Origin: Rhodospirillaceae bacterium
GTDB taxonomy: Bacteria; Pseudomonadota; Alphaproteobacteria; UBA6615
Length of the DNA: 64,000 nucleotides
Reading direction: 5' to 3'
Assembly: GCA_002713365.1 (NCBI GenBank)
Contig: PASR01000011.1
Span: 69,527 to 133,526, forward strand
Positions 1 to 64,000 of the stretch are shown one piece after another. The notes under the pieces were generated by a model. The model made no database searches. It had not been told where the DNA came from and saw only the letters and a program-made list of their open reading frames with translations. Numbering within the stretch: position 1 is the first letter of the stretch; each line of letters begins with the position of its first letter. A program made the position numbers and the translations under genes.

Positions 1-672
1 TAGGATTGCATGGCCAGCCGCTGTATCCCATTCGCTAGTTGGTCCAAAGCGGGGATAAATATCGGCTTCTCCGGCTGCAAGTAGGCCAAACTTTAAGGCA
101 CTACCACAAGGAACATAACCATTTACCTTTTTATCAACTAGGTAATCTTTCAGGCTATCATTTCTACTATGAGATCGACTGACTAGAACATCTATTCCTT
201 CTATTGGTGTACTACGGCATTCAATTTCAGAACATTTCTCGCTATTAACAACTCGTTTTGCAGACCCAAAGCCGGCACCGAAAAAAAGTATATCAAGGGC
301 AGGAGCATACAAGACACCTAATACTGGTTTTAAATCAATTATTAATCCAATATTAACTGTGAATTCATCGTTACGTTTTACAAATTCTCGAGTGCCATCC
401 AATGGATCAACGCTCCAAAAATTTCGACCAGAAATATCTGGAAAATCTCCAATTGCGATACGTTCTTCAGATACGATAGGGATATTGGGTGTAAGGGAAG
501 TTAAAGCCGATAATATTATAGTTTCGGCAGCCGTATCCGCTTCGGTAACTAGAGATCCGTCTGTCTTTCGCTCCGATGAAAAATCGGTAGCATAAATATC
601 CATAATAGCTACACCTGCATCCCTAGCAATGTTACAGACAGGTTCTAGTAATAGATTATATTCTTTTGACAA
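1..672 (-). CDS. cysQ: CysQ-like 3'(2'),5'-bisphosphate nucleotidase (3' end outside window)
   Basis: Member of the inositol-monophosphatase superfamily. CysQ removes the 3'-phosphate from PAP, a by-product of sulfate assimilation, in the cytoplasm. The sequence shows the metal-site motifs SEE (residues 68-70) and DPLDGT (89-94), followed by the substrate-side SEWD motif near residue 214, which is the last part visible. About 224 residues are present; the family usually has 250-270, so the final helix lies beyond the window edge. I chose a TTG start at 672 because it has an AAGGG ribosome-binding site and no better start is open upstream; the first ATG (603) would cut off a conserved helix. 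Plain inositol-1-monophosphatase is the alternative, but the REFVKR stretch after the DPLDGT motif favours CysQ. Confidence 0.85.
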   Translation of the reverse strand, partial: MSKEYNLLLEPVCNIARDAGVAIMDIYATDFSSERKTDGSLVTEADTAAETIILSALTSLTPNIPIVSEERIAIGDFPDISGRNFWSVDPLDGTREFVKRNDEFTVNIGLIIDLKPVLGVLYAPALDILFFGAGFGSAKRVVNSEKCSEIECRSTPIEGIDVLVSRSHSRNDSLKDYLVDKKVNGYVPCGSALKFGLLAAGEADIYPRFGPTSEWDTAAGHAIL

Positions 673-705
673 AAAACACCCTTAAAAGGTTAGATCTTAA
701 TAATT

Positions 706-3042
706 TTATTCTGCCGCTAGAGGACTATTAGCTGCTTGCCATATTACATCAGGTGTAGCAGGCATATCTATTTCTAGTGAACCGTCTGCCTTATGAAGAG
801 CATCTATAATTGCATTAATTATAGATGCTGGTGCACCAATCGCTCCTGCTTCTCCTGAACCTTTTATACCGAGCGGGTTTGTAACACATTTAACATTTCG
901 CATATTAAAATCGAAGTAAGGAAAATCATCGGCTCTAGGTAACCTATAATCCATAAATGATGCTGTAACTAGCTGTCCCGAATTGTTTTCGTATACGGTA
1001 TGTTCCTGCAGGGCCTGCCCAATTCCTTGTACAATACCACCATGAACTTGGCCTTCAATTAATAGTGGATTTACTACGTCTCCGAAATCATCCATTACTG
1101 TGTATTTTATTATTTCCAGAATGCCAGTTTCAGGATCTATTTCTATCTCACATATATGGCATCCATTTGGATAGGTCGGAGCATCGGGAGTATGACTATA
1201 GGTTTCATCTAGACCTGGTTCTATACCTTCAGGAAGGTTTTCCGCTTTATTAGAGGCACGAGCTACATCGAATAATGACATTGTTCGATCTGTGCCTACT
1301 ACACGAAATGTACAATCGTCGTATACAATATCAGCTTCTGCAGTTTCAAAAATATGAGCGGTAATTTTACGGCCTTTTTCTATAATTGCCTCTGAGGCTT
1401 TGGACACTGCTACTCCACCTACAGTAACTGATCGTGATCCTCCTGTCATTCCAGGAGGCACTTTATCACTATCACCTTGAACAAGAGTTATATTATCTGT
1501 ATCAATACCAAGCCTGTGGGACATAATTTGTTTATACGCTGTGTCATGTCCCTGGCCATTGGTCACTGTGCCTATATAGATAGTGATATGATCGTTAGCA
1601 GTATCAAACTTAATATCTGCTACTTCTGCGTTTCCTCCACCACATTTTTCAACGTAAGTTGCCATGCCTATGCCATGCAGTTTACCTCTATTTAAACTAT
1701 CTTCTTGCCGACTGGATGCGCCCGACCAATCAGCGCGTTTCATACCTGCATCCATTATGTTTGCAAATTCACCACTATCGAATACGTCACCCAGGGCGGT
1801 TGTATAGGGTAATTGATCAGGATTTATAAAATTTCTCCTTCGTATTTCGTCTTGGGATAAGCCCATTTCACGTCCACATTTATCGACAAGTCTCTCTATA
1901 CAGTAAATAGCTTCGGGACGTCCTGCTCCACGATATGCGTCAGTTGGAACTGTATTTGTATGAATACCTTTGACATTAGCCCAGATACATGGAATTGAAT
2001 AAAGACCATTAAGCATTCCAGTCCCAGCTTCAGTAGGTATGAAAGCACCAAAATGGGACAGATATGCACCAAGATTAGCATGAGTAGTAACTCTTAGGCC
2101 TAAAAATTTGCCAGTTTCATCCATTGCCATTTCAGCTACGGTTTCATGATCACGGGCTTGAATGTCAGACATAAAGCCCTCACCTCGATCTGAAGACCAT
2201 TTAACTGGACACTTCAATTTTCTGGCGGCCCAGACAACAATAGGCTGTTCAGGATGAGGAAAAATTTTCATACCAAAGCCACCACCTACATCTCCAGTAA
2301 TAACTTGCAAGTTTTCTTTGCCTATTTGTAGTATATGATCTCCAATAGTATCTCTTAAAATATGAGTTCCTTGGGATGAAGTGTAGAGAGTGGACCGTCC
2401 AGTTTTCGAGTTGTAGTCACCTATAGCACCTCTTGGTTCCATCGAATTAACTACGATGCGGTTATTAGTCAAACTAAGTTTTGTAACTCTTTTTGCCTTT
2501 GCAAATGCTTTTTCTGTTTCTTCACGGTTTCCTTTTCCCCAATTGAAACAAATGTTATTAGGGATATCATCATGAACTAGTATTGCTCCTTCTAGGGACG
2601 AATTATATGTATGAGTTGTTGATGGCATCTCTTCATATGATATTTCTATAAATTCAGCAGCGTCACGGGCTTGGTGCAAAGTTTTAGCTACTATCACTGC
2701 TACAGGCTCACCCACATGCCTTACCCGTTCTTGGGCTAAGATGGGTCTATATGTATTTGCTCTGTCACTGCCATCTATATTTTTAACAGGTGCCATACTA
2801 GGCATAGGTTTTATACCCTCTTTGGCTACGTCATCACCTGTCAACACTAGTAAAACACCGGGCGCTAATTTAGCTTCATCAATATTAATAGAATTTATTT
2901 TAGCATGCGAATATGGTGAACGCAGTATGTACGCATAAGTCTGGCCTTTTAATGATATGTCGTCATTATAACGACCCCCACCTGTTAATAGGCGTTGATC
3001 CTCTATTCGTGTAACAGCTTGACCTATGCCGAATTGACCCAT
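706..3042 (-). CDS. Xanthine dehydrogenase-family molybdopterin-binding subunit (form II CoxL-like)
   Basis: Large catalytic subunit of a molybdenum hydroxylase, 778 residues, about full length for the CO dehydrogenase large-subunit family. The N-terminal hammerhead domain begins at the RIEDQRLLTGGGRY motif. The active-site loop reads AYRGAGR (about residues 368-374), which marks form II. True form I CO dehydrogenase carries AYXCSFR with the copper-binding cysteine. The C-terminal GSGEAGAIGAP motif holds the catalytic glutamate. By family knowledge it would oxidise an aldehyde, heterocycle or other small substrate, passing electrons to FAD and 2Fe-2S subunits. Those coxM and coxS partners are not in this window: upstream is a divergent ArsC-like gene and downstream is cysQ. 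The substrate cannot be told from sequence. Confidence 0.88.
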   Translation of the reverse strand: MGQFGIGQAVTRIEDQRLLTGGGRYNDDISLKGQTYAYILRSPYSHAKINSINIDEAKLAPGVLLVLTGDDVAKEGIKPMPSMAPVKNIDGSDRANTYRPILAQERVRHVGEPVAVIVAKTLHQARDAAEFIEISYEEMPSTTHTYNSSLEGAILVHDDIPNNICFNWGKGNREETEKAFAKAKRVTKLSLTNNRIVVNSMEPRGAIGDYNSKTGRSTLYTSSQGTHILRDTIGDHILQIGKENLQVITGDVGGGFGMKIFPHPEQPIVVWAARKLKCPVKWSSDRGEGFMSDIQARDHETVAEMAMDETGKFLGLRVTTHANLGAYLSHFGAFIPTEAGTGMLNGLYSIPCIWANVKGIHTNTVPTDAYRGAGRPEAIYCIERLVDKCGREMGLSQDEIRRRNFINPDQLPYTTALGDVFDSGEFANIMDAGMKRADWSGASSRQEDSLNRGKLHGIGMATYVEKCGGGNAEVADIKFDTANDHITIYIGTVTNGQGHDTAYKQIMSHRLGIDTDNITLVQGDSDKVPPGMTGGSRSVTVGGVAVSKASEAIIEKGRKITAHIFETAEADIVYDDCTFRVVGTDRTMSLFDVARASNKAENLPEGIEPGLDETYSHTPDAPTYPNGCHICEIEIDPETGILEIIKYTVMDDFGDVVNPLLIEGQVHGGIVQGIGQALQEHTVYENNSGQLVTASFMDYRLPRADDFPYFDFNMRNVKCVTNPLGIKGSGEAGAIGAPASIINAIIDALHKADGSLEIDMPATPDVIWQAANSPLAAE

Positions 3043-3217
3043 TTCGCTATCCCCTTTTTTAACATTAAATAGAATATACTCAGAAATTATTTAAATAATA
3101 GTGAAAGTATTACTGCTGCTCCAGCCTTGATTTGTATTTTGCAAATAGAATCTTTAGGTAATTTTATGGTTTGCATGTTAAACATAGTAAAATAAATAAT
3201 TTGATGGAATAAGTTTC

Positions 3218-3568
3218 ATGATAACTGTGTATGGTCTTAAGACCTGCGATACCACAAAAAAATCATTAAAGTGGTTGGAACGCAGAGAAGTTCCTCATCG
3301 TTACCTAGATGTGAGGGCCGATGGTGTGGATTTAGAACGCTTAACTCTCTGGGCTATGGAAGTTGGTTGGGAAGTGCTTATGAATCGCGGTAGTACAACA
3401 TGGCGAAATTTACCTGATGTAATCCGTGAAAATGTTAATGAAGACACAGCTCTTGCTTTGATGGTTGAAAATCCGACGCTAATTAAGCGCCCTGTTATAG
3501 AAATAGATGGTGGATTAATCGTTGGGTTTAAACCCTCGCAACAACGTGAGCTTGAAGAAGTAATATAG
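3218..3568 (+). CDS. ArsC/Spx-family thioredoxin-fold reductase (YffB-like)
   Basis: Small cytoplasmic protein of 116 residues with the ArsC/Spx/YffB fold. The N-terminus has a beta strand followed by a single cysteine (Cys10) in the GLKTCDTTKKS motif, where glutaredoxin-like relatives have CXXC. The conserved KRPVIE segment near residue 91 supplies the cis-proline that faces the cysteine. The YffB group is glutathione-dependent and poorly understood; arsenate reductase activity should not be assumed, because no ars operon genes are nearby. It stands alone, divergent from the CoxL-like gene and convergent with the permease whose stop codon lies 11 bp past its own. Confidence 0.85.
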   Translation: MITVYGLKTCDTTKKSLKWLERREVPHRYLDVRADGVDLERLTLWAMEVGWEVLMNRGSTTWRNLPDVIRENVNEDTALALMVENPTLIKRPVIEIDGGLIVGFKPSQQRELEEVI

Positions 3569-3578
3569 ACATTTCGGT

Positions 3579-5345
3579 TTATAGCGGCCAAACCATAAGT
3601 ATTAATGGTACCGAAACAATTACTATAAGAATTTCAAGTGGAAGGCCCATACGCCAGTAGTCACCGAATTTATAACCACCTGGACCCATTACTAATACAT
3701 TATTCTGATGCCCTATTGGAGTTAAAAAGGCGCATGATGCTCCTATGGCTATAGCCATTAAAAAAGGGTCAACGCTTACTTCTAATTGTTGGGCTATAGC
3801 AGATCCGATAGGGGCCATAACGATTGCAGTGGCTGCGTTATTCATCAAATCTGATAATGTCATAGTAACTACTAGCAGCATTGCAATAATTACAAAAGTT
3901 GGAACTGAGGAAGCAAGATCAGATATTCCGTGCGCTATAAGCTCTGTACCTCCAGTTAATTGCAATGCATTTCCGAGAGGAATCATTGAGCCAAGTAAAA
4001 TGATTACTGGCCAGTCAATTGATTCATAAGCATCACGAGGAGGTATTGTTCTTAATAATATTAGAACAATAACGACAGTAGAAAAAGATATATGTATAGG
4101 AACAAAGTTGAAAGCAGTAGCTAATATAGCGAAGGTAAATAATGTTATTGGTAACCATACTTTTTTAGGGCGTCCAAAAGAAAGTCCTCGTTCGGCAAGA
4201 GGCAGACAGCCAAGGGTAGTAGCTATTTCTGCTAGCGAATCCATTTCGCCTTGCAAGAGAAGTATATCTCCAGCTTTAAAAATAACGTTACCTAATTTTT
4301 CGTTTACAGGTTGGCCTTGTCTCGCCATTGCAATTAAGGCAACGCTATAGCGTTGCCTCAGTTTGAGTATTTGAGCAGATCGACCTTCGATAAATGAACT
4401 AGGAGGAACTACAACCTCAATCAGTCCTATTTCATCGGATCGGAGATTCTCATCATTAAGCTTGTTATCATTGGCGAGTTCTATGTCTTTTTCATTTATT
4501 AGTTTGTCAAAAATAGCCGGATCAGTTCTGATTAGTAATCGATCATTAGCTTTTAGAGCTACTCTACTTAAATTATTAAGAATTCGGGTATTATCACGAA
4601 TAAGACCTACAACAATCGAGCGTTCCTCAGTATAGTTCTCTAACTCTGATATAGATCTGCCGATAAAATTAGAATCACAAGGAATTTTTACCTCCGTTAC
4701 GTAATTATCTACATCAAACAAATCTATGGCTGATCTACGTCCTTTTCTATTTTTTGGTATAAAGCGCCATCCTATTAAAATAATATAAATTAGACCTACA
4801 ACTGCCACTGGCGCACCGACGGGGGCAAAATCAAATAAACGAAATGGCTCTCCAGTTACGTTAGTACGATAATTAGCAATTATTATATTAGGTGGTGTTC
4901 CAATCAGAGTTACTAATCCACCTAATATTGAGCCAAAAGACAAGGGCATTAATAAAGCACTGGGTTTTTTATTAATACGCAGGGCTATAGGCATTAGAAG
5001 AGCGAGTGCACCAATGTTATTCATAAAAGCTGATAGAGTGGCGCCTAGGCTGGATAAAACTCCTCTTTGAATTGATTGGCTATAATTTTTACGAAATAAA
5101 GAAACAGCAATGTAATCAATTATACCAGATGTTTGTAAAGCTTTGCTTATTACCAGTACTGCTGCAACGGTGATAACGGCCGGGTGGCTAAATCCACTAA
5201 ATGCATTTTCAGATGGTATTACACCAGAAATTACAGCGGATAATAAAGCGGTAAAGGCAACAATATCATAGCGCCATTTTCCTAGTGAAAAAAACAGCAT
5301 TGATAAGCCAAGAATCGAGAAGATAATGGCTTGATCAGACGTCAA
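3579..5345 (-). CDS. SLC13/DASS-type permease with two TrkA-C (RCK_C) domains
   Basis: Inner-membrane transporter of 588 residues. It has an N-terminal block of hydrophobic helices (about 1-195), a soluble insert (about 205-395) and a second membrane block to the C-terminus. The insert contains two TrkA-C-like modules, recognisable from paired stretches such as RVALKANDRLLI and GNVIFKAGDILLL. This arrangement is typical of the SLC13/ArsB-like family, in which members move sulfate, dicarboxylates or other anions with sodium. Both membrane halves carry the family's asparagine-rich signatures, SAFMNNIGALAL and SDLMNNAATA. The substrate is not determined by the sequence. It is a single gene with no obvious metabolic partner; sulfate is plausible given cysQ nearby, but this is a guess. 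Confidence 0.85.
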   Translation of the reverse strand: MTSDQAIIFSILGLSMLFFSLGKWRYDIVAFTALLSAVISGVIPSENAFSGFSHPAVITVAAVLVISKALQTSGIIDYIAVSLFRKNYSQSIQRGVLSSLGATLSAFMNNIGALALLMPIALRINKKPSALLMPLSFGSILGGLVTLIGTPPNIIIANYRTNVTGEPFRLFDFAPVGAPVAVVGLIYIILIGWRFIPKNRKGRRSAIDLFDVDNYVTEVKIPCDSNFIGRSISELENYTEERSIVVGLIRDNTRILNNLSRVALKANDRLLIRTDPAIFDKLINEKDIELANDNKLNDENLRSDEIGLIEVVVPPSSFIEGRSAQILKLRQRYSVALIAMARQGQPVNEKLGNVIFKAGDILLLQGEMDSLAEIATTLGCLPLAERGLSFGRPKKVWLPITLFTFAILATAFNFVPIHISFSTVVIVLILLRTIPPRDAYESIDWPVIILLGSMIPLGNALQLTGGTELIAHGISDLASSVPTFVIIAMLLVVTMTLSDLMNNAATAIVMAPIGSAIAQQLEVSVDPFLMAIAIGASCAFLTPIGHQNNVLVMGPGGYKFGDYWRMGLPLEILIVIVSVPLILMVWPL

Positions 5346-5442
5346 TTTATTTACCGAAAATGAGAAAGTGCCTAATATATATGAGCATAATTATCACACG
5401 GTTATATTTGCCTTAATAGTTGAGACATATAAGTAGATAAGC

Positions 5443-6402
5443 TTATTCAAAAGCTTCTTCCCAATTACCTTGGGTAGCAGCTTTAGAATATTCGGTGGCA
5501 CGGTTTTCAAAAAAGTTTGCGTGCTCAACACCGTTAAGCATTTCTTCCATCCAAGGTAATGGATTCTTTTCTATACGATATACTGGTTGAAGGCCGAGCT
5601 GAACTAAACGTCTGTCTGCAATATACCGAATATACTTTTTAACTTCACGGCCTTCGAGACCCTCTATTCCTCCCATTTCAAAAGCCAGGTCGATAAATGC
5701 ATCTTCATGGTGTAATACTGTTTCACACGCCACATATAGGTCACGTTGGAATTCGTCATCCCAAATTTCTGGGTTCTCGTGTATGAAGGTACGAAATAGT
5801 TTAATAATTGAAGCTGTATGCAGACTTTCGTCGCGAACGGACCAGGTAACTATTTGTCCCATTCCTTTCATCTTATTAAAGCGAGGAAAGTTTAGCAAAA
5901 TTGCGAAAGAAGCAAACAGCTGCAGTCCTTCTGTGAACGCTCCAAACATAGCCAGAGTTTTAGCTATGTCTCTGTTAGTAGAGACACCAAACTCTTGCAT
6001 ATAATCATATTTATCTTTCATTTGCTGATATTTTAGAAAAGCCGAGTACTCGGTTTCGGGCATTCCAATTGTATCAAGTAGGTGGGAATACGCCGAAACA
6101 TGAACTGTCTCTATATTAGAAAAGGCAGCCAACATCATTAGAACTTCTGTAGGTTTGAAAACCTGCGAGTAATGTTTCATATAACAATTATTTACTTCTA
6201 CATCAGCTTGAGTAAAAAAGCGAAAAATATGCGTAAGAAGATTTCTTTCACTATTGTTAAGAGTTCGATGCCAATCTTTAACATCATCTGCTAAAGGTAC
6301 TTCTTCGGGAAGCCAGTGGACTCGTTGTTGTTGAAGCCAGGCATCATATGCCCAAGGATATTTGAAAGGTTTATATTGTATTCGTTCTTCTAGTAACGAC
6401 AT
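5443..6402 (-). CDS. nrdB: Ribonucleotide reductase class Ia, beta subunit
   Basis: Radical-generating subunit of aerobic ribonucleotide reductase, which makes dNTPs from ribonucleoside diphosphates. With the ATG at 6402 the protein has 319 residues. All six expected iron ligands are visible: Asp67, Glu98, His101, Glu158, Glu192 and His195. The radical tyrosine is Tyr105 in the ETVHVSAYSH motif, so this is a conventional tyrosyl-radical enzyme rather than a Tyr-less subclass. The frame stays open 13 codons upstream, but the family's N-terminus matches MSLLEERIQYKP. It lies 99 bp downstream of nrdA on the same strand and is presumably co-transcribed with it. Confidence 0.96.
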   Translation of the reverse strand: MSLLEERIQYKPFKYPWAYDAWLQQQRVHWLPEEVPLADDVKDWHRTLNNSERNLLTHIFRFFTQADVEVNNCYMKHYSQVFKPTEVLMMLAAFSNIETVHVSAYSHLLDTIGMPETEYSAFLKYQQMKDKYDYMQEFGVSTNRDIAKTLAMFGAFTEGLQLFASFAILLNFPRFNKMKGMGQIVTWSVRDESLHTASIIKLFRTFIHENPEIWDDEFQRDLYVACETVLHHEDAFIDLAFEMGGIEGLEGREVKKYIRYIADRRLVQLGLQPVYRIEKNPLPWMEEMLNGVEHANFFENRATEYSKAATQGNWEEAFE

Positions 6403-6501
6403 TTTATAGTTCCCAAAACAAACTTCTCGGATAAAACACAAGATTTTATGCCGAGTAGGTAATAATTATAATATTAGCAAATAGATTACATCATATATAT
6501 T

Positions 6502-8535
6502 TTACTGGCAGGCCAAACACTCCTCATAATCATTATGGCTTGCCGCTAAGCGATCAGCTTCTTCATCATTTGTTAATGCAGCCGTGTTAGTAGAGGCAAC
6601 ATTCTCAGAACGCTGAAGTGATTTTGAACGACAATAGTAAAGACTTTTTACACCCTTTTTCCAAGCTTGGTAATGAATTTGATGAAGGTCACGCTTATGA
6701 ACATCAGCTTTTAAAAATACATTAAGAGATTGTGACTGACAAACTTGGTCTGCCCGATCTGCTGCGAGGTCTATAACCCAGCGTTGATCAATTTCAAAAG
6801 CTGTTTTAAACACAGCTTTTTCATCATCTGATAAAAATTCTAGATTCTGAACAGAACCTTCATTTGTTATTATTGATGACCATACATCATCTGTATTCTT
6901 ACCTTTTTCTTCTAGTAGTCTAGTCAATGCTTTGGATCTTACATTAAACGAGCCGGATAATGTTTTATGGGTAAAGCTATTAGCAGCAATTGGCTCTATA
7001 CCTGGAGATGAGCCACCGCAAATAATTGAGATTGATGCGGTAGGAGCTATAGCTATTTTATTAGAAAAACGTTCCATAATTCCATAGTCTTCAGCATCAG
7101 GACAGGCCCCACGTTCTTTTGCCAATACAACAGATGCAGCATCAACACCAGATTTTATGTGCCGGAACATATTGTTGTTCCAACCTTTAGCTATAGCAGA
7201 TTCAAATGGAATCATATGGTCTTGAAGAAAAGAATGGAATCCCATAACACCTAAGCCTACTGATCTCTCACGCATAGCCGCGTAAGTAGCTCTATCAAAG
7301 GAATCTGATGCATTATCAATGAAATCTTGGAGTACATTATCTAAAAAGCGCATAACATCTTCAACAAATTTTGGGTGCTCTTTCCACTCAGTAAATTTTT
7401 CTAGGTTCAGTGATGATAAACAACATACTGCTGTCCGTTGTTTTCCATGATGATCGGTTCCTGTAGGTAGTGTAATTTCTGAGCAAAGATTAGATGTTTT
7501 TACTGTAAGACCAGCCATTTTATGATGTTCAGGTATGCTTTTATTAACTGTATCGGAATAGACAATATAGGGTTCACCGGTTTCTACCCTGGCTGTTAGG
7601 ACTCTTATCCATAATGAACGGGCTGAAACACGCGAAATTGGTGCACTGTCCTTTGGGCTGACTAGAGCCCAATCTTCATCAGCTTCTACAGCACGCATGA
7701 AGTCATCAGAGATCAAAACACCATGATGTAGGTTGGGAGTTTTCCGATTTGGATCACCACCAGTAGGCCGACGCATTTCAATAAATTCTTCAATCTCTGG
7801 ATGAGAAATAGGTAGATATACTGCAGCTGAACCTCGTCGCAGTGAACCTTGACTAATTGCTAGTGTTAAAGAATCCATTACTCTAATAAAAGGAACTACT
7901 CCTGAGGTTTTTCCATTACGTCCAACTTGTTCTCCTATTGAACGAAGATTTCCCCAGTAGCTACCAATACCTCCACCACGAGCAGCCAGCCAAACGTTTT
8001 CATTCCATAGATCCACGATTCCTTCTAGAGAATCTGAGGCTTCATTTAGAAAACATGATATAGGTAAACCTCGTTTACTCCCTCCATTAGATAAAACTGG
8101 TGTAGAAGGCATAAACCAAAGATTTGAAATATAATCATAAATACGTTGGGCATGCTCAGAATCATCTCCATAATGAGCAGCGACTCGAGCAAACAGTTTT
8201 TGGGGTTCACCAGCCTCTTCAGGAAGTAGGTAGCGATCTTCTAAGGTCTCTTTGCCGAATGCCGTTAAGTTTTCATCACGAGACGGATCTATAATAATAC
8301 GAACACGTTCAGTCTGGTAAACATTTGCCGTGCTATCTTCTTGGCTTATTTGATTGTTTTGAGTTTCGATGTGCTCATCAAATAGGGAGGGCTGTTGATT
8401 TTGTAATGATTCTGGCTCAACATCTTTATTTTGTTTAACTACTTCATTGTCAGGACTCAACTTCTGACTTTCTTCTTTAATAAACACTTTATCCACAGCT
8501 TCTTCTTCAGCTGAAATACCTACAGACCCATCCAT
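6502..8535 (-). CDS. nrdA: Ribonucleotide reductase class Ia, alpha (catalytic) subunit
   Basis: Catalytic subunit, 677 residues from the ATG at 8535. The key residues are present: Cys161 (partner of the redox pair), the N-L-C-S-E active-site motif at 349-353, Cys371, the paired tyrosines of the radical-transfer path in SLYYCRS, and the C-terminal CLAC thiols that exchange electrons with thioredoxin or glutaredoxin. The N-terminus has a low-complexity acidic and glutamine-rich segment (about 8-75) and no ATP-cone, so the usual overall-activity allosteric domain is missing. A GTG at 8628 in the same frame has no ribosome-binding site, whereas the ATG at 8535 follows AAAGGGG by 8 bases. It forms an operon with nrdB. 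Confidence 0.95.
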   Translation of the reverse strand: MDGSVGISAEEEAVDKVFIKEESQKLSPDNEVVKQNKDVEPESLQNQQPSLFDEHIETQNNQISQEDSTANVYQTERVRIIIDPSRDENLTAFGKETLEDRYLLPEEAGEPQKLFARVAAHYGDDSEHAQRIYDYISNLWFMPSTPVLSNGGSKRGLPISCFLNEASDSLEGIVDLWNENVWLAARGGGIGSYWGNLRSIGEQVGRNGKTSGVVPFIRVMDSLTLAISQGSLRRGSAAVYLPISHPEIEEFIEMRRPTGGDPNRKTPNLHHGVLISDDFMRAVEADEDWALVSPKDSAPISRVSARSLWIRVLTARVETGEPYIVYSDTVNKSIPEHHKMAGLTVKTSNLCSEITLPTGTDHHGKQRTAVCCLSSLNLEKFTEWKEHPKFVEDVMRFLDNVLQDFIDNASDSFDRATYAAMRERSVGLGVMGFHSFLQDHMIPFESAIAKGWNNNMFRHIKSGVDAASVVLAKERGACPDAEDYGIMERFSNKIAIAPTASISIICGGSSPGIEPIAANSFTHKTLSGSFNVRSKALTRLLEEKGKNTDDVWSSIITNEGSVQNLEFLSDDEKAVFKTAFEIDQRWVIDLAADRADQVCQSQSLNVFLKADVHKRDLHQIHYQAWKKGVKSLYYCRSKSLQRSENVASTNTAALTNDEEADRLAASHNDYEECLACQ

Positions 8536-8642
8536 ACGCCATGCCCCTTTTGAAACTCTAACCAGGTCGTCCACATGCTGTGAGTAATTCCCAGCTAATA
8601 ATCTGGAAGATTTACAACATATAGTCACGAGTGATCAGTGTA

Positions 8643-8658
8643 ACACTAAATATTGACC
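8643..8658. promoter_or_regulatory. Possible single NrdR-box-like site upstream of nrdA
   Basis: The 16-mer at this position agrees at 12 of 16 positions with the NrdR consensus ACACwATATnTTGTGT, failing mainly in the last three bases. It overlaps a perfect odd palindrome, AGTGT-A-ACACT, at 8637-8647. It lies about 108 bp before the chosen nrdA start. NrdR normally binds pairs of boxes spaced three helical turns apart, and I do not see a second good box, so this is only a weak candidate. Confidence 0.25.
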
Positions 8659-8875
8659 TGCTGTCACCGTGAACAATACATGAACATCTTACTCTAATGA
8701 ATTTTTTCGTCAATAATATCTATTTAAAATGTATAAAATTTTTTTATTATTATAAATTTTTGGCTGTTATGCTCGGGTTTGGCTCTATAAATGGATAATT
8801 ATTTATTTTTTAGATACTGGATAAAAAATATATTTATTTTTTATTTTTTATTATTTTTATTTTAGTGTGTCTTAT

Positions 8876-9634
8876 ATGTGCGGTCGTTTTGGACTAATTC
8901 ACTCTTTAGAAGAGATATTACGAGTCTATTCATTAGATATGGATATGATTAATTTTCAGCCACGTTTTAATATAGCTCCTGGCCAGGATATATTAACTAT
9001 TACTTCACAAAATCACCGTGAAAAAATTAAAAATGTTGCAAGCATTTTTAAATGGGGTTTTGTTCCATCCTGGTCTAGGGATAGTTCTGTGGGCTCAAAA
9101 ATGATAAACGCTAGGGCTGAAACTATCTATAAAAAGCCCGCTTTTTCTTCTGCCTTTAAAAGTAGACGCTGTCTTGTTCCCGCTAGTGGCTTTTATGAAT
9201 GGCAAACTCAATCCACAGGTGCTAAGCAACCATTCTGGATTTCTGCGGCTGATGGGGGTCTTCTTACATTTGCAGGTTTATGGGAAAGTTGGGTATCAAA
9301 TGGCGGTGATAATCTACAAACATGTACTATAATAACTACTAGCGCTAACAATAGTTTATCTAATATACATGGTCGTATGCCTGTTATTATCGGGCCAGAT
9401 AATTTCAATGCTTGGTTGAAAAGTGATTACAGCTCAATCCAATCATCAACTATTACAACTGATCTTTTAAGAAGTTCTCCTGATGCGGTAACATTAGCAT
9501 GGCCAGTTTCAAGAATGGTTAATAATACCTCTAATGGAGGAGCTGATCTAATTTCTCCTGTTGATTTATCATTAGAAAATAACGATCAATATAAACCCCA
9601 ACTTAATAAGCAAGGCAAATTGTTTCCGTTTTGA
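8876..9634 (+). CDS. SOS response-associated peptidase family protein (YedK/HMCES)
   Basis: Protects abasic sites in single-stranded DNA by forming a covalent thiazolidine link through its N-terminal cysteine. The protein (252 residues) begins MCGRFGL, so Cys2 becomes the catalytic N-terminus after methionine removal; this fixes the start at 8876 rather than the in-frame ATG-less extension three codons upstream. Further family motifs are RFNIAPGQ (about 31-38), KWGFVPSW (about 58-65), NARAET (about 77-82), RCLVPASGFYEW (about 98-109) and GRMPVI with its active-site histidine just before (about 166-171). It is a lone gene behind a very AT-rich intergenic stretch. No LexA box was recognised by eye. 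Confidence 0.93.
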   Translation: MCGRFGLIHSLEEILRVYSLDMDMINFQPRFNIAPGQDILTITSQNHREKIKNVASIFKWGFVPSWSRDSSVGSKMINARAETIYKKPAFSSAFKSRRCLVPASGFYEWQTQSTGAKQPFWISAADGGLLTFAGLWESWVSNGGDNLQTCTIITTSANNSLSNIHGRMPVIIGPDNFNAWLKSDYSSIQSSTITTDLLRSSPDAVTLAWPVSRMVNNTSNGGADLISPVDLSLENNDQYKPQLNKQGKLFPF

Positions 9635-9944
9635 TTTTTATAACTATTTATGGGTTTATATTTTAGATTATTAGGTTTTATTTAGTATAGGTAAAAACCA
9701 TCTTGCATTACTTCCATTAAACAACCACTTCATTAATTTTTAAATATTTAGAAAGTATACCCATAGTCTATTTAGTTGATAAAGGGCTATCCATATTCGA
9801 CTTATGGTTTGATATAGAGGTTTTTGTAATAAAACTGAATAATTAGTGATTTGGATTGATTATGACTAATGTGTCATTCTTATATTATCAGGTTTTGAGT
9901 GTGTTTTTTCTGTAAAAAATAATTAGAACTTATCTGAATGTACG
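9635..9944. other. 310-bp AT-rich intergenic region before glmU
   Basis: No gene could be supported here. It must hold the promoter of the glmU-glmS operon, but no convincing -35/-10 pair or GlmS-type ribozyme core was recognised. A 20-codon minus-strand open stretch around 9680-9745 has no start, ribosome-binding site or recognisable motif and was not called. Confidence 0.5.
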
Positions 9945-11303
9945 ATGATGTCTAACATCTCCTTTGCTACAATTATTCTTGCCGCTGGCCTTGGCAAGCG
10001 AATGAAATCTAATCATTCAAAGGTAATGCATAAGATAGCTGGGCAACCAATGATATTGCATCTACTCAACACTCTAGAATCAATTTCTCCGGAGAGTGTA
10101 ACTATAGTTGTCGGAGAAGATATGGATGAAGTGACTAACATCTTAACTCCTTATCATGTGTGTATTCAACCCGATCGTTTAGGTACTGGTGATGCGGTAA
10201 AGGCTACGTATGAACTTCTTAAAGATTTTATAGGTCCGGTTCTTATTCTGTTTGGCGATACACCTATGGTTAAAAGTGAGACAATGTTTGCCTCAGTTAA
10301 AGCATGTTCAAAAGGAGCAGACGTGGTAGTTGTTGGCTTTCAGTCTGATAATCCCAAAGATTATGGTAGGTTGGTTACTGATAACAAAGGAAATTTAATT
10401 AAAATAGTTGAGTCGGTTGAAGCTAGTGATGAACAACTAGAAATTAGTCTATGTAATTCTGGTCTAATGGTGATATCAGGAAGGCACATGTTTGATCTGC
10501 TTATGAATTTAAATTCGCAGAATAAAAAGGGTGAATATTATTTGACTGATATAGTAAGTATCGCTCGAAATAGGGGGTTAAAAACTGTGGTTGTGGAAGC
10601 AGAGGAAGTTGAACTAATGGGTATTAACAGCAGAGATGAATTATCTATTGCTGAAGCTAATCTTCAAAAAAAATTACGTAAAAATGCTATGGAAAATGGC
10701 GTTACATTAGTTGATCCTACATCAGTGTGGTTATCCTATGATACGGTTTTAGGTCGTGATGTAATTATACATCCGAATGTAGTATTTGGAAAAGGCGTTA
10801 CTATTGGAAACGGTGTTGAGATAAAGTCTTTTAGTCACATTGAGGGAACAACTATTGATACAGGTGCTATAATTGGACCATTTGCGAGACTGAGGCCTGG
10901 ATCTGAGATAGGTTGTGATGCAAAAGTTGGAAATTTTGTTGAGATCAAGAACACAGTTCTTGGACCCCGATCTAAGACAAATCATCTCAGCTATATAGGA
11001 GATGCCAATGTTGGCTCAGATACTAATATAGGTGCTGGAACTATTACCTGTAATTACGATGGCTTCAATAAACATCAGTCAATAATTGGAAATAATACTT
11101 TTATTGGTTCTAACACTGCATTGATCGCCCCCATTAACATTGGTGATGGTGCTGTGGTAGCTGCAGGTAGCACTATAAGTCGTGATGTTATGGCTGGTTC
11201 ACTTGCTTTGGGTCGTGCTGAACAAGAAGAAAAAAAGGGTTGGGCTATATCTAACAAAAATAAACAAAAACAGCTAAGCACTCCTCAAAAGCCTAAGAGA
11301 TAG
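9945..11303 (+). CDS. glmU: Bifunctional UDP-N-acetylglucosamine pyrophosphorylase / glucosamine-1-phosphate acetyltransferase
   Basis: Makes UDP-GlcNAc for peptidoglycan and LPS from glucosamine-1-phosphate, acetyl-CoA and UTP. The 452-residue protein has both usual domains: an N-terminal uridylyltransferase (1 to about 230) with the nucleotide loop LAAGLGKRMKS and the LFGDTPM metal-site aspartate, and a C-terminal left-handed beta helix (about 250-430) made of hexapeptide repeats, including GNFVEIKNT and GAGTITCNYDG. The last 20 residues are lysine-rich. Two adjacent ATGs (9945, 9948) are possible starts. Its stop is 7 bp before glmS, so the two form an operon supplying successive steps of the same pathway. 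Confidence 0.96.
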   Translation: MMSNISFATIILAAGLGKRMKSNHSKVMHKIAGQPMILHLLNTLESISPESVTIVVGEDMDEVTNILTPYHVCIQPDRLGTGDAVKATYELLKDFIGPVLILFGDTPMVKSETMFASVKACSKGADVVVVGFQSDNPKDYGRLVTDNKGNLIKIVESVEASDEQLEISLCNSGLMVISGRHMFDLLMNLNSQNKKGEYYLTDIVSIARNRGLKTVVVEAEEVELMGINSRDELSIAEANLQKKLRKNAMENGVTLVDPTSVWLSYDTVLGRDVIIHPNVVFGKGVTIGNGVEIKSFSHIEGTTIDTGAIIGPFARLRPGSEIGCDAKVGNFVEIKNTVLGPRSKTNHLSYIGDANVGSDTNIGAGTITCNYDGFNKHQSIIGNNTFIGSNTALIAPINIGDGAVVAAGSTISRDVMAGSLALGRAEQEEKKGWAISNKNKQKQLSTPQKPKR

Positions 11304-11310
11304 TTACGAA

Positions 11311-13134
11311 ATGTGCGGTATTATTGGTATTTTAGGAATAGAAAATGTCGTTTCTCAACTGATTTTTGGTCTTAAGCGGCTTGAATATAGGGGCTATGAT
11401 TCAGCTGGGTTGGCAACATTAGTAAATGGACGCATAGAACGAAGACGTGCAGAAGGAAAAATAGAAAGATTAGAGGCTGAATTAAATTCAAATTCCTTAA
11501 AAGGGGATGTTGGTATTGGACACACTAGATGGGCAACTCATGGCGCTACTAATAAAGTAAACGCTCATCCTCATGCAACTGATAGGGTGGCTGTAGTTCA
11601 CAATGGAATTATAGAAAACTTTCAAGCTCTTCGTCTTGAACTTGCATCGAGTGGTTATAATTTTGAGAGTGATACTGATACAGAGGTAATAGCTAAATTA
11701 ATTACTAGAGAACTAGATAATGGGGCTACAACAAGGCAAGCGGTAGCTAGAACATTACAGCGACTGGAGGGGGCATTCGCTCTAGCAATTATTTTTGCTG
11801 GTGAACATGATATGATGGTTGGAGCGCGGCGGGGGAGTCCACTTGCTATAGGGTACGGCGAAGGTGAGATGTATTTAGGTTCTGATGCCCTAGCACTTGC
11901 GCCACTTACAAAACGAATTTGTTATTTAGAAGAGGGTGATTGGACGTTAATTACCTCTCAAGGAGCTAAAATATTTAATGATAAGAATGTATTAGTTGAC
12001 CGTGAAATTTGTGAGACCCAACTATCGGGCGCGCTAATTGGTAAAGGTAATTATGATCATTTTATGCAGAAGGAAATTTTTGAACAACCAGCAGTTGTTG
12101 GAGATACTCTTCAGAGTTTTATAAATGCCAATACCTTAGAAGTTTCTCTTCCAGTTCTTCCTTTTAAACTAAGGGATATACCACGAATAACTGTAATAGC
12201 TTGTGGAACAGCTTTTTACGCTGGCGGTGTAGCTAAATATTGGTTAGAACAGATTGCTAAAATATCTACCGAAATAGATGTGGCATCCGAGTTTAGGTAC
12301 CGTAAGGCACCGATGTCAGAGGGAGGGGTCGCACTTTTCGTTAGTCAATCTGGTGAAACTGCAGATACTCTTGCAGCTTTAAGACATTGCCGTGAAAATG
12401 GACAGTATATAGTTTCGGTAGTTAATGTAGCAGAAAGTTCGATTGCACGTGAATCAAATGTTATTTTACCTACTTTAGCAGGTCCTGAAATAGGTGTTGC
12501 GTCAACTAAAGCATTTACCACTCAACTAACGTCCCTAGCGTGTTTTGTGATAGCTGCGGGTAGGGCTTCTGGTGCACTTAATTCGGCTGCCGCTGCATCA
12601 TTAGTTAAATCACTTACTGAAGTACCGTCTAGAATGGCAGAGGTGCTAAACCATGACCAAGATATTCGACATTTAGCGGCAGATATTGCAAAAGCGAGAG
12701 ACGTACTTTATTTGGGGCGAGGAACAGCTTACCCTTTAGCCCTAGAGGGTGCATTAAAGTTGAAAGAAATATCTTATATTCATGCTGAAGGTTATGCCGC
12801 CGGAGAGATGAAACATGGGCCCATAGCCCTGATTGATGATGGGGTACCAGTTATCGTTTTAGCCCCACCTGGAGCACTTTTTGATAAGACTCTTTCAAAT
12901 GTTCAAGAAGTTATAGCACGAGGTGGTAAGGTAGTTTTTATATCCGATAGTGAAGGAGTAAGACGATTAGGAAATAAAAGCTGGGTAAGCATAACTATGC
13001 CCGAAGTTGACGATTTCGTCGCGCCACTTCTATATGCTATACCAATTCAATTATTGGCTTATCATGCTGCTGTATTTAGAGGTACAGATGTGGACCAACC
13101 CCGAAATCTAGCAAAAAGTGTCACAGTAGAATAA
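11311..13134 (+). CDS. glmS: Glutamine-fructose-6-phosphate aminotransferase (isomerizing)
   Basis: First committed step of amino-sugar synthesis: fructose-6-phosphate plus glutamine gives glucosamine-6-phosphate. The 607 residues match the standard length. The N-terminal class II glutaminase begins MCGIIGILG with catalytic Cys2, then HTRWATHG. Two SIS sugar-isomerase domains follow, with ACGTAFYAG and SQSGETADT in the first and the EGALKLKEISY segment in the second. The C-terminus ends LAKSVTVE, as is typical of the family. It is translated just behind glmU (7-bp gap), which implies a shared message. There is no evidence of a glmS ribozyme, which is in any case a Gram-positive feature. Confidence 0.97.
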   Translation: MCGIIGILGIENVVSQLIFGLKRLEYRGYDSAGLATLVNGRIERRRAEGKIERLEAELNSNSLKGDVGIGHTRWATHGATNKVNAHPHATDRVAVVHNGIIENFQALRLELASSGYNFESDTDTEVIAKLITRELDNGATTRQAVARTLQRLEGAFALAIIFAGEHDMMVGARRGSPLAIGYGEGEMYLGSDALALAPLTKRICYLEEGDWTLITSQGAKIFNDKNVLVDREICETQLSGALIGKGNYDHFMQKEIFEQPAVVGDTLQSFINANTLEVSLPVLPFKLRDIPRITVIACGTAFYAGGVAKYWLEQIAKISTEIDVASEFRYRKAPMSEGGVALFVSQSGETADTLAALRHCRENGQYIVSVVNVAESSIARESNVILPTLAGPEIGVASTKAFTTQLTSLACFVIAAGRASGALNSAAAASLVKSLTEVPSRMAEVLNHDQDIRHLAADIAKARDVLYLGRGTAYPLALEGALKLKEISYIHAEGYAAGEMKHGPIALIDDGVPVIVLAPPGALFDKTLSNVQEVIARGGKVVFISDSEGVRRLGNKSWVSITMPEVDDFVAPLLYAIPIQLLAYHAAVFRGTDVDQPRNLAKSVTVE

Positions 13135-13257
13135 ATTTAGTTTGCAAAAAATGAGGGTTTCATAAAAAAATTTATAAAGTAACGCATCTATTTTCCTCAC
13201 CCGAACGTATAAAAAACAGTGTACAGGTTGAATTAGTATTATTTGGAGCAATTCAAA

Positions 13258-13497
13258 ATGAGAATATTGTTTTTTTTAATAGTTTTTTTATTTTCGGGAT
13301 CAGCAATGGCAAATACTTATTCCGAATCTACCGATAGAGTGCAATCATTAACATATAAAAACCTGCATAATACTGAGCGTTTAACCAGTATTAGAACTCC
13401 CATGAATGAAACATTAAAGATCGCACGCGAACCAATAACTGATGAAACTGATGAGTTGGAGGTCAACGAGATGATGGGTGATGGAGGGGGATATTAA
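13258..13497 (+). CDS. Small secreted protein of unknown function
   Basis: A 79-residue protein that I do not recognise. It starts with a clear signal peptide (MRILFFLIVFLFSGSAMANT, cleavage probably after AMA) and continues as a polar, acidic segment without cysteines that ends MMGDGGGY. The ATG at 13258 is chosen because GGAG lies 9 bases upstream; the in-frame TTG at 13243 would add residues before the signal peptide. It lies between glmS and a secreted hydrolase on the same strand, 50 bp before the latter, so the two may be co-expressed. The glycine-rich tail may be flexible or an anchor; no function is proposed. Confidence 0.6.
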   Translation: MRILFFLIVFLFSGSAMANTYSESTDRVQSLTYKNLHNTERLTSIRTPMNETLKIAREPITDETDELEVNEMMGDGGGY

Positions 13498-13547
13498 ATC
13501 CGAATAAATAAAGTTATTTCTGTAAATGGATGTTTCTGGATAAAGAT

Positions 13548-14285
13548 ATGAATAAGTGCGCATACTCTCTTTTGGGTCTGATGGTTTATTTAATTTTTAC
13601 CAGCAACGTCCGAGCAGAAGTAATTTACCATGAAAAAATTTATCCTGATGGTGCTGGTCCATTTCCAGCAGTAATAGCACTTCATACCAGTGGTGGATTC
13701 AAAACAGTAAAACATCTTATACAGCGTTATGTAGATGATGGTTTCGTTGTTTATGCTCCAGATTTCTTTATTAAACATGGTATAACCCTCAGATCTCGGA
13801 TGGACACATTCGAACGTTTTAGGGAAGACATAGAAAAAGATTTATCCGAAATAGTTGATCTCATAAAAAAAGATCCGAAGGTTGATACAAAGAATGTATT
13901 TGCAACAGGTTTTTCCAATGGAGGTTTTTGGGTTTGTTACTTGACAGGAAGTGCGAAGGTGAGTGCTGGTGTCTCCCACTATGGCGTTTGGAAAGCAAAT
14001 TTTGGTAGAGAGATGATTAATCCCTATCCAATGAAATATTTTTCAAGATCGAGCACCCCAATATTAGCGTTACATGGCGATGATGACGGAATTCAAAAAA
14101 TGGATTTTGCTGAGGAGGCGTGGGATCAAATAAAGAGAAACAGTGGAACACTTGAAAAGCATGTTTATTCAGGTGTGGGTCATGTATGGGATCGAAAACA
14201 TTCTCCAAAATTCGCTTATATTGAAAAAGTAGATAAAGATTCTCACAAAAGAACGGTGGATTTTTTTAAAAAGTATATGAAATAG
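13548..14285 (+). CDS. Secreted dienelactone hydrolase-family alpha/beta hydrolase
   Basis: Alpha/beta hydrolase of 245 residues from the ATG at 13548. It has a signal-peptide-like N-terminus (MNKCAYSLLGLMVYLIFTS, then polar residues), suggesting export to the periplasm. The catalytic triad can be read as Ser in GFSNGG (about residue 124), Asp in HGDDDG (about 181) and His in GVGHVW (about 215). Dienelactone hydrolases normally use cysteine as nucleophile in this position; a serine here points to a general esterase or acyl-hydrolase. The substrate is unknown. It is convergent with the downstream O-GlcNAc-transferase-like gene, 62 bp away. Confidence 0.78.
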   Translation: MNKCAYSLLGLMVYLIFTSNVRAEVIYHEKIYPDGAGPFPAVIALHTSGGFKTVKHLIQRYVDDGFVVYAPDFFIKHGITLRSRMDTFERFREDIEKDLSEIVDLIKKDPKVDTKNVFATGFSNGGFWVCYLTGSAKVSAGVSHYGVWKANFGREMINPYPMKYFSRSSTPILALHGDDDGIQKMDFAEEAWDQIKRNSGTLEKHVYSGVGHVWDRKHSPKFAYIEKVDKDSHKRTVDFFKKYMK

Positions 14286-14347
14286 TCACCTATCATATCT
14301 CTTGGATATTACACCCATTAAAACCCTCTGTTTTACCCAATACGTTT

Positions 14348-16348
14348 TTACACATAAATATGATCTGGATCTAATCCATGTTGGTGTCTGTCATATATAG
14401 TCAAATAAGCAGACTCGAGATGTCGTGTAAACAATGGGGTGTCATATAGTGGCGCTGTGGGTAAATTATTGATCAACTTGTCTTTGATGATTTTTAACTT
14501 TTCTGGGTGTAATGCTAGTTGGATAGCAAGTGACTCGTATTGCTCTTGGGTCGTGGTAATCAATTCCGGTAAATTAACGGCATTTAGAAGACTTGCGCCA
14601 ACTCTGCTGGCAAAAGAGTTTCCAATACAACTTAATACCGGCAACCCCATTCTAAGTGCATCGCTAGCAGTAGTGCCCGCATTGTAAGGAAGTGTATCTA
14701 AAAAAAGATCTGTAATCCTATATCTTGCCAAATATTCAGTCATAGGCAAACGTTTTCCGAAAATAAGTCTATTTGGGTGAATACCCTTACGGACACTTTC
14801 TCTAGTTAAATTTATTTTTGCAGTTTTATTATCTTCCAAAAGTAGTAACACACTGCCTTCAACCTGTTTGAGTATCCTCGCCCATCCATCAAAAGTAGTT
14901 GGTGTTATTTTATAGGTGTTATTGAAACAGCAAAAAACGAACCCTTCCTCAGGAAGTCCAATATCTTCTCGGGTAAATATAGCATCTGGGATACATTTTT
15001 TTGAATCATTTACTTGATAACTTGGTAAATAAACAATCTTTTCTGAATAGTATTCTTTATTATTTTCAGGAATTATTGTTTGATCTGCTAATAAATAGTC
15101 ATAATAGCTAGCGCCCATTGTTCCAAGATAACCAATATAACTTAATTGGATAGGTGCTGCTGACATTGCAAATATCCCGGTTCTGGAATCTCGGGTAAAT
15201 CCTCCCAGATCTATCGCAATATCTATTTCAACCGACCTGGCAAGTATGGCTGCATCTTTATCAGACATCTCTCGGATATCATGAAAATGATCAACTCCTG
15301 TTTGAATTCTCAAATGCATTTCATCTTTGGCATCAGGACCATATGAAAAAGCATAAACTTCAAATTTATTTCTATCATGAATTTCGTAAAGTTCTGCAGT
15401 TAAATATGATACGGGATGATTTCTAAAGTCTCCAGAAAAATACCCAATTCGAATTCTTTCGTGCCTATTATTTCGGTTTATTTTGGTTTTTATATTTCTC
15501 TTTGGGTACTTCTCCTTAACATATATTTCTGAAGTTCTTCTATGAATAAGAGAATCGTCAACCAGAGACAGCATCTGAAGAGGATGAGAAACTATGTTTC
15601 CATTATTAATCTTATTTATTAATTCATTAAGATGTTTCTGATGGTTATTCCATATAAAAAGAGATCTTTTGGTATACGACAATTCGCCTAAGACAAAGTC
15701 CATATCTGGGTTTAGAGAGTTGGCACGTTCAAAACTCACCAATGCTTCGTCTAGTCGCTTGAGAAATTTTAGAGTAACACCACGATTAGCGTGCGCGTTG
15801 GCATTATTAGGATTTAAAGTAATAGCGCGATCAAGACTTATTAATGCTTCATCCAGTCGTTTGAGCTCATTTAAGATAAAACCTCGATTCGAATATGGAT
15901 CAGCAAAATTCGGTTTTAAAGCAATAGCACGGTCATAACTTATTAGTGCTTCATCTAGACGTTTGTGGTCTAGCAGGGTATTGCCACGGTTAGAATGTGC
16001 CTCAGCAAAATCCGGTTTTAGAGCTATAGCATGATCAAAACTTTCTAGTGCTTCATCCAGTCGTTTGAGGTCTCGTAAGGCATTGCCACGATTATTAAGA
16101 GCATTAGTTTGGTTCGGATCTATTTGTAGAGATTCACCTATAATTTTTACTGCATCTTCTAATCTTCCTTTTTGGAGTGCAAGAGTTCCAAACATAGTTA
16201 ATAGTGATACATTCGTAGGTAGATAGATGAGTAGTTTTTTATACTGAATTTCTGCTAGATCCAACTGACCCGAGTGATGTAATGCAAATGCCTCTTCGAT
16301 CATCTCGTTTTGTTTTGGTGTAGGTTCTATAGGTTTTTTATGTTGCAT
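14348..16348 (-). CDS. TPR-repeat / O-linked N-acetylglucosaminyltransferase-like (GT41) protein
   Basis: A 666-residue protein. The N-terminal half (about 12-235) is a run of tetratricopeptide repeats with phrases such as NRGNALRDLKRLDEALESF that recur nearly unchanged every 34 residues. The C-terminal part (about 285-650) matches the SPINDLY/OGT catalytic domain: GYFSGDFRNHPVSYLTAELY, IDLGGFTRDSRTG, PIQLSYIGYLGTMG and the nucleotide-binding LDTLPYNAGTTASDAL. Bacterial relatives transfer GlcNAc or other sugars to protein serine/threonine, or are linked to glycan export. No signal peptide is seen, so it is probably cytoplasmic. It is monocistronic, divergent from the repeat-protein array that begins 133 bp away. 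The near-identical 102-bp DNA repeats could change in number by slippage. Confidence 0.88.
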   Translation of the reverse strand: MQHKKPIEPTPKQNEMIEEAFALHHSGQLDLAEIQYKKLLIYLPTNVSLLTMFGTLALQKGRLEDAVKIIGESLQIDPNQTNALNNRGNALRDLKRLDEALESFDHAIALKPDFAEAHSNRGNTLLDHKRLDEALISYDRAIALKPNFADPYSNRGFILNELKRLDEALISLDRAITLNPNNANAHANRGVTLKFLKRLDEALVSFERANSLNPDMDFVLGELSYTKRSLFIWNNHQKHLNELINKINNGNIVSHPLQMLSLVDDSLIHRRTSEIYVKEKYPKRNIKTKINRNNRHERIRIGYFSGDFRNHPVSYLTAELYEIHDRNKFEVYAFSYGPDAKDEMHLRIQTGVDHFHDIREMSDKDAAILARSVEIDIAIDLGGFTRDSRTGIFAMSAAPIQLSYIGYLGTMGASYYDYLLADQTIIPENNKEYYSEKIVYLPSYQVNDSKKCIPDAIFTREDIGLPEEGFVFCCFNNTYKITPTTFDGWARILKQVEGSVLLLLEDNKTAKINLTRESVRKGIHPNRLIFGKRLPMTEYLARYRITDLFLDTLPYNAGTTASDALRMGLPVLSCIGNSFASRVGASLLNAVNLPELITTTQEQYESLAIQLALHPEKLKIIKDKLINNLPTAPLYDTPLFTRHLESAYLTIYDRHQHGLDPDHIYV

Positions 16349-16480
16349 GATTATGACGTATTTGATTGACTGTAAAATAATGAAATTATTATTATAATAA
16401 CTACTAACATAGGTTTAAGTCTATTTACCCAATTTGCTGAGTATAGGTTTATTGTATGCATATGTAGAATTAAAAGTTTA

Positions 16481-16521
16481 TTAGACTCCTCAACAACACC
16501 AAAATATGCTAGAGTTTCTGT
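16481..16521 (+). repeat. 41-bp array leader element, copy A
   Basis: This element ends at the base before the ATG of the 16522 gene. It matches copy B at 34 of 41 positions without gaps. Read on the minus strand it encodes T-L-A-Y-F-G-V-V-E-E-S, the same recombinase segment as in copy B. Confidence 0.85.
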
Positions 16522-17040
16522 ATGAGAAATCTCACCATCACATTTCTGACTATTGTGTTCTGTCTCACATCCTCAATTGCGTTCAGTGAAACAGTTAAAC
16601 CAGAGTTTTTGAAGGAACGTAATGGAATTATCTACAAGAAGAAGGTCTCTAACAAACCTTACTCTGGTTACGTGGAGGGTAAAAAAGAGAATGGATTCTT
16701 AGTGAGAGGAACTTACCAGAATGGTAAGAAAGAAGGTGTTTGGAAAACGTATGACTGGGATGTTCAGTTATGGACAAAAAGAACCTTCAAGGACGGTAAG
16801 TTAGATGGTATTTCGGAAACTTATTACGACAATGGTCGGTTAGAAAACAAAATAAATTATAAGAACGGTAAGATGAATGGTCTTTCCGAATTTTATGACG
16901 ACAAAGGTCAGTTAAGGTTTCTAGAAACATGGAAGAACGGTAAGAAAGAAGGTGTTTGGGAATTGTATCATCAGAATGGTCAGTTATGGAAAAAAGAAAC
17001 TTACAAGGACGATAAGTTAATCAAGACAGAGAAGTTTTAA
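16522..17040 (+). CDS. Secreted YwqK-type repeat protein (array gene A)
   Basis: A 172-residue protein with a signal peptide (first 22 residues, ending SSIAFS) followed by about six repeats of the YwqK/MORN-like pattern 'G-t-Y-k-n-G-k-k-e-G-v-W-e-Y-y-d-n-G-q-l'. Pfam calls this MORN_2; annotation pipelines often name it 'toxin-antitoxin YwqK family antitoxin', but nothing here shows a toxin partner. The repeats form beta-hairpins; in relatives the role is scaffold or binding, mostly unproven. Export to the periplasm or surface is likely. The stop codon lies inside the shared 38-bp 3' element. It is the first gene of the five-gene array. Confidence 0.8.
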   Translation: MRNLTITFLTIVFCLTSSIAFSETVKPEFLKERNGIIYKKKVSNKPYSGYVEGKKENGFLVRGTYQNGKKEGVWKTYDWDVQLWTKRTFKDGKLDGISETYYDNGRLENKINYKNGKMNGLSEFYDDKGQLRFLETWKNGKKEGVWELYHQNGQLWKKETYKDDKLIKTEKF

Positions 17041-17072
17041 GACTTACTAGTCCAACGCACGATAAACTGATG
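17035..17072. repeat. 38-bp array 3' element, copy 1
   Basis: It begins at the TTTTAA that includes the stop of gene A and matches the element at 17608-17645 at 34 of 38 positions. In antisense it encodes the end of a recombinase (T-S-V-Y-R-A-L-D, then stop). Confidence 0.85.
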
Positions 17073-17166
17073 TACGACCTATTCCTAATTCCTTTGAAAT
17101 CGCAGATGCACCTAAACCACTAAAGTTAGACTCCTCAACTTTATCAAAATATGCCAGAGTTTTGGT
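17047..17166 (-). pseudogene. C-terminal remnant of a serine recombinase (resolvase/invertase) with HTH
   Basis: The minus strand between genes A and B reads without interruption for 39 codons to a TAG stop at 17047. The product contains S-G-L-G-A-S-A-I-S-K-E-L-G-I-G-R-T-S-V-Y-R-A-L, the classic C-terminal helix-turn-helix of Hin/Tn3-resolvase-type serine recombinases, preceded by T-L-A-Y-F-D-K-V-E-E-S. The catalytic domain is missing: where it should continue, gene B starts on the opposite strand. It is therefore a fragment and not a working enzyme. Parts of the same tail recur beside the other array genes. Confidence 0.8.
17126..17166 (+). repeat. 41-bp array leader element, copy B
   Basis: This copy ends directly before the ATG of the 17167 gene. 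I used it as the reference copy, as it is still continuous with an intact recombinase-tail reading frame on the minus strand. Ungapped identity by hand: A 34/41, C 31/41, D 26/41, E 24/41. Confidence 0.85.
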
Positions 17167-17607
17167 ATGAATAAAGAAACCCCCAAAGTATCTCCTGACG
17201 ATTTAGTTGTTCGTTATGGAATTACCTACAAGAAGTTCACTAACATTCCATTCACTGGTTATGTGGAGGGGGTACCAAAAGGGACTTATAAGAACGGTAA
17301 GAGAGATGGTGTTTGGGAAATGTATCACTTGAATGGCCGGTTATGGATGGAAGGAGCTTACAAGGACGGTAAGAAAGAAGGTGTTTGGGAAGAGTATGAA
17401 GACGATGGTCGGTTATATAGAAAGGGAAGTTACACGGACGGTAAGGAAGAAGGTGTTTGGGAATTCTATTACCAGAATGGTCAGTTATATCAAAAAGGAA
17501 CCTACAAGAACGATAAGAGAGATGGTGTTTGGGAATTTCATAATGAGAATGGTTCGTTATCATCCAAAACAACTTACAAAGACGGTGAGATAATTAACAT
17601 AGAATAA
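17167..17607 (+). CDS. YwqK-type repeat protein without signal peptide (array gene B)
   Basis: A 146-residue protein of about five YwqK/MORN_2-like repeats (units such as GTYKNGKRDGVWEMYHLNGRL). Unlike gene A there is no hydrophobic N-terminus; it begins MNKETPKVSPDDLVVRYGIT, so it is probably cytoplasmic. The opening 'RYGITYKKFTNIPFTGYVEG' is closely like the region after the signal peptide in gene A, and like gene D, so A, B and D are paralogues. The DNA repeats inside the gene are near-identical (phrases coding DGVWE or EGVWE recur about every 69 bp), giving room for unequal recombination. The same 38-bp element as behind gene A starts at the base after its stop. Confidence 0.78.
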   Translation: MNKETPKVSPDDLVVRYGITYKKFTNIPFTGYVEGVPKGTYKNGKRDGVWEMYHLNGRLWMEGAYKDGKKEGVWEEYEDDGRLYRKGSYTDGKEEGVWEFYYQNGQLYQKGTYKNDKRDGVWEFHNENGSLSSKTTYKDGEIINIE

Positions 17608-17645
17608 TTTTAAGACTTACTGTTCTAATGCACGATAAACTGATG
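17608..17645. repeat. 38-bp array 3' element, copy 2
   Basis: It follows the stop codon of gene B directly. The minus strand again ends in S-V-Y-R-A-L-E-Q and a TAA stop, but the recombinase frame is lost within a few codons upstream, so this copy is more decayed than the one at 17035. Confidence 0.82.
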
Positions 17646-17689
17646 AATTAAGGATAAAGTAAGTAATGGATCCTATAACCACCGAATCC

Positions 17690-17718
17690 CACCAATCCAT
17701 CACCGTGGAATAGTGGTG
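17690..17718 (+). other. Stem-loop of a two-copy element, copy 1
   Basis: A stem of CACCA against TGGTG, plus a closing T-A after one mismatch, encloses a 15-base loop (17697-17711). The surrounding sequence resembles the second copy at 18456-18489: the loop shares ccgtg.aat and the 3' flank shares the run ggtaagt. The stem bases differ between copies yet pairing is retained. Confidence 0.5.
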
Positions 17719-17761
17719 TAGGGGGGTAAGTTTACACTTGATTCCCTATTGAACTAAACTA

Positions 17762-17914
17762 TTACTCATCTTTCTCTAGATTACCCATTTCTATAATTTC
17801 GTCTATATGTCTATTGCAACCTATACAAATATTCTCCTCATTAAGAGTACATGTCCCGATACAGGGACTATCTCTCCGTATATCCTCTTTAGTTCTTTTC
17901 ATTTGGCGTAACAA
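17762..17914 (-). CDS. DUF1289-family small cysteine protein
   Basis: A short gene of 50 codons that is easy to miss. The protein carries the DUF1289 signature S-P-C-I-G-T-C-T-L at about residues 16-24 and C-I-G-C-N-R-H-I-D-E-I at about 30-40, that is two CxxxC/CxxC pairs that probably bind a metal such as zinc or an iron-sulfur cluster. The family is common in proteobacteria and uncharacterised. The TTG at 17914 is preferred because GGAG lies 8 bases upstream; the ATG at 17902 (46 residues) lacks a ribosome-binding site. A 22-codon open frame just upstream (start about 17966) overlaps it by ATGA and might be a leader. It is the only minus-strand gene inside the repeat-protein block. Confidence 0.75.
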   Translation of the reverse strand: MLRQMKRTKEDIRRDSPCIGTCTLNEENICIGCNRHIDEIIEMGNLEKDE

Positions 17915-18161
17915 GATATCTCTCCACAACCATTTATATCTACCTGATTTGTTTCAAACTTACCCATTAAACTTAACTACGTATCATCTGAAACCTTCCA
18001 AATGAGTTTTTGGATATAAGAAGTATTATGATTTATAAGTGATATATACAATGCTCTTCCTCATTTTAGTTCAATTACTATACTTTTGGATAACTTCATT
18101 AGTAGAGTTAAATTCTAGTTCAAAAACAACTCTATTATATTTTAATAATTAGGGGGAAATT

Positions 18162-18419
18162 ATGAATATATGCGTCGTATCAACTTTTGACGGTACCACT
18201 GATGACTATATGGAGATGTTTAATGTCACTAAAGAAAAGGCAGCAGATTTTTTCACTGATTACGATATAGGTATTATAAGAGAAGGAAAGATTACTTTGA
18301 TGATTCACATAACCGATATGGAAAAATTTCAGAAATTAATGACTTCTGAAGAAATGCAAGCATGGGATACAAAATTCAATTGTGTTGATGAAGTCTATTC
18401 TTTAGAAAAAATGAATTAA
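18162..18419 (+). CDS. Small conserved-looking protein, unknown function
   Basis: An 85-residue protein with a strong ribosome-binding site (AGGGGGAAATT before the ATG). I do not recognise it firmly. It has no signal peptide or membrane segment. The pattern of strands and helices (strand at 2-8, helix 14-30, strand 37-50, helix 52-66, strand 72-79) and phrases like KITLMIHITDMEKFQKLM resemble the DUF3764 / dimeric alpha-beta-barrel (antibiotic-monooxygenase-like) proteins, in which a small ferredoxin-like fold dimerises. It has no 41-bp leader, so it is not one of the array genes, although it lies among them, between the two stem-loops. Confidence 0.65.
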   Translation: MNICVVSTFDGTTDDYMEMFNVTKEKAADFFTDYDIGIIREGKITLMIHITDMEKFQKLMTSEEMQAWDTKFNCVDEVYSLEKMN

Positions 18420-18455
18420 TAAAAAATTGGAGGGGTTCAACTACAATCACTACTT

Positions 18456-18489
18456 CGAACCACTCCGTATCCGTGTAATAGTGGGTTCG
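18456..18489 (+). other. Stem-loop of a two-copy element, copy 2
   Basis: Nine base pairs (CGAACC-ACT with AGT-GGTTCG, one bulged G at 18483) close a 15-base loop at 18465-18479. The loop has the same length as, and a similar sequence to, the loop of the copy at 17690-17718. It lies 37 bp behind the stop of the 18162 gene; no U-tract follows, so it does not look like a simple terminator. Confidence 0.5.
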
Positions 18490-18600
18490 GTGGTAAGTCA
18501 TCCACAGAGTCCAACACAGAGGTTAACCCAATTGATTATTGATTTATATAAGTCTGTGATAGGAAAAGGTGATATTATTCGTTACTGCACTCCTCTAAAG

Positions 18601-18641
18601 TCAGACTCCCCAACTTCACTAAAATATGCGAGAGTTATACA
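18601..18641 (+). repeat. 41-bp array leader element, copy C
   Basis: This copy ends directly before the ATG at 18642 and has 31 of 41 matches to copy B. In antisense it still reads T-L-A-Y-F-S-E-V-G-E-S-D-F, then a stop a few codons later. Confidence 0.82.
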
Positions 18642-19799
18642 ATGAGAAAACTCAACATCATCATCTGTCTATCATTTGCTTTCATTCTTGGAAGTGCAGG
18701 AAGTAGTGCTGCTTTGCCTCAGTGTTCAGCAGAGTCAGATTACTGGAATAACTGTTTTGGAACTAGAACGTATGATAATGAATATAAATACGTTGGTGAA
18801 TTCAAGGATAACAAGAAACACGGACAAGGCACTTATACTTGGGCGACTGGAAACAAATATGTTGGTGAATTCAAGGATAATAAAATTCATGGAAAAGGAA
18901 CTTTTACCTCTGCCGATGGTGAAAAATACGTTGGTGAATTCAAGAACAATCAAATTCACGGACATGGCACTCGTACCTATTCTGATGGAAGGATAGATGA
19001 GGGTGTATGGGAAAATAATAAATTCAAATATACGCAGTCTGTGGCTGAATACCGTAAAATAAAACTTGCTGAAAAAAAAGCACTTGAAAAAAAACAACTT
19101 GCCGAAATAAGAAAGCGTGAAAAACAAGAACGTGATAAAAAACTTGCGGAACAGAAAAAACAAAGAAAATTAGTAGCCCAGGCAAAACAAGGAAACGCCG
19201 ATGCTCAATTTACTCTGGCTGTTATGTATGAGAACGGGGATGGTGTCCCACGAGATGAAAAGACTGCTATGAAGTGGTACCGACTTGCAGCAGAACAGGG
19301 GCACGATGATGCCAGTGAAAGGTATAGCACATTTATTTTAGAGGATATTATTTATAAAAGTGATGTTCGGGCATTAGTAAATCTTGGTGACTCTTTGGAA
19401 ACAGAATGTAAAAAAGATATAAAATGTGCCTTTATAAAAATATGGACATATATTGATATTACTAAAGATGATCATCTATCAGCGGCTGAAATTGCTCGGT
19501 TCCAAAGAAATATTGTAAAGTTTGCTGCAGCAGATGAGGGTGAAAATGTATTGGAGACTGAAGACTTCGCGGCAATCCAGTTAGCATCAATAATATTTTT
19601 GCCAATTACTGCATCATCAGTTTTGAATAGTTTTGATTACGATAATGATGGGTTGCTCTCAAAAAATGAAGTTTTTGGGGATACAGAGTTTTCTAAATTA
19701 GTAGGAATTAATATAGATATATTTTCAAATGGCTTTGAATTTAAATCTCTGGGAAAAAAATTGCAGGACGCTATGGAAGTAATTCCATTGCTTAAATAA
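18642..19799 (+). CDS. Secreted MORN - coiled-coil - Sel1 - EF-hand protein (array gene C)
   Basis: A 385-residue protein with a four-part build. A signal peptide covers about 1-24 (LGSAGSSAALP). Three to four MORN repeats follow (about 45-125; units such as KYVGEFKDNKKHGQGTYTW). Then comes a highly charged lysine/glutamate helix (about 130-182). A Sel1 repeat lies at about 183-222 (AQFTLAVMYENGDGVPRDEKTAMKWYRLAA). The C-terminal part holds two EF-hand-like loops, DITKDDHLSAAEI (about 271-283) and DYDNDGLLSKNEV (about 330-342). Calcium binding in the periplasm or at the surface is plausible for the second loop, which has acidic or asparagine ligands at 1, 3, 5 and 12. The combination is unusual. 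The first loop has a lysine at position 4 and may be degenerate. Confidence 0.82.
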   Translation: MRKLNIIICLSFAFILGSAGSSAALPQCSAESDYWNNCFGTRTYDNEYKYVGEFKDNKKHGQGTYTWATGNKYVGEFKDNKIHGKGTFTSADGEKYVGEFKNNQIHGHGTRTYSDGRIDEGVWENNKFKYTQSVAEYRKIKLAEKKALEKKQLAEIRKREKQERDKKLAEQKKQRKLVAQAKQGNADAQFTLAVMYENGDGVPRDEKTAMKWYRLAAEQGHDDASERYSTFILEDIIYKSDVRALVNLGDSLETECKKDIKCAFIKIWTYIDITKDDHLSAAEIARFQRNIVKFAAADEGENVLETEDFAAIQLASIIFLPITASSVLNSFDYDNDGLLSKNEVFGDTEFSKLVGINIDIFSNGFEFKSLGKKLQDAMEVIPLLK

Positions 19800-19818
19800 A
19801 AGATAGTATTCAATAAAA

Positions 19819-19859
19819 TTATTTACCCCAATTTTTTTATAGTCTGCCAGGGTTTTAAA
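19819..19859 (+). repeat. 41-bp array leader element, copy D
   Basis: A diverged copy (26 of 41 matches to copy B) ending directly before the ATG at 19860. The best preserved part is the 3' half around TGCCAG-GGTTTT. Confidence 0.65.
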
Positions 19860-20300
19860 ATGAATAAAAACACTTCGACAATTACTCTATCTGATTTGGT
19901 AGAACGTGACGGAATTACCTACTTTAAGTTAAATAATTTTCCTTTTAGTGGCTCTGTAAAGGGCAACCAGGTAGGAACTTACAATAGAGGTTTAAAAGAA
20001 GGTCTTTGGGCATACTATTATAAGATGATGGGGCAGATAGAAAGAAAGGGAACCTATAGTAAAGGTTTTAGGCAGGGTATTTGGAAAACGTATTTCAAAA
20101 ATGGTCAGTTATACAGCAAAGGAACTTACAGTGACGGCAAAAAACAAGGCCTTTGGGAATATTTTCATAAGAATGGTAAGAGATGCCGTAAAGCAACTTA
20201 CATTGATAACGCAGAAGAAGGTATTTGTGAATATTTTGATAAGAATGGTAGGCTAGAATACAAAGAAATGTACAAAGACGGTATGAAGATACCAGACTAA
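19860..20300 (+). CDS. YwqK-type repeat protein without signal peptide (array gene D)
   Basis: A 146-residue protein, the same length as gene B and built the same way: a short polar N-terminus (MNKNTSTITLSDLVERDGIT), then about five YwqK/MORN_2 repeats such as GTYSDGKKQGLWEYFHKNGK. There is no signal peptide. It is clearly a paralogue of gene B but its repeats have drifted more at the DNA level. The minus strand over its stop reads I-V-Y-R-D-S-stop, possibly a last trace of the recombinase tail found behind genes A and B. Function unknown; a binding or scaffold role is the usual guess for such repeats. Confidence 0.78.
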   Translation: MNKNTSTITLSDLVERDGITYFKLNNFPFSGSVKGNQVGTYNRGLKEGLWAYYYKMMGQIERKGTYSKGFRQGIWKTYFKNGQLYSKGTYSDGKKQGLWEYFHKNGKRCRKATYIDNAEEGICEYFDKNGRLEYKEMYKDGMKIPD

Positions 20301-20425
20301 CTATCCCTATAAACGATAGAGTGAGTATAATCTGAATACCTGCGCTCCTTGTTATCCTAACATTTACCAATAGTGATAAAGTAGGGAAAACTATTTAGTA
20401 TAATCACCTTACCTATCCATTAAAA

Positions 20426-20466
20426 CTAGAGCCCCTATTTAAATCAAAGTCAGCTAGTATTTTCGA
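20426..20466 (+). repeat. 41-bp array leader element, copy E
   Basis: The most diverged copy (24 of 41 ungapped matches to copy B), ending directly before the ATG at 20467. It is supported mainly by position and by the runs TAGA, ATCAAA and TTTT in register. Confidence 0.5.
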
Positions 20467-21309
20467 ATGAATAAATTTACTATCATAGTTCTTGCTATTG
20501 TATTCTGTTTAACTACCTCGATTGCTTGGAGTAAAACTGATGAAGTTTTGGTTCCAAAAACTTTAATTTTAGAAGCTAGGAAGTCTGAAGAAACCTATCG
20601 CTTGATAAACTCTCTATTTACTCAAGGTGGTAATGCAATTGAGGTTTCAGATTGCAGTCATCCACAGTTTGGACCACATATAACTCAGAATTTTGATAAA
20701 AACCTTAAAAAATATGTATTCCGTTTTCATATTCATCGGGACCATGATTCTGATAGATGTAAGTTATTTGGACGCCAAAGAACTGAAATCAAAGTATACG
20801 ATAAATCCCCCGACTGGTTAAAAGCCAGGAAACAAAGTAAATTTATTTATAAATGGAAGTTTAAATTAGATGAAAAATTTCAGTCTTCTCGATATTTTAC
20901 ACATTTGTTTCAGGTGAAGGCTGTGGGCGGTTTATATTTTAAACACCCAGTGATTACATTTACCACTCGTAAAGGGCTTGCAGGTCAAGAAGATAAATTT
21001 GAACTTCGTTATGGAACTAAACATAAAAGTGAAAATATTCTTGTTGCACAATTATCGCCTTTTTTAGGCAAGTGGTTACAAGTAGTTTTTGAGGCAACAT
21101 TTGCAGAAAAAGGTAGACTTTTTGTAAAAATAACTTCTCTCGAAAACGGTACTGAATTACTTAGCTATAAAAATACATCCATTAAAATATGGAAAGATGA
21201 ATCCAAATATTTGAGACCGAAGTGGGGGGTTTATAGGAGTTTAAAAGATAAGAGTATGCTAAGAGATGAAATTATAGATTTTGCTGATATTGAAATTCAG
21301 GCTAATTAG
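20467..21309 (+). CDS. Secreted jelly-roll protein, possible polysaccharide lyase (heparin-lyase-like) (array gene E)
   Basis: A 280-residue protein with a signal peptide (about 1-22) that is strikingly like that of gene A (both contain IVFCLT.SIA.S). The mature part is rich in beta strands and contains FGRQRTEIKVYDKSP (about 98-112) followed by YKWKFKLDEKFQSSRYFTHLFQVK (quoted in two pieces: YKWKFKLDEKF and SSRYFTHLFQVK). Such an R-x-E-I/L strand next to a W-x-F-x-L strand is typical of concanavalin-like folds of the heparin-lyase-I / PL20 group. It would cleave or bind an acidic polysaccharide outside the cytoplasm. Catalytic residues cannot be assigned by eye, so a non-enzymatic carbohydrate-binding role remains possible. 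Confidence 0.6.
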   Translation: MNKFTIIVLAIVFCLTTSIAWSKTDEVLVPKTLILEARKSEETYRLINSLFTQGGNAIEVSDCSHPQFGPHITQNFDKNLKKYVFRFHIHRDHDSDRCKLFGRQRTEIKVYDKSPDWLKARKQSKFIYKWKFKLDEKFQSSRYFTHLFQVKAVGGLYFKHPVITFTTRKGLAGQEDKFELRYGTKHKSENILVAQLSPFLGKWLQVVFEATFAEKGRLFVKITSLENGTELLSYKNTSIKIWKDESKYLRPKWGVYRSLKDKSMLRDEIIDFADIEIQAN

Positions 21310-21515
21310 GGTAAGAAATCCGATTAGTGCATCGTTAATAGTTGATATATGAATGAGTGCAAATGTTATTTGATTTAATAGTTATCAGTTTTCATATGGG
21401 TAAAGTTGTTTGAATGAATTTTTATAATTTACGAGATAAGGTTAAAATATGTGTTTACGGCTTTATAGATATTTAATTGATATCTGTTATTGATTGAGTG
21501 GAGTGTAACCTTGCG

Positions 21516-22553
21516 ATGTTTCAGTTTTCATCATTAAAGTTGCCTATTATTCAAGCGCCTATGGCAGGTGGTGTTAATACGCCTAGATTAGCTAGTGCTG
21601 TTTCTAATGCTGGCGGTATAGGTAGCTTTGGATTTTCCTACAGTAAACCTGATAAAATTAATAAAGATTTAATAGAAACCAAGGCGCTTACAAATGGTGC
21701 TATTAATGCCAACTTTTTTGTTTTTAGCGATGTGGAATTACCGAGTAAAGAATTGCAGAGCGCTGCTTTAGAAGCAGTAAGGAGCTTACCAATAGACGGT
21801 GATTTTAACGTTTCTATTCCACAAGAACCTTTTTTCCCTGATATTGAGACCCAGTTAGACCCGATTTGGGAGCATTGTCCAGAGATCCTTACATTCCATT
21901 TTGGTATTCCCAAGAAGTCAATTATTGAAAGGGCTCTTTCCTTAGGGATTAGTGTAGGAATAACTGCTACTAGTGTAAAAGAGGCATTAGAAATCGAAAG
22001 AGTCGGAGCGAGCTTTATTATTGCGCAAGGTGTTGAAGCAGGAGGTCATAGAGGTACTTTTAATCCTGAAGGAAAAGATGATAATTTATCTCTTGCTGAA
22101 TTAGTTAACAAACTAGTTAATGTAACTTCAATACCGATTGTAGCTGCAGGAGCTATTATGACTGGTGCCAATATTGTTGCGGCACTTAAGATAGGAGCAA
22201 CTGCCGTACAAATGGGAACAGCATTTCTATGCTGTGAAGAATCAGGAACATCAGAATCTCACAAAGAGTTTTTACTAAATAAGAAAAATAGAAAAACCTT
22301 ATTTACTGAGTCATTCTCTGGTCGGCGCGCACAAGGCATTGAAAATGAGTTTATAAAGCTTATGGAAGGTAAATCTATTCTTCCATTTCCGATTCAAAAT
22401 ACTCTTACCAATTCAATTCGAAAGTTAGCAATTGGTATTAATGACGGTGAATACCAGAGTTTATGGGCAGGCCAAGCCTATGATAAAATACGATCGTTAC
22501 CGGCTAATGAATTAATGATTAAATTAGAAGAGGAAATTAAAAAGTTCCAATAG
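21516..22553 (+). CDS. Nitronate monooxygenase (2-nitropropane dioxygenase family)
   Basis: FMN-dependent TIM-barrel enzyme that oxidises nitroalkanes/nitronates such as propionate-3-nitronate. The 345 residues begin with the family hallmark LPIIQAPMAGGVNTPRLA. The flavin-phosphate loops are visible as VEAGGHRGTF (about 181-190) and PIVAAGAIMTGANIV followed by GATAVQMGTAF (about 205-237). The HRG segment contains the usual active-site histidine. The ATG at 21516 is chosen over the GTG at 21498 because the conserved N-terminus begins almost at once. It is followed after 5 bp by a membrane-protease-like gene that may be co-transcribed. Related FMN enzymes (FabK, IMP-dehydrogenase-like) are less likely. 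Confidence 0.88.
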   Translation: MFQFSSLKLPIIQAPMAGGVNTPRLASAVSNAGGIGSFGFSYSKPDKINKDLIETKALTNGAINANFFVFSDVELPSKELQSAALEAVRSLPIDGDFNVSIPQEPFFPDIETQLDPIWEHCPEILTFHFGIPKKSIIERALSLGISVGITATSVKEALEIERVGASFIIAQGVEAGGHRGTFNPEGKDDNLSLAELVNKLVNVTSIPIVAAGAIMTGANIVAALKIGATAVQMGTAFLCCEESGTSESHKEFLLNKKNRKTLFTESFSGRRAQGIENEFIKLMEGKSILPFPIQNTLTNSIRKLAIGINDGEYQSLWAGQAYDKIRSLPANELMIKLEEEIKKFQ

Positions 22554-22558
22554 AAATA

Positions 22559-23200
22559 ATGAGTAACTATATAAAAGTATTTGAAATTTTATTAATAGGG
22601 TTTTTATTTCCTCTTTCTATAATTTATTTTGGATTAAGCAAATATATTTTATTTTTTATATGGATAGTTTTTTTCTACACTATTTTTGTTTATCTGTTTT
22701 TTTATAAAAGTAAAAAAATCCTATTTTATGTTTACGAGGTTAAATATAATTTTAACCTAAATTATTTTTGTATAATAATTATTAGATGGATCGTTTTAAG
22801 TATCCTTCTTTACTTCTTTACTGCAAAAATTTTCCCAGAAAAATTGTTTATTATACAAAGAGAAAACCCTACAGTAATGTATGCAGTTCTATTTTTGTAT
22901 CCCATTCTTTCTGCATTTCCACAGGAATTCATCTTCTGTACTTTTTTTTTTAAAAGATATGAAAGTCTTTTTAAGAAAGAATATATATTGATATTTATGA
23001 GTGCCTTAATATTTTGTTTTGCTCATGTTTTTTTTATTAATTGGGTAGCCCCATTATTAAGTTTATTTGGCGGGCTTATGTTTGCATCTACTTACTCAAA
23101 AACCAACTCATTGCTGTTGGTGAGTATAGAGCACGCATTATACGGAAATACCCTATTTTTTATTGGTTTGGGATGGTTTTTTTGGGGGGGATCTGTTTAA
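22559..23200 (+). CDS. CPBP-family-like intramembrane protease with altered motif 1
   Basis: A 213-residue integral membrane protein with about six hydrophobic segments. Motifs of the CPBP (CAAX protease / bacteriocin processing, Abi) family can be traced. Motif 1 is FPQEFIFCTFFFKRY (about 119-133), where most members have E-E-x-x-x-R. Motif 2 is FCFAHVFF (about 153-160, with the FxxxH pattern). Motif 3 is EHALYGN (about 191-197). The arginine of motif 1 is a cysteine here, so catalysis may be impaired or changed; several CPBP members have other variants. The gene is more AT-rich than its neighbours, as expected for a membrane protein. It is 5 bp behind the nitronate monooxygenase gene. Confidence 0.68.
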   Translation: MSNYIKVFEILLIGFLFPLSIIYFGLSKYILFFIWIVFFYTIFVYLFFYKSKKILFYVYEVKYNFNLNYFCIIIIRWIVLSILLYFFTAKIFPEKLFIIQRENPTVMYAVLFLYPILSAFPQEFIFCTFFFKRYESLFKKEYILIFMSALIFCFAHVFFINWVAPLLSLFGGLMFASTYSKTNSLLLVSIEHALYGNTLFFIGLGWFFWGGSV

Positions 23201-23284
23201 AAAAATTATAAATTTAGATGTTCTGTGATTTTTTTTAAATTTAAATAATATAAAATATTGATATATTCATTTTTTCTCGATTAA

Positions 23285-23479
23285 TCAGTGATATATACGT
23301 TTTACCATAGGTGGTATCTTATCAATATTATTAATAGAGTTAATGGCATCTTCTTTGCTTTTTCAATAGACCGCGACTAGCCATTTGTTATCTTCATTCT
23401 TACCAATTTCTCTGTATAAAAATGCAGACTGATTTCTAGTAAATTCATCTCCAACTTTTTTATTAATTATTAAGCCGCT
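23285..23479 (-). pseudogene. Decayed small alpha-beta-barrel (antibiotic-monooxygenase-like) gene with in-frame UGA
   Basis: The minus strand has a 64-codon open frame broken once by TGA at 23363-23365 and lacking a start codon. It reads F-T-R-N-Q-S-A-F-L-Y-R-E-I-G before K-N-E-D-N-K-W-L-V-A-V-Y, then the UGA, then K-S-K-E-D-A-I-N-S-I. In ABM-like proteins the Y is followed by W, so a TGG to TGA change would explain the break. It ends with a TGA at 23285. It lies 18 bp behind the MazG-like gene on the same strand. Other genes in the window show no UGA read as tryptophan, so recoding is unlikely. Confidence 0.55.
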
Positions 23480-23497
23480 TTAATTCTTAACTAGATA

Positions 23498-23872
23498 TCA
23501 TATGGCCTTAATATATGGGAGTAAATTTGGTGGCTCCCAACCTTGTGGTTTTAAAACTTTCCCATCCTCCCTCTTTATAACCTTACCTGTACTACTATCA
23601 ATTTTAGCAAGGTTCGTTTTAAGAACTTCTTGCCAGGCACCTTCAGCATCAGCTCCCATAGAATGTATTGCTCCGATAGTTACGACTAGAATATCAATTA
23701 ATGCATCAAGTTGTTCTACTTCATCATTTTCTTGTATAGCAGCATTTAGCTCTTCAACTTCTTCTTTAATTAAATCTCTGTATAGAGCATATTGTTCTTC
23801 ATTTTTGATTCCATTGGTTGTTTGGTCACATGCTTCCATAAATACTCTTTGATCGGAAAAAGGGTTTACCAT
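23498..23872 (-). CDS. MazG-like nucleoside triphosphate pyrophosphohydrolase
   Basis: All-alpha NTP-pyrophosphatase-type protein of 124 residues. The metal-binding helices are visible as EEVEELNAAI (about 36-45) and EQLDALIDILVVTIG (about 53-67), giving the E-x-x-E plus E/D-x-x-D pattern of MazG, dCTPase and PRA-PH families. A conserved C-terminal GKVLKPQGWEPPNL resembles phage and marine-bacterial MazG-like proteins, which hydrolyse nucleotides such as dCTP or modified NTPs. It is not HisE: no his genes are present. It is preceded by an AT-rich gap shared with the divergent MFS gene, and followed by the remains of another gene. Confidence 0.75.
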   Translation of the reverse strand: MVNPFSDQRVFMEACDQTTNGIKNEEQYALYRDLIKEEVEELNAAIQENDEVEQLDALIDILVVTIGAIHSMGADAEGAWQEVLKTNLAKIDSSTGKVIKREDGKVLKPQGWEPPNLLPYIKAI

Positions 23873-24057
23873 ACCTGTATCCTTTAATTTAAATATTATT
23901 AAGGTTTCATATAGTGGGTTAGCTTACTATTCTTGTTTAAGCTATTTACATTTTTTTCTATATTTCTTTTACTTTCTTTATATGTTTTTCAAACGCAGTA
24001 TCAGCAAACTAAAAAAAATAAAAAACAAACTGCGTATTGTTAAATCGGGATAGATAA

Positions 24058-25332
24058 ATGACTGCTGCAAAGCAATATAATAATAATTCAAGCCTAGCGC
24101 CATTCTATTTCAGAAGTTTTCGTTTTCAGTGGTCAGCGGATTTAGGTACTGCGTGGGCTTTTGAAATGGAAACTATCATTCTGGGTTGGTATATTTTAGA
24201 TGAAACCGGCTCAGTACTCTTACTAACCATTTTTGCCTCACTTCAATTTCTTGGAACGCTTATAGCGCCATTAATAGGGGTGTTAGGTAACAGAATAGGC
24301 TACCGAAATGTACTCTGTTTTCTTAGACTTGTTTTTACACTTCAAGCAACAGTAATAATGATTTTGGCAATTAGTAATTATCTCTCTCCGTCTTATGTTT
24401 TTGCAATAGCTTTAATTATGGGTATTTTTAGACCATCAGATTTAGTTATGAGATATGCTCTCATTGGGCAAACAATTCCGGCTAAGAACCTAACTGGTGC
24501 AATGAGTATTAATCGAATGACGACTGACTCGGCACGTATTGCAGGAGCTTTGGCTGGGGCTGGTACTGTAGCCGTGCTAGGGATTAGTTCTGCTTATTTA
24601 ATAATAGTCATATTATATGCAACCAGCTTATTTTTATCATTTGGTATATCTAAATTAAACCTAAATCATAAATCTTCAGATACAGAAAAATATTTACAAA
24701 ATCCTACTAGTCCCTGGAGAGACCTTAAAGATGTTTTTATTTATGCTGCTAGGACGCCACATTTATTAGCTGCCTTGATTATTGCATTTTTAGTAAACCT
24801 CACTGCTTTTCCGTTAACTGCAGGACTTTTACCGTTTGTGGCTAAAAATATTTACTTAACCAATCAAGCAGGTCTGGGGTATCTTGCGGCAAGTTTTGCA
24901 TTTGGAGCAATGATAGGGTCAGTAATATTAACACGTATTGGTAACGGTGTTATGAGCGGTCGTATGATAATTATTTTTTGCTCCCTATGGTATGTAATGT
25001 TATTTATATTCTCTCAATTTAATAATCTACAAATTGGAATACCAATTCTTATAGTCACTGGTTGTGTGCAGGGTTTGGGGCTAGTTCCAATGTCAGCAAT
25101 GTTAGTAAGAACTTCTGATAAACGATATAGTGGAGGAATTCTTGGCTTAAGAATGCTTGCGGTTTATGGGTTGCCCATAGGCTTACTTATTGCTGGCCCA
25201 GTAATCACTTTTTTTGGCTATAAAACTATGGTTGCGATTTATTCATTATTTGGTCTTACATCGATTGGTTTAATTATGTGGCGTTGGCATGACCATCTGT
25301 GGGCCAAAAATTCACCACCTAATTTAAGATAA
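24058..25332 (+). CDS. MFS transporter (MFS_3 / EntS-like exporter)
   Basis: A 424-residue major facilitator with about twelve hydrophobic segments. The opening FRSFRFQWSADLGTAWAFEME is shared in pattern with the MFS_3 exporter group: the cytoplasmic N-terminal helix reads directly into TM1. The short loop GNRIGYRN between TM2 and TM3 is the MFS signature loop. Group members export siderophores (EntS), macrolides or other small molecules. There is no siderophore synthesis gene in the window, so the substrate is open. It is a single-gene unit; the nearest same-strand gene downstream is pseudoazurin, 349 bp further. Confidence 0.82.
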   Translation: MTAAKQYNNNSSLAPFYFRSFRFQWSADLGTAWAFEMETIILGWYILDETGSVLLLTIFASLQFLGTLIAPLIGVLGNRIGYRNVLCFLRLVFTLQATVIMILAISNYLSPSYVFAIALIMGIFRPSDLVMRYALIGQTIPAKNLTGAMSINRMTTDSARIAGALAGAGTVAVLGISSAYLIIVILYATSLFLSFGISKLNLNHKSSDTEKYLQNPTSPWRDLKDVFIYAARTPHLLAALIIAFLVNLTAFPLTAGLLPFVAKNIYLTNQAGLGYLAASFAFGAMIGSVILTRIGNGVMSGRMIIIFCSLWYVMLFIFSQFNNLQIGIPILIVTGCVQGLGLVPMSAMLVRTSDKRYSGGILGLRMLAVYGLPIGLLIAGPVITFFGYKTMVAIYSLFGLTSIGLIMWRWHDHLWAKNSPPNLR

Positions 25333-25681
25333 ATTTATAAGGTATTGTTAATAAATACTTTTTATAAATTAATATCAAAATAAAATTTCTGAATGGCATT
25401 GATATGCTTAGTTATCCAATATTTATTTTAAAGAAGTTTCTTAATTACATAGAAAAAGATAATTAAATATTCTTACATTCCCTGTGATAAATCGACACAG
25501 GCAGCATATTTTTTGTAGGTATGTAGTAAATAATAACTACATAAATTATAGATAGATGTTTGGCTAAGAAATAGCTCATAACCCTATTAAGTCTAGATGT
25601 TTTAAGTCTCGTATGAGTTGAAATACAGATTATACAGTAGAGAATTTAGTTTAAATTAAATCAAGAAAGGTTCTTAATTCT
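25333..25681. other. Intergenic region with an interrupted palindrome, before pseudoazurin
   Basis: A 349-bp gap without a supportable gene. It contains a perfect inverted repeat CCTGTG - 9 bp - CACAGG at 25481-25501, about 180 bp before the pseudoazurin gene. It could be an operator for a dimeric regulator, but it has no poly-T behind it. No FNR-type TTGAT-N4-ATCAA site was found here by eye. Confidence 0.4.
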
Positions 25682-26122
25682 ATGAAATTATTTATTTCAG
25701 CCCTAATTGTTTTGTTCAGCTCAAGCTTCGCAATGGCAGCTGATGTTACAGTGGATATGCTCAATAAGTTAGGTAAAGAGAAGATGGTCTACTCTGAAAA
25801 AATAGTAAGAGTAGACGTTGGTGACACTGTTTTTTGGAAGGCTAAAGATAAAGGTCATAATGTTGAATTCATAAAAAAAGGTGGTGCTCCAGAGGGAGTA
25901 AAAAAATTCAAGTCTAAGCTTTCAAAAGATACGAAGTATAAGTTTGAAGTACCTGGAATTTATGCCTACCAGTGTACCCCCCATAAAAATATGGGAATGA
26001 TTGGATTTGTTATAGTAGGTAATAATCTTGATAATTTAGAAGCGATTAAAAAGATTAAATTTAGAGGTAAATCAAAGAAAGTTGCTGAAAAGCTAATGAA
26101 AGAAATAGCAGCAAAACACTAA
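25682..26122 (+). CDS. Pseudoazurin (type 1 blue copper protein)
   Basis: Periplasmic electron carrier of 146 residues. A signal peptide (1-20, ending FAMAA) is followed by the cupredoxin domain. The type 1 copper ligands are His59 (in GHNVEF), Cys98, His101 and Met106 (in YQCTPHKNMGMIGF), the spacing of true pseudoazurins. In denitrifiers pseudoazurin feeds nitrite or nitrous oxide reductase, but in marine alphaproteobacteria it is also found without them; no denitrification genes are in this window. The C-terminal 35 residues are lysine-rich and helical, as in the family. A long hairpin follows the stop codon. Confidence 0.93.
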   Translation: MKLFISALIVLFSSSFAMAADVTVDMLNKLGKEKMVYSEKIVRVDVGDTVFWKAKDKGHNVEFIKKGGAPEGVKKFKSKLSKDTKYKFEVPGIYAYQCTPHKNMGMIGFVIVGNNLDNLEAIKKIKFRGKSKKVAEKLMKEIAAKH

Positions 26123-26127
26123 AACAA

Positions 26128-26174
26128 TGTTAATTGGAAATAGTTATTTATACCTCAGCTGTTTCCAATTAACA
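26128..26174 (+). terminator. 16-bp stem-loop behind pseudoazurin
   Basis: Sixteen paired positions (26128-26143 with 26159-26174, one G-U pair) around a 15-base loop, starting 6 bp behind the pseudoazurin stop. It would act as a transcription end or as a 3' stabilising structure. There is no run of T's after it on the plus strand, so it is not a canonical intrinsic terminator. Confidence 0.5.
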
Positions 26175-26263
26175 AAATTATATGGATAGTAAAATTAATA
26201 AAGAAATAGTTTAGTTCAGATTATAATCTAGGCTATTAAAATCTAATAATTAATCAGATTTTA

Positions 26264-27073
26264 TTATAATAGACTGCGCAGATGGTTAATTCCTAATTTT
26301 GCTGCAGTTTTAAAATCTGGTTCCATAAGACACTGTAAAGATAAATACCCACTAAAATCTATTGCCTTAAGGCTACTGATAACCTCTCTCCATGGAACAT
26401 GTCCTCCGCCTGGATATAAACGGTTACTGTCGCTCATTTGTAGATATTTAAGGTAATCTTTGGAGTCAAAGATGCTTTTAGAAAACGAAACATCTTCAAT
26501 ATTCATATGAAAAGTATCGAGGATAAGACCCATTCCGGGACTGTCTATTGATTTAGCAAATTCCACACCGTCTTGAGTAGTTAAGCCAAAGTTAATATAA
26601 AAACGTGTTTGCGGTTCAAATAGTACTGTTGACCCAACCTTGGCGGCATAGTCTGCTCCCTCCTTGAAGGCTTCATGCATCCAAGATAAGGATTCTTCTC
26701 TACCCTCTCCATCTAGCAATTGTCCTCGAAAAGAACCAATTATAACGTCTACCCCAAAAAAGGCAGCTGCATCCAAAGAGCCTTTAAGTCGGATTAAAGC
26801 TTCGTCTCTTATGGATTTATCTGGATGACAAAGCCAAATTTTATCTTGGAAACCTATTGCAGCTGTATGAATAGAGGCTACTTCTAAATTTCTTTTTTCT
26901 ACGTCTATTTGAAGTTCATCAAGATCAAGATTTTTAGGTTGGCGAATAGATACTTCGACTCCATCATAACCAAGTTCTGAAAGTACATCGAGGTTGGCAG
27001 CAAATTCACCTTGCTGAGCAGGAAGTTTTTCAGTGCTTACATCAGATGTTGCTACGCTAAATCCTATTTTCAT
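26264..27073 (-). CDS. Sugar phosphate isomerase/epimerase-like TIM-barrel protein
   Basis: A 269-residue member of the xylose-isomerase-like TIM-barrel family (AP_endonuc_2). Metal ligands typical of the fold can be read: Glu in STVLFEPQTRF (about 150), Asp and His in GLILDTFHMNIED (about 182-185), and Glu in the C-terminal SLQCLMEPDF (about 248). Family members act on keto-sugars, hydroxypyruvate or myo-inositol derivatives; the substrate is not fixed by sequence. A second member of the family lies at 30202-31014, so the region may handle a sugar acid or polyol. A small membrane-like open frame ends 8 bp upstream and may be translated together with it. Confidence 0.8.
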   Translation of the reverse strand: MKIGFSVATSDVSTEKLPAQQGEFAANLDVLSELGYDGVEVSIRQPKNLDLDELQIDVEKRNLEVASIHTAAIGFQDKIWLCHPDKSIRDEALIRLKGSLDAAAFFGVDVIIGSFRGQLLDGEGREESLSWMHEAFKEGADYAAKVGSTVLFEPQTRFYINFGLTTQDGVEFAKSIDSPGMGLILDTFHMNIEDVSFSKSIFDSKDYLKYLQMSDSNRLYPGGGHVPWREVISSLKAIDFSGYLSLQCLMEPDFKTAAKLGINHLRSLL

Positions 27074-27081
27074 TATGGCCC

Positions 27082-27180
27082 CTAATTATTTTGAAAAGTT
27101 TCTATAAGATACATAATCTCGTCGTTAAATTCTACGCCCAACCACAGTCCAATACATATACCTATAATCAATTTAATCAT
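27082..27180 (-). CDS. Possible 32-residue single-span membrane peptide
   Basis: A 32-codon frame, MIKLIIGICIGLWLGVEF followed by an acidic tail, with one hydrophobic stretch long enough to cross the membrane. Its stop overlaps the ribosome-binding site (TTAGGGG) of the TIM-barrel gene, an arrangement that suggests translational coupling. It has no good ribosome-binding site of its own (upstream is only A/T), so it remains a candidate. Confidence 0.35.
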   Translation of the reverse strand: MIKLIIGICIGLWLGVEFNDEIMYLIETFQNN

Positions 27181-27260
27181 TTTAATATAACTATTTTTTT
27201 TAATTGAAATAAAGGTAGTTATACCTTTGAATTTGTATTTTGAGCAATACAATATGAATC

Positions 27261-27304
27261 TATAATGGCTTAATTCTGTTATAAAACAGAATTAAGCCAT
27301 TATA
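27261..27304. repeat. Perfect 20-bp inverted repeat with 4-base loop
   Basis: The two 20-bp arms (27261-27280 and 27285-27304) are exact reverse complements around ATAA. The element sits between two minus-strand genes. Only a weak T-run (27307-27310) follows on the plus strand and none on the minus strand. It could be a bidirectional terminator, a processing site, or a small palindromic mobile unit. Confidence 0.8.
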
Positions 27305-27350
27305 AATTTTCGTAGATTACATATTTGGAGTAAATAAAGTATAATTTTCT

Positions 27351-27389
27351 TTATTGGGGTAACTGGACAGTAGCAAGTTACCCCAATAA
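27351..27389. repeat. Perfect 14-bp inverted repeat with 11-base loop
   Basis: The arms 27351-27364 and 27376-27389 are exact reverse complements and contain the unusual GC block GGGG/CCCC for this AT-rich DNA. Pairing can extend by four more bases past one bulge. It lies 68 bp behind the stop of the 27457 gene on the minus strand, with no U-tract on either side. Confidence 0.8.
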
Positions 27390-27456
27390 GAAATTACATT
27401 TAGAATAAGAGGTAATAATATAAGTTATTGGTGAAAATTTATTTACTAATCTTATC

Positions 27457-27726
27457 TTATGTTTGTTTCCTTAGAACTATCTCACAGCGTTTAGCTATTT
27501 CAAATGTGCCTATTGTTACCAATAAACCAAAGAATAAAAGTGTATGTAGAAAAACAGAAACACCAAAGTAGAATATGGCTCCGGTCCAAACTGAAAATAT
27601 TCCACACCACATCCACATTAGACTTAGCATAATTACATGTCTTGTGTTCTCATCCTGAATATGTCGAATAGGATTATATTTCGCATTCATTACACTATTG
27701 TAGCTTTCAACTATAAACTGTTTCAT
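27457..27726 (-). CDS. Small two-span membrane protein, unknown
   Basis: An 89-residue protein I cannot assign. The N-terminal 30 residues are polar (MKQFIVESYNSVMNAKYNP); two hydrophobic segments follow (about 31-52 and 56-76) with a tryptophan-rich turn (WMWCGIFSVW), and it ends in a short basic tail. It is an inner-membrane protein with both ends probably on the cytoplasmic side. It is divergent from the Fur-box-controlled pair, sharing a 260-bp intergenic region, so the iron-responsive site at 27920 might influence it as well, though that site is nearer to the other gene. Confidence 0.6.
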   Translation of the reverse strand: MKQFIVESYNSVMNAKYNPIRHIQDENTRHVIMLSLMWMWCGIFSVWTGAIFYFGVSVFLHTLLFFGLLVTIGTFEIAKRCEIVLRKQT

Positions 27727-27919
27727 AATAAGTATCTCATTTCTGTATAAATTGCTTTGTACTTTTATATACGTGGAAATGAGACTGTTAGATCTTTTTT
27801 AAGCATAAAATAATTTATCAAACACTGTATAAAACTAAAAAAGTAGTCCGATTTACTTTTAGATTTAACATTTTCAAAAATATATTTCCTAATAATAGGG
27901 TTTTTTTCAAACTTCACTT

Positions 27920-27950
27920 GATAATGATAGTGATTCGCATTATCATTATT
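27920..27950. promoter_or_regulatory. Fur-box-like operator
   Basis: The plus strand holds GATAATGATAGTGATTCGCA directly followed by TTATCATTATT. This is close to the classic Fur consensus GATAATGATAATCATTATC, with the two outer hexamers intact. It sits 37 bp before the start of the 27987 gene, where an iron repressor would block transcription. Alphaproteobacteria may use Fur/Mur or other iron regulators, so the cognate protein is inferred. Confidence 0.7.
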
Positions 27951-27986
27951 AAATGGAAGACGTAACTAATATATTTGGACTGCTAT

Positions 27987-28550
27987 ATGCAAACAATTAA
28001 CAATGAAGCATGCGATCATATTTGCAATAGTTCGTTTGTTAATAAAAATGGACAATTATTTGTTCCTGATCAATCACCGCCTGAGGTATTTTGGGCTTGG
28101 GCGAGCCAACATTGGATTCGAAATACAAGACAGAACATCGATCCCCAGCCACTAATAAATCAGGCTTTTTATGATTTAGGCCTGATAGGTGACAATAAGG
28201 AAGATATCAGTGTTGCCTTTATATTTTGTTTAGATCTAACCATAAGCTATTCAACTAAGACGCTAAGTGTCGGTTGCCACGGCTGCGGAACCCATGGTCT
28301 TCTTGAGCAAATTACCATAGCTTGTCTAGCTTTTCAGCAGGCTGATGAAGCATTTATGGCACAAAAAATAATTCATAATATTATGAGTGAGGTTCCTGCA
28401 GAGGCTGTTATTGCTCTCCTGGATAAATTATCGTCGGCATTCCTATCAAAAGATATGTGGTTACCTATACGTTGTCATTATTTGGACTTAGCTGCCCGTA
28501 TACCGGACTTAAATCAAGAAGCTATATCCACTACAAGAATTGTTAATTAA
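27987..28550 (+). CDS. Uncharacterised Cys/His-containing protein under a Fur-like box
   Basis: A 187-residue soluble protein I do not recognise. It has no signal peptide. Notable is a conserved-looking VGCHGCGTHG stretch (about 96-105), a CxxC with flanking histidines that could bind iron, zinc or a cluster, plus a CDHIC pair near the N-terminus (about residues 9-13). The rest is predicted helical. The ATG at 27987 is preferred over the TTG at 27975. The gene is followed after 11 bp by a Prx5-like peroxiredoxin, and the pair lies behind a Fur-box. A role in iron-limited or oxidative-stress physiology is inferred from context only. Confidence 0.65.
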   Translation: MQTINNEACDHICNSSFVNKNGQLFVPDQSPPEVFWAWASQHWIRNTRQNIDPQPLINQAFYDLGLIGDNKEDISVAFIFCLDLTISYSTKTLSVGCHGCGTHGLLEQITIACLAFQQADEAFMAQKIIHNIMSEVPAEAVIALLDKLSSAFLSKDMWLPIRCHYLDLAARIPDLNQEAISTTRIVN

Positions 28551-28561
28551 AGAGTTATATT

Positions 28562-29092
28562 ATGATAAAAAAAACTTTACCGAATATTATTTTTAAAACA
28601 CGCGTAGCAGAAGATTTATCTGATATTAATTCACCATATATATGGAAACATGTAACCACTGAAGAAATATTTAGTGGTATTCGTGCGATTATATTCTCAC
28701 TACCAGGCGCTTTCACACCAATTTGTTCTAGTTATCAATTACCTGGATTTGACAATATGTATTCTAATTTTAATTCTCATGGTATCGAAAAAATATTCTG
28801 TGTATCGGTTAATGATACATTTGTCATGAATGCTTGGAAATCTAGTTTAAATATAAAAAATATATCTGTTCTTCCAGATGGATCTGGAGAGTTCACTAGG
28901 AAGATGGGTATGCTGGTAAACAAAGATAATCTCGGCTTTGGTATGAGGTCGTGGAGATATGCTGCAATAGTTAACGACTGTTCAATAGAAGAATTATTTG
29001 AAGAATCTGGATTTTCAGACAATTGCCCTGACGATCCATACGATATTAGTAAGCCAGAGAATATATTAAAGTTTTTAGAAAATAAAATATGA
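28562..29092 (+). CDS. Prx5-type peroxiredoxin
   Basis: Thiol peroxidase of 176 residues reducing H2O2 and organic hydroperoxides. The active-site loop is LPGAFTPICSSYQLPGF (about 48-64), with the peroxidatic cysteine in P-x-x-x-C (Cys57). The later motif SVLPDGSGEFTRKMGML is typical of the Prx5/AHP1 subgroup, and the arginine in GMRSWRYAAIVND completes the active site. The possible resolving cysteine in the C-terminal EESGFSDNCPDD segment (about residue 159) agrees with an atypical two-Cys mechanism. It is co-directional, 11 bp behind the Fur-box gene. Confidence 0.9.
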   Translation: MIKKTLPNIIFKTRVAEDLSDINSPYIWKHVTTEEIFSGIRAIIFSLPGAFTPICSSYQLPGFDNMYSNFNSHGIEKIFCVSVNDTFVMNAWKSSLNIKNISVLPDGSGEFTRKMGMLVNKDNLGFGMRSWRYAAIVNDCSIEELFEESGFSDNCPDDPYDISKPENILKFLENKI

Positions 29093-29153
29093 ATTTATGA
29101 AAATATTTTTTTATAAAAATACACTTATAATTTAAATGTATTCATTAATAAAT

Positions 29154-30140
29154 CTATAATTTACTATTAAAAACGACGACTAGAGCGCCAGTTGTTAGCC
29201 GTGATTCTAGATCTGTATGAGCTTGAGTAATATCTGATAGCTCATATCTACCTGTTATACTTAATTTTACATTTCCTTCTTTAATCACTTTTACGACCTC
29301 TTCCATCATCATCTCTTTTTCATCTGGGTTAATCATGTAATCTTTTAGAGATGCTTTTGTAAAAATTAGAGATTTTTGATTCAATTCTATGGCATCAATG
29401 GGTGGAGGACCGGATGCATGTCCATAATTTACATACCACCCGCGTGGGGATAGAGAGGTTATGTTCCCTTTATAAGTATCAGCTCCGACGGCATCGAAAA
29501 CGACTGGTACACCCTTGCCATTAGTAATATCTAGAACTGCCTCACTAAAGTCCTCTTTTATGTAATTAATAACATGTTCACAGCCGTTATTCTCAGCAGT
29601 GATGAATTTATCAGGAGAACTAACCGTACCAATAACTTTTGCTCCAATATTATTAGCCCACTGAGATAGAATACTACCCATACCGCCAGCAGCCGAATGA
29701 ATAAGAATCGTTTCTCCAGGTTTAATGGGGTAAAGACGTCTCAATAAATATTGTGCTGTTAGAGCTCTTACAAAAGTCGCGACTATTGTTTCCGAATCTA
29801 GTTCTGCCGGAGGTTTATAAAGCTGATTGGCTGGAATTATTCTTATGTCAGCATAAGCACCGAGATTAAATAGATAAGCCACTCTGTCACCAGTTTTGTA
29901 GTCCTCAACGTTAGCTCCTATTGATATTACTGTTCCAATTCCCTCTAAGCCTAGAACATTAGGCAATGGGGGTTTTAAAAAATATCGGCCCTGACGCATA
30001 TAGGAATCGGCTAAATGGATGGCACAGGCAGTCTGTTCAATTAAAACTTCTCCTGGCCCTGGAGAGGGAACAGATTCAGTTTCTATTTTAATAACATCTG
30101 GATTTCCATACTCGTATATTCGTGCCACTCGAGTTTGCAT
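29154..30140 (-). CDS. NADPH:quinone oxidoreductase (zeta-crystallin family)
   Basis: Medium-chain dehydrogenase/reductase of 328 residues without catalytic zinc. N-terminal GroES-like domain with PGPGEVLIEQTACAIHLAD (about 26-44) and VLGLEGIGTVISIG; the NADPH-binding Rossmann loop is SAAGGMGSILSQWA (about 150-163). Members reduce quinones or act as enoyl reductases. It is the downstream gene of a minus-strand run that begins with the CoA-transferase (32381) and the TIM-barrel protein (31014); gaps of 119 and 61 bp allow one transcript. Its place among catabolic genes suggests a reductase in a degradation pathway rather than general quinone detoxification. Confidence 0.88.
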   Translation of the reverse strand: MQTRVARIYEYGNPDVIKIETESVPSPGPGEVLIEQTACAIHLADSYMRQGRYFLKPPLPNVLGLEGIGTVISIGANVEDYKTGDRVAYLFNLGAYADIRIIPANQLYKPPAELDSETIVATFVRALTAQYLLRRLYPIKPGETILIHSAAGGMGSILSQWANNIGAKVIGTVSSPDKFITAENNGCEHVINYIKEDFSEAVLDITNGKGVPVVFDAVGADTYKGNITSLSPRGWYVNYGHASGPPPIDAIELNQKSLIFTKASLKDYMINPDEKEMMMEEVVKVIKEGNVKLSITGRYELSDITQAHTDLESRLTTGALVVVFNSKL

Positions 30141-30201
30141 AAATAACTCCTCTAGTTCCGGTAATATACTGTCAATAAACTTTAATTATTTAATTGAAAA
30201 A

Positions 30202-31014
30202 CTATCTATTATTTGGATCAACATTATAACCAAACTGATTCATCCATAATAGACTGGTCCATGTATCTTTAGAAGGGTCAAGTTCCATACCTATAGCTCC
30301 TTGATATCCTTTTTCTAAAGCCCTCTGAACTATCCATAATAAATCTAGTTCACCAACGCCTGGTTCATTGCGGTTAGGGGGATTACCAATTTGTACATAA
30401 CCTATATATGGCCAAAACATATCCATAATATCAGTTAGGGTTCCAGTTTCCTCATATCGCATATGGAATGTATCGTAAACTAAACCAACATTATTACCTC
30501 CCACCAGGTCTACAATCTCTTTTGCTTCAGACATTTTCTGCATTGGCCAATTTTCTATTCTTTGACGACATACAGGTTCAAGCAAAAACTTACATCTATG
30601 ATCGCCAGCGCTTCTAGAAATATAGTCAATATTTTCTACATATGTATCAACGCATCTTTGTCTATCTACACCTTCTGGAATTGGGCCAGCTCCAACGTTA
30701 ATAGAGTAAAAATTACAGTGATGAATATATTCTAATACTTGGTCAGCTGAGCGTTTGAAATCATCTTGTTTACCAGGCTGAGCGCCTAGACCGCGAACTG
30801 TTACATACTCTCCATTATTTTTTTCTGGAGGCACTACGCAATATGTAAATTCAATACCATTATCATCAAGTAAACATTTTAGTTCCTCTTTGGGTAGCTC
30901 GTAAGGAAAATGCCATTCTATGTTGGTGATTCCTATTTTAGCTGCGGCAACAAATCTTTGCTCAATAGGAATTTCAAGAAACATATGATAAAAATTTGGA
31001 GCAAAGTGGATCAT
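30202..31014 (-). CDS. Hydroxypyruvate isomerase-like TIM-barrel protein
   Basis: A 270-residue xylose-isomerase-like protein that resembles hydroxypyruvate isomerase (Hyi) more than the copy at 26264. It begins MIHFAPNFYHMFLEIPIEQRF (first 18: MIHFAPNFYHMFLEIPIE), and shows IGITNIEWHFPYE, the metal ligand Glu in KFLLEPVCRQR (about 145), VGLVYDTFHMRYEETG (about 177-192) and the C-terminal GAIGMELDPS with another Glu. Hyi interconverts hydroxypyruvate and tartronate semialdehyde in glyoxylate or allantoin breakdown. With the class III CoA-transferase and the ketopantoate-reductase-like gene, a small-acid catabolic unit is plausible. Confidence 0.8.
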   Translation of the reverse strand: MIHFAPNFYHMFLEIPIEQRFVAAAKIGITNIEWHFPYELPKEELKCLLDDNGIEFTYCVVPPEKNNGEYVTVRGLGAQPGKQDDFKRSADQVLEYIHHCNFYSINVGAGPIPEGVDRQRCVDTYVENIDYISRSAGDHRCKFLLEPVCRQRIENWPMQKMSEAKEIVDLVGGNNVGLVYDTFHMRYEETGTLTDIMDMFWPYIGYVQIGNPPNRNEPGVGELDLLWIVQRALEKGYQGAIGMELDPSKDTWTSLLWMNQFGYNVDPNNR

Positions 31015-31133
31015 AAAGCTAAGGCCTCTGTGGTTGGCAGTAATTATAGAAGTAATAAATAATCATAAATTCTTATTATAATTATTTTTAGCAAAAGAAC
31101 TTAATAAGCATTAGAGATAAATAATGGAGGCTC

Positions 31134-32381
31134 CTAAATTATTCCATCATCGGAGAGTGTTTCAATTTCATCGTCAGTGTAGCCAAGGATATTTCCGTAT
31201 ACATGTTTATTATCTGCTCCGAGTAATGGGGCAGGTTCTATTGATACCTGTGACTTGGATAGTTTCACGGGAAATGTAGGCATAGTAAACTTTCCATGAA
31301 CAGGATGCTCAATTTCGGTGAAAACCCCTCTATCAATAAGGTTGGAATCATTTTGTAATTCCATTGTATCAAAAACCGCACCGGCAGCAACGCCAGCTTC
31401 ACCCATAATTTTCATTACTTCCATTTTATCATACCGGATAACCCATTTTCCTATAGCATCATCGACCTCTTTAATATTTTCTGCACGGCTTTCGGCAGTT
31501 TTAAATTTGGGATTATTTAGCATGTCTTCACGACCTATAACTTTTACAATTCTTTCCCAGTGCTGGTTATGAGCTCGTGTTGAGTAAATATAACAATAGT
31601 CATTTGGTCCCCCGCCCTTACATAAATAGGCCTCACTTGGTGCTGAAGAACCAAGAATAACCTGATTGCCCCTTCTCACTGCTGCTTTGCCTGTATTAGC
31701 TTGAGTTGCATAAGCCACCCGACAAAAATTTGTCATTGCTTCTTGCATCGCAACTTCTACTAATTGACCTTCACCAGTAGTATGTCTTTGAAATAAAGCT
31801 GCAAGTATTCCTATAGCGCAATGAAGGCCAGTTCCTGTATCTCCAATTGTTGTTCCAGGCTTTAATGGGCGGCCGTCGGTTTCTCCAGTTATACTCATAA
31901 CTCCACCAGTCGCCTGCGCAATCATATCAAAGGCTAAAAAATTTTCGTAGGGACTGCCTCTGCCAAAACCTTTAATACTTGCATATATAATTGAAGAGTT
32001 TTTAGATTTTACTGCTTCGTAACTATAGCCCAGACGTTCTATTACTCCTGGCCCATAATTTTCTATAAACACATCACCAGTTTTGATTAACTCATCAAGA
32101 ATCTTTCTTCCCTTAACACTTTTAAGGTTACAAGTAACACTTCGTTTATTAGCATTAAACAATAAGAAATAATATGAATCCCCGCCTTTCGTAGGAGGGG
32201 TTCTTCCCTGTTCACCTCCATTAGGGTTTTCTACTTTTATTACTTCTGCTCCTAACCACGCCAGAGTTTCAGTACATGATGGCCCTGCTTCAAACTGACT
32301 TAGGTCAATAACTCTAATTCCATTTAGGGCTCCCTGTTTGATTCCTGATTTTTGTAATTTTTCTTCTATAATATTAGTCAA
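31134..32381 (-). CDS. Class III (CaiB/BaiF) acyl-CoA transferase
   Basis: A 415-residue family III CoA-transferase. The N-terminal motif is GIRVIDLSQFEAGPSCTETLAWLGAEVIKVE (quoted part: VIDLSQFEAGPSC) and the catalytic aspartate falls in the NFLAFDMIAQATGG segment (about residue 153). PGTTIGDTGTGLHCAIG and the C-terminal PLLGADNKHVYG are further hallmarks. Substrates in the family include oxalate/formate, carnitine, succinate with methyl-malate or benzylsuccinate; sequence alone does not decide. It heads the minus-strand run with the Hyi-like and quinone-oxidoreductase genes, divergent from the ketopantoate-reductase-like gene, and shares a 201-bp regulatory gap with it. Confidence 0.9.
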   Translation of the reverse strand: MTNIIEEKLQKSGIKQGALNGIRVIDLSQFEAGPSCTETLAWLGAEVIKVENPNGGEQGRTPPTKGGDSYYFLLFNANKRSVTCNLKSVKGRKILDELIKTGDVFIENYGPGVIERLGYSYEAVKSKNSSIIYASIKGFGRGSPYENFLAFDMIAQATGGVMSITGETDGRPLKPGTTIGDTGTGLHCAIGILAALFQRHTTGEGQLVEVAMQEAMTNFCRVAYATQANTGKAAVRRGNQVILGSSAPSEAYLCKGGGPNDYCYIYSTRAHNQHWERIVKVIGREDMLNNPKFKTAESRAENIKEVDDAIGKWVIRYDKMEVMKIMGEAGVAAGAVFDTMELQNDSNLIDRGVFTEIEHPVHGKFTMPTFPVKLSKSQVSIEPAPLLGADNKHVYGNILGYTDDEIETLSDDGII

Positions 32382-32582
32382 AACCTGAATCTCCCTTTGG
32401 TTATTAACAAATTTTCTAATTATGAAGATAACTAAAATATAATTTATATTAAGTTATATAACCGCTATATCAGATAAAATGCTTGTAATCACTGAAAAGA
32501 ACAGCGACGATAATCACCTTAAATTAGTATTCCATGTTTTATTATGATTAATCTTATTTAAATAATAAAAGCGGGAAAAGCT

Positions 32583-33605
32583 TTGATTAAAAAGATTGCT
32601 ATACTAGGTACTGGTGCTAATGGCAGTTGCGCTGCAGCCGACCTGACTAGTATGGGATACGAAGTTGATCTTTTAGATCAATGGCCAGAGCATGTTGAGG
32701 CAATGCGAAGAGATGGCCTACGAATATGTATGCCAAATAGAAAATTAGAGATAACCGTATCTGCATATCATTTGTGTGAACTGGCTGCTATGTCACCTAA
32801 ATACGATTTGGTTCTACTTTATACAAAAGCCTATGATACCCGTTGGTCTTGTGAACTAATTAAACCATATTTGCATGAAAATGGACTTCTTGTAGGCATG
32901 CAGAATGCAATGACAGTTAATGACATAGTTGAAATTATAGGAGCAGACCGAACAGTAGGAGTGGTAGTGGAATGTTCCTCAGAAATTTTTACACCAGGAG
33001 TAGTTCAAAGAAATACACCTCCAGAAAAAACATGGTTTGGAGTTGGTGATCTAGAAGGATCAAGGGAGGGTGGTAGCGAAGAGGTTGCTGAAATACTTAG
33101 TAATGTCGGTAATGTTTCTATTTCTTCAGATATAATGTCTGCAAAATGGATCAAACTGGTGATAAATACCACAATGGCCGTTGTTGCGACATCAGGCCTT
33201 AATGGAGTTGAAGGGCTGCGTGCTAACGGTATGAGAGAAGTACTCATGAGAGTTACTACCGAAGCTTTAAATGTATCTCAAGGAATGGGTAACAAATTAG
33301 TGCCAATTTTTGGTTTAAATGAGGAAGATATTAAAGACACAAATAGATTTATAGAAACTCTATTTGAAAAAATGATGGCAGATGTAGGACCCGCTGCGCG
33401 TGATTGTATTTTACAAGATCATTTAAAAGGTAGAAGGAGTGAAGCTGAAGAAATTAACGGCTTAGTAGTTGAATATGGTGCTAAACTTGGCCTACCAACA
33501 GAAGTAAACTCTACAATAATAGAAGTAAGTAAACGTATTCATTCTGGTGAATTATCTCCAGGTCCTGAAACGTTTGAGTTAGTAAAGGAAATGGTTTCCA
33601 GTTAA
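32583..33605 (+). CDS. 2-dehydropantoate 2-reductase family protein (ApbA/PanE-like)
   Basis: NADPH-dependent 2-oxoacid reductase of 340 residues. The N-terminal dinucleotide loop is IAILGTGANGSCAAADL (about 4-20). The C-terminal domain carries the catalytic-lysine region SAKWIKLVINTTMAVVATSG (about 184-203) and GRRSEAEEINGLVVEYG, a motif of the ApbA C-domain. True PanE makes pantoate for CoA; this copy sits among CoA-transferase and isomerase genes and next to a transporter-binding protein, so a different branched or hydroxy-acid substrate is quite possible. The start is a TTG at 32583. The binding-protein gene follows 120 bp downstream on the same strand. Confidence 0.85.
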   Translation: MIKKIAILGTGANGSCAAADLTSMGYEVDLLDQWPEHVEAMRRDGLRICMPNRKLEITVSAYHLCELAAMSPKYDLVLLYTKAYDTRWSCELIKPYLHENGLLVGMQNAMTVNDIVEIIGADRTVGVVVECSSEIFTPGVVQRNTPPEKTWFGVGDLEGSREGGSEEVAEILSNVGNVSISSDIMSAKWIKLVINTTMAVVATSGLNGVEGLRANGMREVLMRVTTEALNVSQGMGNKLVPIFGLNEEDIKDTNRFIETLFEKMMADVGPAARDCILQDHLKGRRSEAEEINGLVVEYGAKLGLPTEVNSTIIEVSKRIHSGELSPGPETFELVKEMVSS

Positions 33606-33725
33606 GAAAAGCATTTAAATTTGTTCTTAATTAATAATGTTTTTATCGAAAGACTTATATGCTTAATGGTTATGTATGTAAGTGGTTTAAAATCTAAAAT
33701 AAGATAATAAAATAGGGAGGATAAA

Positions 33726-35318
33726 GTGTTTATTAACAAAAAAATATTTAAGTCATTTATTTTTAGCTTTGTTTCTGTTTTTTTAATAACTTGTTTTTTT
33801 CCCAATAATGATATTTCTGCTGGCGAGAAAGGTGGAACTCTAAAATATGGTGTAAAATCTAAAATTGAGACATATGATGCACATGGTGCTAACGCCTATG
33901 GTGTAATGCATTATATTCCCCAACACTATTCAACATTGGTGACTTTTAACTGGGATAATTTTCCTGAACTAGAGGGTGATGTAGCAGAAAGTTGGAATGT
34001 CTCTACTGATGGTCTAACTTATGTATTTAATATTAGGAAAGGTATCAAATTTCACGATGGAACGCCCCTTACAGCAAAAGATGTGAAGGCAACCTATGAC
34101 CGTTTATATAACCCTCCAGAAGGTGTTCGGTCTGCTCGTAAAAACCTTTTCAGCAGTATTAAAAGCATAGAAACTCCAGATGATTTTACAGTTGTATTCA
34201 AACTTAAGAGCCCTGATGGAGCTCTATTAACGGGGTTTGGATCACCCTGGAATTCTATATATTCAGCTAAAGATATTGCTAAAGGACCAAGATGGCATGC
34301 TGATAATATTAATGGAACAGGCCCCTTTCGTTTTGTTGAGCATGTCAAAGGAAGCAAGTGGGTAGCCAAGAGATATGAAGATTATCACTTTGATGATAAC
34401 TATCTTGATGAAACAGTGGGCTTTGCGATTAAAAAAATAGTTAACCCTATGTTGGGAGGTCAGATAATGGCCGAATGGAGAGCAGCTGTTCCACCTGTAG
34501 TTAAAGTGCTTAAAGAAAAGATGGGAGATAAGGTTGCCTTTCAGACCATGCCAATGCTCTCTCTTATGATGATAACTTTGAATGCAGAATTTGAGCATTT
34601 TAAGGATAAAAGAGTAAGACATGCACTGACACTTTGTATGGACAGACACAAAGGTTTACCTACACTCGCAAAGTTAACCTGGACAGCTCCTCAGCCGGCT
34701 GCTGCCGTGATGCCTGGAAGTGAGTTTGCTTTACCAAGTAATGAGTTAGAAAAGTTGCCAGGATTTGGTCGGGACATGGCTGCTAATAGGGCAAAAGCAA
34801 GGGCTCTTTTGAAAGAATCTGGTCATCAAAACTTAACGTTTAAGTATAGTAATCGTGCTGTGGCGCATCCTTATGAACAAATTGCTATATGGTTGATTGA
34901 TCAATGGAAAAAATGTGGTGTTAGTGTAGAACAGATATCTAGTCCAACACCTAAATGGGTCAAAATGAGAAGGTCAGGGACTTTTGATGTTACTATTGAT
35001 TTCGTTAGTGGATTTCTCCCTGATCCAACAATTCTTTTGGCAAAATATACTTCGAAGGACCGGAACCCACAGAACTATTCTGGGTATATAGACCGGAAGC
35101 TGGATGATCTATATGAAGCTCAAAAGAAACAACCTGATCCTCAAAAGAGAAAAGCATTAATACATGAGTTTATTAAGCACAGTACCGACTTATCTTGGAC
35201 ATTACCCTTATCCTTTATGAATCGTACAATAGCCCTGGATAAAAAAGTCAAAGGCTATAAAATTGCTCCTTCATTGGTCTTAAATACTGATTGGCGGGGA
35301 GTTTGGATAGAAGACTAA
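33726..35318 (+). CDS. Orphan oligopeptide/nickel-type ABC substrate-binding protein
   Basis: A 530-residue family 5 solute-binding protein (SBP_bac_5). The start is GTG with a strong AGGGAGG site. A signal peptide (about 1-35) ends near the SAGEKGG segment; a cysteine at about residue 20 follows leucine-poor sequence, so lipoprotein processing is uncertain. Family landmarks: YVFNIRKGIKFHDGTPLTAKDV (quoted part: GIKFHDGTPLTAKDV, about 106-120) and NGTGPFRFVEH. Ligands include peptides, nickel, opines and sugars. No permease or ATPase genes accompany it, so it must work with proteins encoded elsewhere. A good terminator follows directly, closing the unit. Confidence 0.9.
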   Translation: MFINKKIFKSFIFSFVSVFLITCFFPNNDISAGEKGGTLKYGVKSKIETYDAHGANAYGVMHYIPQHYSTLVTFNWDNFPELEGDVAESWNVSTDGLTYVFNIRKGIKFHDGTPLTAKDVKATYDRLYNPPEGVRSARKNLFSSIKSIETPDDFTVVFKLKSPDGALLTGFGSPWNSIYSAKDIAKGPRWHADNINGTGPFRFVEHVKGSKWVAKRYEDYHFDDNYLDETVGFAIKKIVNPMLGGQIMAEWRAAVPPVVKVLKEKMGDKVAFQTMPMLSLMMITLNAEFEHFKDKRVRHALTLCMDRHKGLPTLAKLTWTAPQPAAAVMPGSEFALPSNELEKLPGFGRDMAANRAKARALLKESGHQNLTFKYSNRAVAHPYEQIAIWLIDQWKKCGVSVEQISSPTPKWVKMRRSGTFDVTIDFVSGFLPDPTILLAKYTSKDRNPQNYSGYIDRKLDDLYEAQKKQPDPQKRKALIHEFIKHSTDLSWTLPLSFMNRTIALDKKVKGYKIAPSLVLNTDWRGVWIED

Positions 35319-35324
35319 GTCTTG

Positions 35325-35359
35325 TGGGGAGGTGATTTATTACATCTCCCCATTTTTTT
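35325..35359 (+). terminator. Rho-independent terminator behind the binding-protein gene
   Basis: A 10-bp stem (TGGGGAGGTG with CATCTCCCCA, one G-U pair) with an 8-base loop is followed by seven T's. It begins 6 bp after the stop codon at 35318. It is the clearest intrinsic terminator in the window. Confidence 0.9.
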
Positions 35360-35469
35360 CTAACCAATACACGCGCTATTAAAATAAATACCCTATGACT
35401 ATAATATTACTATAGATATCAACAACACGCACTTGTGAGCAGACTTAACGTGTGGCAAATAAATTAATT

Positions 35470-36477
35470 ATGTCTATTCCATATCTATGCGTAATAATTA
35501 TTAATTATAATAGCGGTGAATGTCTTTCTAGATGTCTGGCAGCTTTAGAGCTACAAACTTATAACGATTTTGAAGTTATAGTCGTGGATAATAATTCTAC
35601 CGATAATTCTATTAAATCATTAAAGAATTTACCATCTTACTTTAAAATTATTAAAAATGAAAATAATATGGGATTTGCAAGTGCAAACAACCTGGCTGTG
35701 GGAAAATCACAGAGTAGTTGGATTGCGTTACTTAACCCTGACGCTTTTCCCGAACCACAGTGGCTAGAAAAACTTGTTGCTGCAATTAATCAATATCAAA
35801 AATTTAAATCTTTTGCATCAGTGTTAGTAGATGATAGTGATGATAAAAGATTGGATGGAGCTGGTGATGTATATCATTTGAGTGGTTTAGCTTGGCGAGG
35901 AGGGCATAGGCGTCATGTTAGTGAGTTAACCCATGGTGGGGAAGTATTCTCGGCATGTGCTGCTGCTGCTCTGTATGATCGTGATTTATTTAATCTTATT
36001 GGTGGATTTGATGAACGATTTTTTTGTTATCTTGAAGATATTGATTTAGGGTTTCGTATGCGCCTTAGAGGTGAGAGTTGTTTATTAGTGCCTGATGCAA
36101 TTGTCCGCCATATCGGTTCTGTCATTACTGGTCGTCATAGTAAGTTTACAATATATCATAGCATTCGAAACTTAATATGGACCTTTATTAAAAATATACC
36201 TGGACCTTTATTGCCTTTTCTTATTCCTTTACATGCGTTGGTAATTATTCTTTTGATACTTATGGCTATACGAAAAAATGTTGGTGGAGAAGCTATCCGT
36301 GGTTTGGTTGATAGTTTGCGTAGCATGCCCGATATTTGGCATTCAAGGCGAATAATACAAGAAAAACGTACTTTATATTGGTGGCAGGTATTACGATTGC
36401 TTAACTGTAAGCCCTTTGCGCCAATGCTTCGTTCTTTTGATATAATTTCTAATAAATCTGATAAAAATACTGTCTAA
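35470..36477 (+). CDS. Family 2 glycosyltransferase
   Basis: A 335-residue GT-A enzyme that starts the surface-polysaccharide locus. The nucleotide-sugar domain begins IPYLCVIIINYNSGECLSRC and has the VVDNNSTDNS motif (about 37-46), the DXD-like NPDAFPEP (about 88-95) and the acceptor-side FDERFFCYLEDIDLGFRM (about 181-198). A hydrophobic segment near the C-terminus (LLPFLIPLHALVIILLIL) may anchor it to the inner membrane. Its relatives are rhamnosyl- and related transferases. The ATG at 35470 is used; a GTG at 35452 adds six residues and neither has a clear ribosome-binding site. rfbC follows 116 bp downstream. Confidence 0.88.
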   Translation: MSIPYLCVIIINYNSGECLSRCLAALELQTYNDFEVIVVDNNSTDNSIKSLKNLPSYFKIIKNENNMGFASANNLAVGKSQSSWIALLNPDAFPEPQWLEKLVAAINQYQKFKSFASVLVDDSDDKRLDGAGDVYHLSGLAWRGGHRRHVSELTHGGEVFSACAAAALYDRDLFNLIGGFDERFFCYLEDIDLGFRMRLRGESCLLVPDAIVRHIGSVITGRHSKFTIYHSIRNLIWTFIKNIPGPLLPFLIPLHALVIILLILMAIRKNVGGEAIRGLVDSLRSMPDIWHSRRIIQEKRTLYWWQVLRLLNCKPFAPMLRSFDIISNKSDKNTV

Positions 36478-36593
36478 AACTAAATCACCGATAAATAAAT
36501 GTAATTATCAAAAACTAATTAGCTTATAATTTTGATACTAGCTAAAATATTTAATTAGGTGTCCTTAACTTTATTAAGAGGGGCTTATTCAAA

Positions 36594-37148
36594 ATGGAAA
36601 TAGAAAGACTAACAATACCCGAAGTTATTTTGTTCTATCCTGAGAAACATCAAGATAAGCGCGGTTATTTCTCTGAGACTTACAATAAGAAAAGCTTAAT
36701 TGATCTTGGTGTTAATATAGATTTCAAGCAAGATAATCATGCACTTTCTTATTCTAAAGGAACTATCAGAGGGCTTCATTTTCAAATACCGCCTTTTGAT
36801 CAAGACAAGCTGATAAGAGTAATTGCGGGAGCAATTTATGATGTCGCGGTAGATATTAGGTTTAATTCGCCTACCTTTGGGCAATATGTCTCTGCTATCA
36901 TCGATTCTAAAAAGTGTAACCAAATATTAGTACCTTCAGGTTTTGCTCATGGTCTTTGTACTTTAGAGCCGAATACGGAAGTAATTTATAAGGTGAATAA
37001 TTACTACTCTCGCCAGCATGACAAAGGTATTGTCTGGGATGACCCGGCAATTGGAATTAATTGGCCAGTAGCGGACGCTGATGTTGTAGTATCAGAGAAG
37101 GACCTTAAATTGCCACTTCTATCAGACTTACCTAGTTATTTCGTTTGA
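36594..37148 (+). CDS. rfbC: dTDP-4-dehydrorhamnose 3,5-epimerase
   Basis: Third step of dTDP-L-rhamnose synthesis: double epimerisation of dTDP-4-keto-6-deoxyglucose. The 184-residue cupin has FYPEKHQDKRGYFSETYN (about 14-31), the catalytic His in GTIRGLHFQIPP (about 56-67), DVAVDIRFNSPTFG (about 83-96) and the Tyr/Asp part VPSGFAHGLCTL. It lies between two glycosyltransferases, about 10 kb from rfbBDA, instead of in one rfbBDAC operon. The other epimerase class, which makes dTDP-6-deoxy-talose or other sugars, cannot be excluded, but the pathway partners in the window fit rhamnose. Confidence 0.94.
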   Translation: MEIERLTIPEVILFYPEKHQDKRGYFSETYNKKSLIDLGVNIDFKQDNHALSYSKGTIRGLHFQIPPFDQDKLIRVIAGAIYDVAVDIRFNSPTFGQYVSAIIDSKKCNQILVPSGFAHGLCTLEPNTEVIYKVNNYYSRQHDKGIVWDDPAIGINWPVADADVVVSEKDLKLPLLSDLPSYFV

Positions 37149-37245
37149 AGTATAACAACAAGCAGTTGAATGACATAATACAAATAGAATAGATTTGGGT
37201 TATTAAGCATTTTCACCTTTCCTAAAATATGAACGAAAGTATACA

Positions 37246-38202
37246 GTGCACAGAAATACCGATTCTAATCTGCTAGCTAGTTCAGTTAGTGTGGTGATGG
37301 TTACTTATAACACTGGAGCCGTGCTATTTGAAGCAATAGACTGTGTCTTGTCACAGGATTTATTAAATGAGTTAGTGATAATTGATAATGGTAATCCTCA
37401 TTCGGTTCTTAGTGAACTTAAGCTGCGGTCTGAGGAAGATAAAAGAGTAAAAATATATTCCGGTCATGGAAATATAGGTTTTGCGGCGGGATGCAATTTA
37501 GGCGCAGAGATGATTAGCGGATCATATCTTATGTTGTTAAACCCGGACTGTCTTATACCAGAAGGTGCTTTGCGTAAATTTTTGGAGGAGGCCAAAAGTT
37601 TTCCTCGTCCATGGATGATGGGATGTCGATTAATTGGTCGAGATGGAACAGAACAGTCTGGCGCCAGACGGGAGGCATTAACCCCTTGGACCGCAATAGT
37701 GGAAGTTCTTTGTCTTCACAGAATAGTATTTATTCAACAAAAATATAGGCGTTTTAATCTAAATAGTATGCCCAACCCAACGCAGACAACAAAGATTCCC
37801 GTAACCAGCGGTGCATGCATGATAATGCCAGTTGATGATTACCGAGCAATTGGTGGTATGGATGAGCAATACTTTATGCATGTTGAGGACATTGATTTCT
37901 GCCATAGATTTCGTAAGGCTGGTGGTGAAATTTACTATGCATCTGATATCAGCGTTATACACATTTTAAGTTCTAGCGACACTTCACCTTTTTTTATTGA
38001 GTGGCAAAAAACAATTGGTTTTATCAGATATTTTAGAAAAAACTATTCAGATGATTATCCAAAATTATTTTTGTTTTTATTTAATTTAGGGATTATTATC
38101 CGCTTTTGTTTAAAAATAGTTAAGCATTCTATTTTTTTTATTTTAAGAGTTTTGAAAAATAAATTATTTCATAGCCGCAGGAGTTTTCCTTTCGGTAAGT
38201 AA
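37246..38202 (+). CDS. Family 2 glycosyltransferase (rhamnosyltransferase-like)
   Basis: A 318-residue GT-A enzyme starting from a GTG. It opens with SVVMVTYNTGAVLFEAIDCV, then LVIIDNGNPHSV (about 46-57), the DXD-like LLNPDCLIPEG (about 97-107), and MDEQYFMHVEDIDFCHRFRK (about 204-223, the ED-x-D-x-x-x-R acceptor motif). The C-terminus is a hydrophobic and basic stretch, probably membrane-attached. It is close in pattern to the WbbL-like rhamnosyltransferases, fitting the rhamnose genes around it. Its last 39 bp overlap the 3' end of the convergent O-antigen-ligase gene. Confidence 0.87.
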   Translation: MHRNTDSNLLASSVSVVMVTYNTGAVLFEAIDCVLSQDLLNELVIIDNGNPHSVLSELKLRSEEDKRVKIYSGHGNIGFAAGCNLGAEMISGSYLMLLNPDCLIPEGALRKFLEEAKSFPRPWMMGCRLIGRDGTEQSGARREALTPWTAIVEVLCLHRIVFIQQKYRRFNLNSMPNPTQTTKIPVTSGACMIMPVDDYRAIGGMDEQYFMHVEDIDFCHRFRKAGGEIYYASDISVIHILSSSDTSPFFIEWQKTIGFIRYFRKNYSDDYPKLFLFLFNLGIIIRFCLKIVKHSIFFILRVLKNKLFHSRRSFPFGK

Positions 38203-39339
38203 TGAGGTCCAAATGCCGGCTGACAATATGGCTGTAGCTATCCACCAGCTAGACCATATACTATACGAAGTTAGACCTATTACTATATATGCTGATGTAG
38301 CACCAAACAAAACGGCAGTTGCCGTTTGTTCCTTAACTATGCGTACTATTCGTTTCATAATAAAATGTATTAAAATAGCTAGTGCCAGTGCACCAACTAA
38401 TCCTAGTTCTACCCATATCTCAAGGATACTATTATGCGGGTGTAGTGGGAGAAGTTCTCTATTTAACTCGGTTATCTGCTCTTGGCTTCCTGGCAAACTC
38501 CTAGAAACACCTATTCCCCAACCCAATATTGGCTTATCTGAGATATTTTGTATTACAAAGTCATAGATATAGGTTCGATGAATTGAAGAAAGAGGTAGGT
38601 TAACGTTTAGAGAAGATAATTGATTACGCATATACGTGAAGGGTGTATTGTTTAAAAATCCAATAGTTGGGAGTGCAAGAACAAAAAACATTATACCTAG
38701 TGTAATAAAACGTATTATTTTTTTTCCTGCGCAGAGTACAGCTATAGTTAATAAAAAAGAAGAAATAAAACCTGCAATAGCAGCAAGGCTGTGAGATAGA
38801 AAAATAATTGTTGCTGTGACTAAAAGAACCCCGATAGCAACAGGAGCACCTATACCTCTCCATATTAATAGACATCCTGGCATCGCAAGAACTGCAAGGA
38901 CTGTAGCAGTTGGATTTGTAACAGATAGAAATATATTATTTCTTGTTGTTTGTTTAAATATTTCAAAGTATTCAATATTTAAATGGTTTGAAACTGTTTG
39001 GAACAGAATTAAAGCTAATGTTAATAATAGACCTAAAAGATAAATAATCGCTGAGTATTTAATATTCAATTTGTAATGAGTTTGCCTGCATGCGGTGCCG
39101 ATAACTACCCAACCAATAAGAAAATTTCCCAATAGATGGAGTAGTCTTTCTAAAGAAACATCAAAATTATAACTCCAGATAAGAGATAGGCTGCCTATAA
39201 ATATAAGTAGAAGATATAAATAGAGTGGTTGAATTTTTATGTCTTTAAAATTGAAACCTCTTTTTATTTCAATTACCAAAGCAAAAACACCGAGTAGTAT
39301 CGCCAGTAGTGTTAAGCCATGATAGTCCATCAAACTCAC
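38164..39339 (-). CDS. O-antigen ligase/polymerase-family membrane protein
   Basis: Polytopic membrane protein, 391 residues from the GTG at 39339, with about ten to eleven hydrophobic helices. The conserved Wzy_C/WaaL loop appears as LGWGIGVSRSLPG, then the histidine motif LPLHPHNSILEIWVELG (about 300-316). It would either ligate the polymer onto lipid A-core or polymerise repeat units. With an ABC exporter in the same locus, ligase is the likelier role. The start is doubtful: the frame remains open 36 codons upstream and encodes a convincing extra segment (HLRNVSWPFSAALALALPV), but without ATG, GTG or TTG. Confidence 0.8.
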   Translation of the reverse strand: MSLMDYHGLTLLAILLGVFALVIEIKRGFNFKDIKIQPLYLYLLLIFIGSLSLIWSYNFDVSLERLLHLLGNFLIGWVVIGTACRQTHYKLNIKYSAIIYLLGLLLTLALILFQTVSNHLNIEYFEIFKQTTRNNIFLSVTNPTATVLAVLAMPGCLLIWRGIGAPVAIGVLLVTATIIFLSHSLAAIAGFISSFLLTIAVLCAGKKIIRFITLGIMFFVLALPTIGFLNNTPFTYMRNQLSSLNVNLPLSSIHRTYIYDFVIQNISDKPILGWGIGVSRSLPGSQEQITELNRELLPLHPHNSILEIWVELGLVGALALAILIHFIMKRIVRIVKEQTATAVLFGATSAYIVIGLTSYSIWSSWWIATAILSAGIWTSLLTERKTPAAMK

Positions 39340-39464
39340 TGGTAATGCTAACGCTAGCGCAGCCGAAAACGGCCACGAAACATTACGTAAATGTTTCCTG
39401 CTATTTGCTGATATTGAAAAACTTATATCTTTAATATTAATTATATTTTGTTATTCCTTCTAAT

Positions 39465-40334
39465 TTATATATCAGGTTTTTTATTATTTAAGGGACGAGG
39501 GTTATACCTTAAGATTGAATTTGCCGGCGTGAAATCAAATACAAAATCTTGATTCATTCGGTAAAAAAGAGCTGGGCTATAAGTTGATTGGAAAACTAGA
39601 TTAAAGCAGTACAGTGCGAAACTAAGTAGCCCACTTGGTAAGTATATAATAATTGGTCTGCGGCCTGTGGATTCGAAAATACGTTTTACCATATTCAAAT
39701 AAGTAAGTGTTTCCCCTCCTCCTAAGTTGAAACTGGTATTACTTGCGTCTTTATTATTAATGGCTGCAACTATAGCTTGTGCAACATCGTCGGCGTGGAC
39801 TGGTTGACGAAGGCCACTGGCAGGACGCGCCACTATAAAAAAACCAAATTTTTTAATAAAATATGAGATTGCACTTATATTATTATCTTGGCCAGCTCCA
39901 TAAACTAATGTAGGGCGCATTATTGTCCAATTTATTTTAAAGTTAGTACTGAACTTTATTATTTCTCTTTCACAACTAATCATACAATTAATTAAATTTC
40001 TTTCCTTACGATCGTTACTTTGTATTTTTGTGAATACACTAGTTGTACTAAGTGCAATAATTTGGTCGGCTTTCTTAAGTCTTGGTAATAATTGAAATAA
40101 AATTTGTAAAGGTAAGAGTGATATAATTATAACTCCAGCAGGTGCATGCCAATCACCGGGGTTTTTAATGTCAAATTCACGCCAACGAAACGTAAGTTTA
40201 GATGAACATTTTATTATTTTTGGTTTGCGACTAAAGCACTCTACTATGAATCCTTCATCTGCTAATCTAGAGCAAACATAAGGCCCTATAAGGCTAGTAG
40301 CACCCATAATAATTACATTTTTTGGTTTGGGCAT
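39465..40334 (-). CDS. NAD(P)-dependent epimerase/dehydratase-like SDR protein
   Basis: An extended short-chain dehydrogenase of 289 residues. The NAD-binding loop is an atypical IMGATSLIGPYVCSRL (about 9-24; G-x-T-x-x-x-G instead of GxxGxxG). Further signs are LSTTSVFTK, the VYGAGQDNN stretch (about 165-173) and VHADDVAQAIVAAI (about 198-211). The catalytic Y-x-x-x-K of active epimerases is not evident at the expected place, so it may be a non-classical member, such as a reductase or a regulatory protein. It lies in the minus-strand part of the polysaccharide locus, which suggests work on a nucleotide- or lipid-linked sugar. Confidence 0.75.
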   Translation of the reverse strand: MPKPKNVIIMGATSLIGPYVCSRLADEGFIVECFSRKPKIIKCSSKLTFRWREFDIKNPGDWHAPAGVIIISLLPLQILFQLLPRLKKADQIIALSTTSVFTKIQSNDRKERNLINCMISCEREIIKFSTNFKINWTIMRPTLVYGAGQDNNISAISYFIKKFGFFIVARPASGLRQPVHADDVAQAIVAAINNKDASNTSFNLGGGETLTYLNMVKRIFESTGRRPIIIYLPSGLLSFALYCFNLVFQSTYSPALFYRMNQDFVFDFTPANSILRYNPRPLNNKKPDI

Positions 40335-40471
40335 TGCTCAAGAAATTATTCTTTGTGTATCACTCATTTATGTTTTCTATTTAACCTTTATAATCTTTAT
40401 ATAATTATGATGCATTTTTCTAATACTTTTAAAGCTAATGCTATAGATTCGCATCTAACTCTAAATATTAA

Positions 40472-41596
40472 TTATTTATCTGGGTGGCGTCTTAAGAGTT
40501 TTATAATTATTATTTTAAGATTTCTTATAGGCTTAGTAATTCTCCATGAAGTAGACTGATAAGTTTGTTCTAATTGACGAGTTTTATTTTCAAATTTGTG
40601 GGTAATTTCTTCTAGTTTTGCGTTAGAGACTAATAGATTGGAATTAGACATAGAGAGTTGATCATTAAGAGCATCTTTTTCAGAAAAAAGTTGCTTATTT
40701 TGTTCGGTTAAGAGTCCCACGGTTTTTTCAAGATCAAGGAACCGTATTTGCTGTTTTTGTTCCCATGTATCCATTTTTATATTTGGAACGCTACTTAGCA
40801 TTTCATGTTTGCTAAGATCTTTATTAGCACCAATAAAAATTTTTTCAAATGTTACAAAAAACTCTAATTCATTTTCGGAGGTGTCATGAAAGTCTATGAC
40901 ACGCAAGTTAACCAGTTCCAGTTCTAACATCATTTCAATTAGTTGAAAAAATGTTTGTGGAGTAAACACTGTGCAGTGGACGTCCGTATATTCTTCATTC
41001 TGAAAAGCTTTTTTTGCCATTTTAGAAGCAAACTTAATTGAATGCTGTTTAGTGAGTTTCGATTCATTTAGTCTTCCGCTCCAACGCAGGCCTGTATCGA
41101 GGCTTACAGCATTGGAGAAAAAATCAAATACCTGTTTTGGTGATGGTCTACTTATATTCTGCATATGAGCTTCTATTAGATCACCACATGTAGTGGGAGT
41201 ACGCAGATAATCGAAAGTAAATCTTTTATCAGGTATAGCTAGCGAGAGTATTCCGCCGTCATATAGGATTTCAGAAATATCTTTTAACCACCCTATGACA
41301 TCTGGAACGTGTTCAATGACATGGCTGGCAATAACATAATTAAATTTATTTTCTCTTCCAATTGATTTAGCTAATGAATTTCCTTCTAGAATAAAGTCGA
41401 CATCTACAATTTTAGCTGTATCGACGTTTTTATCATCTTTATATTTAGCTACTAAGTCACTGGTAGATAGGTGATCTGCATATTTTATGTTGCCCTGGTT
41501 AGCCTTTACTATTGGCCTATCAAGGGCACCAATCTCAAGGCCCTTATGGTCCTTAAGGTTAACATTTTTAAGAATTTTATCTTTGCGTTCTATCAA
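40472..41596 (-). CDS. SAM-dependent methyltransferase with C-terminal coiled coil
   Basis: A 374-residue protein. The N-terminal class I methyltransferase domain covers about 15-250: GLEIGALDRPIV (motif I region, about 20-31), VDVDFILEG, NYVIASHVIEHVPDVIGWL (about 87-105; the post-II motif of Methyltransf_11 type) and YDGGILSLAIPDKRF. A heptad-rich coiled coil follows (about 285-350), then the tail YQSTSWRITKPIRNLK. The same tail motif (STSWKIT) ends the coiled coil of the large neighbour at 41653. It could cap or modify the glycan chain, as chain-terminating methyltransferases do in ABC-exported O-antigens, with the coiled coil acting as a molecular ruler (known for WbdD). That role is inferred. 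Confidence 0.82.
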   Translation of the reverse strand: MIERKDKILKNVNLKDHKGLEIGALDRPIVKANQGNIKYADHLSTSDLVAKYKDDKNVDTAKIVDVDFILEGNSLAKSIGRENKFNYVIASHVIEHVPDVIGWLKDISEILYDGGILSLAIPDKRFTFDYLRTPTTCGDLIEAHMQNISRPSPKQVFDFFSNAVSLDTGLRWSGRLNESKLTKQHSIKFASKMAKKAFQNEEYTDVHCTVFTPQTFFQLIEMMLELELVNLRVIDFHDTSENELEFFVTFEKIFIGANKDLSKHEMLSSVPNIKMDTWEQKQQIRFLDLEKTVGLLTEQNKQLFSEKDALNDQLSMSNSNLLVSNAKLEEITHKFENKTRQLEQTYQSTSWRITKPIRNLKIIIIKLLRRHPDK

Positions 41597-41652
41597 AAGT
41601 TCTCTCTATCGATGATTCTATATGGCCATAATTATTAGAAAATTTAATTAAT

Positions 41653-44600
41653 TTAGTTTAACCAAGGTTTTATTATTCTTGGTCTATTACCAATTGAATA
41701 ATATCCATCCTTAAGTGAAAAGTTAGGATTATAATATGGGTCTTTTTCTAGTTTATCATTCCACTTTTCTTGCATATACTTCACTTCTCTTGTGAAGCGG
41801 GCAATTTTATCTGAGGTTTGATCACTTCCTCTGCTGGCTGACTCATGATGTAACATTTCTGCATATGGCGTCCAAACAATCGAGTACCCGCATTCTCTAA
41901 TTCGTATACAAATATCAATATCATTGAATGCTACGGATAGGTTTTCTGAATCAAGTCCTTTCACTTCATTATATATTTCAGTTCTCATTATCATACAGGC
42001 TCCTGTTACAGCTGAATAATTTTGTATGAGTTCAGTCCTGCCAAAATCGCTATAATCGCCTCTTAACTTGTTGAGGTGGAGATGGCCAGCAACACCACCA
42101 ATACCAAGAGCTACGCCTGCGTGTTGAATAGTATTATTCGGATAATAAAGCATTGCTCCCACTACACCCACTTGAGGCCTTAATGCATGACTCACCATTT
42201 CCTTTAACCAAGAGGGCTGGATAACTTCTATGTCATTATTAATGAGTCCTATTAAAGAACCGGTGGCATGTTTCACAGCATAATTATTTATAGCTGAATA
42301 ATTAAAAGGTTTTTCGTAATCTAAAACCCTAACCTTTGAATTCTTCTGTATTTCTCTAAAATAATTTATGGTATCTGGATCTATACTTTGATTATTAACA
42401 ATAATTATCTCTAAATTACTGTAGTCAGTATTATTTAATAAACCATCAACGCAAACTCTTAGTAACGAAAGTTTATCGCGGGTTGGTATTACCAGGGTAA
42501 CTTTGGGTAATTCATTCGGAAGTGCATAACGGACCCTGTGGTATACTCCACTCGGGCTTTCTTCAACTTCCGCTTTAATTCCTTGTCGTGATAAATGTTC
42601 TTTAATAGCTTTTTGAGCTCTTTCATGAGGATAAGACTTTTCATCCTTATTTAAGGCTACTGAGCCAGGAATTGCTCTCCAATGATAAAGAATATATGGC
42701 AGGTGATGTATATTATTTATTTCAATTTGTTCCAGAACTCGTAAAACTAAATCATAGTCCTGACTGCCTTCAAAACCGGACCTGAATCCACCAATTTTAT
42801 CTATGATTTTTCGTCTATATACCCCCAGATGATTAATCATGTTTTGTGATAAAATTAGGTCAGAATTAAAGTTTGTTTTGAAATAAGGCGCGTAGCGCTT
42901 ACCTTCAGGGTTAATCTTATCTTCGTCAGTATATATTAAATCGGCATCAGGATTCTGGTTGATTTTTTCAGCAATTAGGTAAAGGGCATGAATGGCTAAT
43001 TCGTCATCATGATCAAGTAGGGCAATAAAATCCCCTTTTGCTAATTCTAGCGCGCTATTTGATGCTGCAGAAATATGTCCATTATTTTTCCGGAAAATCA
43101 CCTTGATGCGGCTATCTTTTGATTGAAATTCATTTAATATATTTCGTATATCAGGATCCGTTGATGCATCATCCGCTATACACAACTCCCAATGCGGGTA
43201 AAGTTGGTTAGAAACAGAATTAATAGCCGCCTTAAGAAAATTTATAGGAGTATTATAGACGGGCATCAAAACGCTAATTATTGGTTTATGACTCATCGCA
43301 TCTATTCGTTTATGGATATTAATTATGTCTGATTCTGAAAGTTTCTCATTACGTTCGATCCAGTTGTAGTAATGATCTTCATGAAAATCGGTATTTTGTT
43401 CTCCTAGTAAAGATCTTTTAACGCCTGTAAGGCCATATTTTCTAAAAATCTTTACCCCTTGTAAGACAAGACGGACACAATTACGTGGATTGGTAATACT
43501 TGGTTTAATTTTTTTCCAACTGAGTCTAAATAATGCTTCAAATTTTCCTATTTCTCTATAGTAAATATCCGTTATTGGAATAGGATCTAATGAATTAATT
43601 ATTTCAATGAAAAGCTGGTTTGAGTTTTCAGATAAACGCAAAATTCTTTGAAATGTTTGATCTTTATTTATCTCTAGGGGAACGCTTGGCTGTCTTATTA
43701 GCTTGCCCTCAATTAAAGAGTAGATAACTAATCTGGGTATGTCTTTCTTTCTTCTAGCTTTATATTTTATTATTACCCAACCTGCTGGCATGTTTTTTAA
43801 ACCAGTCTTTAATTCAAAACATTCTATATCATTTATTTCTTGGATCTGTTTTGAAGCCTCTATATTTAGACTAATAAACTTCCCCCAGAGAATAAAGGAT
43901 TTTAGCCACTTTAATACTTTTCTTATTTGGCGTAATGCAGCTGTAATTTTCCAGGAGGTTGAGGAATATACAGCATTCAGTTGATTAGTTTTTTGTAATA
44001 AGGCCAATTGCAATGAATGCACATCATTATTAATTTTATGTAATTTAATTTCTAATTCAGAAATAATTGTATCTCTTTTAACTACTCTAGCTTTGTGTTC
44101 TTCAATTTCTTCTGACTTGTTTATTAGTTCCTGGTTCTTATTGGTTATTTTTGTATTCCACTCACCTTCCTGCTGACGAAGTTTTTTATTAAGAGTTTCT
44201 AAATTATTTGTTTTCTCTTCAACTTCAATGGCATGACGAATTTTTTCACTGAATAAAATTAAAGTTTCTTCTGAAGGGGGGGATGAGGCCTTTTTAAAGA
44301 GGATCGCGTGTTTAGTTAAAAATGAGGCATCGTAAGTTAGATCAGGGGAAAAATTATATTCGGCAAAAAGTTTTAGCCAGTAGATAGTAGGTTTCACATT
44401 GCAATGCGTTGGTTCATCAAAATCTTTTGGTGTAGAAGAAAATAAAATCGTATTTGAAGCTGAAGTCAGATTTTTTATAGCATCTCGCGCTTGTTTTTCT
44501 GGCATATGTTCAAGAACTTCAATGCAGGTAATCAGGTCATATCTATCCTCAATAGGATCAGTTAGAGAGCTAACTTTACAGTAATTTTCCATATCTGGTC

Positions 44601-44883
44601 TGATTTTAGATATTGCGTATGGAGAAATATCAATTCCCCACGATTCTACCCCGCGATCCCATAGAGATTCAACTAAGAATGCCCAAGCACAGCCAGCATC
44701 CAGAACTTTTTGTGGTCGCAAACTGCGAATAATTTCATCCGCTATACTGCCAAAGAATTGTATCCAATGTTCATTACGTTCATAAGGAATACCGCATCCA
44801 GTTCGATAGTATTCATCATCATATAAACTACCAAGTTCAGATACGTTTTTAACATTATTATTTTTTCTAGTTTTATTAGCCAT
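41653..44883 (-). CDS. Methyltransferase - coiled coil - double GT2 glycosyltransferase fusion
   Basis: A 1076-residue, multi-domain glycan enzyme. Domain 1 (about 20-200) is a class I methyltransferase with VLDAGCAWAFLVESL (about 59-73) and DLITCIEVLEHMPE. A coiled coil (about 208-300) ends in YSSTSWKITAALRQIRK. A linker of about 240 residues of unknown fold follows. Then GT2 domain 1 (about 540-750) starts PIISVLMPVYNTP, with DDASTD and the DHDDE nucleotide-metal motif. GT2 domain 2 (about 800-1040) starts KVTLVIPTRDKLSLL, with NNQS, INNDIEV and the AFNDIDICIRI acceptor motif. It probably adds two different linkages and modifies the growing polysaccharide. Transcribed with the smaller methyltransferase (56-bp gap). 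Confidence 0.9.
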   Translation of the reverse strand: MANKTRKNNNVKNVSELGSLYDDEYYRTGCGIPYERNEHWIQFFGSIADEIIRSLRPQKVLDAGCAWAFLVESLWDRGVESWGIDISPYAISKIRPDMENYCKVSSLTDPIEDRYDLITCIEVLEHMPEKQARDAIKNLTSASNTILFSSTPKDFDEPTHCNVKPTIYWLKLFAEYNFSPDLTYDASFLTKHAILFKKASSPPSEETLILFSEKIRHAIEVEEKTNNLETLNKKLRQQEGEWNTKITNKNQELINKSEEIEEHKARVVKRDTIISELEIKLHKINNDVHSLQLALLQKTNQLNAVYSSTSWKITAALRQIRKVLKWLKSFILWGKFISLNIEASKQIQEINDIECFELKTGLKNMPAGWVIIKYKARRKKDIPRLVIYSLIEGKLIRQPSVPLEINKDQTFQRILRLSENSNQLFIEIINSLDPIPITDIYYREIGKFEALFRLSWKKIKPSITNPRNCVRLVLQGVKIFRKYGLTGVKRSLLGEQNTDFHEDHYYNWIERNEKLSESDIINIHKRIDAMSHKPIISVLMPVYNTPINFLKAAINSVSNQLYPHWELCIADDASTDPDIRNILNEFQSKDSRIKVIFRKNNGHISAASNSALELAKGDFIALLDHDDELAIHALYLIAEKINQNPDADLIYTDEDKINPEGKRYAPYFKTNFNSDLILSQNMINHLGVYRRKIIDKIGGFRSGFEGSQDYDLVLRVLEQIEINNIHHLPYILYHWRAIPGSVALNKDEKSYPHERAQKAIKEHLSRQGIKAEVEESPSGVYHRVRYALPNELPKVTLVIPTRDKLSLLRVCVDGLLNNTDYSNLEIIIVNNQSIDPDTINYFREIQKNSKVRVLDYEKPFNYSAINNYAVKHATGSLIGLINNDIEVIQPSWLKEMVSHALRPQVGVVGAMLYYPNNTIQHAGVALGIGGVAGHLHLNKLRGDYSDFGRTELIQNYSAVTGACMIMRTEIYNEVKGLDSENLSVAFNDIDICIRIRECGYSIVWTPYAEMLHHESASRGSDQTSDKIARFTREVKYMQEKWNDKLEKDPYYNPNFSLKDGYYSIGNRPRIIKPWLN

Positions 44884-44989
44884 TTCCCTTATGCTCTCTC
44901 ATTTATTGGGAAAGTTTATTTGCAGAGAGGTACATCAATCATTTCCATTCTTAGAAACAGTAAAATTAAAACCTTCTAAAAGCCAATCG

Positions 44990-45736
44990 TTAGAGTGTTT
45001 TTTCATACATCTCGAGGACTTCAGTTACCTCGCCATATGATATTATACCCCCTTTATCTATTAAAACCGCCTTATTACATACTTGTCTTATAAGATCATT
45101 TGAATGTGATGCTAGAGCTAATATTTGTGATCTGCTAACAAAATCATCGAGACGAGATTTTGCTTTTTCTAAAAATTTTGCGTCGCCAACGCCAATCCAT
45201 TCATCCATTAATAGTATTTCAGGTTCAACCGATGTGCATACAGCGAATGCTAGGCGTAATAACATCCCGCTTGAGTAAGTCCTTACAGGAATTTTTAGAT
45301 AGTCCCCCAGTTCGGTAAAATCGGCTATTTCATCGACTTTACTATTAATCTCAGAACGACTAAGACCTAATAACATTCCCCTCATTGTTATATTTTCATA
45401 GCCCGTAGCTTCTGTATCCATACCCAAGGCTACGTCAAATAAGGCTGCAACTTTTCCACTCCTAAATATTTTTCCACTGGATGGTTCGTAAACACCGGAC
45501 AGGACTCGTAAAAGTGTTGTTTTTCCGGCACCATTAGGACCGACTATACCCACTCTGTCTCCATTATTTAGCTCAAAAGAAATATTATGTAGAGCTTGTA
45601 CACACATCCTATCGCTTAGATCACGTCCAATACGTCCGCCACTTCCCAGATGGAGTAGGCTTGTTTTAAGCGATCGACTAGCGCCACTATATAGTGGAAA
45701 ATCAACTGCAACATCTTCGAGATAAATGTGTGCCAT
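44990..45736 (-). CDS. Polysaccharide ABC exporter, ATP-binding subunit (Wzt/KpsT/TagH-like)
   Basis: ATPase of 248 residues that energises export of the lipid-linked polysaccharide. Walker A is GIVGPNGAGKTTLLR (about 68-82), the signature is the weak YSSGMLLRLAFAV (about 150-162) typical of this group, and Walker B is EILLMDEWIGVGDAKF (about 169-184). It has only the nucleotide-binding domain. The C-terminal carbohydrate-binding domain seen in Wzt of O9a-type systems is absent, so export should not depend on recognition of a terminal cap by this subunit. The permease gene lies 9 bp upstream on the same strand. Confidence 0.92.
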   Translation of the reverse strand: MAHIYLEDVAVDFPLYSGASRSLKTSLLHLGSGGRIGRDLSDRMCVQALHNISFELNNGDRVGIVGPNGAGKTTLLRVLSGVYEPSSGKIFRSGKVAALFDVALGMDTEATGYENITMRGMLLGLSRSEINSKVDEIADFTELGDYLKIPVRTYSSGMLLRLAFAVCTSVEPEILLMDEWIGVGDAKFLEKAKSRLDDFVSRSQILALASHSNDLIRQVCNKAVLIDKGGIISYGEVTEVLEMYEKTL

Positions 45737-45745
45737 TATTATGTC

Positions 45746-46642
45746 TTAAATCCAGTAAGCTATTCTATTGCGAAAACGGCGGAAAATAATAAAAGTTATT
45801 AGCCATCCGGCTAAAGTTATTCCTAACGTTACAATCCAAGATATTGTGTTGGGTGCATTGCCGAGTAAAGGGGCTCTTATTAACTCAACAAAATGAAAAA
45901 AAGGATTAAATTGAACAAAACCTATTCTGTCTACTAAGAGCTCTGGTTTCCATATAATTGGTGTTAAAAAGAAAGCTACTTGGATAAAACTTGCCACTAT
46001 TTGTGGTACGTCTCTAAATCTTGCACATATCATACCCAGTAAAATACTTACCCATCCACCAGTTGCACAAATTATCACAAGTCCGGGTAAAAGCAACAAT
46101 CCTGTCCAACTAGGCCAGATATTAAATATTAGAGCAACAATAATAAAAACTACTATATTATGGCCAAATATTATTAAATTTCTCCATATAAGACGGAATA
46201 TATATACTGAGAAGGGTAAACTAATCTGACGAATGAAGGACTCTGATCCAATAAAAGCTACACAGCCATCTGTTACGATACCGGCAATTAATCCCCATGC
46301 AATAAAGCCAAGACAAAGGAACGGAAGGTAATCATCGATATCTAGGCCAAATAAAGTACCGTACAATAAACTAAGAGTCCCAACCAACACAGCCATACTT
46401 AATGTCAGCCAAAATGGACCTAGTAAAGATCGACGATAGCGTTGTTTTATATCTTGCCATCCAAGCAATCCCCATAGGCGCCAACTAATCAGGCCTTCGA
46501 ACAAATCATTTATAGCTAGAATTTGTATACTTGGATTATTTAAAAATGCATTATTTTTGATAGAATCTTCTCTTATATCAGGATTTTCATCTATTTTTGC
46601 GTTTATCATAGAGGGATGCATGTTTTCCTGTTTATTTTTCAT
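45746..46642 (-). CDS. Polysaccharide ABC exporter, permease subunit (Wzm-like, ABC2 type)
   Basis: A 298-residue ABC-2 membrane subunit with six hydrophobic helices after a polar N-terminal tail of about 45 residues. Characteristic passages are LLGWQDIKQRYRRSLLGPFWLTLS (quoted part: DIKQRYRRSLLGPFW, about 62-76, the amphipathic segment before TM1) and the conserved VAFFLTPIIWKPE (about 221-233). It pairs with the ATPase downstream (9-bp gap) to flip the finished or lipid-linked chain to the periplasm. A true start a little downstream (for example ATG at codon 11) is possible. It begins 80 bp from the GlcG-like gene, same strand. Confidence 0.92.
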   Translation of the reverse strand: MKNKQENMHPSMINAKIDENPDIREDSIKNNAFLNNPSIQILAINDLFEGLISWRLWGLLGWQDIKQRYRRSLLGPFWLTLSMAVLVGTLSLLYGTLFGLDIDDYLPFLCLGFIAWGLIAGIVTDGCVAFIGSESFIRQISLPFSVYIFRLIWRNLIIFGHNIVVFIIVALIFNIWPSWTGLLLLPGLVIICATGGWVSILLGMICARFRDVPQIVASFIQVAFFLTPIIWKPELLVDRIGFVQFNPFFHFVELIRAPLLGNAPNTISWIVTLGITLAGWLITFIIFRRFRNRIAYWI

Positions 46643-46722
46643 AGCGGTATTTTTCTAAAGCGAACAATGGTCGCTATAATTCAGGAAAATATAACCTAAC
46701 ACTGACAATAAATTACTATGAA

Positions 46723-47151
46723 TTATACTTTCGATATTAGTCCCGCAGCTTCAATACCCGCAATAGCACATGATTCGTCATTATCCGATGAGTCTCCTGT
46801 AACTCCAACCGCCCCAATAACATTACTATTTTCATCCAATATCAACACCCCGCCAGCTACTGGAATTATACGGCCACCTGATGCTGCAGCAAGCGCTACG
46901 CCAAAATGTTCCCGGGTTAATATATCAGTTTCATTAGCACGAGATGACCTCCCAATAGCGAGCCCTCCCCATGCCTTTCCAAAAGCAATTTCGAAACGTA
47001 ATATTCCACTTTTATCCTCGCGTTGCATTGAAACAAGATGTCCACCATCGTCGAGTACAACTATTGTTAGTGGACCAATGCCCATCTCTCGGCCTTTTAA
47101 TTGCCCAGCTGAAATAATGGTGTTTGCCTGTTCAAGTGTGACTTTAGCCAT
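46723..47151 (-). CDS. GlcG/HbpS-family protein
   Basis: A 142-residue GlcG/HbpS (DUF336) protein. It begins KVTLEQANTIISAG and contains the family phrase GIGPLTIVVLDDGGHLVSMQR (quoted part: VVLDDGGHLVSMQR), then IAFGKAWGGLAIGRSS and IPVAGGVLILDENSNVIGAVGV. Members bind haem or cobalamin, or occur beside glycolate or diol catabolic operons; the activity of most is unknown. There is no signal peptide, so it is cytoplasmic. Its place at the head of the exporter genes seems incidental, as it has no known link to polysaccharide export. Confidence 0.85.
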   Translation of the reverse strand: MAKVTLEQANTIISAGQLKGREMGIGPLTIVVLDDGGHLVSMQREDKSGILRFEIAFGKAWGGLAIGRSSRANETDILTREHFGVALAAASGGRIIPVAGGVLILDENSNVIGAVGVTGDSSDNDESCAIAGIEAAGLISKV

Positions 47152-47548
47152 TTTTAATTATCCCGATATTATTGCTTTTGATAAAGATTTCAAACGTACC
47201 TATGCAAATTGTTAAAAACCAGCCCATAAGGTTATATTTTTATACTTTAATTACATAATTTTCGATAATTAGATCTTATTCTAATATAATTAGCATAAAT
47301 TCAATATAAATATTTAATAGCTATCAGCCCAGAGGGGTTTTACTTAATATTTTTCTTATCATTTGGTATGTTTATAAATAGTTATACATTGAAAATTAAG
47401 CTTTATGTAATATTAAAGTATTATAACTGAAGAGGCATAGGGCTTTACTTATTAATGATGGAGTTTTAACGAAGTGTGAGATATAGAAACTCCTCCTTAT
47501 TGCACAAATTATTAATTTCCTTGAGATATATCAAATAAAGGGAAATAT
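47152..47548. other. 397-bp divergent intergenic region before rfbB
   Basis: Very AT-rich, no gene seen. It should hold promoters for rfbB (plus) and the GlcG-like gene (minus). An inverted repeat GGAGTTT - 20 bp - AAACTCC lies at 47460-47493, about 55 bp before rfbB. No JUMPstart/ops element was recognised. Confidence 0.4.
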
Positions 47549-48613
47549 ATGAAAATTCTAGTTACCGGTGGATCAGGGTTTATTGGCTCAGCACTTGTTA
47601 GGTTTCTCATTAGTGAAACTAATGCTTCTGTCGTTAATGTAGACGCATTAACTTATGCTGCAGTGCCTGGTGCACTAGATATTGTAGAAAATGACAGTCG
47701 CTATAAATTTGAAAAAGTAAACATCTGTGATGGAATTTCTCTTGGCGCTATATTTGCTAAACATTCTCCAGATATAGTTATTCATCTTGCAGCAGAATCT
47801 CATGTTGATCGTTCTATAGATAACCCAGCGGCATTTGTTGAAACAAATGTTATGGGCACTTGCACATTATTGGAAGTTGCACTTTCGTATTGGCGAAGTC
47901 TTAGCTCTAATTCACGAGATAAATTTAAATTTCATCACGTATCTACTGATGAGGTATACGGTTCTCTTGATTCCTACGGAGCATTTACTGAAGATACTTC
48001 ATACAATCCTAATTCTCCATACTCTGCAAGTAAGGCATCTTCTGATCATTTCGTAAGGGCTTGGAATACAACTTATGGTTTACCTATAACTATAAGTAAT
48101 TGTTCCAATAATTATGGAATTTATCAATTTCCAGAAAAACTTATTCCATTAATGATTATAAATGGAATTTTATGGAAACCACTACCAATTTATGGCAAGG
48201 GTGAGAATATTCGTGATTGGCTTTATGTTGATGACCATGCGCGAGCTATTTGGTCAATTATTAATCAAGGTACTATTGGAGAAACTTATAATGTAGGCGG
48301 GGGAGCAGAAATGAGTAATTTAACGGTTGTAAATATGATTTGTGACATCCTAGATGATCTCTTACCCGATCCAAAAAACCGTTCTAGAAGAGAACTAATT
48401 ACTTTCGTAAAAGACAGGCCTGGACATGATTTTAGATATGCAATTGATTCTACTAAAATTTGTGGTCAAACTGAGTGGTTTCCTCAAGAAAGCTTTCAAA
48501 CAGGCCTAAGAAAAACTGTCAGTTGGTTTATAGAAAACGAGAAATGGTGGCAGTTAGTTCAAGAGGGTACCTATGATGGTGGGCGTCTTGGTCTTGGTCC
48601 TAAACTAAAGTAA
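47549..48613 (+). CDS. rfbB: dTDP-glucose 4,6-dehydratase
   Basis: Second step of dTDP-L-rhamnose synthesis. The 354-residue extended SDR shows the NAD loop [16 protein letters not shown] (about 5-20), [17 protein letters not shown] (about 74-90), the active-site THR-ASP-GLU triplet in [12 protein letters not shown] (about 131-142) and the catalytic [12 protein letters not shown] (about 160-171). The order of the locus is rfbB-rfbD-rfbA with gaps of 20 and 8 bp, so it is an operon. Length and motifs match RmlB rather than UDP-glucose epimerase. Confidence 0.95.
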
Positions 48614-48633
48614 ATTGATTTTAGGTATTATTT

Positions 48634-49542
48634 ATGACGGAAAAAATTCTCGTTTTAGGTTGTTCTGGTCAAGTGGGAAATGAACTTGTTAGGTTTATTT
48701 GTCCTGAGGATTTTATAATAATAGGTCTTTCACATGCTGATGCTGACATAACAAAAAAAAATGATATTTCTAATATTATTAAGAACTCTGGATGTTCATT
48801 AGTTATAAATGCTGCGGCCTTTACGGAAGTTGATATAGCAGAAAAGAAAAGAAATCTTGCTTATAAAATTAATGAAAAAGGTACTTATAATGTCGGTGAA
48901 GCATGTCGTAATGCCGGCATACCACTAATACATATTTCAACAGACTATGTTTTTGATGGAAATAAAAAAACTGGGTTTATTGAAGACGATTTAGTGAATC
49001 CTTTAGGCGCATATGGTGCTAGTAAAAATGCTGGTGAGTTTGCTCTTCGTGAAGTTTTAAAGGAACATATTATATTAAGAACATCTTGGGTATATAGTTC
49101 AACAGGAAAAAACTTTGTAAAAACGATTCTAAGGCTGGGTAATGAGCGTGAAGAGATAAGTGTTGTTGACGATCAGTATGGTTGTCCAACATCGGCCCAC
49201 GAAATTGCGCAAGTTATTATAGAAATGGCATGTCAGATTATTTTTAATGGTAAAAAAGATAAATGGGGTACATATCATTATTGTGGTGATACCAAAATGA
49301 CTTGGTATGGGTTTGCTTGTGAAATATTTAATGTTGTAAGTAAACTAAATGGGTGCTCCGTTCCTAAAATTATTCCCATCACTACTAATCAATATCCAAC
49401 TGCAGCAAGGCGACCGCAAAATTCGGTGCTTAATTGTTTGCGTATAAATCAGGTATATAGGATTCAACAAAAGCCCTTTATTTTTAATTTATCACAAGTT
49501 CTAAAAGAACTTATAACAATTGATGCCCCAGAAAAAAGGTAA
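48634..49542 (+). CDS. rfbD: dTDP-4-dehydrorhamnose reductase
   Basis: Last step of the pathway, NADPH-dependent reduction to dTDP-L-rhamnose. The 302-residue protein has the loop [15 protein letters not shown] (about 6-20), [14 protein letters not shown] (about 57-70), [18 protein letters not shown] (about 103-120), the catalytic [14 protein letters not shown] (about 129-142) and [20 protein letters not shown]. The C-terminal [12 protein letters not shown] matches the family's R-P-x-x-S-x-L. Middle gene of rfbBDA. Confidence 0.94.
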
Positions 49543-49550
49543 AATTAGAC

Positions 49551-50411
49551 ATGAAGGGTATAATTCTCGCAGGAGGTGCAGGTTCAAGACTTTATCCGCT
49601 GACGCATGCGGTGAGTAAACAACTACTGCCAGTTTATGATAAACCATTAATATACTATCCGTTAGCAACTTTAATGAGCGCAGGCATAAGAGATATTTTA
49701 CTAATAACCACACCTGAAGACGCTTTTGTATTCAAACGACTATTAGGCAGTGGTAATCAATGGGGGATTAATATTTCCTATGAAGTGCAACCAAAGCCAG
49801 AAGGGCTTGCGCAGGCATTTATTATAGGTAAAAAATTTATTGGCGACGGTAATTGTGCCTTGATTCTTGGTGATAACATTTTTTACGGTCATGGACTTGA
49901 AAATCAATTAGTTGAGGCATCAAAGCTTATTAATGGTGCAGTCGTATTTGGCTATCCAGTTAGTGATCCTGAAAGATATGGGGTTATAGAGGTCGATGGT
50001 AATGGACGGGCAATAAATATTGAAGAAAAGCCTGTAAGGCCAAGGTCAAACTTAGCTGTAACGGGGCTTTACTTCTATGATAATCGAGTTATAGAAATAG
50101 CTGAGTCAATTAAACCTTCAGCGCGTGGTGAATTAGAAATTACCGATGTAAACCGAGAATATATGGAAGAAGGTGAACTGGTTGTAAACACTCTAAGCCG
50201 CGATGTGGCTTGGTTTGATGCTGGCACCCAAGATAGTTTGATGGATTCTGCTCAATTTGTGCAAACAATAGAGAGGCGCCAAGGACTAAAAATATCTTGT
50301 CCAGAAGAGGTTGCTTTTCGCAAAGGCTTTATAAATGCTGAAGAGTTAAAATCACTCGCTGAAGCTATACCACAGAATGAGTATGGCTCTTATTTAATGC
50401 GTCTTCTTTAG
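49551..50411 (+). CDS. rfbA: Glucose-1-phosphate thymidylyltransferase
   Basis: First step of the pathway, making dTDP-glucose. The 286 residues carry the nucleotidyltransferase loop [14 protein letters not shown] (about 4-17), [15 protein letters not shown] (about 23-37), the metal-site [11 protein letters not shown] (about 108-118) and [16 protein letters not shown] (about 130-145). The C-terminal half has [13 protein letters not shown] and [13 protein letters not shown]. Its TAG stop overlaps the stop of the convergent TSUP gene by 4 bp. Last gene of the rfbBDA operon. Confidence 0.96.
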
Positions 50412-51220
50412 TGACTTTGGATCAACATCACTAATAAAATAAAAGAAAGATAGCCAATAAAAAGTTTGTGTAACAGTCCATCTTGAATTTTATGGGAAGT
50501 ACTTACACCAATTGGAGAGCCTATTAGTGCGCCTGTTATCAATCCGGCAAAAGCGGGCAGATACAAATAACCTAATGACAGAGTAGGTAGACCTGATTCG
50601 TTAAAACCTCCATAAACATAACCAAGTGTTGCAGCAAGCCCTATTATACCCGCTAAGGATGAGGATATGGCTGCAATCTGGTGCATAGGAAAATTAGCAT
50701 TTCTTAGAAAAGGGGCAATTACAATTGCAGGGCCAGGGCCTAATAGTGAACCAGTCAAACCAGCGGTAGTACCATATACCCAAAGCCAAAAACCTTTTAT
50801 TAAAGCTATATTACCGTTATGTAATTTATTACTAGAAGATTTTTTAGCGAGACCATGAATAATACTGAGTATAAGAAACCCTATGAAAACATATCTTAAG
50901 ACAAGTCCAGGCAGAGCATCTCCAATTAGTGAGCCCCCTAATGCTCCGGCTATAATGAATGGAGTAAAACGTATCATCAACTTAAGGTTTAGATCTCCAG
51001 CCCGATAACGTAGTACAGATATATATGCTGATGTTATGGTCATCACGGCTAAGGATGTTCCAATGGTAAGATGCATTATATGCGAATCATGAATCCCTTG
51101 AAGCGTCATTGTAATTATAAGAGCTGGCGCCATTGTAAACGCTCCGCCAACTCCAAACAGACCAGAAACGAACCCTGCTAGCATTCCTGTTAGGAGATAA
51201 ATTATAAGTATTTCAACCAA
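50408..51220 (-). CDS. TSUP-family permease (TauE/SafE-like)
   Basis: A 270-residue inner-membrane protein with about eight helices in two related halves. The halves open with the family's glycine-proline motifs: [20 protein letters not shown] (about 17-36) and [19 protein letters not shown] (about 153-171). Members export sulfite, sulfoacetate or other sulfur or carbon anions; the direction and substrate are unknown here. It stands alone in a 183-bp-flanked position; glutathione reductase is divergent. Confidence 0.87.
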
Positions 51221-51417
51221 CTGCTAAATTATCCTAATTAATTGCTAATAATAAAAATGTTTAGATAGCGTGGGTTACAATATGATTCTTAGTATGTTTA
51301 ATAACTTTTAGGGTAAAAATATTAATAATAAAAGTTCGGTGTTTGACTTATGTAGCTCAGAAGCTAAGTAATCAAATTATAAGCTTTAGTTTTTAATAAT
51401 AAATGAGGCGCATGACC

Positions 51418-52773
51418 ATGTCCGATTATGATTACGATCTATTTGTTATTGGAGCCGGTTCCGGGGGAGTGAGAGCTGCTCGTTTCTCTGCTAATTATGG
51501 AGCTAGAGTGGCAATTGCTGAAGATATGTTTATGGGAGGAACGTGCGTTAATGTAGGCTGTATTCCAAAAAAATTATTTGTCTATGCCTCACATTTTCAT
51601 GAAGATTTTGTTGATGCAGAATCCTATGGCTGGTCTGTTAACTCAGAGCAGTTTAATTGGAAGACACTTTTAGAAAATAAAAATAATGAAATTAAACGTC
51701 TTAACGGTATTTATGAGCAATTATTAGGTAACGCGGGCGTAGAAATCATCCATGGGCGCGCATCGATTATAGATGCCCATAAGGTTTCAGTTGGTGGTAA
51801 AGAATACACAGCAAAAAATATACTTGTTGCAACGGGTGGTTGGCCTTCAGTTCCAGATATACCAGGCAAACAACATATTATTACTTCTACGGAGGCTTTT
51901 TATTTGGAAAAGATACCTAATAAAATAATTATTGTGGGTGGTGGTTATATTGCTGTTGAATTTGCCGGTATATTCAATGGCTTGGGGGTGGATACAACTT
52001 TGATGTATCGCGGTCCTAAATTTATGAGAGGTTTTGATGGAGATGTTCGTGAACATTTAGCTGTGGAAATGGAAAAGAAAGGAATAACTTTTAAACTATC
52101 TACTAATATATCAAAGATACAAAAACTTGATCAAGGTTTTGTTGCTATATGCGAGGATGGCTTAACTTTAGAGACTGACATGATTATGTATGCCACTGGT
52201 CGTGCTCCAAAAATTAAGGGACTTGGTTTGGAGTCTGTAGGCGTTGAGTTACGCGAAAATGGAGCAATAATTGTTGATGATTATTTTCAGTCATCTATAG
52301 AATCCATTTATGCGATAGGAGACGTAATTGATAGAATCCAATTAACTCCCGTGGCATTAGCAGAGGGAATGGCAGTGGCAAAAACGTTATTTTGTAATGT
52401 GCCATCAAAAGTTGATTATAATGATATTGCTACTGCTGTATTTAGTCAGCCCCCAATTGGTACCGTAGGGCTTACTGAAGAAGAGGCCCGTAAACGGTAT
52501 GAAGATGTTGTCATTTATAAAAGTGATTTTCGTGCATTAAAGCATACGCTAACTAAAAGAGACGAGCGGGTTTTGATGAAAATAATAGTAGATAAAAAGT
52601 CCGATCGAGTGCTAGGAGTTCATATGGTTGGGAGTGATGCAGGTGAAATAATTCAAGGAATAGCTGTAGCATTAAAAGCGGGAGCTACAAAATCTGTTTT
52701 TGATGCAACGGTTGGTATACATCCTACTTTGGCAGAAGAGTTTGTTACTATGCGTGAACCAGTTAATAGTTAG
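51418..52773 (+). CDS. gor: Glutathione-disulfide reductase
   Basis: FAD- and NADPH-dependent enzyme of 451 residues that keeps glutathione reduced. The FAD loop is [16 protein letters not shown] (about 8-23), followed by the redox-active pair in [14 protein letters not shown] (about 38-51). The NADPH loop is [16 protein letters not shown] (about 170-185), the second FAD motif [17 protein letters not shown], and the C-terminal dimer-partner histidine is in [14 protein letters not shown]. The ATG at 51418 is preferred to those at 51403 and 51412: GAGG lies 9 bases upstream and the family begins directly with S-x-Y-D-Y-D. The product also supports glutaredoxin-linked reduction of the RNR. Confidence 0.92.
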
Positions 52774-52862
52774 AGTAATTAAAGCTAAAACAGGGCTTTG
52801 ATAAACTATAATGGTTACTGAGTGATTGATTTTTACTAGAACTTATGTGCAATCGGGGGTAT

Positions 52863-52951
52863 ATGCAGCCCGCGAGGAAGTAACTCGTACCTATTAGAGT
52901 TAAAATTTGAGAATAGGGTGCCCCATTTTATGGTCACCGGAGGTAAAAAAA
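52863..52951 (+). other. GC-richer, structured leader before DAHP synthase, with a possible 6-codon leader ORF
   Basis: The stretch between gor and aroG is AT-rich until about 52850, then contains CGGGGGTATATGCAGCCCGCG, which can pair CGGG with CCCG, a CGAG-GAAGTAA-CTCG hairpin (52873-52887), and GGTG...CACC pairing (52917-52938) directly before the GGAGG site. An ATG at 52863 opens a 6-codon frame (M-Q-P-A-R-K, stop). The peptide has no aromatic residues, which argues against classical attenuation by Trp/Phe/Tyr codons. Confidence 0.35.
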
Positions 52952-54322
52952 ATGTCTGTGACTTGGAACTTAGACAGTTGGCGAGAACATGAAATACGTC
53001 AAGTACCGAAATATAATAATAAAGATCACCTAGATACAGTTGAAGATCAATTACGTTTGTCTCCACCATTAGTTTTTGCCGGTGAAGCTAGAACGCTGCG
53101 TGACCATCTAGCTAGAGTTGCGCAAGGAGAGGCTTTTCTACTACAAGGTGGTGATTGTGCGGAGAGCTTTAGCGAATTTCGGGCTGATAATATACGTGAT
53201 ACCTTTAAGGTGTTATTACAGATGGCAGTTGCCCTAACTTTTGGTGCCTCCTGTCCTGTTGTAAAAGTAGGACGTTTAGCAGGTCAATTCGCCAAACCTC
53301 GATCGGCCCCTACCGAAACAATTGATGGAAAAGAACTACCTAGCTATAGAGGTGATATCGTAAATGATATGGCGTTTACATCTAAGAGTCGTGAGCCTGA
53401 TCCTGACAGAATGTTGCGCGCTTATAATCAAGCCGCTTCCACTCTAAATTTGCTGCGTGCTTTTGCACAGGGTGGTTTTGCTGATTTACATCAACTTCAC
53501 CGCTGGAATTTAGATTTTGTTAAAGAAAGTCAACAGGGTGAATACTATGAAGAGATAGCAACTAGAATTGATGAGACATTAGGCTTTATGGCGGCTTGTG
53601 GTCTAACTAGTGAGACTATACCACAATTACGTGAAACCGATTTCTATACTAGTCATGAGGCACTTCTATTAGTTTATGAACAAGCTCTAACTCGACAGGA
53701 TAGTTTAACTGGACGATGGTATGACTGTTCGGCCCATATGCTTTGGATTGGTGATAGAACTCGTCAACTAGATAGTGCTCATGTTGAATTTCTAAGGGGT
53801 GTAGAAAATCCATTAGGGTTGAAATGTGGCCCTTCACTCGAGCCGGATGAATTAATAAAGTTAATTGATATTTTGAACCCAGAAAATGATGCTGGCCGTT
53901 TAACCCTGATTTGTCGTATGGGTGCCGATGGTGTTGCTGAACACTTACCGCCATTAATTAAGGCTGTTGAAAAAGAAGGTCGCACTGTTGTTTGGTCTTG
54001 CGATCCTATGCATGGGAATACAATTAAAGCATCAAATGGATATAAAACAAGACCATTTGATATGATTTTAAAAGAAGTTGACGCTTTCTTTGATATTCAT
54101 AGATCAGAGGGAACTTATGCCGGTGGAGTGCATTTTGAAATGACAGGCCAAGACGTTACAGAATGTACCGGAGGTGCTCAGGCCATAACCGAAGAAAATT
54201 TATCTGATCGATATCATACGTTTTGTGATCCACGTCTTAATGCTAACCAGTCACTTGAATTATCTTTTCAAATTGCTGAAAGGTTGAAACGGCATCGGGA
54301 TAATAACTCTAAAAGTTCTTGA
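52952..54322 (+). CDS. aroG: 3-deoxy-7-phosphoheptulonate synthase, class II
   Basis: First step of the shikimate pathway: phosphoenolpyruvate plus erythrose-4-phosphate give DAHP. The plant/mycobacterial (class II) type with 456 residues from the ATG at 52952, which has a perfect GGAGG site 8 bases away. Landmarks: [13 protein letters not shown] (about 8-20), [15 protein letters not shown] (about 65-79; the metal-binding cysteine lies in GGDC), [13 protein letters not shown] (about 105-117), [13 protein letters not shown] (about 345-357; the histidine binds metal) and [18 protein letters not shown] (about 391-408; Glu binds metal). Gene symbols for class II vary (aroG, aroH, aroF). Confidence 0.94.
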
Positions 54323-54368
54323 ATGTTTTAAAGAAACATAATGTTTTCTTTCTACTGGAAAAATTAAA

Positions 54369-56039
54369 ATGACTGATACATTGAAGATAGCATCAGCGCA
54401 GCTAAATCCAATAGTTGGAGACATAGAAGGAAATGTGTCTAGAATTTTATCTGCTCGCGAAGAGGCAGAAAAAAAAGGCGCAGATTTAGTAGTTTGTAGT
54501 GAACTTTGTGTATCCGGATATCCTCCTGAAGATTTAGTGTTAAAGAATGCATTTCTAGAGTCGGTTCGAGCAGGAGTTACGGCTTTAGCTAAAAAAACCG
54601 TCGATGGTGGTCCGGGCTTAATAGTTGGAGCGCCTTGGCTATGCAATAATGGAGAACGTTATAATTCAGCACTTGTTCTTGATGCCGGTGAGATTGTTAC
54701 TCGTAGAGATAAGTGCGACTTACCTAATTATGGAGTGTTTGACGAAAAAAGAGTTTTTGCTCCTGGGGTTCTTACAGGTCCTGTAAATTTCCGCGGTGTA
54801 CGGCTAGGCTTAGGTGTTTGTGAGGATATGTGGACCTCTGATTTATCTGAAACTCTTCAAGAAACTGGCGCTGAAATTTTAATATTTATTAATGGTAGTC
54901 CTTATGAGCGTGATAAAGTTGATTTAAGGCTTAACCTTGCTGTAGAGCGGGTAAATGAAACCAAATTACCCCTGATTTATGTTAATCAAGTTGGAGGGCA
55001 AGATGAGCTAGTTTTTGACGGTGGTTCCTTTGTTTTAAATGCTGATCTTAAGATGATGTCTGCTTCCCCACAATTTACTGAAAGTCTTTCTATAACTGAA
55101 TGGCAGCGAGGGAAGGAGCATAACCCGTGGCATTGTACTAATGGTGATTTAACAAAGCAGATACAGGGTAATGAACGTATTTATCAGGCAATGGTTTTAG
55201 GTTTGAGAGACTATGTAAACAAGAATGGTTTTCCAGGAGTTGTTATTGGTTTGTCAGGTGGTATCGATTCTGGAATTACGGCAGTTGTAGCTGTTGATGC
55301 ATTAGGGGCTGATCGCGTTCGCTGTGTTATGATGCCATCAATATACACTAGTGAGGAGAGTTTAATAGACGCCCAAGAGTTAGCTACATGTTTGAAGGTT
55401 AGACTTGATAATATTGATATAGCCCCCGCAATGAAAGCTTTTGATAGTATGTTGTTGCAAGGAACAAATGAAATATCCAAGGGTGTTACTAAGGAAAACA
55501 TTCAAAGTAGGTCTCGGGGTTTAACACTGATGGCCATTAGTAACACAACAGGATACATGCTTTTGACTACTGGTAATAAGTCTGAGATGTCAGTAGGTTA
55601 TGCAACAATATATGGTGATATGGCTGGGGGGTATTCAATTTTAAAAGATGTTTATAAAACTGATGTTTTCCATCTTTCAAATTGGAGAAACCAAAATTGT
55701 CCTACTGATGCCCTTGGTCCAAGCGGTATAGTAATACCAGAACGAATGATTAGTAAGCCTCCTTCCGCTGAATTGCGACCTGATCAAAAAGATGCAGATT
55801 CATTGCCATCATATGATGAGTTAGATGCAATTTTACACGCTTTAATCGAAGAAGATTTAGGAGCTAATGATTTAGTTGAACGGGGCCACGATGGGGAGGT
55901 GGTTCATCGCATATGGCGTTTATTAGAGATGTCTGAGTATAAGCGAAGACAAGCCCCCCCAGGTGTGAAGCTAACAAGCCGAGCCTTTGGTCGCGACCGG
56001 CGATACCCAATCACGAATGCTTTCAGAGGAAAAGCATAA
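54369..56039 (+). CDS. nadE: Glutamine-dependent NAD+ synthetase
   Basis: Last step of NAD synthesis: amidation of nicotinic acid adenine dinucleotide. The 556 residues have an N-terminal nitrilase-type glutaminase (1 to about 260) with catalytic Glu in CSELCVSGYPPED (about 46), Lys in TRRDKCDLPNYGVFDE (about 119) and Cys in GVCEDMW (about 156), and a C-terminal ammonia-dependent synthetase (about 280-556) with the P-loop VIGLSGGIDSGITAVV (about 294-309) and TTGNKSEMSVGYATIYGD (about 400-417). Genes are spaced 46 bp from aroG; a shared message is possible. Confidence 0.95.
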   Translation: MTDTLKIASAQLNPIVGDIEGNVSRILSAREEAEKKGADLVVCSELCVSGYPPEDLVLKNAFLESVRAGVTALAKKTVDGGPGLIVGAPWLCNNGERYNSALVLDAGEIVTRRDKCDLPNYGVFDEKRVFAPGVLTGPVNFRGVRLGLGVCEDMWTSDLSETLQETGAEILIFINGSPYERDKVDLRLNLAVERVNETKLPLIYVNQVGGQDELVFDGGSFVLNADLKMMSASPQFTESLSITEWQRGKEHNPWHCTNGDLTKQIQGNERIYQAMVLGLRDYVNKNGFPGVVIGLSGGIDSGITAVVAVDALGADRVRCVMMPSIYTSEESLIDAQELATCLKVRLDNIDIAPAMKAFDSMLLQGTNEISKGVTKENIQSRSRGLTLMAISNTTGYMLLTTGNKSEMSVGYATIYGDMAGGYSILKDVYKTDVFHLSNWRNQNCPTDALGPSGIVIPERMISKPPSAELRPDQKDADSLPSYDELDAILHALIEEDLGANDLVERGHDGEVVHRIWRLLEMSEYKRRQAPPGVKLTSRAFGRDRRYPITNAFRGKA

Positions 56040-56227
56040 AAAATATTAATGCTAATTTTTAATTAAAAGAGTTGTTTATTATATATTTGGCCATCTATTC
56101 TCATAAACCTTATTACTCCTATTGAATTGCCACAATTAGTTTTCGACGCTATATAGCTCCTTTATAGAGAGGTGACTTAATAAGTTTTTATTGATGTCTT
56201 ATAAGCTTTCTAAGAGGTGGGTTTTAA

Positions 56228-56281
56228 ATGAATTTTTGTTATCGATGGCTGCGTTCTCTAAATTTGAGTACCCATACATGA
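56228..56281 (+). CDS. Possible 17-codon leader ORF overlapping the cysS start
   Basis: An ATG at 56228, with AAGAGGTGGG as ribosome-binding site, opens a 17-codon frame (M-N-F-C-Y-R-W-L-R-S-L-N-L-S-T-H-T). Its TGA overlaps the cysS ATG as ATGA. cysS itself lacks a good ribosome-binding site, so translation may be delivered by this upstream frame. One Cys codon lies at position 4. This is a sequence-level inference only. Confidence 0.4.
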   Translation: MNFCYRWLRSLNLSTHT

Positions 56282-57672
56282 CACTCCAGCTATATAATAC
56301 GCTTACAAGAAAAAAAGAGTTATTTGTTCCTATAAATAATGAACATATACGCATGTATGTCTGCGGTCCTACAGTTTATGATGATATACATATTGGCAAT
56401 GCTAGACCATTAGTTATTTTTGATGTGCTTTTTCGACTGTTAAAAAACACAAATAGAGAATCTGACATAACATATGTTCGCAATATAACTGACGTTGATG
56501 ATAAAATTATTCAAAGAGCAGAAGAAAATAATGAGTCAATAAGTGATTTAACAAACCGTAATATTCTAAGATTCCAAGAAGCTGCTTTAGAATTATGTTG
56601 TTTAAAGCCAACTATTGAGCCACGAGCAACTGACCACATAAGCCAAATGATTAATTTGATAAAAGTCTTGATAGAAAAAGGTCATGCTTACGTTACTGAC
56701 GACGGTGAGGTATTATTTAGTGTTCTATCAATGCCAAATTACGGACGATTATCTGGTCGTAATCGTGATGAAATGATTTTAGGGGCACGAATCGAGGTTT
56801 CGTCAAATAAACGAGATCCAGCAGACTTTATTCTTTGGAAACCTTCAACACCTAATCAGCCTGGATGGGATAGTGTCTGGGGCAGAGGACGGCCCGGTTG
56901 GCATGTTGAGTGTTCTGCTATGAGTGAGGAATATCTTGGGCCAAATTTTGATATTCATGGAGGTGGAGTTGATTTAGTTTTTCCTCATCATGAAAATGAA
57001 ATTGCACAATCAGAATGCTTTCATCCCAATATTCCGTTTGTAAAAACATGGATACATAATGGATATGTAATGAGTGAGGGTGAGAAAATGTCTAAGTCGC
57101 TGGGTAATTTTTATACCGTTAGTGATTTACTCAAAGAATTTCCTGGTGAAGCCTTACGCTTAGCTCTTTTAGCAACACATTATCGACAACCACTAGATTT
57201 TTCTAAGGATGGAACAAAAGAAGCTATTTCTCGACTGGATAAGTACTATTTAGCCCTAAAAGTTTTAGAGGATGATTTAGATCAAAAAGAATTGATTAGT
57301 TCTAATATTGCAGATGATTTTGGTTCTAGTCTACTGGATGATTTGAATACCCCAGCTGCTTTGACGGTTCTAGATAAACAGTCGTCTGCTATAATAAATG
57401 ATTCTTCCAGAGACAACAGAGCCCAATTAGGACAAGCTTTCATACAAAATGCTAATTTACTTGGTTTACTCTGTAATGGTTCGGCTTATTGGCATAAGCG
57501 TAACACAACAGAAGCTGAGCAGACGAATATAGATCAAATGATAAAAAAAAGAATGATCGCCCGCGAACAAAGAGATTTTGCTGAGGCAGATCGTATACGC
57601 GATGAGCTCTTACTAAGAAAAATTATACTGGAAGATGGTCCTGACGGAACCATATGGAGGCGTGGTAGCTAG
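56278..57672 (+). CDS. cysS: Cysteinyl-tRNA synthetase
   Basis: Class I aminoacyl-tRNA synthetase, 464 residues from the ATG at 56278; the family's N-terminus matches LQLYNTLTRKK. The zinc-binding CGPTVYDDIHIGNARP (about 27-42) includes the HIGH-type motif HIGN. Further zinc ligands lie in WHVECSAM (about 208-215) and PHHENEIAQSE (about 238-248). KMSKS is KMSKSLGNF (about 270-278). The C-terminus ends with the family's DGPDGTIWRR. An in-frame TTG/ATG at 56191/56194 adds 28 residues not seen in relatives. cimA follows after 2 bp, so the two are co-transcribed. Confidence 0.95.
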   Translation: MTLQLYNTLTRKKELFVPINNEHIRMYVCGPTVYDDIHIGNARPLVIFDVLFRLLKNTNRESDITYVRNITDVDDKIIQRAEENNESISDLTNRNILRFQEAALELCCLKPTIEPRATDHISQMINLIKVLIEKGHAYVTDDGEVLFSVLSMPNYGRLSGRNRDEMILGARIEVSSNKRDPADFILWKPSTPNQPGWDSVWGRGRPGWHVECSAMSEEYLGPNFDIHGGGVDLVFPHHENEIAQSECFHPNIPFVKTWIHNGYVMSEGEKMSKSLGNFYTVSDLLKEFPGEALRLALLATHYRQPLDFSKDGTKEAISRLDKYYLALKVLEDDLDQKELISSNIADDFGSSLLDDLNTPAALTVLDKQSSAIINDSSRDNRAQLGQAFIQNANLLGLLCNGSAYWHKRNTTEAEQTNIDQMIKKRMIAREQRDFAEADRIRDELLLRKIILEDGPDGTIWRRGS

Positions 57673-57674
57673 TT

Positions 57675-59261
57675 ATGACTGATCGTATCTTTTTGTATGA
57701 TACCACACTACGTGATGGAGCACAGACACAAGGCGTTGATTTTTCTGTAGATGATAAGCTTACAATCGCACATGCTTTGGACGCTTTAAAAGTTGACTAT
57801 ATTGAAGGTGGTTGGCCTGGAGCAAACCCTGTGGATGATGACTTTTTTGCAAAATCACCTGGTTTAAAAAATGCTAAGTTCACTTCTTTTGGTATGACAC
57901 GAAGGCCAGGTCACAGTGCAGCAAATGATCCTGGATTGAATGCCTTGCTTACAAATACTATTGATGCAGTTTGTATGGTCGGCAAAACGTGGAAATTTCA
58001 TGTTGATGTTGCACTTAATATAACACCAGAAGAAAATATAGAAATGATATCCCAGAGTATAACCCATGCGTTAACTCGAACAAATGAAGTTTTATTTGAT
58101 GCCGAGCATTTTTTTGATGGATATAAAGATAATCCTAATTTTGCCATGTCGTGTATTGAATCTGCAATTAATTCTGGATCAAGGTGGGTTGTCCTTTGTG
58201 ATACAAACGGTGGTACTTTACCTCATGAAATTTCAAGAATAGTTAGTGAGGTTTGTTGTCACATTCCCGGTAATAAATTGGGAATTCATGCACATGACGA
58301 CACTGGTAATTCCGTTGCTAATTCACTTGCAGCAGTTGCATCAGGTGTAAGACAAGTACAGGGTACAATAAATGGTTTAGGAGAGCGCTGCGGAAATGCT
58401 AATTTGATCAGTATTATTCCTTCCTTACTGCTAAAGTATGATGGTCAATATGAAACTGGTTTAGACGAATTGGAGCTAACACAGTTAACGCGTATTTCAC
58501 GATTGTTAGATGAGCTCCTAAACCGTGCTCCTGATCGTCATGCGGCCTATGTGGGAGAGGCCGCTTTCGCGCATAAAGGCGGTTTACATGTTTCCGCTGT
58601 TCAAAAAAACCCCAAGACTTATGAGCACATTGAACCTAACATAGTTGGTAATAACCGACATATTGTTGTTTCAGACCAAGCTGGTAAATCAAATGTACTA
58701 TTAAGATTAGCTGAGTCTGGTATAAAAATTAAAAACGATGATAAGAGAATAAACCGTCTCGTAAAAGACATAAAAGCTCGAGAATACAAAGGTTATTCTT
58801 ATGATGGAGCTGAGGCTAGCTTCATTATACTCGCTCGCCGTGCGTTGGGTGATTTACCGAAATTTTTTGATATTATTAGCTTTCGTACTGAGGTTGAACG
58901 AAGGTTGAATGCTCGTGGAGATCTTACTACTATCAGTCAGGCTGTTATAAAAATAGATATTTCTGGTAAATTAACAATGCAGGTTGCTGAGGGTAATGGT
59001 CCGGTTAACGCTCTTGATGCAGCTTTACGTAAAGCACTAATACCTCAATTTCCTGACCTAGAAGGAATGCGACTTGTTGATTTTAAGGTACGAATTCTAA
59101 CTCCTCAACAAGCTACTGCAGCTGTAACAAGAGTTATGATAGAATCTACTGATGATACTGGCGAGCGTTGGGGTACGGTAGGAATCTCACCTAATATTAT
59201 TGATGCGGCTTACGCAGCATTAGAGGATGCAATAATATATAAGTTATTGCGTGTTAGCTAA
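57675..59261 (+). CDS. cimA: (R)-citramalate synthase
   Basis: Condenses acetyl-CoA with pyruvate to citramalate, the entry to isoleucine via the threonine-independent route. The 528 residues comprise a TIM barrel beginning FLYDTTLRDGAQTQGVDFS (about 5-23; metal-binding Asp in the R-D-G motif), with VVLCDTNGGTLPHE (about 172-185) and GIHAHDDTGNSVANSLAA (about 204-221; HxH-like metal ligands), then a LeuA-type regulatory domain (about 380-528), which in the family binds the end product isoleucine. The length and the early part match CimA rather than 2-isopropylmalate synthase or homocitrate synthase. Confidence 0.9.
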   Translation: MTDRIFLYDTTLRDGAQTQGVDFSVDDKLTIAHALDALKVDYIEGGWPGANPVDDDFFAKSPGLKNAKFTSFGMTRRPGHSAANDPGLNALLTNTIDAVCMVGKTWKFHVDVALNITPEENIEMISQSITHALTRTNEVLFDAEHFFDGYKDNPNFAMSCIESAINSGSRWVVLCDTNGGTLPHEISRIVSEVCCHIPGNKLGIHAHDDTGNSVANSLAAVASGVRQVQGTINGLGERCGNANLISIIPSLLLKYDGQYETGLDELELTQLTRISRLLDELLNRAPDRHAAYVGEAAFAHKGGLHVSAVQKNPKTYEHIEPNIVGNNRHIVVSDQAGKSNVLLRLAESGIKIKNDDKRINRLVKDIKAREYKGYSYDGAEASFIILARRALGDLPKFFDIISFRTEVERRLNARGDLTTISQAVIKIDISGKLTMQVAEGNGPVNALDAALRKALIPQFPDLEGMRLVDFKVRILTPQQATAAVTRVMIESTDDTGERWGTVGISPNIIDAAYAALEDAIIYKLLRVS

Positions 59262-59400
59262 TAACTGTAGTTAAAAAGCGTGGTATCAATATTATTACCT
59301 TGTATCGAAAAATTATTTTATCTGACAAAATCTATTGTGAATGACAAATTCAGGTCTTTGCGGATTATAATTAACCAAGAACTTAATGAGGTGTAATAAC

Positions 59401-60612
59401 TTGATATCTGTAGTGTCCAGAGCTAAAGCCATTACTAAATCCGACTCTCTTCGTAAGATAACATTACTATTGGCAAGTAGTTTTACTCTTTTTTCCTTAG
59501 CAGTTATAGCACCATCATTGCCAGAGATTGAGTATATATTTAGGAGCACTCCTAATGTATCTATATTAACACGATTATTGCTAACGATACCCGCGCTAGC
59601 TATAGCTTTTTCGTCTCCCTTCATAGGTTTTTTAATAGATAAATATCAAAGAAAAAATCTCTTACAATTAGTTGTTATAGTTTATGTTGTTAGTGGAACT
59701 GCTGCGATTTGGATTGATAACCTTTTACTGCTTTTGATTAGTAGGTTTGTCTTAGGTATATCCGTTGGTGGATTACTAACTATAGTTACGACGTTGATTG
59801 CGGATTATTATAATGGGTCTACTCGTACTCGTATGGCTGCAGCCCAGTTTTCAGTGATGGTTTTTGCTGTGGCTGCTGGTACAGCTTTTTCAGGTGTCCT
59901 GGCAGATATAAATTGGCAATTGCCTTTTTATATGTATTTTGCAGCCTTAGTTTTGTTGCCACTAATTTCTATAAGTATTACAGAACCATTGTCGGTTAAT
60001 AGAAAGAATGAGGATAATTTTGAATTAAGCACTAACTCTTTCCCATTTCTTAAGACGGCTCTTATATATAGCGTAGCGGTTATAACGCTGTTAACAACTT
60101 TTATGGTACCTTCGCAGCTGCCGTTCTTGATTTATGAAAATAAAATAGGTGGAGCAAGAGAGGCTGGTTTTGGTATCGCTTTATTTAATTTGATGGCGGC
60201 ATTAGTAGTATTATCTTTTCGAAGAATATGGGAATTTTTTAGCCATATAAGTGTTTTAGTTTGTGGATATGCGTTATTAGCTGCAGGATATTATCTTACA
60301 GCGACAGCAGATAGTATCAGTCAGGTATTTTTAGGTATGACAATTTCAGGATCAGGTTTCGCGGTTGTTATACCTACATTCACAGTCTGGATATTTGACA
60401 TAGTTCCTAAAAGATATAGAGGCCGTGCTGTTGGTGGAGTAAATATGTCAGTATTCTTAGGAACCGGCCTCTCTCCGATATATAGCCAACCAATAGCCAA
60501 TTGGATTGGGTTATCGGGAGCATTCTACGTTTCAGGAATTATACAGGTTTCATTTATCGTATGTTTTGCTTTAATTGGCTTAAAAAACTTTTTCTCCTTA
60601 CGAAGGATATAG
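59401..60612 (+). CDS. MFS transporter
   Basis: A 403-residue major facilitator with about twelve hydrophobic helices. The loop between TM2 and TM3 reads GFLIDKYQRKNLLQ, the MFS signature; TM1 has FSLAVIAPSLPEIEYIF, common in drug-exporter-like members. The TTG at 59401 is preferred as the start: GAGGTG lies 7 bases upstream, whereas the in-frame ATG at 59386 lacks a site (indeed its own sequence forms part of that site). It is followed after 3 bp by the RNA methyltransferase gene, with which it probably shares a message. Substrate unknown. Confidence 0.82.
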   Translation: MISVVSRAKAITKSDSLRKITLLLASSFTLFSLAVIAPSLPEIEYIFRSTPNVSILTRLLLTIPALAIAFSSPFIGFLIDKYQRKNLLQLVVIVYVVSGTAAIWIDNLLLLLISRFVLGISVGGLLTIVTTLIADYYNGSTRTRMAAAQFSVMVFAVAAGTAFSGVLADINWQLPFYMYFAALVLLPLISISITEPLSVNRKNEDNFELSTNSFPFLKTALIYSVAVITLLTTFMVPSQLPFLIYENKIGGAREAGFGIALFNLMAALVVLSFRRIWEFFSHISVLVCGYALLAAGYYLTATADSISQVFLGMTISGSGFAVVIPTFTVWIFDIVPKRYRGRAVGGVNMSVFLGTGLSPIYSQPIANWIGLSGAFYVSGIIQVSFIVCFALIGLKNFFSLRRI

Positions 60613-60615
60613 AAA

Positions 60616-61416
60616 ATGACAGGTACGGATCATACTAAGAAAAGCATCATTGGTGGTCCTAGTATTATCTTGGTTGAACCTCAACTTGCAGAAAACATTG
60701 GTGCAGCCGCGCGAGCTATGTTGAATTGTGGACTAAACAAACTCATTATCGTAAATCCTCGCGAAAAATTTCCTAATCCAAAGGCAGATGCAATGTCCGC
60801 TGGCGCTGATAATGTACTAAAAGATGCCAAAATATTCAGTAGTATTGAAGATGCTATTGATGGTTTTAACCGAGTTTATGCTACAACTGCACGACCTCGT
60901 GAAATGATTGTAAACGAAGTTAACCCAAAAATTGCTGCCGTTGATATGAAAAATGCATGGCGGGATGGGAATGAGATAGGTATTATGTTTGGCCCTGAGG
61001 CCTCGGGATTAACCAACGACCATATAGCTCTTGCTGATACTGTAATATCTGTGCCTTTGAATCCTTCTTATTCATCACTGAATCTAGCCCAGGCAGTACT
61101 TATCATAAGTTATGAGTGGTTCGCTGTAGCAAAAGAGATGTCTATTGAAAATCGAGTAAATAATGATTCGAGACCGGCCAAAAAAAATGAATTAAATAAA
61201 TTTTTTATTAGGTTTGAATCTGCTCTGGATAAAAGTGGATTTTTTCGTTCCTCTGATATGCGACCTTCTATGGTAAGAAATCTCAGAGCTATGTTACAAC
61301 GAGCCATGCTCACCGAACAGGAGATTCGTACTTTACACGGGGTTATTTCTAGCCTTTCGGGTAGTTGGCGAGAAACTCCTAACCAACTGCGTAAAAAATT
61401 ATCTGATAAAAATTAA
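60616..61416 (+). CDS. trmJ: SpoU-family RNA methyltransferase (TrmJ-like)
   Basis: SAM-dependent 2'-O-ribose methyltransferase of the SPOUT class, 266 residues. Motif 1 is ILVEPQLAENIGAAARAMLNCG (quoted part: EPQLAENIGAAARAM, about 21-35), containing the catalytic-asparagine and arginine of the family. Motif 2 is GIMFGPEASGLTNDHI (about 122-137) and motif 3 is ISVPLNPSYSSLNLAQAV (about 144-161). TrmJ modifies position 32 of several tRNAs; the C-terminal helical part (about 185-266) fits TrmJ. Its last 4 bp overlap the convergent EamA gene's stop. Confidence 0.85.
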   Translation: MTGTDHTKKSIIGGPSIILVEPQLAENIGAAARAMLNCGLNKLIIVNPREKFPNPKADAMSAGADNVLKDAKIFSSIEDAIDGFNRVYATTARPREMIVNEVNPKIAAVDMKNAWRDGNEIGIMFGPEASGLTNDHIALADTVISVPLNPSYSSLNLAQAVLIISYEWFAVAKEMSIENRVNNDSRPAKKNELNKFFIRFESALDKSGFFRSSDMRPSMVRNLRAMLQRAMLTEQEIRTLHGVISSLSGSWRETPNQLRKKLSDKN

Positions 61417-62309
61417 GAAGAATTTCTATAATTTTGTTTTGTACTCACGAAAAAATAGATAGTGAGCGTAGCTATTATTATAACTCCTCCAGTTAAGCTG
61501 CCACTAGATGGTAATTGACTTATAAAAACCCACGCCCAAAGCGGACCGAATACTGCCTCCAATAATACTATTAAGCTAACTTCTGGAGCTGGTAGATATT
61601 TTGGCCCAAGGCTAATAAGCCCAAAAGATAAAGGTAGAATAATCAATCCTTGTAGTCCTACCCAAATCATATCATTAGTGCTCATCTTTAAAGTGGGCGC
61701 TAAAATTAAACTTATGAGTGCTATTATATAACCACCAGTGGCAATGGTAAGGCTAATGTTGGATATAGCTGACTTTCTTAAAATTACTAACGTTCCTGCC
61801 CAACTGGCAGCTGCTAATACAGCTGCTAGATTTCCTAATAAATTTCCTTTGTCTATTCCATCTCCAAATATAATTAACATTCCAATTATCGTTATTAAAC
61901 TAACTATTATAGTCGTTTTTGAAACTGGTTCGTGTAGAAATATATATGCGAAGCCAGCAGCAAAAATAGGAGAAATTGTAATTAGAAATAGTGTGTTAGC
62001 AACATTTGTATTTACAATTGCTATTACAAAAGAAATAGAGGAAACAGCGAATAACAAAGCTACATATAGTGAATATTTTAGTGTTTCTCGATCATATATT
62101 ACGAAGTTCTTACTAATTGTTTTTATTCTAATTGTAAAAATAGAAAATATTGTCAACGTAATAGCCATTAAAAATCCACGCCAAAATAACATTGTCCAAA
62201 TATCAGCGCTTATTAATGTGGTTAGAAGTCCATCAGGTGTAAGCACCATTACACCGCAAACGACTATTAATACTCCATTTAAACGAGGGTTATCCTTAAA
62301 AAAGATCAT
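61413..62309 (-). CDS. EamA/DMT-family transporter
   Basis: A 298-residue membrane protein with ten helices in two EamA halves. The first half begins NGVLIVVCGVMVLTPDGLL, and the pair of halves is divided near ASWAGTLVILRKSA. The frame stays open for 70 codons upstream of the ATG at 62309, but those codons overlap the rpsD promoter and leader and do not look like protein; ten-helix family members start where I place it. Members export amino acids or metabolites. Lone gene, divergent from rpsD. Confidence 0.82.
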   Translation of the reverse strand: MIFFKDNPRLNGVLIVVCGVMVLTPDGLLTTLISADIWTMLFWRGFLMAITLTIFSIFTIRIKTISKNFVIYDRETLKYSLYVALLFAVSSISFVIAIVNTNVANTLFLITISPIFAAGFAYIFLHEPVSKTTIIVSLITIIGMLIIFGDGIDKGNLLGNLAAVLAAASWAGTLVILRKSAISNISLTIATGGYIIALISLILAPTLKMSTNDMIWVGLQGLIILPLSFGLISLGPKYLPAPEVSLIVLLEAVFGPLWAWVFISQLPSSGSLTGGVIIIATLTIYFFVSTKQNYRNSS

Positions 62310-62358
62310 TTTATCTGGTGTATCCAGTATATTTTTTATTAATATTAAGAACGAGTGT

Positions 62359-62386
62359 TTGACATATGCTATTTGATTATTATAAA
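62359..62386 (+). promoter_or_regulatory. Strong sigma-70-type promoter of rpsD
   Basis: TTGACA (62359-62364), a 16-bp spacer and TATAAA (62381-62386), with a perfect -35 box. It would start transcription near 62393, giving a leader of about 110 bases before rpsD. Confidence 0.65.
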
Positions 62387-62392
62387 TGCCTT

Positions 62393-62504
62393 TAATTCCT
62401 GGGAACGTGGAGCGGTTAAGATGCCGACTTCCGTGCAACATTAAAATATTTTTACTGAAGCGCCTACCGGGACAATAATATATATATAAAAAAAGGTACA
62501 TAAA
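62393..62504 (+). other. rpsD 5' leader with a GC-rich, pairing-prone block
   Basis: Between promoter and gene lies a GC-rich island (about 62397-62437) in otherwise AT-rich DNA. Segments such as GGAGCGG and GCCG-ACTTCC can pair around TTAAGAT, and a second block GCGCCTACCGGGAC follows near 62459-62471. Ribosomal protein S4 commonly represses its own message by binding a structured leader, so this is a candidate autoregulatory element. No named family was recognised. Confidence 0.4.
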
Positions 62505-63119
62505 ATGACAAAACGTCATCCTTCGAAATATAAAATTGATCGCCGTCTTGGTGTTAATTTATGGGGTCGACCAAAGAGCCCTTTCAATCGTCGTGAATAT
62601 GGTCCTGGTGAACATGGGCGTCGTAGAAAGAAGCCTTCAGATTATGGACTTCATCTTGCGGCAAAACAAAAACTAAAAGGTTATTACGGCAGTATAGGTG
62701 AAAAGCAATTTCATAGGTATTATGAAGAAGCGGTTCGTCGTCGAGGTGATACGGGTGAGAATTTAATTGAACTACTAGAACGCCGTCTTGATGCCGTAAT
62801 TTATAGAATGAAATTTGTACCCACTGTTTTCGCAGCCAGGCAGTTTGTTAGTCATGGGCATATCCTGGTTAATGGCAAAAAAGTAAACATACCATCATAT
62901 AATGTAAAAGATGGAGATGTTATTGAGGTTAAAGAAAAATCACGAGAGATACCAATGGTACTTGAAGCAAATTCTGCAGCTGATCGTGATTTACCTGATT
63001 ACATGGATGTAGATCTTGACAAATTACGAGGGACTTTTACACGAGGTCCTAGCCTTGCTGATGTTCCTTATCCAGTCCAGATGGAACCAAATTTAGTTAT
63101 TGAGTATTATTCTCTATAA
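62505..63119 (+). CDS. rpsD: 30S ribosomal protein S4
   Basis: Primary 16S rRNA-binding protein of the small subunit, 204 residues. It begins with basic [21 protein letters not shown] (quoted part: [17 protein letters not shown]), lacks the zinc-finger cysteines of some S4 types, and has the S4 RNA-binding fold in [37 protein letters not shown] (key residues: [22 protein letters not shown]; about 89-128). Alphaproteobacterial S4 is typically a lone gene outside the ribosomal clusters, as here. Translation uses an AAAGG site. Confidence 0.97.
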
Positions 63120-63127
63120 TTATTTTA

Positions 63128-63667
63128 TTAAGTTGGAAACGTAAGTGGCTTAGGGACTCCTAATTTTTTATTTGATTTAGCTACTTTCGATTTTGATTTG
63201 TTTAATCTTAGAGGTGGTATTTTATTAAGTTGCTCACCTTTTTTAAATCTTCTTCGAGCTTTAGCTGAACCATAGAAGGGTTCTATGTTCTCAGTGCCGT
63301 TTGCTTGAAATTGAATCTCAATTTTATTTCCGTCGGGGTCAAAAACATTAACCTGGCACATTTTGATACTATCCAAAGGTACCATGTAATGCGGAGCATC
63401 ATGTTTTCTTAACTTGTTTTGAAAATGCTTTATAGAGCCTGAACTTCTTAATGCAAAATGTTCTACTTGGGCGTCACTAACAGGTATATTTTTAGTTAAT
63501 TCCACAAGATGAACGATGGCACGTCCTTTACAATAGTGCCAGGCACCTCCAAATTCAAATGGTGGTCGCTTGCCGCGTTTAAGACCTAGAACTTTTTCGT
63601 AAAATTCTGTCATTTCATCAAGACGCGCTGTGCGGATATTAACGTGGTCGAGCCATGCCATAGTCAT
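63128..63667 (-). CDS. VOC-family (glyoxalase/dioxygenase-like) protein
   Basis: A 179-residue vicinal-oxygen-chelate protein. The core (about 4-130) starts WLDHVNIRTARLDEMTEFYEKVLGLKRGKRPPF (quoted part: LDHVNIRTARLDEMTEFYEK), with the metal-ligand His in LDHVN, and continues to AIVHLVE and VNVFDPDGNKIEIQF with its Glu ligand. The C-terminal 45 residues are basic (KSKSKVAKSNKK) and probably disordered, which is unusual for the family. Its ATG at 63667 has GAGG 8-9 bases upstream. Function cannot be assigned: glyoxalase, fosfomycin-resistance and dioxygenase types share this fold. Convergent with rpsD, 8 bp apart. Confidence 0.82.
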   Translation of the reverse strand: MTMAWLDHVNIRTARLDEMTEFYEKVLGLKRGKRPPFEFGGAWHYCKGRAIVHLVELTKNIPVSDAQVEHFALRSSGSIKHFQNKLRKHDAPHYMVPLDSIKMCQVNVFDPDGNKIEIQFQANGTENIEPFYGSAKARRRFKKGEQLNKIPPLRLNKSKSKVAKSNKKLGVPKPLTFPT

Positions 63668-63743
63668 TGCATTTTTCCTCTATTCAGAAATAAGTTTTCC
63701 CTATAATGCGCCCCTATCTCGAGTGTTTCAATACTCTTCTTAT

Positions 63744-64000
63744 TCAAACTTGCCTTGTTCTCCATATTTCGCTCGTATAAATAATTAATCCTAGCCAAAG
63801 CAGACAAAATGAAACCCATTCATTCACCGTAAATTTTTCATTAAAAAGCCAAATTGCAATTATGAGATAGGTTGATGGAGTAAAATATTGAAATAATCCA
63901 ATTGTTGTTAACCTTATCCTTCTGGCACTAGCGGCAAATAGCATTAATGGTACACCAGTAATTACTCCAGCTAATACAATGAGTAAGTCTAAGCTAATAT
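63744..64000 (-). CDS. RarD/EamA-type permease (N-terminal part outside window)
   Basis: Only the C-terminal 85 codons are present; the frame is open to the window edge. The visible part has hydrophobic helices and phrases typical of RarD: GVPLMLFAASARRIRLTTIGLFQYFTPS (quoted part: LMLFAASARRIRLTTIG), FNEKFTVNEWVSF and LLWLGLIIYTSEI. RarD is a DMT-superfamily permease of unknown substrate. An internal ATG at 63944 is not the true start, because conserved sequence continues upstream of it. Confidence 0.85.
   Translation of the reverse strand, partial: ISLDLLIVLAGVITGVPLMLFAASARRIRLTTIGLFQYFTPSTYLIIAIWLFNEKFTVNEWVSFCLLWLGLIIYTSEIWRTRQV

Follow-up and report, generated by a model that had tools for sequence, protein, structure and literature searches.

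Five copies of a short element in one block of small genes

The window (the whole 64-kb stretch of DNA that was analysed) contains a block of small genes on the same strand, most of which are directly preceded by a copy of a short element, together with a resolvase remnant on the opposite strand. The features of the block are as follows:

16481..16521, + strand: element copy A, abutting the ATG of a secreted MORN_2 (YwqK-like) gene
16522..17040, + strand: gene behind A, 172 aa, with a signal-peptide-like N-terminus and MORN_2 repeats (PF07661)
17050..17112, - strand: gamma-delta-type resolvase 3'-end remnant (GLGASAISKELGIGRTSVYRALD*), convergent, between A and B, without catalytic domain
17116..17166 (41-bp core 17126-17166), + strand: element copy B, abutting the ATG of a MORN_2 gene
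17167..17607, + strand: gene behind B, 146 aa, MORN_2 repeats
18162..18419, + strand: gene without the element, with AGGGGG (Shine-Dalgarno-like) ahead of it
18591..18641 (41-bp core 18601-18641), + strand: element copy C, abutting the ATG of a MORN-Sel1 gene
18642..19799, + strand: gene behind C, 385 aa, three MORN motifs and Sel1, with a weak EF-hand match below the cut-off
19809..19859 (41-bp core 19819-19859), + strand: element copy D (divergent), abutting the ATG of a MORN_2 gene
19860..20300, + strand: gene behind D, 146 aa, MORN_2 repeats
20416..20466 (41-bp core 20426-20466), + strand: element copy E (divergent), abutting the ATG of a polysaccharide-lyase-like gene
20467..21309, + strand: gene behind E, 280 aa, with a signal-peptide-like N-terminus and a body weakly like Polysacc_lyase (PF14099), below the cut-off

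The initial annotation described five consecutive genes that share a 41-bp element ending at the start codon. All five elements are present where they were claimed, the last base of each lies directly before an ATG, and the hand-counted identities to copy B (34 of 41 for A, 31 for C, 26 for D and 24 for E) are exact. The genes are not strictly consecutive, however, as a sixth same-strand gene, 18162, sits within the block, of which five of six members carry the element; that this gene lacks it had been recognized correctly, and with AGGGGG ahead instead it provides an internal contrast. The assignment of the downstream products to MORN_2 (YwqK-like) and MORN-Sel1 families also stands, whereas the proposed EF-hand and lyase similarities are weak and fall below the cut-offs. 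The genes behind E and A have the signal-peptide-like N-terminus in common, with 43 of their first 60 bases identical.

The raw identity of copies D and E is barely above chance, since 24 to 26 matches in 41 are also reached by other windows. A position-weight matrix was built from copies outside the 64 kb, from which the orthologues of A and B in a congeneric genome (G015) and the C10 ywqK copy were excluded. On both strands of the window, the claimed sites occupy ranks 1 to 5, each followed by ATG, with scores of 66.6, 48.5, 44.2, 13.9 (D) and 12.7 (E) bits, while the next-best site scores 1.9 bits and the maximum over six Markov-randomised windows is 7.9 bits. The suspicion that the similarity of copies C to E might be a matter of chance, or that the element might be missing from relatives, was not borne out by these ranks and by its recurrence in the genus. 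The element is real, well above chance and more than the product of gene duplication.

Copies, boundaries and downstream genes across the genus

With a genome-wide sequence profile, 13 copies were found in the host genome (G000, 2.52 Mb) at E < 1e-5, the next match being at E = 0.01. Two congeneric genomes contribute 9 and 4 more full copies, so that the three genomes, which are apparently draft assemblies of several contigs each, hold 26 full and four truncated copies, the full ones always in the same orientation to the gene. The truncated copies (G016:C13, L104, near 16532-16573; G015:C8:271145, C4:11971 and C4:12873) have all kept the left half and lost the right (-10) half partly or wholly. 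The element was absent from all 21 other genomes of the family; a pattern search of public genome contigs (Genome_contigs) matched only Alphaproteobacteria bacterium MarineAlpha12_Bin1, the pattern had no exact match in viral contigs, and plasmids had no match to 16400-17660.

Two observations concern the count of copies. What may be a further, strongly divergent copy, GTTTAACTCC...ATCAGAGTTCGTGT-ATG, was seen by eye on the minus strand of contig C5 of the host genome (L050) at about 8137, where it was missed by the profiles, and the gene behind it resembles a neighbouring Adhesin_E-family gene. The stretches surrounding C12:230616 (L025) and C9:43624 (L026) of the same genome are identical although they lie on different contigs, which suggests a duplicated region or an assembly overlap.

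Conservation reaches beyond the 41 bp, from about -52 to +9 (+1 being the A of the ATG), and peaks in GTTAGACTCCCC (-42..-31) and AAAATATGCCAGAGTTTT (-21..-4) with a dip in between. The second peak includes a putative extended -10 block, ATATGCCAGAGTTTT, spanning -18..-4, with TG at -15/-14, A at -11 and T at -7. These columns are nearly invariant among 25 copies (T-15 24/25, G-14 25/25, A-11 24/25 and T-7 24/25), a conservation that could partly stem from recent common origin rather than from selection. In 148 of 201 pairs of copies the homology has its left end at -52..-38, and in 129 of 201 its right end at -3..+15; because homology mostly ends within these limits, what the copies share as a unit is the element rather than the gene. 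The C9:211k copy and two copies before TPR genes have one or two extra bases ahead of the ATG, and the orthologues before the TRAP-transporter genes have retained the -10 half in all three genomes.

It had been suggested that one should check whether the copies always abut start codons. Most of them do: 20 of the 26 full copies end 0-2 bases ahead of an ATG that opens a frame of at least 96 aa, but in the remaining six the junction offers no usable ATG. The abutting genes belong to at least eight unrelated families over the three genomes, and at least six families are found behind the 13 copies of the host genome. They include MORN_2, MORN with Sel1, Sel1 alone, Adhesin_E, histidine phosphatase, TPR, an NAD-dependent dehydrogenase of the 3-hydroxyisobutyrate type, a trypsin-like MORN protein, the lyase-like protein and an unknown 264-aa protein. 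In the six non-abutting copies, the junction ATG either has been changed to ATA or a similar triplet or leads into a short frame of 10 or 16 codons, and each has a same-strand gene 60-123 nt downstream, encoding the TRAP solute-binding protein (in G000 and G015), a methyltransferase, a luciferase-like monooxygenase, a zinc-type dehydrogenase or a MetE-like protein. A Shine-Dalgarno sequence precedes none of the 20 abutting genes vs. all six genes downstream of the non-abutting copies (Fisher P = 4.3e-6, a value that counts possibly non-independent events as independent because the copies are mutually related).

Copies A and B bound a stretch that is common to two species. Over 16481-17170, which begins with element A and closes shortly behind the ATG that follows element B, the host genome is 95.8% identical to G015, a figure that could partly result from assembly or binning error because the block lies near a G015 contig end and the assemblies are drafts, whereas the adjacent glmU-glmS DNA is 70.4% identical. 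The left border of this 691-bp block is copy A, at the T of TTAGAC; the high identity is lost abruptly ahead of this motif and again just past the second element. Presence/absence or relocation among close relatives is thus observed, as unit A is followed by a MORN_2 gene in the host genome and by a Sel1 gene in G015, and the element is absent outside the genus. The best reading of this comparison is that unit A is an element-bounded unit that was exchanged between species, probably by homologous or site-specific recombination between copies.

The resolvase remnant between A and B has gamma-delta resolvase as its closest solved relative, with a weak match (E = 0.017), and its HTH_7 match is below the Pfam cut-off. 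Similar remnants adjoin other copies (17608-17643 in the window, L008:4676-4777, L102:13150-13215 and L103:11990-12040), mostly just downstream of ywqK-type genes. The resolvase catalytic domain (PF00239) was found in none of the three genomes. An active serine recombinase is rejected, as only HTH remnants are left.

A putative leaderless promoter and the alternatives to it

We consider it probable that the element is a dispersed leaderless promoter, whose transcripts would begin with the A of the abutting ATG or no more than two bases away from it. Provided that the A of the ATG is counted as +1, T-15, G-14, A-11 and T-7 fall on the positions that define an extended -10 in sigma-70 promoters. 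The spacing that places +1 at this A is found in the element, although the hexamer itself, CAGAGT, resembles TATAAT only weakly, with C at -12. No -35 element of a known sigma factor can be recognized in the upstream block, and the 20 bp from GACTCC to CAGAGT are long. In a background survey of other genes in the genome, with crude start calls, leaderless -10 motifs were not enriched at this register. Promoter activity, an mRNA start at the ATG and spread by recombination are all inferred.

According to the proposed mechanism, the element would consist of the upstream block GTTAGACTCCCC, a loosely conserved spacer and the extended -10 block ATATGCCAGAGTTTT. A start at the A of the ATG would yield an mRNA headed by AUG that requires no Shine-Dalgarno sequence; the element would therefore supply both transcription and a leaderless, AUG-leading message, and this prediction fits the absence of Shine-Dalgarno sequences from the abutting genes. 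Copies that have lost the ATG may still be promoters, with a leader of 60-123 bases and a normal Shine-Dalgarno sequence at the next gene. Within one genus of marine Alphaproteobacteria, the element would have spread probably via duplication and recombination of element-bounded units, which would place unrelated, often secreted, genes behind one start signal. The suggestion in the initial annotation of a common translational or transcriptional control element before unlike genes is well supported in its transcriptional form, as a predicted leaderless promoter, and not in its translational one, as there is neither a conserved RNA fold nor a Shine-Dalgarno sequence in the abutting genes.

A regulon, in which selection at independently evolved promoters kept the binding sites of a single transcription factor or alternative sigma factor alike and no DNA unit was dispersed, would explain why two blocks are well conserved around a more variable spacer and why they are retained in the TRAP orthologues. 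It is nevertheless unlikely, because the spacer and the -52..-43 flank are shared beyond the needs of two binding blocks, several copies have resolvase remnants immediately upstream, homology extends into the first codons of unlike genes, and unit A is common to two species as a whole. Regulon and dispersal are compatible, and a regulon could hold in addition. It is very unlikely that the element belongs to a message that begins further upstream and serves there as a translational enhancer or a structured 5'-UTR. In favour of such a role, it abuts start codons, and most copies could form a 6-bp AGACUC/GAGUUU pairing. However, no consensus fold was found among the copies, compensatory change was seen in none of the six AGACUC/GAGUUU pairs, and where a copy lies 60-123 nt ahead of a gene that has a Shine-Dalgarno sequence of its own, a leader of this kind would hardly be needed.

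Plain tandem duplication of ywqK-type genes, with upstream DNA carried along, agrees with the related MORN_2 genes behind A, B and D and with the inclusion of a resolvase remnant in the A-to-B period. The claim that more than gene duplication is involved is nonetheless confirmed by the dehydrogenase, histidine phosphatase, TPR, trypsin-like, Adhesin_E, Sel1 and MORN_2 families downstream; the element also precedes transporter genes elsewhere, and the occurrence before unrelated families on other contigs and in other genomes refutes tandem duplication as sole explanation, leaving it a highly improbable account. Integron-like gene cassettes are just as improbable. GTTAGAC corresponds to a GTTRRRY core site, the shared block has its left border at the T of TTAGAC, different genes follow unit A, and small genes run in the same orientation. 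However, conservation continues for 36 bp beyond the core to the ATG, unlike at cassette junctions, and other borders lie at -47 and -50. No IntI integrase above the TIGR02249 cut-off was found in the three genomes, where only ordinary tyrosine-recombinase similarity was seen, and an attC-like hairpin was found on neither strand (fold z-scores of 0.48 and -0.06). Integrons are thus largely refuted despite the GTTRRRY-like core. What stands of the earlier description as a cassette-type system is one two-element unit, apparently swapped between species with a different gene behind it; no integron integrase above the cut-off, attC-like fold or serine recombinase was found.

The putative leaderless promoter can be compared with several known systems. 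Mobile promoters are reportedly short promoter-like sequences repeated before non-homologous genes of one genome and its close relatives. The near-identical sequence upstream of non-homologous genes in the host genome resembles them, but it runs right up to the start codon and would bring leaderless translation too, its ATG-less copies precede genes with a leader and a Shine-Dalgarno sequence, two copies enclose one unit, and resolvase remnants adjoin several copies. The element is best classed with the mobile promoters, as a putative variant that extends to the start codon (on putative mobile promoters and promoter propagation: Matus-Garcia et al., 2012, as cited in PMC8049555 and PMC9208149). 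In the alphaproteobacterium Sinorhizobium meliloti, 171 starts of leaderless mRNAs are all AUG (PMC3616915); the promoters of such mRNAs share with the element the predicted start at the A of AUG and the lack of a Shine-Dalgarno sequence, but here one sequence is dispersed before many genes, with an uncommon CAGAGT -10 hexamer and the GTTAGACTCCCC upstream block. Integron gene cassettes likewise form same-orientation runs of small unlike genes and have a GTTRRRY-like motif at the unit border, whereas the element comes without an integrase above the cut-off and without an attC fold, and its conserved stretch extends to the ATG. MITEs and remnants of non-autonomous transposons are similar as dispersed short repeats adjoining recombinase remnants; they differ in that terminal inverted repeats and target duplications were not recognized here on reading the sequences, and in the constant orientation of element and gene among the full copies.

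A further reading, in which the element is both a portable start module and the recombination border of exchangeable gene units, forming an integrase-free cassette system in the genus, is possible but rather doubtful. If it were true, incoming genes, even from other species, would be expressed once they lie behind a copy. If the leaderless-promoter reading is right, a short piece of DNA would give any gene landing behind it a transcription and translation start, making gene acquisition and domain swapping cheap. The element would also be a testable case of mobile-promoter spread without a transposase, and the six ATG-less copies before genes with Shine-Dalgarno sequences would represent a natural experiment in the change from leaderless to leadered promoters.

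The neighbourhood of glmS

In the host genome (glmS at 11311-13134) and in G015 (L102:11296-13119) alike, the cluster follows glmS at a distance of a few kb at most, on the side of the gene that carries the classical Tn7 attachment site. The DNA downstream of glmS is a mosaic between the two genomes. Two more short blocks, 14334-14755 and 17748-17932 (L102:16144-16756), are 93-95% identical to G015 and mutually rearranged, and both adjoin DNA that is about 70% identical to G015.

Follow-up and report, generated by a model that had tools for sequence, protein, structure and literature searches.

What is a piece of a recombinase gene doing between two repeat-protein genes? In the window, a stretch of 64,000 nucleotides (G000:C9:69527-133526) from a 2.52-Mb genome in 19 contigs, glmU-glmS is followed by a minus-strand TPR/GT41 gene. 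Plus-strand genes come next: two encode MORN_2 proteins (A and B), one a MORN/Sel1 protein, one a further MORN_2 protein and the last a lyase-like protein. The spacer between A and B (17041-17166) is 126 bp long, and its minus strand translates as ...TKTLAYFDKVEESNFSGLGASAISKELGIGRTSVYRALD, followed by two stops. Translation bears out this minus-strand reading, which the initial annotation had taken for an intact serine-recombinase tail. A 41-bp leader and a 38-bp 3' element repeat the two ends of the segment, as it had also stated. We compared the locus with the two other genomes of the genus (G001 and G002; n = 3 with the window genome G000) and with a family set of 24 genomes that includes those three.

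We built a profile from 71 distinct C-termini of related recombinases and found that minus-strand positions 17053-17118 score 41.1 bits (E = 1.7e-11), the best of 2366 window frames in six-frame translation. The best scores in 20 simulated windows range from 4.9 to 10.4 bits. Pfam HTH_7 matches residues 17-38 of the tail with 17.8 bits, below its cut-off of 23.8. This part of the spacer is thus a real serine-recombinase C-terminus. Eight leader-bearing genes carry such helix-turn-helix (HTH) tails at their 3' side. Three are in G000 (A, B with 38 bp of tail remaining, and the L010 gene) and five in G002 (A, B, the L028 gene, a Sel1 gene, and a MORN_2 gene whose tail is reduced to 31 bp). The L010 copy runs on into true recombinase sequence (KKAKELRDKGLG...) and has a stop inside the HTH. 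Over its last ~22 residues, the relic matches the C-terminal HTH of serine recombinases with Resolvase and HTH_7 domains (e.g. at L032 and L080), but the genus retains no catalytic domain, PF00239 being found in none of its three genomes. Differences in the reading frame of the tails, inspected for selection on that frame, are few and mixed. The G002 tail behind the Sel1 gene differs at 7 of 57 positions from the recombinase of genome G018 and at 16 of 57 from the window tail (rows for G015 and L009 had been cut in another register and are excluded from this comparison), and tails of two origins therefore share one seam. Recombination via the shared GCAGATGCAC stretch would produce such a common seam, as might other routes. 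In G001, a 96-aa fragment with a Recombinase domain (PF07508, 1.4e-7; L196:1573-1863) lies directly next to glmS, with a GT41-like gene beyond it; it is another recombinase remnant at the glmS hotspot.

The leader is a bipartite block of ~45 bp. A sequence-only model of it (R1, built from 13 copies) yields 56 matches across the three genus genomes at E <= 1, and we based our counts on the 29 strong copies with E <= 0.0013. An ATG opening an open reading frame follows at a constant distance in 22 of these, including the copy at window position 19860, for which the distance was read by eye. The remaining seven are decayed or located farther upstream of a gene; one lies 134 nt ahead of a gene for a TRAP-type binding protein. 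Conservation is concentrated in two boxes, AGACTCC and AAAATNTGCCAGAGTTT, separated by a variable spacer of much lower conservation. Strong copies occur at four places in G000 (C5 7.7-21.1 kb, the window, C9:211.7 kb and C10:11.8 kb) and point in one direction within a cluster (5/5 in the window, 7/7 at L009). The genes behind them are unrelated and represent at least eight Pfam families; they comprise MORN_2, MORN/Sel1, Sel1, Adhesin_E, 6-phosphogluconate-dehydrogenase-like, histidine phosphatase, TPR-methyltransferase, TauD and trypsin/MORN genes. At E <= 0.01 the leader is absent from the 21 other family genomes, and the scanned loci outside the genus contain one chance-level match (L082, 11.8 bits). 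Its layout and conservation suggest a putative promoter of a nearly leaderless message. A scan for the sigma-70 consensus revealed no promoter excess, and at the A-B seam neither a terminator nor a sigma-70 consensus rose above shuffled sequences. We further noted that the window MORN/Sel1 gene and a histidine-phosphatase gene of G001 are 80.9% identical over 162 bp (window 18534-18695, L029:6798-6959), which covers the leader, ~60 bp upstream and the signal-peptide codons, while the proteins differ. From this alignment it seems that just the 5' end became fused to gene bodies of different kinds.

Unit parts in the window, with positions counted from its first nucleotide.
Feature	Position	Strand	Evidence
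Leader (promoter-like block) of gene A	16480..16521	+	R1 match, E 7.6e-11; ATG at fixed distance
Gene A, MORN_2 repeat protein, N-terminal signal-like stretch	16522..17040	+	Pfam MORN_2, 2.6e-14
Serine-recombinase C-terminal relic (HTH and stop), 3' end of A unit	17047..17118	-	Profile, 41.1 bits; HTH_7
Leader of gene B (antisense TLAYFDKVEES)	17112..17166	+	R1 match, E 7.6e-14; seam position
Gene B, MORN_2 repeat protein	17167..17607	+	Pfam MORN_2, 1.1e-17
Truncated recombinase tail (38 bp), 3' end of B unit	17608..17645	-	Matches 95-126 of the 126-bp segment, E 1.4e-4
Leader and MORN/Sel1 gene	18597..19799	+	R1 match, E 7.1e-10; Pfam MORN and Sel1
Degenerate leader and MORN_2 gene	19826..20300	+	R1 match, E 0.0012; Pfam MORN_2
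Leader and polysaccharide-lyase-like gene	20422..21309	+	R1 match, E 2.3e-6; Polysacc_lyase 26.6 bits, below cut-off 29.9

Comparison with G002 supports the notion, raised in the initial annotation, that the tail has spread together with repeat-protein genes: gene-plus-tail units are found repeatedly, at several loci, in one species as well as across species. At the DNA level, gene A shares 98.1% and gene B 93.0% identity with its G002 counterpart, versus 64.9-79.5% for seven other genes (from eight other rows, of which one paralogue at 66.1% is left out) and 80% protein identity for GlmS. For whole units, identity is 95.8% for A (691 bp) and 92.7% for B (524 bp), the G002 copy of B being located at another locus. 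The block of similarity around A starts at the leader, and high identity stops near 17106, inside the tail; past this point a lower, paralogue-like identity extends through the next leader up to the ATG. A's tail and the leader behind it are followed by B in the window and by the Sel1 gene in G002. A leader lies no more than 10 nt away from 6 of 34 alignment-block ends, compared with 0.72 expected from circular shifts, in a test biased somewhat toward leaders since these align everywhere. The units adjoin glmS in the window and in G002 (L026), guaA at L029 (and L010, assigned to guaA by similarity) and tRNA-Glu/typA at L009 and L031, anchors of a kind typical for variable regions. Other parts of the G002 glmS region match the window as closely as A and B do and are changed in order: the 3' piece of a GT41 gene, at 95.5%, and a stretch of 185 bp, at 93.5%. 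The corresponding window segments 14334-14755 and 17748-17932 lie 3 kb apart and abut in G002 (L026:10144-10756), which is a local rearrangement around the units. A comparison of L009:16263-17078 with L078:3173-4267 shows that G002 lacks a leader-bearing gene of 264 aa, of which the leader and ~7 codons remain as an apparent deletion scar.

We propose, with a probability of roughly 65%, that the locus is composed of units of leader, gene and recombinase tail, which have spread through duplication and horizontal transfer as well as through homologous recombination at the ends that they have in common. The 126-bp segment would then be the seam of two such units. Its leader would belong to the right-hand gene, placed for transcripts starting just before the ATG, and its HTH relic to the left-hand unit. 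Gene B would start at the end of the segment because its own leader lies there. The relic may derive from a resolvase/invertase-type recombinase gene once convergent to a repeat-protein gene; the enzyme itself has been lost from the genus, its last codons persisting as a common 3' end. Shared ends would allow homologous recombination, probably of the RecA type, between leaders or between tails, either by duplication or with DNA from relatives. Because many units share both ends, single genes could be added, removed, swapped or moved at a few variable loci, each putative promoter staying with its gene.

Several other explanations have to be weighed. The initial annotation had considered that cassettes insert into an existing recombinase gene, and had noted that B begins where the catalytic part should be. 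We reject such insertion, as the same junction precedes the Sel1 gene instead of B in G002, L010 keeps recombinase sequence there with no gene inserted, and a catalytic part is lacking from all three genus genomes. Around the segment, where the annotation had suggested a check for crossover-type inverted sites, no strong ones were found, and the leaders of the cluster share one direction. Examined as an invertible, phase-variable locus, 12 kb contain only weak inverted repeats (25-30 nt at 70-80%) and no recombinase. Another reading, that leader and HTH form one contiguous recombinase tail and that the leader arose from recombinase antisense and became a promoter, accords with the frame that continues through both in several copies and with the identical seam position in six copies, one of them with a tail of a different recombinase lineage. 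Scored in fixed register, the leader part reaches 0.4, close to the 99th percentile for random 9-mers, one in a hundred of which scores 0.5; two real recombinases score 15.5 and 21.6. The percentile is a weak hint favouring a recombinase-derived leader. Yet the first ~15 residues of the tail, including TLAYFDKVEES, score -1.9 bits against the recombinase profile, as unrelated sequence does, and the HTH is found upstream of 4 of the 29 strong leaders and is absent from the other 25. L010, G015 and G018 carry other sequence at the leader position, and the corresponding G002 unit L028, 79.8% identical to L010, has the leader where L010 keeps recombinase. We consider a contiguous origin unlikely: TLAYFDKVEES is the antisense of the promoter-like leader of B and contains no recognizable recombinase residues. 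Of the tail described as intact, the HTH half stands. The supposed antisense recombinase fragments are real for this half and also for the 38-bp 3' element; to call the 41-bp leader recombinase is wrong or at best unproven.

It is also conceivable that the variable glmS region was passed on as one island and later rearranged, leaders and tails being passive repeats that guide no exchange. Several pieces of the G002 region are indeed 93-96% identical to the window in a different order, a similarity on a par with that of A and B, so that a single larger transfer, rearranged afterwards, could account for part of the picture. As the whole explanation it is improbable, B being at a different locus in G002 and the similarity of A and B starting and ending at a leader or tail. 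That the segment is an attC-like site of integron-type cassettes is suggested by its length of ~126 bp and by GTCCAAC and GTTAGAC near its two ends, which we take to fit the attC core-site consensus. We reject this reading and regard it as hardly credible: the integron integrase model TIGR02249 exceeds its cut-off in none of the three genus genomes, with weaker matches also present in 14 of 14 controls, the single strand of the segment folds no better than shuffled sequences (z = -0.97), and the leader is conserved well beyond the would-be crossover point. The units resemble integron cassettes in being single-gene units with common ends, one direction and different genes in corresponding places, but they come without an integrase or an attC-like fold, and each has its own promoter-like block. 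The set thus works like a cassette array, is no integron, and has no working recombinase of the resolvase type. A variant of our proposal, in which leader and tail are maintained as the working ends of a genus-wide, integron-like set of integrase-free cassettes, host recombination swaps genes singly among the glmS, guaA and tRNA-Glu/typA loci, and the last codons of a dead recombinase have been put to new use as the cassette 3' end, is a tentative possibility that we rate as rather doubtful.

The ancestral pair in our proposal of exchangeable units was considered in view of relatives that retain the recombinase. In the family member G015 (Rhodospirillaceae bacterium SI074_bin10; L079, 100%), the last 12 codons of a Sel1-type gene are present at a contig end, 7 nt away from where an intact 3' part of a recombinase terminates. 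In G018, a frameshifted recombinase is convergent to a small gene that comes after Sel1-repeat open reading frames. From this 12-codon Sel1-like end and the frameshifted case we infer that a convergent ancestor may have existed. As a general arrangement, convergence of recombinase and repeat-protein gene was rejected: a convergent open reading frame of any kind, >= 80 aa long and within 40 nt, is present in only 9 of 80 named relatives, and none of these frames was recognized by eye as a repeat protein. A regular-expression scan found Sel1- or MORN-type motifs in 4 of 80 named loci (L080, L082, L083 and L152) in varied orientation, and the association of recombinase and repeat genes outside the family is therefore occasional. 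One of these loci, from the SAR116 single cell AG-343-K16 (L080; 503-2341 and 4851-5402), combines an intact resolvase-type recombinase with MORN_2 and Adhesin-E-like genes, kinds that are also present in G000.

The nearest known kind of element is the putative mobile promoter, reportedly a homologous promoter-like sequence ahead of non-homologous genes. Our units share with it one promoter-like sequence that precedes unrelated coding sequences within and between genomes, and 22 of the 29 strong leaders, ahead of at least eight Pfam families, conform to this description. They differ in their common 3' end, the recombinase relic and the same-direction clusters. Putative mobile promoters (Matus-Garcia et al. 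2012; van Passel et al. 2014) are cited in PMC8049555. In the titles and opening lines of abstracts on MORN/Sel1/YwqK islands, recombinase cassettes, mobile promoters and SAR116/glmS, the arrangement found here is not described. Genes with a common promoter-like 5' end and a dead-recombinase 3' end, in varied combinations at a few loci, are modestly new. They caution that what reads in antisense as an 'intact recombinase tail' may combine a relic with a promoter. They also provide a readable case in which repeat-protein genes may be exchanged singly in an alphaproteobacterium without an active integrase, with unit boundaries legible almost at base resolution because the units appear to carry their own promoter and a recycled recombinase fragment.
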